Source: Bacillota bacterium
GTDB lineage: Bacteria; Bacillota; Clostridia; Peptostreptococcales; Anaerovoracaceae
DNA: 32,033 bases
Assembly: GCA_022793975.1 (NCBI GenBank)
Contig: JAAWDW010000049.1
Coordinates: 1-32,033 of the forward strand
Direction of reading: 5' to 3'
Shown: positions 1 to 32,033 of the stretch, one piece after another
Layout: every line of letters starts with the position of its first letter
Position numbering within the stretch: the first letter of the stretch is position 1
Notes under the pieces: model-generated
Seen by the model: the letters and a program-made list of their open reading frames with translations, nothing else
Database searches by the model: none
What the model was told of the DNA's origin: nothing
Program-made: the position numbers and the translations under genes

Positions 1-141
1 CAGTGTATCGAATCGTATATTCGCGGAGCCTATGACATATTGAAAAGAAAATCGGAATTTAAATTCAAACTGCCATTTTCATTTTTTTCATTTATATTAG
101 CCATTTTATACTCCAAAAAACTGAGTAAAGAAAACTAAATT

Positions 142-170
142 ATTATACATCGAAATTGCACTTATTTCAA
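142..170 (-). promoter_or_regulatory. Predicted sigma-A promoter reading leftward (TTGAAA - 17 nt - TATAAT)
   Basis: Reverse complement of 142-170 reads TTGAAATAAGTGCAATTTCGATGTATAAT; followed by GGAG RBS and an ATG at 104. Confidence 0.6.
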
Positions 171-231
171 GAACATTGCCCTAAAATAAGGGAAATATCG
201 TTGCCGGAGGGCCTGCATTTTACTGTATCTA

Positions 232-261
232 TTGACTTGCACGGGAAATATTAGGTATAAT
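232..261 (+). promoter_or_regulatory. Predicted sigma-A promoter (TTGACT - 18 nt - TATAAT) for the 303-11296 gene run
   Basis: TTGACT at 232-237, TATAAT at 256-261, then GGAGAAGGAG RBS before ATG 303. Confidence 0.7.
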
Positions 262-302
262 GTATCATAATAGTAGTATTTTTTGGAGAAGGAGATATAT
301 AG

Positions 303-2045
303 ATGTGGCAAATAGGCGAATCGCCGTATAATTTTCTATATATTGCAGCGGTATTAATTCTTATTTGGCTGGCACTTTCGGTGGGAACGGTTGTTGTTAA
401 AATGCGCCGGACAGAGAAAGAAAGCAGCCGTAGTTTTAAATACGAAAAAATGTTTTTTGAAGATGTATACAATTCGGAAGCTATTGTATATATGATGATT
501 TCTAAGGAAGATAAAAAACTTCTTTATCTAAGTAAAAATGCGGAACGAATATGGGGCATTTCCGAAGATAGGATTCGTACAGATATAGAAGTGCTGGAAA
601 GCCTTGCGGAAAAAGAATACCGCAGGGATTTTATGCAGAAGTGGAAAGAATGGGATGAAAAAGAAGAGCTTATACATAATTTTGTTGTTTCGGGTAACGG
701 CAAAGAAGTATGGTATGAACTTACGGTAACATTATCTCAGGATAAAAGCGCATATCTTTTCCGATTCCGCGAGAATACATATGAACAGGCGGAAATAAAA
801 AGTCTCAGAGATGAAATACACAAAGCGGAAATGGACGTCAAATATAAGACGGACTTTTTATCGAATATGTCACATGAAATTCGTACGCCTATGAATGGAA
901 TTCTCGGAATGCTTGCCTTAAGCAAAATGAGCGCCGGAAGAATGGATGAACACTGTAAGAGCACCGAAGAATATAAGGCAATCGCAGAATATCTGGAAAA
1001 GGCGGAAAGTTTGTCGCAGTTCCTTCTTGGGCTTATAAACGATATTCTTGATATGTCGCGTATAGAGAGTGGAAAGATGGAACTTGCGCGTGAGCCGTTT
1101 GACTTGTTTGAATTTGCGGAGAAGCTCAGAGCGATGTTCCAAAAGACGATCGAAGAAAAAGGCGTTGCATTTAAAATGGAACTGCTTGATTTTGATGTAC
1201 GGCGCGTAATAGGGGACGAACTGAGACTGTCTCAGGTAATTGTTAATTTTCTTTCAAATGCGGTAAAGTTTACATCTGCCGGCGGAGAAATTTCGGTAAC
1301 ATTTCGACAAATGAACAGAATGGACGGCAAAGTTCATTTTATGATCAGGGTACGCGATACGGGGAAAGGTATTTCCCCGGAATTTTTAAAGCGTATTTTT
1401 AAGCCTTTTGAGCAGGAGACAGCCACAATTGCCAAAAGTCACGGCGGAAGCGGTCTGGGAATGGCCATTGCCGATAATATGGTAAGGCTTATGAACGGTC
1501 AGATAGTGGTAGACAGTGAAGTTGGAAAGGGAAGTGATTTCAGCGTTTACCTTGCACTTCCGGTTGATGAATCACAGCCGCAGGGAAATACAGACAATGA
1601 AATTTTCACAAAAGACAGCCCGGCAGCCAAAGAAGACATTCAGGGAGAATGCACGATAGAAGGTATGAGACTGCTTATGGCTGAAGATAATGAAATAAAT
1701 GCGGAAATATCCATAAGTATTTTGGAGGAAATGGGAGCCTCTGTGGAACGTGCCGAGAACGGGCAGGAGGCAGCGGATATGTTCACGGATCACGAGCCGG
1801 GATATTATGATACTATTCTTATGGACATTCAGATGCCTGTAATGAATGGTTGGGAAGCGACAGCGGTTATTAGGGGTATGGAAAGAGAGGACGCAAAAAC
1901 AATTCCTATTTATGCACTTTCTGCGGATGCGTTTGTTGAGGATAAAAGACGTTCTGTAGAAATCGGAATGAACGGGCATATTTCCAAACCGATTGATTTT
2001 GATGAGCTTGTTAAAACAATAGGGAGGTCAGGCAGTGAAAGATAG
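303..2045 (+). CDS. Membrane-anchored hybrid sensor histidine kinase with C-terminal receiver domain
   Basis: One N-terminal TM helix; PAS-like region; H-box SNMSHEIRTPMNGILG; HATPase motifs DTGKGIS and GGSGLGMAIA; REC domain with DTILMDIQMPVMNGWEAT and a following conserved Lys (SKPIDFDEL). Confidence 0.95.
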   Translation: MWQIGESPYNFLYIAAVLILIWLALSVGTVVVKMRRTEKESSRSFKYEKMFFEDVYNSEAIVYMMISKEDKKLLYLSKNAERIWGISEDRIRTDIEVLESLAEKEYRRDFMQKWKEWDEKEELIHNFVVSGNGKEVWYELTVTLSQDKSAYLFRFRENTYEQAEIKSLRDEIHKAEMDVKYKTDFLSNMSHEIRTPMNGILGMLALSKMSAGRMDEHCKSTEEYKAIAEYLEKAESLSQFLLGLINDILDMSRIESGKMELAREPFDLFEFAEKLRAMFQKTIEEKGVAFKMELLDFDVRRVIGDELRLSQVIVNFLSNAVKFTSAGGEISVTFRQMNRMDGKVHFMIRVRDTGKGISPEFLKRIFKPFEQETATIAKSHGGSGLGMAIADNMVRLMNGQIVVDSEVGKGSDFSVYLALPVDESQPQGNTDNEIFTKDSPAAKEDIQGECTIEGMRLLMAEDNEINAEISISILEEMGASVERAENGQEAADMFTDHEPGYYDTILMDIQMPVMNGWEATAVIRGMEREDAKTIPIYALSADAFVEDKRRSVEIGMNGHISKPIDFDELVKTIGRSGSER

Positions 2046-5000
2046 AAAGAACATATTTATCGACTGTATAAAAAAATATTCTAAAGGAATATGTGCTGCG
2101 GTCATTGCTCTTTTGATGCTTTTTGCAGTTGGAAATGAAGTGTCGGGGCAGGGGATAGGCTTTGATCCGAAAAAGATTGATACGTCGTTTTCATCGAACA
2201 ATCAAGGGACTCCCGATATGACAGGGTACGACTTATCAGAAGAAGGCAGTGACCGTGAAGAAGTGAATCACGATTCGGATCGTATGAAAGATAAAGACGA
2301 AAATCCGGGATTTGAGGAAAATGTGAGCGAACAGGGCAGTGAAGATATTGTACTGCCGAATGGAATCACGGAAGGTTTGAATCCGTCGGATACTATTGAT
2401 GCAGCGGTAAATCCCGGCGGAACGGATAACGATGCAGATAATCCGTATGGCGTGACGGATGGGAATCAAAAGCCGGAAGATAAAGAGGAAAAACCGGGGA
2501 CATCAGGTGATAAAAAACCTTCGGGAGACAATGATCAGGACTCAGACTCAAATAAAGACAAAGTATCGGTTATTGTAAACGGAGAGAAAAAGGAATTTGC
2601 AAGCGAGGACGAGGCGCTTTTGTGGTTTGCCGAAAATGCCGGCAAGAATGATAGTGAGCAGTTTTTTGAAGGTTTTGTTAAAGATGAGAACGGAAATATT
2701 GTTCCCAGCTATACAGACAAAGAAAATTTTGACGGCAGTTCAAGCGGAGATATTTCATACGGATATACGGGTGACAGCGGTATTTTTGTCGTACCGAGCG
2801 GAATGACTATGCTTGACCTTGACTTTGCCGATACGAATGCAAGTCAAAAGATAAAGACTATTGTAATTTCGAAGACGATAACGGATATCAATATAGGCTC
2901 ATTGGGAAATTCTTTCAGCTCTCTCGAAAAATTTGTAGTATCGACCGACAATCCGAATTTTACAAGTAAGGACGGAGTACTGTACCGTAAAACAGAAGAC
3001 GGTTTGGTGCTCTATATGCTGCCGGCGGCAAAGAAAGAGATTAAAGAATGGCCGGAAAATGTTATTTCGGTAAGAGAAAATTCATGTTACGCTTCATCCG
3101 CTGAAAAAATAGAATTTCCGGATACAGTTAAAGGAATAGGAGCTTTTGCGTTCCTGGAGTCGGTTATAGGAGAAATTGTAATTCCGGAAAATACCGCAAG
3201 TATAGGCAACGCCGCATTCGGGTTTAAAAATTCGGAAGAACCGCATAAAATTGCAGTAAAAGCGGCGATACCGCCGAAAGTGGAAAGCGGGACATTCAGG
3301 TATATGACGTCAAAAGACAATCCGGCAACGGAAATAATTGTTCCGAGTTCACAGGATGATTCTGTATATATGGAATATTTGCTGAACTGGGGAAATATCA
3401 TTTCCGGACTTTATGGCAGGGAAAATGTACAAAAGATACTCAAAACCGCGGACGGTGCGCAGGATCGCTTTGAATATTACGAAGAAAACGGAACAGTATT
3501 TTGGCGCAAAATCGGAGAAGACGTTCCATTTATAATGGAAGACAGTCTCGGAGTGTATAAATTTAATGAAGCAGGAGGCAAGGTGCTTTACAGATGCACG
3601 ACAACAAGCGCGGTAGTGAATTTGGCAGGGACCGATATCGCGGCAGTGGCAGAAGGCGCGTTTGATGGCTGTGCAGGGCTTGTGGGCATACGTCTGCCTG
3701 AAAATCTGACGGTACTGCCGGATAATGTTTTTGCAAACAATAAAAATCTGAGGGCTGTTATATCGTACGCACTGTTTCCGCAGACTGAAATTTTGGGCGC
3801 CCCGGAAACATGCGCGGTATGTGTAAGGCCTGAAGCATTCGAAAGCTATAAAGAGGCTTGGGGAGGACAGGTGCGCAGAATAATCGGAACATCTGAAACG
3901 TATTCGCTGCTTTCATCAGGAGTTTTGCTTGATATGGCGAACGCGCGGATACTTGATGTGCCGAAAGACCTAAGGAGTTTTAATGTTCCGAGTTATGTTA
4001 CTATGATTTATGATGAAGCGTTTGCGGGCAATACGGCACTGATGTCAATAACAATACCGGCAAAAGTAACAAGCATAGGAGAAAGAGCTTTTGCAGACTG
4101 TACGGCGCTGAGGACTGTTACGTATCAGACAGCGGTGGCAGTACCGGATTCATGTTTTGAGAACTGCAATGTACTTACTGCTTTTAATGCATCCGGAAGC
4201 GGACATAATCTTAAAAGCATAGGGAACAGAGCGTTTTACGGCTGCGAGAAATTAAATACAGTGCTGTATTACAGCTATACATCATCAAACGGGCAGAATA
4301 TATATTATTACTATTATCTTGAGAATATAGGTGAAGAAGCATTTTACGGCTGCAGTTCGATGACGTACGCTTACCTTCACAGCTCTGTAAAAAATGTAGG
4401 GGAAGGAGCTTTTGCTGAAAGCGGTATTGCTGCTATGGATTGGTACACAGCAGCGTCGGTACCGGACTTATGTTTTGAAAGCTGCGTAGATCTTAAAACG
4501 TTTAACGGACAGGGAGACGGACATCTTCTTAGAAGTATAGGAAACAGAGCGTTTTACGGCTGCAGCTCTCTCGATACGATGTTGTATTACAGTTATGCAG
4601 TGGATGGAAAGAATTATATATATTATTACTTGCTTGAAAATGTAGGGGAAGAGGCATTTTACGGCTGCAGTTCGATGACATACGTATATTTGCACAGCTC
4701 TGTTGCAAATGTCGGCGGCAGGGCGTTTGCGGAAAGCGGGCTGGTACAGCTGTATTGGTATACGCAGACTCCTGTGGCGGACGAATGTTTTAAAGACTGC
4801 GAGGCTTTAAGCACAATAGGCTGGGGAGGAACAGCAGCTACAAATCCATCAGGTTTCGGAAGGGAAGCATTTTACGGATGTACAGGATTTTCTGAGTTCA
4901 AAGTACCGAAAGAAGCGTTCTTTGTGGGGGATGAAGCGTTCGGCGGCAGAAACGCGGTGCCGCTGAAACTGGTATTTACATCACAGGAGCCTCCGAAACT

Positions 5001-5355
5001 CGGAGTACTAGGACAGAAAGACGGACTTACAATTTATGTGCCCGATTCACAGGAAGCGGGTGATATGGTGTATGCCGCTTATCTTAATTCTTGGATAGAT
5101 GTGCTTGGAGATAAGTGGGCAGAGATATTGAAGACAGAGGATGGTGCCGAAAACAGGGTGACACCGCATCTTCCTGAGCCGCCCGAAGCGGTGGAAGCGG
5201 AAGCTGTAATGCCTGAAAATACAGAGCCAGATTATACAGCACCTGAAGAAGATGTAAATGATGCGGAAGATGAGGAAGGCTATGAAAATATAAAATCTGA
5301 AGAAGCAGAAGACAGTAATACGAATACTGCACCCGTAGATGATGAAGAGGAGTAA
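2035..5355 (+). CDS. Secreted/membrane BspA-like leucine-rich repeat (LRR_5) surface protein
   Basis: N-terminal hydrophobic segment ICAAVIALLMLFAVG; Asp/Glu/Pro-rich linker; many LRR_5 motifs (IGERAFADCTAL, IGNRAFYGC, VGEEAFYGCSSM); GTG start overlapping the kinase 3' end by 11 nt, with GGGAGG RBS. Confidence 0.9.
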   Translation: MKDRKNIFIDCIKKYSKGICAAVIALLMLFAVGNEVSGQGIGFDPKKIDTSFSSNNQGTPDMTGYDLSEEGSDREEVNHDSDRMKDKDENPGFEENVSEQGSEDIVLPNGITEGLNPSDTIDAAVNPGGTDNDADNPYGVTDGNQKPEDKEEKPGTSGDKKPSGDNDQDSDSNKDKVSVIVNGEKKEFASEDEALLWFAENAGKNDSEQFFEGFVKDENGNIVPSYTDKENFDGSSSGDISYGYTGDSGIFVVPSGMTMLDLDFADTNASQKIKTIVISKTITDINIGSLGNSFSSLEKFVVSTDNPNFTSKDGVLYRKTEDGLVLYMLPAAKKEIKEWPENVISVRENSCYASSAEKIEFPDTVKGIGAFAFLESVIGEIVIPENTASIGNAAFGFKNSEEPHKIAVKAAIPPKVESGTFRYMTSKDNPATEIIVPSSQDDSVYMEYLLNWGNIISGLYGRENVQKILKTADGAQDRFEYYEENGTVFWRKIGEDVPFIMEDSLGVYKFNEAGGKVLYRCTTTSAVVNLAGTDIAAVAEGAFDGCAGLVGIRLPENLTVLPDNVFANNKNLRAVISYALFPQTEILGAPETCAVCVRPEAFESYKEAWGGQVRRIIGTSETYSLLSSGVLLDMANARILDVPKDLRSFNVPSYVTMIYDEAFAGNTALMSITIPAKVTSIGERAFADCTALRTVTYQTAVAVPDSCFENCNVLTAFNASGSGHNLKSIGNRAFYGCEKLNTVLYYSYTSSNGQNIYYYYYLENIGEEAFYGCSSMTYAYLHSSVKNVGEGAFAESGIAAMDWYTAASVPDLCFESCVDLKTFNGQGDGHLLRSIGNRAFYGCSSLDTMLYYSYAVDGKNYIYYYLLENVGEEAFYGCSSMTYVYLHSSVANVGGRAFAESGLVQLYWYTQTPVADECFKDCEALSTIGWGGTAATNPSGFGREAFYGCTGFSEFKVPKEAFFVGDEAFGGRNAVPLKLVFTSQEPPKLGVLGQKDGLTIYVPDSQEAGDMVYAAYLNSWIDVLGDKWAEILKTEDGAENRVTPHLPEPPEAVEAEAVMPENTEPDYTAPEEDVNDAEDEEGYENIKSEEAEDSNTNTAPVDDEEE
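4120..4880 (+). repeat. Tandem ~315-318 bp in-frame repeat (two full copies plus a partial third) in the LRR gene
   Basis: GCGTTTTACG recurs at 4231 and 4549 (318 bp apart); ATTTTACGGCTGCAGTTCGATGAC recurs at 4341 and 4656 (315 bp apart); a third partial unit (YWYTQTPVADECFKDC...GREAFYGC) follows. Confidence 0.8.
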
Positions 5356-5363
5356 GAACAGCA

Positions 5364-6311
5364 ATGATAATTAAACAATCCGAACAGATTATGAGAGAAG
5401 TCGGCAAAGTGCTTATGGGTAAAGGGGAAATAATAGAGAAAGTCCTTATGGCTATTTATGCCGGCGGGCATATACTCCTTGAAGATACGCCAGGTGTGGG
5501 TAAGACGACACTGGCGCTCGGATTTTCCAAAGCACTGGGCATGGATTATAAGCGTATACAGTTTACGCCGGATACAATGCCTTCCGATATCATAGGTTAC
5601 ACGATGCCGGGGCAGGAAAACGGCGAAACGGTATATAAAGCAGGAGCCGTACATACAAATTTGTTTCTGGGAGATGAAATAAACCGTACTTCTCCGAAGA
5701 CCCAGTCAGCTCTTCTGGAAGCTATGGAAGAAGGAAATGTAACGGTAGACGGTGTCACTTACTTGCTTCCGAAACCGTTTATATGTATAGCGACTCAGAA
5801 TCCTGTAGGAATGTCGGGTACGCAGCCGCTGCCTGAAGCACAGCTTGACAGATTTATGATAAGGACTTCCATAGGGTATCCGAGCACGGAAGATCAGATA
5901 CGAATACTTGATGAAAAGAGACATCAAAATACAATGGATGAAGTAAAAGCTGTGGTGACACGGGATATGGTAATAGAAGTGCAGAACTATTTATCGACCA
6001 TAAGAATGACGGAAGCCGTGCTTCGTTATATGACGATTTTATGCGAACGTACAAGGCAGGACAGCGGAGTAGAACTTGGAGTGAGTCCGCGCGGAATTAT
6101 TGCTCTGTCGCGTATGGCGAGGGCGAAAGCGCTTCTTGATGAACGTGATTATGTAGTACCTGAGGATGTACGCGCGGTGTTTAAAGACGTATGCGCTCAC
6201 CGTGTAATACTGCGCCCGCAGGCGAGAATGGAAGGCCGTACTGTCGAGTCGCTGCTTGATGAGATTATGCAGTCTACGGAAGTGCCGGAAATGTATGAAA
6301 AAAAGAGATAG
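5364..6311 (+). CDS. MoxR-family AAA+ ATPase
   Basis: Walker A LLEDTPGVGKTTLA; Walker B-like LFLGDEINRTSPKTQSALLEAMEE; ATQNPVGMSGTQPLPEAQLDRF. Confidence 0.97.
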   Translation: MIIKQSEQIMREVGKVLMGKGEIIEKVLMAIYAGGHILLEDTPGVGKTTLALGFSKALGMDYKRIQFTPDTMPSDIIGYTMPGQENGETVYKAGAVHTNLFLGDEINRTSPKTQSALLEAMEEGNVTVDGVTYLLPKPFICIATQNPVGMSGTQPLPEAQLDRFMIRTSIGYPSTEDQIRILDEKRHQNTMDEVKAVVTRDMVIEVQNYLSTIRMTEAVLRYMTILCERTRQDSGVELGVSPRGIIALSRMARAKALLDERDYVVPEDVRAVFKDVCAHRVILRPQARMEGRTVESLLDEIMQSTEVPEMYEKKR

Positions 6312-6314
6312 ATT

Positions 6315-7484
6315 ATGAAAAAATATAGGATTGTTTATCTGGTTTCCACGATATTAATTCTGCTTTGCGGATTGTTTGGCGGAGTAAAATCGGCGCCTGT
6401 AATATTGGCGGTAATGGCGGTGCTTCCTATACTTTCCGGCGCGGGCTTTTATATTTCGCTAAGAGGGATTTCGCTTTCGCTGGAAGGCGGAGGTTTCTGT
6501 CGTTCAGGTCAGGATATGAATATAAAACTCATACTTAAATGTCCCCGCCCATGTGCGGTCGGAAACATTAAAGCAGATATAGTATGCAGGAATAATGTTT
6601 TTAACACAGAAAAAGAAATGCCGTATATGCTGGAACTCGGAAGAGGGCGCAGGCATGAATATAGCGTTCCTTTGGATACAAACATATGCGGACTCAGGAC
6701 AATTAAAATCCGTGAAATGATATGCTATGATTTTCTCGGACTTTTTTCGCATATAAAACCATTGCGGGAGGAAGTTACATGTATTGTATATCCGTATGAA
6801 GCGAAGATGTATGTGGAATTCCGTAAAAATACAGAGCGCGAACAGCCAGGTGATATTTATGACGGTAAGAAAAGCGGCACCGATGTGAGTGAGGTATTCG
6901 GACTGCGTGAATATGCGGAGGGTGATTCGCTGCAGAGTATACACTGGAAGCTGTCGGGAAAAATGAATAAACTCATCGTACGTGAATTCGGACGTCCGGT
7001 TAATTATCATACACTTGTACTTTTATCTCCTTCGTTTTTATACAGCAGTATAGAAGTCGAAGAAAAGACTGTAAACGGTGTTTTTGATCTCGGAGTATCG
7101 CTGAGTCACGCGCTGTTAAATCAAAATATAGCACATTTTGTCGGCTGCTTTGACGGAGGTGAAATACATTGCATTCCTGTGGACTCACCCGCAAGTTATG
7201 AAAATATGCTTATAAATCTTATGAATCGTCCTTTGCAGAAAAACGGCGACGATACGATGATTGCATTTATAGACAGGCAGATGCACAGGCAGTATACAAA
7301 GGTGCTTTATGTGGCAGGCGGTATCAATGAAAAAATTGCGCAGAATTTATCTGAAATGATAGATTTAACAGTTATTCAGGCAGCAGAGGGCGGTTCGGTA
7401 CATTTTGCAGGAGGACGCGCTTATGAATCGGTGGGAATCCCTATAGAAAATATACGAAAGGCAGAATATGTTATTCCGCTTTAA
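6315..7484 (+). CDS. DUF58 domain-containing protein
   Basis: Two N-terminal TM helices; DUF58 signature GTDVSEVFGLREYAEGDSLQSIHWKLSGKMNKLIVREF. Confidence 0.95.
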   Translation: MKKYRIVYLVSTILILLCGLFGGVKSAPVILAVMAVLPILSGAGFYISLRGISLSLEGGGFCRSGQDMNIKLILKCPRPCAVGNIKADIVCRNNVFNTEKEMPYMLELGRGRRHEYSVPLDTNICGLRTIKIREMICYDFLGLFSHIKPLREEVTCIVYPYEAKMYVEFRKNTEREQPGDIYDGKKSGTDVSEVFGLREYAEGDSLQSIHWKLSGKMNKLIVREFGRPVNYHTLVLLSPSFLYSSIEVEEKTVNGVFDLGVSLSHALLNQNIAHFVGCFDGGEIHCIPVDSPASYENMLINLMNRPLQKNGDDTMIAFIDRQMHRQYTKVLYVAGGINEKIAQNLSEMIDLTVIQAAEGGSVHFAGGRAYESVGIPIENIRKAEYVIPL

Positions 7485-7508
7485 AAGGAAGCGGCCGATG
7501 ATAAAAAT

Positions 7509-9815
7509 ATGAGAAGAAAACAGGGAATTGAAGTTCTGAAAGAACAGAAAAAAGGTTATTTGAATAAGATATCGGCGGCGGTACTTAAAACTTTAAGCAC
7601 AATACTGATTGCGGCCGGACTTACGGGAGCTTTCTTTGCAATAGGTGGCGGACCGATTTTTCTTATACCTATTTTTATTGTTGTACTGGCTGTAATGGTA
7701 ATTACAGGTATTGATTTTGTTATAAAAGATAAATCTTACGGTTTTATGGTATGCTTTGCTGCGTCTGCCGTGCTTTTATTTTTGTCCGCATCAAGCGTTC
7801 TGCGCGGTGTGTATATGTGGGGCAGTAATTTCCGTGCGGTTTGGAATAGGGTATTCGGTACGTTTTACGATCAATTTACCGTTTTGGGATATACCGAAAG
7901 TGATATGCTTACGGCAGGAATAGTATTTGCGCTTTTAATTTCGGCAGTATCATGGGAACTTATAAGGAGAAAAAAATTTATTTTAATAACAGTGCTGGTT
8001 TTGATACCGCTGTGCCTTTCGATGGTGCTTTCAACAGAACTTCCCGTATGGGTAAGCGCAAGTCTACTGACAGGATTTATGGCAGTATGGTGCAGTATCA
8101 GCAGTGCGGCGGGAATAAGATGGGAAACGATAGTTCCGGTGCTTTTTGTATGGGTACTTCTGTTTACGGTGTCGTATGCAAGTTCCGGCGTTAAATGGTA
8201 CAGATTTTCTGCGGATTTTCGTGAAAATGTTAAATATACGGTCGAGAAATTGCGTTTCGGAGAAGATAATCTTCCGGCAGGGGATCTGACAAAAGCAGAT
8301 ATGATGCTTGTGTCGCCGGAAACCGCAAACAGGCTGGAGATAAATACGGACCACGAGGGAACTCTTTATCTGCGCGGGTTTGTAGGCTCAGAATATGACA
8401 AAAGCAGGTGGAAGACTTTTTCGGCCGATAATTATGGCGGTGAATTTACCGGAATATTGCCGTGGCTCGGAGAAGAGAATTTTTATCCGGGAATGCAGTA
8501 TTCCGAGTATATAGATGCATCGGCGGAAGATGCTGAAAACGGAAAAGAAGAAAAAGTGTCGGTAAAAAATATCGGAGCAAGCCGCAGGTATATATATCTT
8601 CCGGAAACGGCATCTTCGTACAGCGGCACAGACGGAAAATGGAAACAGGACTGGGCACTTGAGTCCTCACAGGCATTTGGCAGCAGGGAATATTTATTTA
8701 CATATTATGATGTGCAGAAAAATGCGGAGACTCAGTTGCCGGCAGCGTGGATGTACCAGGAAGATGTTTCTGGTAATCATATGAAATTTAAAGAGAATGA
8801 GCTTTTATACCGCTCTTTTGTATACGAGAATTATCTCGGCATAGAAGATGATAAAAAAGAACTAATAAATAATGTGTTTTTCAGCGGAGAAGCAAGAAAT
8901 ACTGCAGTGGAAAGTATTTATACGGCAACGTCCAGAATACGTACTGTGCTGCGAATTCTTGCCGCTTATGATGAATCTCCGGCGAGAGTTCCGGCAAACC
9001 GAGATTTTTTAACCTGGTTTTTGACGGAAGGAAAAGAAGGCAATTCTGCTTACTATGCTACAGCGGCAGTGTTTGCATACAGAGCAGCAGGCATTCCTGC
9101 GCGTTACTCAGAAGGATATTTGCTGACAGAAAGTCGGACCAAGGAAAACAACGGCAGCATTGTTCTTACGGATAAAGATGCACACGCTTGGGTTGAAGTT
9201 TATATAGACGGTATGGGCTGGCGTGCTGTTGAGGTGACTCCGGGATTTTACGAGGAAATTTATCAGGCTAATATTATAGTTGCCGTGCCGAATGAAGCAC
9301 TTACGGGAACAAATGGAGAAACTGTAGATATTCCAGCTTCGGAGGAGTTTACGATGCCGGATACGGAAGATGAGAAAGCATCGGATGCAGAGAAGCCGGG
9401 AATTCTGATACCGGGACTTTTGCTTATACTTTGTGCTGCTTTGACTGTAGCAATTGTGCATCGTCTTTATGTTATGTATTTGAGTGCAGCATACAAAAGA
9501 ATGTCAGACGCCGAAAAACTGCGTTTTCTTTATAAAAAAATTATGGATATGACAGCAAAGCTGTATAAGAATTTTAACCCGCAGCAGCCGCTGGATATTA
9601 GGGCTTGCGGGGAAGTTTCTTTTGATATTGAATTTTACGAGCGTACAGTAGTGCGTATGGAGAGGATGATATACGGAGATATTCTTCCGCAGCCGAGAGA
9701 AATACCGGCGGCGGAAGAACTGGCAAAGCAGCTTAGATGTGAGCTTTACAGAAAAAACAGATTTAAACAAATGTTTTCGGATAATTTTGGCAGAGCCGTG
9801 GCTGTGAAAGGGTAG
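7509..9815 (+). CDS. TgpA-like polytopic membrane protein with transglutaminase-fold domain (apparent Cys->Ser at the nucleophile position)
   Basis: N-terminal multi-TM region; core GNSAYYATAAVFAYRAAGIPARYSEGY ... DAHAWVEVYIDGMGWRAVEVTPGF; C-terminal TM plus cytosolic tail; adjacent to moxR and DUF58. Confidence 0.9.
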   Translation: MRRKQGIEVLKEQKKGYLNKISAAVLKTLSTILIAAGLTGAFFAIGGGPIFLIPIFIVVLAVMVITGIDFVIKDKSYGFMVCFAASAVLLFLSASSVLRGVYMWGSNFRAVWNRVFGTFYDQFTVLGYTESDMLTAGIVFALLISAVSWELIRRKKFILITVLVLIPLCLSMVLSTELPVWVSASLLTGFMAVWCSISSAAGIRWETIVPVLFVWVLLFTVSYASSGVKWYRFSADFRENVKYTVEKLRFGEDNLPAGDLTKADMMLVSPETANRLEINTDHEGTLYLRGFVGSEYDKSRWKTFSADNYGGEFTGILPWLGEENFYPGMQYSEYIDASAEDAENGKEEKVSVKNIGASRRYIYLPETASSYSGTDGKWKQDWALESSQAFGSREYLFTYYDVQKNAETQLPAAWMYQEDVSGNHMKFKENELLYRSFVYENYLGIEDDKKELINNVFFSGEARNTAVESIYTATSRIRTVLRILAAYDESPARVPANRDFLTWFLTEGKEGNSAYYATAAVFAYRAAGIPARYSEGYLLTESRTKENNGSIVLTDKDAHAWVEVYIDGMGWRAVEVTPGFYEEIYQANIIVAVPNEALTGTNGETVDIPASEEFTMPDTEDEKASDAEKPGILIPGLLLILCAALTVAIVHRLYVMYLSAAYKRMSDAEKLRFLYKKIMDMTAKLYKNFNPQQPLDIRACGEVSFDIEFYERTVVRMERMIYGDILPQPREIPAAEELAKQLRCELYRKNRFKQMFSDNFGRAVAVKG

Positions 9816-9823
9816 AGTTTATT

Positions 9824-11296
9824 ATGGTTAATGCCGCAAATAACAGTGCAAATGAAGTGAAACTTGATAAGAAGCTGTCACCTGTAAATGTGTGGGCAAT
9901 AGCATTCGGATGCATAATCGGCAGCGGAGCTTTTTTGCTACCCGGCACATCTTTTCTGCCTAAAGCGGGGCCTCTCGGTGCGGCAGTAGCGATGCTTGCG
10001 GGTGCGTCGGCTATGGTTATCATTGCTGTAAATTATAATTTTATGATAAATAAATATCCTGTTGCTGGCGGTGAGCTTACGTACGCAAAAGAAGCTTTCG
10101 GTAATGTGCATTCATTTATATGCGCGTGGTTTTTAAGCTTGTCGTATTTAATGATCGTACCGTTTAATGCAACGGCACTGTCAATGGTGGCCAGAAGCTT
10201 CTTTGGTTCCGTGTTTCAGGCGGGATTTCACTACAGCGCTGCCGGATATGATATATATTTTGGGGAGATACTTCTTGGAATTTTTGCACTTGCAATTTTT
10301 GCGCTTCTTAATATAAGAGGAGTAAAGTTTACCGGTATGTTTCAAACAGTGCTCTCGTGTTCACTTGTGAGTGCTGTTGTAATAATTTTTACAGCGGCAA
10401 TCTTAAAAGGTGTGATTACAGCAGACAATTTGTCGCCGCTGTTTGCAGGGGCTGCGGGTCATAGAGCCTTGCAGCCGGATAATGCCGTGCAGGAGAGCAG
10501 TGCATTTTCGGGAGTGCTTAAAGTGCTTGCTGTAGCTCCGTTTTGTTTTCTTGGTTTTGATACGACATCACAGGCGGCAGAAGAACTTAAATTTTCAGTA
10601 AAAAAATCAAAAGCAATTATGGCGCTTTCAATATTTTTCGGAGCGTTTATATATATAGCGCTTAATCTGACGGCGGCTTCGTGCAGACCTGACAGGTATG
10701 CAGACTGGACAGAATACATTTTTGATGTAAATTCCGGAATGCTTTCCGGAATAGAAAATATTCCTGTGTTTAATGCGGCAGAGATGCTTCTCGGAAATCC
10801 CGGATTATTTTTTATAGGTATAGCGGTATTCGCCGCTATGTGTTCCGGCATTACGGGATTTTATCTTGCGACAAGCCGTATTATGTACAGAATGGCGCGT
10901 GCAGAAATAATTCCGTCATGGTTTGGAATGCTGCATCCGAAATATAAAACTCCGGTCAAAACGCTGTTTTTTATTCTTGCAATATCAGTTATAGCACCGT
11001 TTTTCGGAAGAACTGCACTTGGATGGATTGTTGATATGACATCTCTCGGTGCGGCAATCGGATTTGGGTATACTTCGGCGTCCGCTTTTAAGTTTGCTAA
11101 AAAGGAAGGTAATAAGAGAATAGCAATGTCAGGGCTGCTGGGGACGGTGATGTCGTGTATATTTGCGGCGTTGCTTCTTGTCCCAGTACCTATGCTTGAC
11201 TGCGCATTGGGACGTGAATCGCTGATATGTCTTGCAGTGTGGTCGGCTATGGGTATAGTGTTTTATGTATATACAAAGAGGCATAGAGGTGTATAA
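9824..11296 (+). CDS. APC-superfamily amino acid permease
   Basis: About 12 hydrophobic segments; N-terminal GCIIGSGAFLLPG motif typical of APC permeases; PFCFLGFDTTSQAAEE. Confidence 0.92.
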   Translation: MVNAANNSANEVKLDKKLSPVNVWAIAFGCIIGSGAFLLPGTSFLPKAGPLGAAVAMLAGASAMVIIAVNYNFMINKYPVAGGELTYAKEAFGNVHSFICAWFLSLSYLMIVPFNATALSMVARSFFGSVFQAGFHYSAAGYDIYFGEILLGIFALAIFALLNIRGVKFTGMFQTVLSCSLVSAVVIIFTAAILKGVITADNLSPLFAGAAGHRALQPDNAVQESSAFSGVLKVLAVAPFCFLGFDTTSQAAEELKFSVKKSKAIMALSIFFGAFIYIALNLTAASCRPDRYADWTEYIFDVNSGMLSGIENIPVFNAAEMLLGNPGLFFIGIAVFAAMCSGITGFYLATSRIMYRMARAEIIPSWFGMLHPKYKTPVKTLFFILAISVIAPFFGRTALGWIVDMTSLGAAIGFGYTSASAFKFAKKEGNKRIAMSGLLGTVMSCIFAALLLVPVPMLDCALGRESLICLAVWSAMGIVFYVYTKRHRGV

Positions 11297-11322
11297 AAAG
11301 GCAGGTTTGTGTATGAAAACTT

Positions 11323-11351
11323 TTGCCACCGCGGGAAATTTATGATAAAAT
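11323..11351 (+). promoter_or_regulatory. Predicted sigma-A promoter (TTGCCA - 17 nt - TAAAAT)
   Basis: TTGCCA 11323-11328 and TAAAAT 11346-11351 upstream of the stalk-domain gene. Confidence 0.5.
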
Positions 11352-11401
11352 AATTTGAAGGGTATCATTTGAGAGTAAAAAATCGAATCAGGGGAAAGAA
11401 G

Positions 11402-12445
11402 ATGAAGAAAACATTAAATCTAAAAATATTAACAGTATCAGCCATAGTTATATCAGTTTTTACGTCTGCGGCAGCATCATATGCGATCCCGGCTGGTGTG
11501 TCTTCCGCAAGCAGCACCGATACAAGGCGTGCGGCATATTTGCGACAGGATATAACGGTAGAATTAAATCGTGAAAAATTGTCGTTTGCTGATGAAAAAG
11601 GCGGTGTAATATATCCTCTTACATATAACGGCAGCACATATCTTCCCATTCGTGCCGTATCGGGGCTTATGGGAGAACCGATAGAGTGGAGTAACGAAGC
11701 CAGGACTGTTTATATAGGCAAAACTCTTTCCATGCCTGTCAAATACCTGCTTGATCCTGCCGAATCTCTGTATGTAAAGACCGTTTCATACGGGGCATCG
11801 GGAATTATGTCAAATATCGTTGTCAGAGAACAGCGAAATGTACTTATAATGTATGATTTTGAAAAACTGCAGTTTAAAAATGAGTCGGGCACGGTGATTT
11901 ATCCTATAAATTATAACGGCAGTAATTATCTGCCGCTGCGTGCGATAGCCGAGCTTATGGATGAGCCTATCGTGTGGGACGGAAAAACAAAGACTGTTTA
12001 CATAGGCTCAATGACTCCTATTGAAGAAGCGGACGAGCCTCAAATGAGGGATGAAACGTTTTCTATTATAGAACTTTATGACAGAGAAGCGGAGCTTTAT
12101 AATCTTGCTACGGCTAAAATTGCCGAAATAGGGAAATGGACAGATGATGAAGCGCGTATGATGGCGGCATCCATAAGTGATGATCTGCGTACTGCAGCAA
12201 TGAATAAAAATGAAGCAAAGCGTCTTCTCAAGACGGAGACATTTACGGAAGAAGAATATGAAGCATGCCAAAAGCTTTGTGATTTTATAGAAATGACAGA
12301 GTATTATATACTTGTAATGGAAAATATAGCGTATATGGCTGCCGATGGACAGGATTATTCGGTAATGGCCGAAACTTTTCTGAATTTTGCGCTTGAGTCG
12401 GATAAGGCTATGGACAGCGCTAGGGAGGCGATAGAGTGTTTGTAA
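11402..12445 (+). CDS. Secreted stalk-domain protein with two copper amine oxidase N-terminal-like repeats
   Basis: Signal peptide MKKTLNLKILTVSAIVISVFTSAAASYA; two repeats ending (P)IEWSNEARTVYIGK and PIVWDGKTKTVYIGS, with YNGSTYLPIRAVSGLM / YNGSNYLPLRAIAELM. ATG 11402 has RBS GGGGAAAGAAG and is preferred over the ORF-track start at 11369. Confidence 0.85.
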   Translation: MKKTLNLKILTVSAIVISVFTSAAASYAIPAGVSSASSTDTRRAAYLRQDITVELNREKLSFADEKGGVIYPLTYNGSTYLPIRAVSGLMGEPIEWSNEARTVYIGKTLSMPVKYLLDPAESLYVKTVSYGASGIMSNIVVREQRNVLIMYDFEKLQFKNESGTVIYPINYNGSNYLPLRAIAELMDEPIVWDGKTKTVYIGSMTPIEEADEPQMRDETFSIIELYDREAELYNLATAKIAEIGKWTDDEARMMAASISDDLRTAAMNKNEAKRLLKTETFTEEEYEACQKLCDFIEMTEYYILVMENIAYMAADGQDYSVMAETFLNFALESDKAMDSAREAIECL

Positions 12446-13323
12446 ATGCAATCGAACAGGCGAGTATGTATACTCGCCCCATTTTTACTATAGCGCGCCG
12501 ATACGGAAGGGCAGAAGTGCTGCCGGGTTCGGCTACTATATTTTTTGTCAATGAAGAGGGCTGGGCTGTGACTACAAAGCAGGTGGCAAAGATGATTGTC
12601 GACGCGGGAAATGTAGAAAAAAAGTATGCCGAATTCAGACAAAAAAGAAGTGAAATCCCAGCAGGGTATAATTTTGAAGAACAGATTAAAGCACTTGAAA
12701 CACTCAATCAGTATAATGCGGAAAAAATCTGTCAGCTCAAGGTTAATTTTGTAGATTGCGTAGATCATATAAGCGGTGTAGAATGTAAGATGCACCCTAA
12801 GTATGACGTTGCGCTTGTTCATTTTAGCGGTTATACGCGGCTTGGCTATAACGGATATGCTACATTTGCGGCTTCATCAGAGGCGGTAAAACCGGGCAGA
12901 TTTTTATGCAGACTCGGCTATCCGTTTCCGGAGTTTCGTAATTTTAAATATGATGCGGAAAAAGATGATATCGTGTGGACCGCCGAAAATCTGAGAAGTC
13001 CACGTTTTCCAGCGGAAGGTATGGTAACACGTCTTATAGGAGAGCAGGACGGTGAGATAATAGGTATTGAAATGAGTACTCCGGGATATAAAGGGGCTTC
13101 CGGAGGACCGCTTTTTGATCCGAGGGGACTTGTTTACGGGATGCAAACGGGAGTGAGTTCACTGAATCTTGGACAGTGTGTTCATATGGATATCATAAAA
13201 GGAATGCTGACAAAGGAAGGTGTAAAGTATTACGAGGACCAGTACGGGGCGAAGACTGCAGGTGATAAAAGTTTTATCCGTATGAGTTCTGCCGCCGGGA
13301 CAAGCGGCGGAAAAATGAGTTAG
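12436..13323 (+). CDS. Trypsin-fold (S1C-like) protein, probable protease with catalytic His apparently replaced
   Basis: GWAVTTKQVA (His position), KYDVALVHF (Asp), GYKGASGGPLFDPRGLVYGMQT (Ser). GTG start overlaps the upstream stop by 10 nt; RBS AGGGAGG. No signal peptide visible. Confidence 0.8.
   Translation: MFVNAIEQASMYTRPIFTIARRYGRAEVLPGSATIFFVNEEGWAVTTKQVAKMIVDAGNVEKKYAEFRQKRSEIPAGYNFEEQIKALETLNQYNAEKICQLKVNFVDCVDHISGVECKMHPKYDVALVHFSGYTRLGYNGYATFAASSEAVKPGRFLCRLGYPFPEFRNFKYDAEKDDIVWTAENLRSPRFPAEGMVTRLIGEQDGEIIGIEMSTPGYKGASGGPLFDPRGLVYGMQTGVSSLNLGQCVHMDIIKGMLTKEGVKYYEDQYGAKTAGDKSFIRMSSAAGTSGGKMS
12459..12478. repeat. 20-bp perfect inverted repeat GGCGAGTAT-GT-ATACTCGCC
   Basis: Read directly; 9-bp arms with 2-nt centre, just inside the 5' end of the 12436 CDS. 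Confidence 0.85.
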
Positions 13324-13344
13324 AAAGGTATTTAATAAAAACAG

Positions 13345-15249
13345 ATGGTTAAATATTCAAGAATAGCCGGTCTGATGTTTGCAGATTTTCTGATCGTAAA
13401 TTTTTCATACATATTTGCTTTGCTTCTGAGATTTGAGTTTGAAGTTAACAGCAATCAATTTAATCAATATTTTACTGTTTATGCGGATAATATTCTTCCG
13501 CTTACAATTGCGGCCATTATCGCTTTTGCACTGGTCGGAATATATACGAGCATATGGAGGTATGCAGGTTCCGAGGAACTTGTGAAAATAGGAATAGGCG
13601 CTGTGCTGGCCTCAATCTTCGGTCTTACGTTTATTTCTATTGCCAGACCTATGACGATACTTCCGCGAAGTGTTTATATAATCTCCGCGATGATGATGTT
13701 TGTACTGATCGCCTGTTCGCGTTATATGTACAGATTTATCAGGAATTTAAAGAATCCGGGCAGTGTTAACAATATTCTGCTGTCTGTCGGAAAAAAGGAC
13801 ATTATAGGAAGCGGCCTTACAAAAGTTATGGTCATAGGAGCAGGGGATGCCGGAGCTTCGATGATAAAGGAGATAAAACAGCATCCTGAATACAGTAAAA
13901 AAGTGGTTGCCGCCATTGATGACGATCCGAATAAACTCGGCAAAAGGATTGCCGGAGTAAAAATTGTCGGCAGCCGTTCAAAAATAAAAACTATAGCACG
14001 GAAAAAGGGTATTGATGAAATAATAGTTGCCATTCCGTCTGCAAATCATAAAGAGATACAGAATATATTAAATGAATGCAACAGGACCAAGTGTAAAATA
14101 AAAGTACTGCCATCGCTCATAGATCTTATTAACGGTGATGTGAGCGTAAGTCATTTGCGGGATGTCGAGATAGAAGATCTTCTCGGCCGCGATCCCGTAA
14201 AAGTAAATCTGCGTGAAATTTCCGGATATCTGGAGGAAAAAATTGTGCTTGTAACAGGAGGCGGAGGATCGATCGGATCCGAGCTTTGCAGGCAGATAGC
14301 GAGGTTTCGCCCGCGGAGACTTATTGCGATGGATATATACGAAAATACCGTATTTGAACTTGCAAACGAGATGAAGGCAAAGTATCCGCAGCTTGAGTTT
14401 GAGGTTGTAATAGGCTCTGTCAGAAGTAAAGAGCGTGTACATGAAGTTTTTGAAAAATATAAACCGCATGTGGTGTTTCACGCCGCGGCACATAAGCATG
14501 TGCCGCTTATGGAAAATAATCCGAAAGAAGCGATAATGAACAATATTATCGGGACGAAGAATTTGATAGATATGTCGGATGAATATTCGGTTTCCAAGTT
14601 TGTGATGATTTCCACAGATAAGGCGGTAAATCCGACAAACGTAATGGGAGCAACAAAACGAGCCGGAGAAATGATGCTCCAGGAAAAAAGCACGCATTCC
14701 AGAACAAGTTATACGGCGGTGCGTTTCGGAAATGTGCTTGGAAGCAACGGTTCTGTGATACCGCTTTTCAGAAAACAGATTGAAAACGGCGGTCCCGTTA
14801 CCGTAACGCATCCTGATATTACGCGGTATTTTATGACGATACCGGAGGCGGTGCAGCTTGTAATACAGGCGGGAGCTATGGCGGACGGCGGTGAAATATT
14901 CGTGCTTGATATGGGAGAGCCGGTGAAGATAATGGATCTTGCCGAAAATATCATACGGCTTTCCGGATATGTGCCGAGAGTAGATATAGATATAGAGATT
15001 ACGGGGCTGAGGCCGGGAGAAAAGCTTTATGAAGAGCTTCTTCTTGATGAAGAAAGCGTAAAAAAGACAGCGCATCAAAAGATATATGTAGAACATCCTC
15101 TGCCTATAGATCCTGAGCTCAGCAGGCTGCTTTCGGGAGATGAAGGTATTACTCTTGAAGATAAGATATATGAAATAGCAAAAGGGAGCGACAGCGATGC
15201 CAAAGAATGGCTGCATACACTAGTACGGAATTATACGCCGCAGAAGTAA
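13345..15249 (+). CDS. Polysaccharide biosynthesis protein, CapD/WbpM/PglF-type nucleotide-sugar epimerase/4,6-dehydratase
   Basis: N-terminal TM helices; GAGDAGASMIKEI; second Rossmann motif VTGGGGSIGSELCRQI; HAAAHKHVPLMENNPKEAIMNNIIGTKNL; FVMISTDKAVNPTNVMGATKRAGEM. Confidence 0.95.
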   Translation: MVKYSRIAGLMFADFLIVNFSYIFALLLRFEFEVNSNQFNQYFTVYADNILPLTIAAIIAFALVGIYTSIWRYAGSEELVKIGIGAVLASIFGLTFISIARPMTILPRSVYIISAMMMFVLIACSRYMYRFIRNLKNPGSVNNILLSVGKKDIIGSGLTKVMVIGAGDAGASMIKEIKQHPEYSKKVVAAIDDDPNKLGKRIAGVKIVGSRSKIKTIARKKGIDEIIVAIPSANHKEIQNILNECNRTKCKIKVLPSLIDLINGDVSVSHLRDVEIEDLLGRDPVKVNLREISGYLEEKIVLVTGGGGSIGSELCRQIARFRPRRLIAMDIYENTVFELANEMKAKYPQLEFEVVIGSVRSKERVHEVFEKYKPHVVFHAAAHKHVPLMENNPKEAIMNNIIGTKNLIDMSDEYSVSKFVMISTDKAVNPTNVMGATKRAGEMMLQEKSTHSRTSYTAVRFGNVLGSNGSVIPLFRKQIENGGPVTVTHPDITRYFMTIPEAVQLVIQAGAMADGGEIFVLDMGEPVKIMDLAENIIRLSGYVPRVDIDIEITGLRPGEKLYEELLLDEESVKKTAHQKIYVEHPLPIDPELSRLLSGDEGITLEDKIYEIAKGSDSDAKEWLHTLVRNYTPQK

Positions 15250-15265
15250 GTCTGTGATGAAAAAT

Positions 15266-15293
15266 AAAACCCCCGATTTGAAACGGGGGTTTT
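15266..15293. terminator. Bidirectional intrinsic terminator between convergent genes
   Basis: AAAACCCCCG - ATTTGAAA - CGGGGGTTTT perfect 10-bp stem with A tract on one side and T tract on the other. Confidence 0.92.
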
Positions 15294-15295
15294 TG

Positions 15296-16156
15296 TTATT
15301 TCCAGTCACCTTCGGAAACGGTGTACGAGGTACCACCGACTTCTATTTTGTAAATGCCGCTATTAAGTTCGGCATTTACATAGAGTACGGACGGTCTTCC
15401 CATTTCGCTTCCCTGGCTTACACGGTAGTTTAATTTGCTTTTTCCGAAAAAGTTGTAATGAAGAAGGTATGCCGCAAGGTCTCCGTTTGCGCTTCCCGTG
15501 GCAGGATCTTCAAGAAATCCGGTATCCTCCATAAATGTACGAACTCTTATGTCTCCGTTTTGGTCTTCACAGAATACAAGCAGATTGCATGGAGCGTAAT
15601 CATCTATGAATTTTTGGCGCATAGGATGATTTACACTGCATCTTTCGATGGCATCAATACTTTTAAGCGGTACAATGAAGCTTTCAAGTCCTGTGGAAAC
15701 CCACTGCGAAGGAAAATCTGTGCGGATATCATCGGCATTTATGGAGAGTGCATCGGCAGTTGCCTGAGGATTGTCGACAAACATTCCGAACTGGGGCTGA
15801 TTTTGGCTCATTGTCATAGTACCGTCTTGCGCAATGTCTACCGGAATCTGTCCTGCTTTGAGATTAAGGATGATCTTTTCAGCTTTGCCGCCCTCAAAAA
15901 TTTCATTGATTATATGGGCCGTTCCGAGAGTAGGATGTCCTGCAAAAGGCACTTCTATATCCGGAGTAAATATTTTTACACTGTAACCTCCGTCGGACTG
16001 TTTATCAGAGAGAATGAATGATGTTTCAGAGAAATGTATTTCCTTTGCTATTTGCTGCATTTCATCCGTGTTTATTTCGCGGTCAGGGATAAATACTGCC
16101 AGCTGGTTTCCCTGATATTTTGCTTCTGCAAATACGTCAACAATATAAAATTTCAT
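15296..16156 (-). CDS. PhzF-family isomerase-like protein
   Basis: MKFYIVDVFAEAKYQGNQLAVF N-terminus; TSFIL; PFAGHPTLGTAHII; EDPATGSANGDLAAYLLHY. Start set at ATG 16156, preceded by AAAGGAG; the ORF track extends further upstream. Confidence 0.93.
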   Translation of the reverse strand: MKFYIVDVFAEAKYQGNQLAVFIPDREINTDEMQQIAKEIHFSETSFILSDKQSDGGYSVKIFTPDIEVPFAGHPTLGTAHIINEIFEGGKAEKIILNLKAGQIPVDIAQDGTMTMSQNQPQFGMFVDNPQATADALSINADDIRTDFPSQWVSTGLESFIVPLKSIDAIERCSVNHPMRQKFIDDYAPCNLLVFCEDQNGDIRVRTFMEDTGFLEDPATGSANGDLAAYLLHYNFFGKSKLNYRVSQGSEMGRPSVLYVNAELNSGIYKIEVGGTSYTVSEGDWK

Positions 16157-16180
16157 ATCGTTTCTCCTTTCATTTAAAAA

Positions 16181-16220
16181 AATACAGCTTTCGATATTAT
16201 AGTATAACGAAAGCTGTATT
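16181..16220 (-). promoter_or_regulatory. 13-bp perfect hairpin upstream of phzF, with TATAAT in its loop and a T-run after it on the minus strand
   Basis: AATACAGCTTTCG (16181-16193) / CGAAAGCTGTATT (16208-16220); minus-strand loop TTATACTATAATAT; minus strand continues into TTTTTTT. Confidence 0.8.
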
Positions 16221-16226
16221 AAGATC

Positions 16227-16253
16227 AATTGTTTAATTGTTTGCCAAACAATT
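16227..16253. promoter_or_regulatory. Operator-like repeat cluster: AATTGTTT x2 direct plus inverted AAACAATT
   Basis: AATTGTTT at 16227-16234 and 16235-16242; 19-bp palindrome AATTGTTTGCCAAACAATT at 16235-16253. Confidence 0.6.
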
Positions 16254-16273
16254 TTGTCTGCCGCCGCAGATTG

Positions 16274-17647
16274 TTATTTTTCGGTTTCGAGAATTTCACG
16301 CAGAATAGTGAGAGCGCGCGCAAGTTCCGCTCCGGTTTTCGGTGTGCATATAGAAAGGCGCGCACCTGAAACAGGAGCACTTTTACCGACAGCAAAATGA
16401 GAGCTGCCATATATAAGTACATTTTTTTCAAGAGCACGTTTTTCAAATTCGGCGCTGTCTGTACCGCTTGGGAGTGTGAGCCATTTACACAGAGCATTGC
16501 TGTCGCCTTTTATATTAAAGCCGCCGAGGATTTCTTCTGCAATATGGTTTCTTTCTGCAAGCATAATTTTCCGTCTGTGCAGCAGCGTTTCGTATTTTCC
16601 GGAAAGTACAAGCCGCGCTGCAATTTCGGATAGAAAGGCGGATGATTCGAGATTTATGTTGTAGAAAGCGTTACTTATAACATCTCTGTATTTGTCCGGA
16701 GTTATCATATACGACTGACGGAGAGCGGAACTAATGCATTTTGACAGGCTGAGAAAGAAAATTGAGTGTTCCGGGATACGGCTGTATATACTGTCTCTCG
16801 GCTCATCTGTCAAAAGTGCGGCATATCCGTCTTCAATAATTATAAAATCGTTTTCTTCTGCCATTTTGGCAATCATATCGCGGCAGGATTCCGACATTCT
16901 GTGCATAGTCGGATTCTGATAGTCGGGGATGATGTAAATCCCTTTAATACCGTCGTTTTTGACGGCATAGCGTATTCCCTCTTCGGACATTTCACCGTTT
17001 TCTTGTCTTATGGGAATAAGACGTATGCCCAGCATACTGGCAATACTTATAATACCGGGATATACAAGGGGATCAACACCGAGACGGTCTCCGGGTTTGA
17101 AAATGCCCAAAAGGGTAGCGGCAATTGCATTTTGGCCACCGCTGGCAAATATGATTTTATCGGCAGATGCATTGCATTTTGCCTGTTTTAAAAGTACCGT
17201 ACCGGCCTCGTTCTGCCAGTATTCTTTACCCGATCGGTATTGCAGTACACTGCCGAAATCATCTTCGTTCATCATTTCACTTATAAGAGTACGTATTTCA
17301 TCGTTATTTTCATCGGCGGGCATTATTCCGCCCAAATCGATAGTGCTGTTTTCGGCCGGCTTCATTTTGCTTACCATATGATATGAAATGAATGTTCCCG
17401 AACCGACACTGCCATTAAGAAGACCTTTATCCGAGCATATTTTAAATGCGCGCGCTACGGTACTGAGATTAATGTCGAGAAAATCGGCGAGTTCTCTTTG
17501 AGGAGGAAGCTTTGTGCCTGCTTTAAGAACACCGCTGGCAATGTCCTCTTCGAGTTTGTCTGCGAGTGTTATATAAAGCGGGGCTTCGCCTCTTTTGAGG
17601 ACCGGTCGCCAAGACATCGGATAATCATCAAAAGAATTATAGGGCAC
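16274..17647 (-). CDS. MocR-type transcriptional regulator (GntR winged helix fused to PLP-dependent aminotransferase)
   Basis: wHTH (PLYITLADKLEEDIASGVLKAGTKLPPQRELADFLDINLSTVARAFKICSDKGLL) followed by aminotransferase I fold (GGQNAIAATLLGIF, YIIPDYQNPTMHRMS, EDGYAAL, SLSKCISSALR). GTG at 17647 with AAAGGAG upstream is preferred over the ORF-track start. Confidence 0.93.
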   Translation of the reverse strand: MPYNSFDDYPMSWRPVLKRGEAPLYITLADKLEEDIASGVLKAGTKLPPQRELADFLDINLSTVARAFKICSDKGLLNGSVGSGTFISYHMVSKMKPAENSTIDLGGIMPADENNDEIRTLISEMMNEDDFGSVLQYRSGKEYWQNEAGTVLLKQAKCNASADKIIFASGGQNAIAATLLGIFKPGDRLGVDPLVYPGIISIASMLGIRLIPIRQENGEMSEEGIRYAVKNDGIKGIYIIPDYQNPTMHRMSESCRDMIAKMAEENDFIIIEDGYAALLTDEPRDSIYSRIPEHSIFFLSLSKCISSALRQSYMITPDKYRDVISNAFYNINLESSAFLSEIAARLVLSGKYETLLHRRKIMLAERNHIAEEILGGFNIKGDSNALCKWLTLPSGTDSAEFEKRALEKNVLIYGSSHFAVGKSAPVSGARLSICTPKTGAELARALTILREILETEK

Positions 17648-17764
17648 GGGTATTCTCCTTTTCATAAAATTCTGTATTCTATGCGCTGCAGGCACAGACA
17701 TAATATAAGTTTATATCATATTGGTTTTGAAAGCAATCATACTGAGCAGACAGTTATTAATATT

Positions 17765-17830
17765 TTGCATAAAGTTGTCAAAAAAGTATTGCATAGTTGT
17801 ACGTTGTGTTGCATATTTATATACATGCAA
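17765..17830. promoter_or_regulatory. Repeated TTGCATA motifs in the MocR / SLH-peptidase divergent intergenic region
   Basis: TTGCATA at 17765-17771, 17789-17795 and 17809-17815; inverted CATGCAA at 17824-17830. Confidence 0.55.
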
Positions 17831-17884
17831 TATGGTTTTGGGAATTTATCACAAAAAATATAGCAAAAATTTGCAAAATTATTG

Positions 17885-17913
17885 TTGCGTCCCACAATTT
17901 AATGTGGTATACT
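17885..17913 (+). promoter_or_regulatory. Predicted promoter TTGCGT - 17 nt - TATACT with inverted repeat CCACA..TGTGG in the spacer
   Basis: TTGCGT 17885-17890; TATACT 17908-17913; spacer CCCACAATTTAATGTGG. Confidence 0.55.
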
Positions 17914-17987
17914 ATTGCTTTAATAGGATGAATTGCTAATGCAATACTGTATGCTATTTATTATCAATGAAAGAGAGGAAAGGTAGA

Positions 17988-20900
17988 TTGAAGAAGAAAT
18001 TATTGACACTTCTTTTAGCATTCGTAATGGTAGTCGGACCTGTTATACCGGTTTCGGCAACAGAAGTTCCGGCCGTTTACGAAGATATTGCTGATATTAT
18101 TGCTGGATATGACGATGATGATATTGTCACGTCGGATGTGCTTGACGAGCTTTATGCATTGATAAGCGATACTGCTGAAGAAGAAAAGGCAGAGGATTTA
18201 TCTGATGATGAAGCTGTGGATGCTGCGGACGCGCAGGAAGATGAGACAGCGAATATCGCTCTTGATCTTGCGGCGGATTTCAGTGAAACCGATACGGAAA
18301 GCAGCGATGCGGTTACTCCGAACGGGGGGGCTGAAAGTGCGACTGACAGTAAATTTGACACTGATTCTGCAATTGACAGTGCTGCTGCGGGTACGCAGCT
18401 TGAAAATGAAAGTGTTTTAGTAAGTGCTGCGGACAGCGATGCGGTAAATGCGGTACTCAGCAGTGGAAATACTGATATCGGCAGTGAAACTGCAGTAAAT
18501 GACACAAACTTGGAAAATTCGGGGACTGTATCCGGCGAAAGCGGCGGAGTTTCCGATTATGGTGATGTTGTAAATGATCCGGCAGATACGGATGAAAATA
18601 ATTCGACGGATACCGAAAACCCTGCGGAAGAAGAAACTCCTGCTCTGGATCCTGCGGCAACTCAGCAGGAAACTGTAATTTTTATGCTTCGTTTTGCAGG
18701 TATGAAAGATAGCCAGCTTTCGTCAGTAAGTGAAGAAGAAAATGCGGAGCAATTTGCATATGACTGCAATGAGCTTGCAAACAGTATAAATATGTTCAAA
18801 GGTTTTACATATGAACCGGAAAGCGAGTGTACTTTTGCCCAGCTTAATACAATGTTTAAAAATGCGGAGCCTCTTTACAATGCTCTTCATGCGGACAAAC
18901 TGAAGCCTCTCTTTATAAACGGAATGGCGCAGCCTATATTCCCGTATACGACAGGGTCTGTTACAGAGGGATACAGTAATGAAGACAGTGATATCATACG
19001 TTTTTGTGTATATGTTGAGACAAATTACGATACTGATGATGACGGAAAGCTTGATCTTGTAAAGACGCTTGTACAGCTTCCGAGAGCAGCTATGGAAGGA
19101 GATTACGAAGCAGCTTCCATTTTTGAAGCACGCCCGTATATAACGGGATGTACAAGCGGAAGACATCCTAATGTAGAAGGCGGCTCCTATGATATATCGA
19201 AAATGTACAGTCAACCTGACGCACGTACGGCAGAGGGAACAATAACTACCGCAGAGCATGCAAAAGATGCAGATTCGGCTGAATGGTATTATTATAATCC
19301 ATACGAAAAAACATACGCTTATGAAGATCTGGACTGGTATGATTATTATTTGACAAGAGGATTTGCAGTAGTAGAAAGCGGCGGACTCGGAACTAAAGGT
19401 TCTGACGGATTTGAAACCTGCGGTACAGACCTCGAAATAGATGCGTTCAAGTGCATCATTGAATGGCTGCACGGAGACAGAGTGGCCTATACCGATAAAA
19501 CAAATAATATTGCGATTGATGCAGACTGGTCAAACGGAAAAGTCGGAATGACAGGTCGTTCATATGCGGGCACTACTCAGTTCGGACTTGCCACAACAGG
19601 CGTTGAGGGACTTGAGACGATCGTTCCTGTTGCCGGTATTGCAAGCTGGTATGAATACAGCAATTCACAGGGTAGCGTTATGACAAGCCTTGCCTACTCG
19701 GATTATCTTGCATATTTCTGCAACGGACGTCTGCAGGATGAGGATTATGCAGATACTATTCAGGACAAATACAATAATTATTTGACACAGCTGGTTATTG
19801 ATCAGACCGCTCTTAACGGCGATTATGCCAATGCGGAAAAAGGACTTGATCATTGGCAGATACGAGACTATACGGTAGAACCGCTTATGGATGACTGGAC
19901 AGGCATAGATATTCCTGCACTTATCGTTCATGGTCTTAATGATACAAATGTAAAGACTAAGCAGTTCGATCTCATGTATAAATCGTTTGATGATGCGGGT
20001 CAGAATGTAAAACTTCTGCTTCATCAGGGAACTCATTTGACTCCTACTTATCCGAGTCAGAAATATGAACTTAAAATTGACGGAGAGTATTATGATACAA
20101 TACTTAACAAATGGTTCAGTCATTATTTATATGGTGTAAACAACGGCATTGAGAGAATGGCTAATGTAACGGTACAGAGCAATGTTGACGGAAAATGGGA
20201 TACGTATAACAGCTGGAAGACGGCTTCAAAGCAGATACTCAAATTTGCGGATGTTGCAGAAGGAGAGACTTCGGCGGTAGCAAACAGAAATCCTGCGAGA
20301 TATACGTTTGATATTCCGGAAGAAGTAATAATTCAGGGTGCTGTCGCAGTACACATCCGCGCAGCGGCATCGGCGGTATCGGAAGACACTCCGCTTTCCG
20401 GTAAAGATCAGGTAAGAATGACAGTTGAACTTACAGACAAAAATGACAGTGAATTTGATGCATTTGTTCCGAGCAGAAGTTATCTGCCTATTAGTACTTT
20501 GCAGGCAAAAGGTGCATGGATGGGCGGAGGTCTTACAAATTACGATTTAGTAGAGTATGTGCAGACAAAGACCGCTTCAAAGAGCATCGGAATGGGATAT
20601 ATTGATATATTCAATCCGACAGCCGGATATGATTCGGCTTCCGCATCTGTTCGTACAGAACTTGTTGATGGCCAGTATTACGATTATACAGTATACATTC
20701 AACCTACTGTATATACTATTCAGGGCGGACATAATGCACAGCTTTCAATAAGTATAGCCAATAACAGTGGTGTTGCACTTACTATTGATAATAATGCAAC
20801 ATATATTGAGATTCCAACACACAGCGATAAGGCGCCTTCCGGCAATAAGAATCACGGTTCGTCGGGAAGTACGTTAAGTACGCAGACGGAACCGGGTATA

Positions 20901-21476
20901 GGAAACACTACGGGAAGTGCGGTACAGACAGGCAGCTTTAATGATGTTAATACAGGAAAATGGTATTACAGTGCTGTTGAATATGTAGCTTCAAAAGGTA
21001 TTATGACAGGTGTAAGCGGAAATAACTTCGGACCTGATACAAATACAACGAGAGGCATGATAGTTACAATTCTCCACCGTTTGGAAAATGAACCGGCAAG
21101 CGGTACAGCGCCGTTTACAGATGTAAAGGGAGGATATTATGCAAATGCAATTGCATGGGCTGATGCAAACGGCATCGTAACAGGATATGGCAACGGACTT
21201 TTTGGACCGAATGATGCTATAACGCGTGAGCAGATGGCAGCAATTCTTTACAGATATGCAAAGTACAAGGGATATGATGTATCGGCCGCAGCTGATCTTG
21301 CAGCTTTCAGTGATGCAGAAAATATAAGCAGTTATGCTGTTGATGCAATGAAATGGGCTAATGCGGCAGGGCTCATTACAGGCGTAACGAACAGTAAGCT
21401 CGTGCCTGCAGACAATGCGATTCGTGCACAAGCAGCTTCAATACTTATGCGTTTCTGTGAGAATATCGAGCAGTAA
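17988..21476 (+). CDS. Secreted, SLH-anchored S15-family Xaa-Pro dipeptidyl-peptidase-like hydrolase
   Basis: Signal peptide MKKKLLTLLLAFVMVVGPVIPVSA; acidic low-complexity linker; S15 nucleophile motif GMTGRSYAGTTQFGLA; IPALIVHGLNDTNVKTKQ (Asp) and LLLHQGTHL (His); three C-terminal SLH domains (FNDVNTGKWYYSAVEYVASKGIMTG..., FTDVKGGYYANAIAWADANGIVTG..., FSDAENISSYAVDAMKWANAAGLITG...). TTG 17988 with AGAGAGGAAAGG upstream fits better than ATG 17967, which lacks an RBS. Confidence 0.92.
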   Translation: MKKKLLTLLLAFVMVVGPVIPVSATEVPAVYEDIADIIAGYDDDDIVTSDVLDELYALISDTAEEEKAEDLSDDEAVDAADAQEDETANIALDLAADFSETDTESSDAVTPNGGAESATDSKFDTDSAIDSAAAGTQLENESVLVSAADSDAVNAVLSSGNTDIGSETAVNDTNLENSGTVSGESGGVSDYGDVVNDPADTDENNSTDTENPAEEETPALDPAATQQETVIFMLRFAGMKDSQLSSVSEEENAEQFAYDCNELANSINMFKGFTYEPESECTFAQLNTMFKNAEPLYNALHADKLKPLFINGMAQPIFPYTTGSVTEGYSNEDSDIIRFCVYVETNYDTDDDGKLDLVKTLVQLPRAAMEGDYEAASIFEARPYITGCTSGRHPNVEGGSYDISKMYSQPDARTAEGTITTAEHAKDADSAEWYYYNPYEKTYAYEDLDWYDYYLTRGFAVVESGGLGTKGSDGFETCGTDLEIDAFKCIIEWLHGDRVAYTDKTNNIAIDADWSNGKVGMTGRSYAGTTQFGLATTGVEGLETIVPVAGIASWYEYSNSQGSVMTSLAYSDYLAYFCNGRLQDEDYADTIQDKYNNYLTQLVIDQTALNGDYANAEKGLDHWQIRDYTVEPLMDDWTGIDIPALIVHGLNDTNVKTKQFDLMYKSFDDAGQNVKLLLHQGTHLTPTYPSQKYELKIDGEYYDTILNKWFSHYLYGVNNGIERMANVTVQSNVDGKWDTYNSWKTASKQILKFADVAEGETSAVANRNPARYTFDIPEEVIIQGAVAVHIRAAASAVSEDTPLSGKDQVRMTVELTDKNDSEFDAFVPSRSYLPISTLQAKGAWMGGGLTNYDLVEYVQTKTASKSIGMGYIDIFNPTAGYDSASASVRTELVDGQYYDYTVYIQPTVYTIQGGHNAQLSISIANNSGVALTIDNNATYIEIPTHSDKAPSGNKNHGSSGSTLSTQTEPGIGNTTGSAVQTGSFNDVNTGKWYYSAVEYVASKGIMTGVSGNNFGPDTNTTRGMIVTILHRLENEPASGTAPFTDVKGGYYANAIAWADANGIVTGYGNGLFGPNDAITREQMAAILYRYAKYKGYDVSAAADLAAFSDAENISSYAVDAMKWANAAGLITGVTNSKLVPADNAIRAQAASILMRFCENIEQ

Positions 21477-21516
21477 GCATTAGGCGGAAGTAAATAGAAA
21501 TATAACCGATAAGAAG

Positions 21517-21543
21517 CGGACATCTGAGATTATCAGATGTCCG
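21517..21543. terminator. Intrinsic terminator between convergent genes
   Basis: CGGACATCTGA - GATTA - TCAGATGTCCG perfect 11-bp stem followed by TTTAAT. Confidence 0.85.
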
Positions 21544-21556
21544 TTTAATACATAAA

Positions 21557-23173
21557 CTATAATTTTGAAATATCCAGTTTGTCAAAGCGTGAAAGAAACA
21601 TACGGAGTGTTTCGGCTATTTTCCGACATCCGCCCTCTTTGTCGGCTTCTATGTTGAGCGGCATTATAGGGTCGTGCAGCGACATACGTAGAAGACACCA
21701 GCCACTTATCGTCTCGTCAGGGAAACGAATGCGCACACCTTCATAGTTCGGAGTTATAAGTTGAAGGCTGCTTTGTGAGCGTGCCCATGATTCGAGCTCT
21801 TCGAGAATTCTGCTGCCGTACGATGCAAAATCTTCGCAATTGATAGGCAGTCTGATTTCTGCCGCTTCTTCGGGCTCTTTGAGAGTGGAGATAACGCTTG
21901 AAAGTGGCTTCCCTCTGCGGATCAGCTGTGCTGCTTTTATTACTATTTTTGCCGCCAGATATGCGCCGTCATCAAGAAAATAGTTTTCTTTAAATGCAGC
22001 ATGTCCGGAAGTTTCTATAGCCAGCTGACAGTCCGTACCGTTTTTATTCAGTTCAATCGCTTTATTTATTACATTCTTATATCCTCGTTTATAGCGAAGG
22101 TGTGTGAGACCGAGGCTGGACGTCAGGAATTCCGTAAGCTGATCGCTGGTAATGCTGTCTGTTACTATTGTCGTTTTGGAGCTGATTTCGGATGCAAGAA
22201 CAGATGCAAGTGCGACTATACCGTTGCGTGAGATTTCGTGTCCGTTTTCGTCTACTGCCGCTGAGCGGTCGACATCGGTATCAAATATAAGACCGAAGTC
22301 TGCCTTTGTTTCAAGTACGCGGCGGCTTATTGCCTCCATTGCTTTTTTATCTTCGGGATTTGGAGCATGATTCGGAAAATTTCCGTCCGGATTAAGAAAA
22401 CAGCTTCCGGAAACATCGGCACCGAGCGGAGCCAGTACTTTTTCGGCATAAAATCCTCCCGCTCCGTTACCGGCATCGACTGCTATTTTAAGACCGGCAA
22501 GAGGTCTGTCATATGAAGGAGTATTGTCAGAAACAGCTGTTTTACAGCCTGCCGGATTTTCCGCATTTACGCCTCGTTTTATGATATCACGTAGATGATT
22601 GCAGTATGTATCCATAAGATCACATTTGCTTACAAGCAGAGTGGTGATGCCGCATACCGGCTCTTCGGAGTTTGGTGAGCAATTTTCGCAGTCATAATCA
22701 CAGTCATCCGGACATTCGGCAAAGTTTTCGGCTCTTTCAATAATATTGGTAATGTCACTTTTATCAAGCCCGCCGTTTTTATCAAAATATTTAAAGCCGT
22801 TTCTGTTAAAAGGCAAATGGCTTGCCGTTATCATAATGGCGCCATCGCAGCTGTACTGGGGAAATACTGTGGACATAAACATTGCGGGAGTCGAAGCAAG
22901 TCCGCAGTCGAGTACACGCACGCCAAGTGATGTTATCGAGTTTATCGCGGCTGTTTTAAGCATATCTTCTGAGAGCCTCGGATCGTGCCCCACGGATACG
23001 GTGAGTGCGGAAAAAGGCTTGCCCGTTTTTTCAGAAAGCCATTCGCAGAAACCATGCGCTAAAAGTGAGGCGGCCTCTTCCGTAAGATTGGGTTCTTCAC
23101 CGGGAATGCCGGGAAGTGCAATTCCTCTTATATCACTGCCGTTCTGCAGCTTTTTTAAATTAAGCTCGCTCAT
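21557..23173 (-). CDS. Phosphomannomutase/phosphoglucomutase family protein
   Basis: SDIRGIALPG N-terminus; phosphoserine loop IMITASHLPFNRNGFKYF; metal-binding FDTDVDRSA; ETSGHAAFKENYFLDDGAYLAAKI. Start at ATG 23173 with AAAGGAG. Confidence 0.95.
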   Translation of the reverse strand: MSELNLKKLQNGSDIRGIALPGIPGEEPNLTEEAASLLAHGFCEWLSEKTGKPFSALTVSVGHDPRLSEDMLKTAAINSITSLGVRVLDCGLASTPAMFMSTVFPQYSCDGAIMITASHLPFNRNGFKYFDKNGGLDKSDITNIIERAENFAECPDDCDYDCENCSPNSEEPVCGITTLLVSKCDLMDTYCNHLRDIIKRGVNAENPAGCKTAVSDNTPSYDRPLAGLKIAVDAGNGAGGFYAEKVLAPLGADVSGSCFLNPDGNFPNHAPNPEDKKAMEAISRRVLETKADFGLIFDTDVDRSAAVDENGHEISRNGIVALASVLASEISSKTTIVTDSITSDQLTEFLTSSLGLTHLRYKRGYKNVINKAIELNKNGTDCQLAIETSGHAAFKENYFLDDGAYLAAKIVIKAAQLIRRGKPLSSVISTLKEPEEAAEIRLPINCEDFASYGSRILEELESWARSQSSLQLITPNYEGVRIRFPDETISGWCLLRMSLHDPIMPLNIEADKEGGCRKIAETLRMFLSRFDKLDISKL

Positions 23174-23612
23174 ATGTTTCTCCTTTAATTTTCTTTCTAA
23201 TATTATAAAAGAAAAACATAAATGCCGCAAGACAGAAGCAAAGCAAAAACCAAATAAATGAGAAAAGCGGACAGATTTGGCCCCAAAGTGAAAAAGCATG
23301 CTCTGAATAATCCCAGACACCGAGATGAAACCACAGATTAACAATGCAGCCGACAGTGAATTCGTAGATGGTGATAACTGCCGCACCGATTAAGGCTTTA
23401 AAGGTAATCGGCAGATCGGGAAAAGCGCTGTTCAAAAAATAGAAAGTCAGCATGCAAGCACCGCCGGTAAGTACCATTGACCAGTGAGTATAGCCACGGA
23501 AAGATATTTCAAGAAATGCGTATCCTGCACCTCCGAAGATAAAAATTGCCAGATATTTTATGATTTGAGTTCCTTTTTTTGTTTTTACAGAAGTTTCTTT
23601 TACATTTTCCAT
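23160..23612 (-). CDS. CmpB-like putative ABC-transporter type IV membrane protein
   Basis: Multi-TM; FGGAGYAFLEISFRGYTHWSMVLTGG and EFTVGCIVNLWFHLGVWDYSE resemble PF06541. 3' end overlaps the mutase start by 14 nt. Start uncertain (ATG 23612 or TTG 23663). Confidence 0.8.
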   Translation of the reverse strand: MENVKETSVKTKKGTQIIKYLAIFIFGGAGYAFLEISFRGYTHWSMVLTGGACMLTFYFLNSAFPDLPITFKALIGAAVITIYEFTVGCIVNLWFHLGVWDYSEHAFSLWGQICPLFSFIWFLLCFCLAAFMFFFYNIRKKIKGETYERA

Positions 23613-23682
23613 ATGAATATTATGAACGATTGAGCGAATGTTTATTGCTGTTAAAAATATCAATGCGAAAAAGACACTTAAA

Positions 23683-23712
23683 TTGTTAATGTAACGGAAT
23701 TTCTGTTATAAT
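23683..23712 (+). promoter_or_regulatory. Predicted promoter TTGTTA - 18 nt - TATAAT
   Basis: TTGTTA 23683-23688; TATAAT 23707-23712; upstream of the small protein CDS at 23769. Confidence 0.6.
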
Positions 23713-23768
23713 AAAGATATAAAAAGATTATTATTCAGTTTTAAAATCGCAACAGGAGGTTCAAAAGT

Positions 23769-24107
23769 ATGAGCTTTTTTGACAAAGCTAAGGATTTCGC
23801 GCAAAGTGCGGCGGAAATGACCAAAGATTTTGCGCAAGAGGCGGCAAACGCGACCACCGAGGCTGCAAAAAATGTGAGTGGGATGGTACAGAATGCTTCC
23901 GAAATATCGCAGCTTAAAGCAAAAATAAAAGAGGAAGCGTCGGCAATAGAGAAATGTAAGTTTGATACAGCAGAAAAGCTCTTGCAGAAATTCAGAGACG
24001 GCAAGATAACAGATGAGTCTCTTGCAAGGGCCGAAACGGAAATAAGCGCAAGGGCCGAACGCATAAATGCATATAATGCGGAGATCAGAAGACTGAGTGA
24101 GAAGTAA
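23769..24107 (+). CDS. Small Ala-rich amphipathic/coiled-coil protein of unknown function
   Basis: 112 aa; RBS AGGAGG upstream of ATG 23769; two-part helical layout (DKAKDFAQSAAEMTKDFAQEAANATTEAAKNVSG; then charged helix-turn-helix). Confidence 0.75.
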   Translation: MSFFDKAKDFAQSAAEMTKDFAQEAANATTEAAKNVSGMVQNASEISQLKAKIKEEASAIEKCKFDTAEKLLQKFRDGKITDESLARAETEISARAERINAYNAEIRRLSEK

Positions 24108-24711
24108 TATAATCGGAAATAAGATCTTTGGCGGGCTTTTTGTAGATGAGCGAATCCAGCGGAAGTTTTGCAAGAAATTCTATTTTGTTTAAAGGAATGT
24201 GGCAGTAGCCGCCGGGATTTTTTTCAAGATAGTTTTGATGATATTCTTCTGCAGAATAAAAATTGCGCAGAGGTTCAATTTCCACAGAAAAATATTTGAA
24301 AGCTCCGTTTCCTCCGAGCGATCGTATGCGGTCAATTTCACTTTGTTCAATTGCAGCCGCTTGTTCAATCAAAGCTTTGGAGACGCTATCGATCGGTTCA
24401 TAGTAAATGCCCGTCTGATACTGAGTGCCTCGGTCGGGACCTTGTTGGTTTTCCTGAGTGGGATCGATTACATAGAAATATACGAGAAGAATGGCGGAAA
24501 GCGAAATTTCATCCGGTGCGTATTCTACGCGCACCGCTTCACGAAAGCCTGTGTGCCCGCGGCATACTGTATTGTAGTTTGCATCTTTTTCATCTGTACC
24601 GTTAGCATAGCCGCTTGTTACTTTTTTTACACCCGGAAGGGATTTCATAAGTTTTTCCATACCCCAGAAGCAGCCTCCGGCAAGATATATTGTACAAAAT
24701 TTATTTTCCAT
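24085..24711 (-). CDS. msrA: Peptide-methionine (S)-S-oxide reductase
   Basis: IYLAGGCFWGMEKLMKSLPGV catalytic motif; SGYANGTDEKDANYNTVCRGHTGFREAVRVEY; DPTQENQQGPDRGTQYQTGIYY. ATG 24711 with GTGAGGA upstream. Confidence 0.97.
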   Translation of the reverse strand: MENKFCTIYLAGGCFWGMEKLMKSLPGVKKVTSGYANGTDEKDANYNTVCRGHTGFREAVRVEYAPDEISLSAILLVYFYVIDPTQENQQGPDRGTQYQTGIYYEPIDSVSKALIEQAAAIEQSEIDRIRSLGGNGAFKYFSVEIEPLRNFYSAEEYHQNYLEKNPGGYCHIPLNKIEFLAKLPLDSLIYKKPAKDLISDYITSHSVF

Positions 24712-24722
24712 AACAGTTATCC

Positions 24723-24929
24723 TCACTTTAATTTACTGAATATTACAGTCTTATCTTTCATCGATATTTTTCCTACTTCATATCCATATTCCGCAGCCTC
24801 TTTTTTATAAGTTAAAAAAGAGTGGTCAATCACGAATCCTGTTATTTTTTTAATTTCATCATATGACAATTTACAGACTTCATTATCGGCAGCTTTTAAG
24901 TATTGCCAAAGCGGGTCATATTTGCTCAT
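24723..24929 (-). CDS. Small conserved protein, DUF7662-like
   Basis: MSKYDPLWQYL...LSYDEIKKITGFVIDHSFLTYKKEAAEYGYEVGKISMKDKTVIFSKLK resembles the DUF7662 family pattern from memory. Confidence 0.75.
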   Translation of the reverse strand: MSKYDPLWQYLKAADNEVCKLSYDEIKKITGFVIDHSFLTYKKEAAEYGYEVGKISMKDKTVIFSKLK

Positions 24930-24956
24930 ATGTCGATTTTCCTTTCCCGAAGATGG

Positions 24957-25577
24957 TTAGAGTTCCTCGTAAAATACAGGGGCGCCGTCTTCCAGAGTGA
25001 TTGCGTATCCGCGTCCCGTTTCCGGAGTCCATTGGTATCTTAGATCATTCGCTGTGCCGAAGAGCTTATGCATAATACGGTCAATTACTCCGCCGTGACA
25101 GACCGCTATGGATAATGCAGGAAGCCCGCTGTGCCTGTGTGACAGTTCTTTTAATCTGTGAAAGCCGAGAAGTTTATCCCAGCCGAGAAGGGCGCGTTTT
25201 TCAAACATATTGCGACTTTCGCCTTCCGGTATCACGTAATCGTTTGTCGTATCATTGTGAAACGGTGGGAATTCGGGGATTTCAAGGAGTTCTTCATATG
25301 TTTTTCCTTCGAAGATTCCGAAATTATATTCCCTTAATTCCTCTATAACTTTGTGAGGAACATCTCCGTATATAGTCTCAAGCGTTTGCTCGGTGCGCAG
25401 CATACCGGAAGTATAGATGTCGGCATCGGATGGGTCAGGGTAGATGCCTTCTTCTTTTAGTTTTTTTAGCTTTTCCACACCTTCAGGCACAAGAGGAACA
25501 TCAAGAGCACCGTAATACCAATTGCCGATATTACCTGATGTAATACTGTGCCGTATAAGATATATCGTTGATTTCAT
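24957..25577 (-). CDS. Histidine phosphatase (phosphoglycerate mutase-like) family protein
   Basis: IYLIRHSITSGN; SGMLRTEQTLETIYG; CHGGVIDRIMHKLFG. Confidence 0.93.
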   Translation of the reverse strand: MKSTIYLIRHSITSGNIGNWYYGALDVPLVPEGVEKLKKLKEEGIYPDPSDADIYTSGMLRTEQTLETIYGDVPHKVIEELREYNFGIFEGKTYEELLEIPEFPPFHNDTTNDYVIPEGESRNMFEKRALLGWDKLLGFHRLKELSHRHSGLPALSIAVCHGGVIDRIMHKLFGTANDLRYQWTPETGRGYAITLEDGAPVFYEEL

Positions 25578-25736
25578 AACTTAATACTCCTTTCTGCCGT
25601 ATGCGGATACTTCCTTCTGGTTTTATGCGCAGGCTTTGTTTAAAATATTCTATCATAACGCAATTAAAATTTCCACTTGTTATGTTCATAGCGCGTGCAG
25701 TGTGTGAATTTTCCGCATATATAAATATGTTGATAC

Positions 25737-25765
25737 TTGGCAAAACGAAGCAAAGATTATATAAT
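25737..25765 (+). promoter_or_regulatory. Predicted sigma-A promoter TTGGCA - 17 nt - TATAAT
   Basis: TTGGCA 25737-25742; TATAAT 25760-25765; upstream of the EamA transporter. Confidence 0.6.
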
Positions 25766-25856
25766 TATATAGTTAGCGTTTCGGCAGATATTGCACGGAA
25801 TAGGGGAAAATCACAGTATTTAATTTATTTATGTACAGCATTGGAGAGAACAGTAT

Positions 25857-26822
25857 ATGAGCTTAAAAACAAGATCAAATATAATGCTTTTTATAACGGC
25901 GCTTATATGGGGTACGGCTTTTGTGGCACAGAAGTCCGGAATGGACTATGTGGAGCCGTTTACATTTAACGGCATAAGAACACTTATAGGAGCGGCAGTG
26001 CTGACACCGGTTATAATTGTGATGGACAAGCAGAAGAAAAATAGCGGCAGTGCGGAGCCGGAGCATACTGCAGACAATTGTGCAGAAACAGGAAACGGCA
26101 GCCAAACAGCAGCAGGCAGAAGCGAGAAAAAATGGCTGCTGCTCGGCGGACTTTGCTGCGGAACGGTGTTGTTTATCGGCGGGTCTTTACAGCAGGTGGC
26201 GCTACAGACGACATCGGCAGGCAAGGCCGGCTTTATAACAGCTATTTACATAGTGCTTGTGCCAATACTTGGTGTTTTTATAAAGAGAAAAATACGACCG
26301 GTTATTTGGGGTTGCGTTGTGGTAAGTGCAGTCGGATTGTTTCTTCTCTGCGTACCTAAAGGAGAGAGTTTCGGCGGAATCGGATTCGGTGAGATACTTC
26401 TTTTTATTTCATCAATATGGTTTGCCGTACATCTGTTTGTAATAGATTATTTTGTGACAAAAGTGGATGGCGTAAAATTGTCACAGATGCAGTTTCTGGT
26501 ATGCGGACTTATTTCTCTTGTGCCGATGTTTTTGTTTGAATCACCGAGCATAAGCGCAATAATCAGCTGCTGGTTCCCGCTTCTCTATACGGGAGTGTTT
26601 TCACAGGGTGTAGCTTATACTTTCCAGGTGGTAGCGCAAAAACACACGGATCCGACAAGTGCGTCGCTCATTATGTCGCTTGAATCAGTATTTTCAGTAA
26701 TTGCGGGTGCAATAATACTTAATGAGATGATGTCGGGACGTGAGATTTTGGGGTGTGTGCTGATGTTTGCGGCGATTATTGCAGCTCAGCTGCCGGAAAA
26801 AGCAAGGGAAGAGATAGTTTAA
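25857..26822 (+). CDS. DMT-superfamily EamA-type transporter
   Basis: Two EamA-like halves; ALIWGTAFVAQKSG; GYVAQKHTDPTSASLIMSLESVFSVIAG-like C-terminal motif (VVAQKHTDPTSASLIMSLESVFSVIAGAIILNEMM). Confidence 0.93.
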   Translation: MSLKTRSNIMLFITALIWGTAFVAQKSGMDYVEPFTFNGIRTLIGAAVLTPVIIVMDKQKKNSGSAEPEHTADNCAETGNGSQTAAGRSEKKWLLLGGLCCGTVLFIGGSLQQVALQTTSAGKAGFITAIYIVLVPILGVFIKRKIRPVIWGCVVVSAVGLFLLCVPKGESFGGIGFGEILLFISSIWFAVHLFVIDYFVTKVDGVKLSQMQFLVCGLISLVPMFLFESPSISAIISCWFPLLYTGVFSQGVAYTFQVVAQKHTDPTSASLIMSLESVFSVIAGAIILNEMMSGREILGCVLMFAAIIAAQLPEKAREEIV

Positions 26823-26861
26823 AATGTTTTTTAAACTGCGTTTCTGTGCTTAGGAGGGATT

Positions 26862-27665
26862 ATGGATAAAATAGCTGAATTAAAAAGAATTCTTGTTGAA
26901 TGCGGCAGGGTTGCAGTAGCGTTTTCAGGCGGTGTGGACAGTACATTTTTGCTGTGTTTTGCCAAGGAGGTGCTCGGAAGTGAAAATGTACTTGCCGTTA
27001 CAGCTGCGGCGGCAAATTTTGCGCCGGATGAGGCAGAATATGCGAAGAAAGAAGCGACAAGGCTTGGCGTAAGGCATATATGCGTATTTGTGGAATTGCC
27101 GGAAAAGTTCAGAAAGAATCCGGTCGACAGATGTTATCACTGCAAGAAAGCGGTGTTTGCGGAGCTTATGAAAAATGCTGAGCGGATAGCAGCGGATGAT
27201 AAATTTGTGTTTTGCGACGGAAACAATTTTGATGATTTAAATGATTACAGGCCGGGAAACCGTGCCGCAGAGGAGCTTGGAGTAAGGAGCCCGCTGCGGG
27301 AGGCAGAATTGACGAAACAGGAAATACGTGAAGAACTGAAAAAAATGGGTGTTGATATTTGGGACAAGCCTGCGTTTGCCTGTCTTGCATCGAGGATACC
27401 TTACGGTACGGAAATTAAGGACGAAATGTTGAGCGCGGTTTATGAAATAGAAAAGATGTTGAAAGACAAAGGATACACGCAAGTGCGCGCGCGCCTGCAC
27501 GGTGAAGTCGTGCGGCTTGAGCTGCTGCCCGATGAGATGCAGCAGCTCACAGCAGACAGGGATTTCTGTGAAGGCCTGTCTGCGCGCGCGCGTACTTTCG
27601 GTTTTGCATACACGGCGCTTGACATCTGCGGTTACCGTATGGGCTCACTCAACAGCGTTTTATAG
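26862..27665 (+). CDS. larE: ATP-dependent sulfur transferase LarE (nickel-pincer cofactor pathway)
   Basis: PP-loop VAFSGGVDSTFLL; RCYHCKKAVF; FCDGNNFDDLNDYRPG; KPAFACLASRIPYG; C-terminal VRLELLPDEM...FGFAYTALDICGYRMGSLN. Confidence 0.95.
   Translation: MDKIAELKRILVECGRVAVAFSGGVDSTFLLCFAKEVLGSENVLAVTAAAANFAPDEAEYAKKEATRLGVRHICVFVELPEKFRKNPVDRCYHCKKAVFAELMKNAERIAADDKFVFCDGNNFDDLNDYRPGNRAAEELGVRSPLREAELTKQEIREELKKMGVDIWDKPAFACLASRIPYGTEIKDEMLSAVYEIEKMLKDKGYTQVRARLHGEVVRLELLPDEMQQLTADRDFCEGLSARARTFGFAYTALDICGYRMGSLNSVL
27485..27592. repeat. Two perfect inverted repeats flanked by alternating GC tracts inside larE
   Basis: GCGCGCGCGC 27485-27494; GAGCTGCTGC (27519-27528)/GCAGCAGCTC (27539-27548); GCAGACAGG (27552-27560)/CCTGTCTGC (27575-27583); GCGCGCGCGCG 27582-27592. 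Confidence 0.85.
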
Positions 27666-27730
27666 CACCGGGATTTTATTTTGTGTGTTTGTATAAGCAT
27701 AGAAGACTTTATAAAACAGGAGAATATTAA

Positions 27731-29158
27731 ATGCTTTTTTCATCACTTATATTTATGGCGGTATTTCTGCCATGCGTACTTATAATTTATTACGGGCCGC
27801 TGCGCCGGCACCGTAGTCTGCAGAATGTATTTCTGCTGCTTGCAAGTCTTGGATTTTATGCTTGGGGCGAACCGTGGTTTGTGCTCATAATGCTGCTTTC
27901 AATACTGGGCAACTGGATTTTCGGTATGCTGGTTGATAAAGTACGCGCAAGCAAAGTAAAATCACGGACAGTTATTTCCGTGATGCTAATATTCAACATT
28001 TCGATTATTTTTGTATTTAAATATCTTATGTTTACGCTTAAGACCATAAATTCCCTTGCCGGAACAGATATAAATGTGCCGCAGATAGCTCTGCCGATAG
28101 GTATATCATTTTTTACATTCCAGGCTATTTCTTATGTAATAGACGTATATCGGGAAAAAGGCGAGATGCAGAAAAATTTGCTCAATGTAGGGCTATATAT
28201 AGCATTTTTTCCTCAGCTTATAGCGGGACCGATAGTGCGCTATGAGACAATATCGGATCAGATAATGGAACGTCGCGAGTCGTGGGATGATTTTGCACAT
28301 GGTGTCTGTCGCTTTATTGTCGGACTTTCCAAGAAAGTTCTGCTGGCAAATAATTTTGCGGTGGTTGCCGATCAGAGCTTTGCGTTTTCGGCAGCAGACA
28401 ATTGTTCTGTTGCTTTTGCTTGGTTGGGCGCGATTTCTTATACTCTGCAGATATATTTTGATTTTTCGGGTTATTCCGATATGGCTATCGGACTCGGCGG
28501 AATGTTCGGATTTCATTTTCCCGAAAACTTTAATTATCCGTATATATCTGTATCAGTGTCGGAATTCTGGCGCCGCTGGCACATTTCTCTCGGTACTTGG
28601 TTCCGCGATTATGTGTACTTCCCTCTCGGCGGAAGCCGTGTTGCAAGTAAACTGCGCCTTGTTTTCAATCTCTTTGTAGTATGGTTTATGACGGGCGTAT
28701 GGCATGGTGCGAATTTTACATTTATAGCGTGGGGCGTTATGTACTTCGTGTTTATCTCACTGGAAAAGCTTACAGACTTTGAGAAACGAAACATTCCTAT
28801 AGCTATAAAGTATGTATATACAATGTTTCTTGTTGTTATTGGTTGGGTGTTCTTTCGAGCAGACAGTATTGCGGACGGAATCAGTTTTGTGGGAAAGATG
28901 TTCGGCGCGGGAGCATTGGGTCTTACAGACGCCAATTTCACAGTGTTTATGAAAGAAAACATATGGTATTTTGTATTCGGCATAGTATTTTCAACGCCGA
29001 TTGCAAGAAAGCTCAGCGATCTTGTGACAGAAAAAACAAGTGAAACAAATCCGTTAATAGCAGCACTTTACAGTGTGTGTCTTGCGGCGGGAATGCTTTT
29101 TTCACTTTCATACCTTGTCAAGGGTGCATACAACCCGTTTATATACTTTAACTTTTAG
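27731..29158 (+). CDS. MBOAT-family O-acyltransferase (AlgI/DltB-like)
   Basis: Polytopic; FPQLIAGPIVRYETI; YFDFSGYSDMAIGLGGMFGFHFPENFNYPY; EFWRRWHISLGTWFRDYVYFPLGGS; MTGVWHGANFTFIAWG catalytic His region. Confidence 0.97.
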   Translation: MLFSSLIFMAVFLPCVLIIYYGPLRRHRSLQNVFLLLASLGFYAWGEPWFVLIMLLSILGNWIFGMLVDKVRASKVKSRTVISVMLIFNISIIFVFKYLMFTLKTINSLAGTDINVPQIALPIGISFFTFQAISYVIDVYREKGEMQKNLLNVGLYIAFFPQLIAGPIVRYETISDQIMERRESWDDFAHGVCRFIVGLSKKVLLANNFAVVADQSFAFSAADNCSVAFAWLGAISYTLQIYFDFSGYSDMAIGLGGMFGFHFPENFNYPYISVSVSEFWRRWHISLGTWFRDYVYFPLGGSRVASKLRLVFNLFVVWFMTGVWHGANFTFIAWGVMYFVFISLEKLTDFEKRNIPIAIKYVYTMFLVVIGWVFFRADSIADGISFVGKMFGAGALGLTDANFTVFMKENIWYFVFGIVFSTPIARKLSDLVTEKTSETNPLIAALYSVCLAAGMLFSLSYLVKGAYNPFIYFNF

Positions 29159-29175
29159 AGAGGAGGCGCGCAGAA

Positions 29176-30417
29176 ATGAATAAAATTAAGAAAATCTTTG
29201 AAAATCATACAAGAGAAAAGATAACAGCGTTGCTTTTCCTCTTAATAATATTCGGTATGTTTATAGGAACAGCGCTTAATGCGAGGACCGTTGGAGCAAG
29301 TTTTATAAATACTTACAGAGCTTCGGTACCTACCGGTGCCCCGTATCTAGAAAGGATAAAGGGAGCGATAAGTGCTGCCGAAAGTGCAGTGAACGAAGGA
29401 GCATTTCAGAGGCAGAAATATATTGAGCTTTACGGGCTTTCGCAGCGTGCAATGGGCAAAAACGTGATAACAGACTATAATTATGGCTCTCTTTATAAGA
29501 CAACATACGGACAGATAACTTTTGCCGGTGTTGAGCGTTATGTAGACGATTCGTGCGGGGCGGTTTATGACCTCGTAAATAATCTCATATCAAAGGACAT
29601 AGATTTTCTTTATATACAGTTGCCTTTCAAAGTGCCGCCCGCAAGATACAACGGAGATAAACAGCTTCCGGCAAATGTTAAGGATCATGCAAATGATAAC
29701 GCAGATAAATTTGTGGCAGCGCTTAATGCCGCATCGGTAAAAACGTACGATCTGCGCGATGATTTCTGGCAGTCGGATATGACTCAGAACGAGCTTTTCT
29801 TCGATACCGACCACCATTGGTCAATCCAAGGTGCTTTTTATGCGACCGGACTGATCGCAGACTACCTTAATGAAAATTACGATATGCAGATACCGGAAAG
29901 TCTTTATACTAAAGAAAATTTCAGTTTCAAGACTTATGAAAATTCATATATAGGCTCTATGGGAAGGCGCGTGGGCAGAATATACGGCGGTATTGATGAT
30001 TTTACGCTCATTACTCCGAATTTTGCTACTGATTATACAGTGCGCCATATTGAGGGTGAAGAGCCGAAAGAATTCAGCGGAACGTTTGCGGAAGCTGTGC
30101 TTGAAAATGAATATATTACAGATCCTGATCCGACTACGAACCGCTATGCCGTATATCACGGAGATTACAGAGAACTGCATTTTATAAATCATCTGGCACA
30201 AGGCGATAAAAAGATACTTATAATAAAGGATTCATTTTCGCTTCCCGTTTATAGTTTTTTGTCGCTTGGTATAAAGGAAGTACGTGCGATAGATATGCGT
30301 CTGTTTGACAGAAATGTTGCGGAGTACGCGGCAGAGTACGATCCCGATCTGGTGATACTTATGTACAATGCAGACAGTTTTGCTTATCCGATGTTTGATT
30401 TTCATCTCGGCGAATAG
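29176..30417 (+). CDS. DHHW/AlgJ-like SGNH-family protein, O-acetylation partner of the MBOAT
   Basis: N-terminal TM; FFDTDHHWSIQGAFYATG DHHW motif; KILIIKDSFSLPVYSFLS; directly downstream of MBOAT (17 nt gap). Confidence 0.93.
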   Translation: MNKIKKIFENHTREKITALLFLLIIFGMFIGTALNARTVGASFINTYRASVPTGAPYLERIKGAISAAESAVNEGAFQRQKYIELYGLSQRAMGKNVITDYNYGSLYKTTYGQITFAGVERYVDDSCGAVYDLVNNLISKDIDFLYIQLPFKVPPARYNGDKQLPANVKDHANDNADKFVAALNAASVKTYDLRDDFWQSDMTQNELFFDTDHHWSIQGAFYATGLIADYLNENYDMQIPESLYTKENFSFKTYENSYIGSMGRRVGRIYGGIDDFTLITPNFATDYTVRHIEGEEPKEFSGTFAEAVLENEYITDPDPTTNRYAVYHGDYRELHFINHLAQGDKKILIIKDSFSLPVYSFLSLGIKEVRAIDMRLFDRNVAEYAAEYDPDLVILMYNADSFAYPMFDFHLGE

Positions 30418-30485
30418 CTGTAAGCACCATTTGTGAGGTACAACAAAAAAGTGCAAACAATGTGGTTGAAAATCACAAAAACATG

Positions 30486-30514
30486 TTGATATATGCGCAA
30501 AAATTTATTATACT
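30486..30514 (+). promoter_or_regulatory. Predicted sigma-A promoter TTGATA - 17 nt - TATACT
   Basis: TTGATA 30486-30491; TATACT 30509-30514; upstream of aspartate kinase. Confidence 0.65.
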
Positions 30515-30520
30515 GTAACA

Positions 30521-30648
30521 TATGCGCATAAAAAGGACAGGCTGCGGTTTTAAGCGGGGTCTGCTTTCGCGTAACAGATATTACAGAGAAAAATATTATA
30601 TAATAGGGGCACTTGGCTCCGCAGTCAAAGAAACGAGGTAGAAACAAA
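30521..30648 (+). promoter_or_regulatory. Candidate structured 5' leader of aspartate kinase
   Basis: GGCTGCGG (30540-30547) can pair with CCGCAGTC (30619-30626); internal GTCTG/CAGAT pairing; GGGGC-ACTTG-GCTCC hairpin (30606-30620) overlaps the closing stem. Hand-folded only. Confidence 0.35.
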
Positions 30649-31959
30649 ATGGGACTAAAGGTAGCAAAATTCGGAGGCTCATCGCTTGCGGACGGAATAC
30701 AGCTTACTAAGACGAAAAATATCATAACTGCCGACCCTGCAAGAAAATATATAGTGGTATCGGCTCCGGGCAAACGTTATGACGGAGATGTGAAAGTAAC
30801 GGATTTGCTTTATTTATGTAAAGCTCACATAGAAAATAACCTGCCGTACGAGCAGGTATTCCAGGTAATATGCGACAGGTATATGGCTATGGCCATAAAT
30901 CTGGGCGTAACGGTTGATCTCTTTCCTGAATTTGAAAAGATAAGACAGAATCTCCAAAACGGAGCTTCATCAGATTATATAGCCAGCCGCGGCGAATACT
31001 TAAATGCAAGAGTAATAGCGGCATTTCTCGGATATGATTTCGTTGATACGGAGGGACTCATAAGATTTGATGCCAAGGGAAGGCTTCTCACAGAGGAGAC
31101 GAATGAGGCGCTTGCGGAAGAGCTGAAAAAGCACGAGAGCGCAGTACTTCCGGGGTTTTACGGCACTACGCCTGATGGTAAAATAAAGACATTCTCAAGG
31201 GGAGGCTCCGATATAACGGGAGCGCTCGTTGCAAGGGCTGTAAATGCGGATGTATATGAAAACTGGACAGATGTTTCGGGATTTCTTATGGCAGATCCGA
31301 GAATTGTGTCAAATGCAAAGCCTATTTCAAGAATTTCATATAAAGAGCTGCGTGAGCTTTCGTATATGGGCGCATCTGTACTGCATGAGGATGCGATATA
31401 TCCGGCAAGGCTGGCGAATATTCCTATCAATATAAGGAACACTAATCTTCCGGAAGATACGGGGACGATGATAACTGACGGCGTTGATCACGGAGATCAG
31501 GTAATAACGGGTATTGCCGGTACAAAGGATTTTGACGTAATTGCCATTTATAAAAATATGATGGCTTCCGAAAAAGGTTTTATCAGAAAGCTTTTGACGA
31601 TTCTTGAAGATTACGATGTGGGCGTTGAACATATTCCATCGGGAATAGATAACATATCACTTGTTGTAAGCAAGAAAGATATAGAAGGCAAAATTGATGA
31701 TATAGTCGATGAAATCAGAAGAAAGTTGGCGCCGGATACTATAGAAGTATTTGAGGAAATGGCGCTTATTGCAACAGTAGGTCACGGAATGTCGGCAAGG
31801 CAGGGAACTTCTGCTAAGCTCTTCACTTCACTTGCGGAAGCCGGTGTAAATATCAGAATGATAGACCAGGGCGCATCCGAAATCAATATTATCATAGGAG
31901 TTATCAACAGCGACTTTGAAAAGGCGATAAGAGTGATATATAACGCATTTGTGGAGTAG
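30649..31959 (+). CDS. Aspartate kinase
   Basis: GLKVAKFGGSSLADG; SRGEYLNARVIAAFLG; FSRGGSDITGALVARAVNADVYENWTDVSGFLMADPRIV; YMGASVLHEDAIYPAR; C-terminal ACT domains. ATG 30649 with GAGGTAG upstream is preferred over 30613. Confidence 0.97.
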   Translation: MGLKVAKFGGSSLADGIQLTKTKNIITADPARKYIVVSAPGKRYDGDVKVTDLLYLCKAHIENNLPYEQVFQVICDRYMAMAINLGVTVDLFPEFEKIRQNLQNGASSDYIASRGEYLNARVIAAFLGYDFVDTEGLIRFDAKGRLLTEETNEALAEELKKHESAVLPGFYGTTPDGKIKTFSRGGSDITGALVARAVNADVYENWTDVSGFLMADPRIVSNAKPISRISYKELRELSYMGASVLHEDAIYPARLANIPINIRNTNLPEDTGTMITDGVDHGDQVITGIAGTKDFDVIAIYKNMMASEKGFIRKLLTILEDYDVGVEHIPSGIDNISLVVSKKDIEGKIDDIVDEIRRKLAPDTIEVFEEMALIATVGHGMSARQGTSAKLFTSLAEAGVNIRMIDQGASEINIIIGVINSDFEKAIRVIYNAFVE

Positions 31960-32033
31960 CAGAGATGCTGAGCCGCAGAAAATTTAAAAATGAGCGCTTG
32001 CATATAATGCAGGCGCTTTTATGTTTGGAAAAA

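Follow-up and report, generated by a model that had tools for sequence, protein, structure and literature searches.

A TgpA-like membrane protein whose transglutaminase-fold domain lacks its nucleophilic cysteine is a probable pseudo-transglutaminase of a MoxR–DUF58 operon

The window, by which we mean the whole 32,033-nucleotide stretch of DNA analysed here, encodes a TgpA-like membrane protein that has Ser513 at the nucleophile position of a transglutaminase (TG) fold. We consider it probable (at roughly 0.7) that this protein is a pseudo-transglutaminase: the TG fold of a MoxR–DUF58 membrane system in which the chemistry of the Cys has been lost and the fold has been reused for binding. Comparison of the sequences makes it highly probable, in our estimation, that transglutaminase activity as such is gone. 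The gene closes a run of five, and the features on which the argument turns are these:

303 to 2045, forward strand: hybrid histidine kinase with receiver domain (PF02518, PF00512, PF00072), first gene of the module, overlapping the LRR gene
2035 to 5355, forward strand: BspA-type LRR_5 protein of 1106 residues (PF13306, E 1.2e-62), in the same place in the related genome G031
5364 to 6311, forward strand: MoxR AAA+ ATPase (PF07726, E 3.4e-53; AAA_lid_2, E 3e-25)
6315 to 7484, forward strand: DUF58 protein directly upstream of the TG gene (PF01882, E 9.3e-5, a little below the curated cut-off), its place in the gene order conserved in relatives
7509 to 9815, forward strand: TgpA-like membrane protein of 768 residues with a Cys-less TG-fold domain, open reading frame uninterrupted
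8916 to 9233, forward strand: Transglut_core domain (PF01841, E 1.4e-18), residues 470–575
8970 to 9047, forward strand: lead-in to the nucleophile, residues 488–513, conserved in Cys relatives and relaxed in the non-Cys clade
9045 to 9047, forward strand: Ser513 codon TCT at the nucleophile position, aligned with the Cys of TgpA
9183 to 9185, forward strand: His559, the conserved triad His (present in 55/57 non-Cys and 57/57 Cys relatives)
9231 to 9233, forward strand: Glu575, third triad position, Asp in TgpA and commonly Glu in both groups of relatives

A preliminary description of this DNA had read a Cys-to-Ser replacement in a transglutaminase fold from the segment 9027–9245, and that reading stands: the segment translates as written there, and codon 513, where Cys is expected, begins at 9045 (7509 + 512 × 3). 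The PF01841 match scores 67.5 bits (cut-off 23), and a phmmer search of PDB chains aligns G-N-S-A-Y-Y-A of the window protein with G-F-C-A-H-Y-A of TgpA (6g49), the DAHAWVE segment that holds His559 with the DAHAWVE of TgpA, and Glu575 with the Asp of the VDPT motif of TgpA; a profile built from 70 relatives places the window protein in the identical register (E 1.6e-28). The protein is without the nucleophilic Cys of active PF01841 enzymes and has both the triad His, described earlier as kept in DAHAWVEVY, and the Asp/Glu. The equivalent of residue 575 is also Glu in 47 of the 57 Cys-type relatives, and its occurrence instead of Asp is ordinary. The six Cys residues of the window protein are at positions 82, 169, 195, 642, 700 and 744; we looked for Cys in the extracytoplasmic residues 235–625 and found none, so a shifted alignment offers no other Cys as nucleophile, an outcome that the preliminary description had named as fatal to its reading.

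Hydropathy, with hydrophobic segments at about 21–228 and 627–658, predicts for the window protein the layout of TgpA: a polytopic N-terminal membrane region, an extracytoplasmic TG domain, one further transmembrane helix and a cytoplasmic tail. Pfam searches gave it no match to TgpA_N (PF11992), a family that matches the extracytoplasmic parts of 15 of the 70 relatives, and we found no gene-family name for it other than PF01841. We also modelled residues 235–645 with AlphaFold2 from an alignment of the 70 relatives (mean pLDDT 87.8, pTM 0.86); the best fold match of this model in the PDB is again TgpA 6g49 (E 3.3e-14, probability 1.00). According to DSSP, the domain helix of the model starts at Ser513 (local residue 279). 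Each of the residues Ser, Asp, Glu and Ala is tolerated or even favoured where a helix makes its first turn; with residue 513 opening the domain helix, we infer that a preference of the helix N-terminus, and not catalysis, may explain why these four residues occur at this position.

That they do occur there is evident from the relatives. Among 226 unique domains, the nucleophile column holds Cys in 146, Asp in 41, Ser in 32, Ala in 5 and Glu in 2, counts from a sample that leans towards the window's own relatives and that are not population frequencies. These relatives were recovered by several searches, among them an alignment-based scan of genome contigs, where a single-sequence scan with the full protein had returned none, and their assemblies are mostly metagenome bins; that of Adlercreutzia sp. 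ZJ176 bears no such label. The nearest relative in the set, from G031, is 41% identical over the whole protein (E 5.8e-178) and reads GNSAYFATAAV, and Ser stands in the same motif in L050 (GNSPYYATAAV); a search of three genomes of the same genus (G001–G003) for the window protein gave no match. Ala is found in close Eggerthellaceae relatives (L051, from Adlercreutzia sp. ZJ176, and L248, L251 and L252) and Asp or Glu in the wider non-Cys clade. The preliminary description had asked whether Ser is conserved across orthologues in the same operon; within the clade it is one of several residues that stand in for Cys. A set of 29 homologues at greater distance, drawn from the wider phylum to which the Adlercreutzia genome belongs, has Cys throughout.

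By these comparisons the Cys-less state is no single-strain oddity. The non-Cys protein is also the sole Transglut_core match in G022 (94% complete), G476 (96%) and G675, so that there, at least, it is not merely the silent partner of an active paralogue; the window's own genome is a draft, 59% complete, and an active paralogue could lie in the missing part. Most relatives within the window's own family (L130, L131, L134, L138 and others) have Asp at the nucleophile position with the His and Glu kept, possibly a metal-binding set. In the open-access papers that we searched, TgpA-like proteins without the Cys are not described from MoxR operons.

We placed 115 of these proteins on a tree, obtained by a quick search with the nucleophile columns left out, in which 57 of the 58 non-Cys proteins fall into one group (SH-aLRT 98) that includes a single Cys protein (L086); L064, the one non-Cys protein outside it, lies with Cys proteins. 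Keeping the 57 together and L086 apart gives a tree slightly likelier than the free one (p-AU 0.618), and a grouping of all 58 is not rejected either (p-AU 0.277), so the sequences fit anything from one to three losses of Cys, the number not being fixed. Given the dominance of Cys in the superfamily, we take Cys to be the ancestral state. Within the non-Cys group the position shifts back and forth between Ser, Ala, Asp and Glu: the tree calls for no fewer than 13 changes of state among the five residues, as against three between Cys and non-Cys, which means that the position went on changing after the Cys was lost. The window protein and that of G031 pair with a support of 100 and adjoin Eggerthellaceae proteins with a mixture of Ser and Ala. 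The outlying L064 (6001–6345), a Lachnospiraceae protein that reads GDSTAFA at the nucleophile, is a possible independent loss.

Simple decay, which the preliminary description had argued against from the intact look of the rest of the protein, is excluded, because the TG region has dN/dS values of 0.03–0.23 (Nei–Gojobori, non-Cys pairs with measurable dS, the value for an Ala–Ala pair being 0.23) and the core of the domain is conserved: G511, R532, G536, W561, E563 and G570 are unchanged or nearly so in the non-Cys proteins, and Glu or Asp is retained at 575 in 56 of 57. In either group, conservation is highest in the TG domain, whose mean column entropy is 1.79 bits in 57 Cys and 1.94 bits in 57 non-Cys proteins, with about 2.5–3.0 outside the domain. 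What differs between the groups is concentrated at residues 488–513 and at T577, where the non-Cys proteins are relaxed: P495 is present in 52/57 Cys relatives versus 12/57 non-Cys, Tyr at 512 in 48/57 versus 21/57 and T577 in 57/57 versus 35/57, and position 489, Leu in 46/57 Cys relatives, becomes mostly Glu or Asp. Three residues, E535, D567 and P573, have gained conservation in the non-Cys proteins. A shift of this kind is what one would expect in a pseudoenzyme, in which constraints of catalysis and substrate would be lost, the scaffold kept and new constraints gained.

The genomic setting of the gene is retained as well. Among loci with enough upstream sequence, the order MoxR–DUF58–TG is found at 62 of 65 non-Cys and 58 of 64 Cys loci. 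The window extends it into a five-gene module at 303–9815 (hybrid histidine kinase, LRR_5 protein, MoxR, DUF58 and Cys-less TG protein), and G031 has the identical five genes in identical order. Kinase genes, LRR genes or both lie upstream of MoxR in several Eggerthellaceae (L051, L291, L292, L304), and both are missing from most of the Asp-type relatives examined. Apparent fusions in G747 (a histidine kinase–MoxR protein of 912 residues and a TG protein of 1695 residues) were rejected, since they read through runs of N. An amino acid permease gene (9824–11296) begins 8 bases 3' of the TG gene in the window and is possibly a member of the operon; we sought its counterpart after the TG gene of G031 and did not find one. 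Further along the window, 17967–21476 encodes a large protein that combines an S15 peptidase domain with three SLH domains and is probably a peptidase bound to the S-layer, and at 27731–30417 an MBOAT acyltransferase gene is followed by one for an AlgX-like SGNH hydrolase, an arrangement that resembles a polysaccharide O-acetylation pair. Between the two readings that the preliminary description had offered, a non-enzymatic scaffold working with MoxR and DUF58 and an enzyme with a Ser nucleophile, the large Cys-less clade, the purifying selection upon it and its retained operon speak for the scaffold.

If Ser were the nucleophile, the TG fold would carry a Ser-His-Glu triad and the protein would be a serine hydrolase or an acyltransferase. 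His and Glu are indeed conserved, the window shares its Ser with G031, L050 and many others, and some papain-like families in which a conserved Ser replaces the Cys are noted in a 2023 survey (PMC10318531). However, a nucleophile would not tolerate exchange for Ala, as in the closest Eggerthellaceae relatives, or for Asp and Glu, as in the wider clade, with the domain otherwise unchanged; moreover, the Ser codons come from both families, TCN and AGY (TCT in the window, AGC in G031), which implies passage through another residue or a double change. We consider this reading unlikely. The Ala members of the clade also bear on the notion that the site has been converted into another, for example one in which Asp, Glu or Ser together with His and Glu binds a metal, or in which an acidic residue serves a new chemistry: Ala could not supply a ligand, and in two clade members, L164 and L284, the triad His is gone as well. 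The replacements are nonetheless mostly Asp or Ser, and 40 unique proteins have the combination Asp-His-Glu; on balance we regard such a conversion as quite improbable.

It could be supposed instead that the domain is a passive remnant, a spacer that serves the folding of the membrane protein and binds nothing, and the relaxed lead-in to the active site is in keeping with this. Strong purifying selection on the TG region is not, nor are the newly conserved E535, D567 and P573 in what is still the most conserved region of the protein, and we think a remnant hardly likely. A sequencing error or a single-strain mutation, which the preliminary description had also named as a way for its reading to fail, or else a pseudogene, might be suspected from the draft state of the source genome, but the relatives refute this: independent genomes (G031, L050) carry the same Ser, and the relatives are under purifying selection. 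The frame of the window gene, moreover, is intact over 768 codons.

Several known systems can be set beside the pseudo-transglutaminase that we favour. TgpA of Pseudomonas aeruginosa, a DUF3488-transglutaminase protein, is the top match in both sequence and fold. Its gene belongs to a short cluster of co-transcribed genes, its Cys-His-Asp triad is intact, and its transglutaminase activity has been measured (PMC3507681); the triad positions of the window protein read Ser-His-Glu, and this protein differs from TgpA also in having no PF11992 match. The bifidobacterial PFNA operon, pkb2-fn3-aaa-atp-duf58-tgm (PMC8430577), has a five-gene layout in common with the window module, namely a sensor kinase, a large surface repeat protein, MoxR, DUF58 and a TG membrane protein. 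The likeness is one of layout only, as PFNA has the Ser/Thr kinase Pkb2 and an FN3 protein where the window has a hybrid histidine kinase and an LRR_5 protein, and the authors presume its Tgm to be a cysteine protease (PMC8430577).

TG domains that are inactive or lack the Cys are known from other settings as well. RloB of Pseudomonas is an inactive transglutaminase fused to seven transmembrane helices, with a function established genetically (PMC12239564). Like the window protein, whose inactivity we deduce, it is a membrane protein with its TG domain outside the membrane; its operon, however, has retropepsin and ATP-grasp genes where the window has MoxR and DUF58, and the window protein neither has a Pfam match to the RloB-type family nor neighbours of the ATP-grasp or retropepsin kind. 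In the TG-like domain of fungal Cyk3 the Cys is absent and the His and Asp are kept, and the domain binds and activates the chitin synthase Chs2 (PMC4758748). Both the yeast protein and that of the window have lost Cys and kept His, and Cyk3 acts by binding a synthase of wall polysaccharide; by analogy we regard it as the nearest tested precedent for a non-catalytic TG-like domain, with the reservation that it is eukaryotic, cytoplasmic and SH3-linked and has neither operon nor ancestry in common with the window protein beyond the superfamily. Inactive TG domains of polymorphic toxins have lost triad residues, and their authors propose that they bind peptides at the cell surface (PMC3482391); their architecture, a signal peptide or transmembrane helix followed by RHS repeats, is unlike that of the window protein.

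Loss of the nucleophilic Cys, here Ser513, would abolish transglutaminase or cysteine-protease chemistry, and the old cleft might then hold a peptide, a wall stem or the LRR surface protein of the same operon. We envisage that MoxR and DUF58, on the cytoplasmic side, load, release or remodel the complex of the TG domain, and that the sensor kinase sets the timing of their action. To this specific mechanism, in which MoxR and DUF58 operate from the cytoplasm a binding module that lies outside the membrane, we give about even odds. The partner, be it a peptide or the LRR protein, is guessed from the order of the genes, and in most of the Asp-type relatives tested the kinase and LRR genes are absent. 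The retention of His559 and Glu575 in nearly all non-Cys members exceeds what a purely structural scaffold would need and would allow some chemistry, residual or altered, to persist. There is an outside chance that the clade has turned the active site into a new functional site (Asp, Ser or Glu with the conserved His and Glu), which would mean a new extracytoplasmic chemistry or a ligand-gated switch in MoxR–DUF58 systems of gut Clostridia and Eggerthellaceae.

MoxR–DUF58–TG operons are widespread, and TgpA has been reported as essential in Pseudomonas. That a large clade has kept the TG fold and the operon and dropped the Cys suggests that part of the function of this system is independent of transglutaminase chemistry, and the annotation 'transglutaminase' would be wrong for many gut-bacterial proteins.
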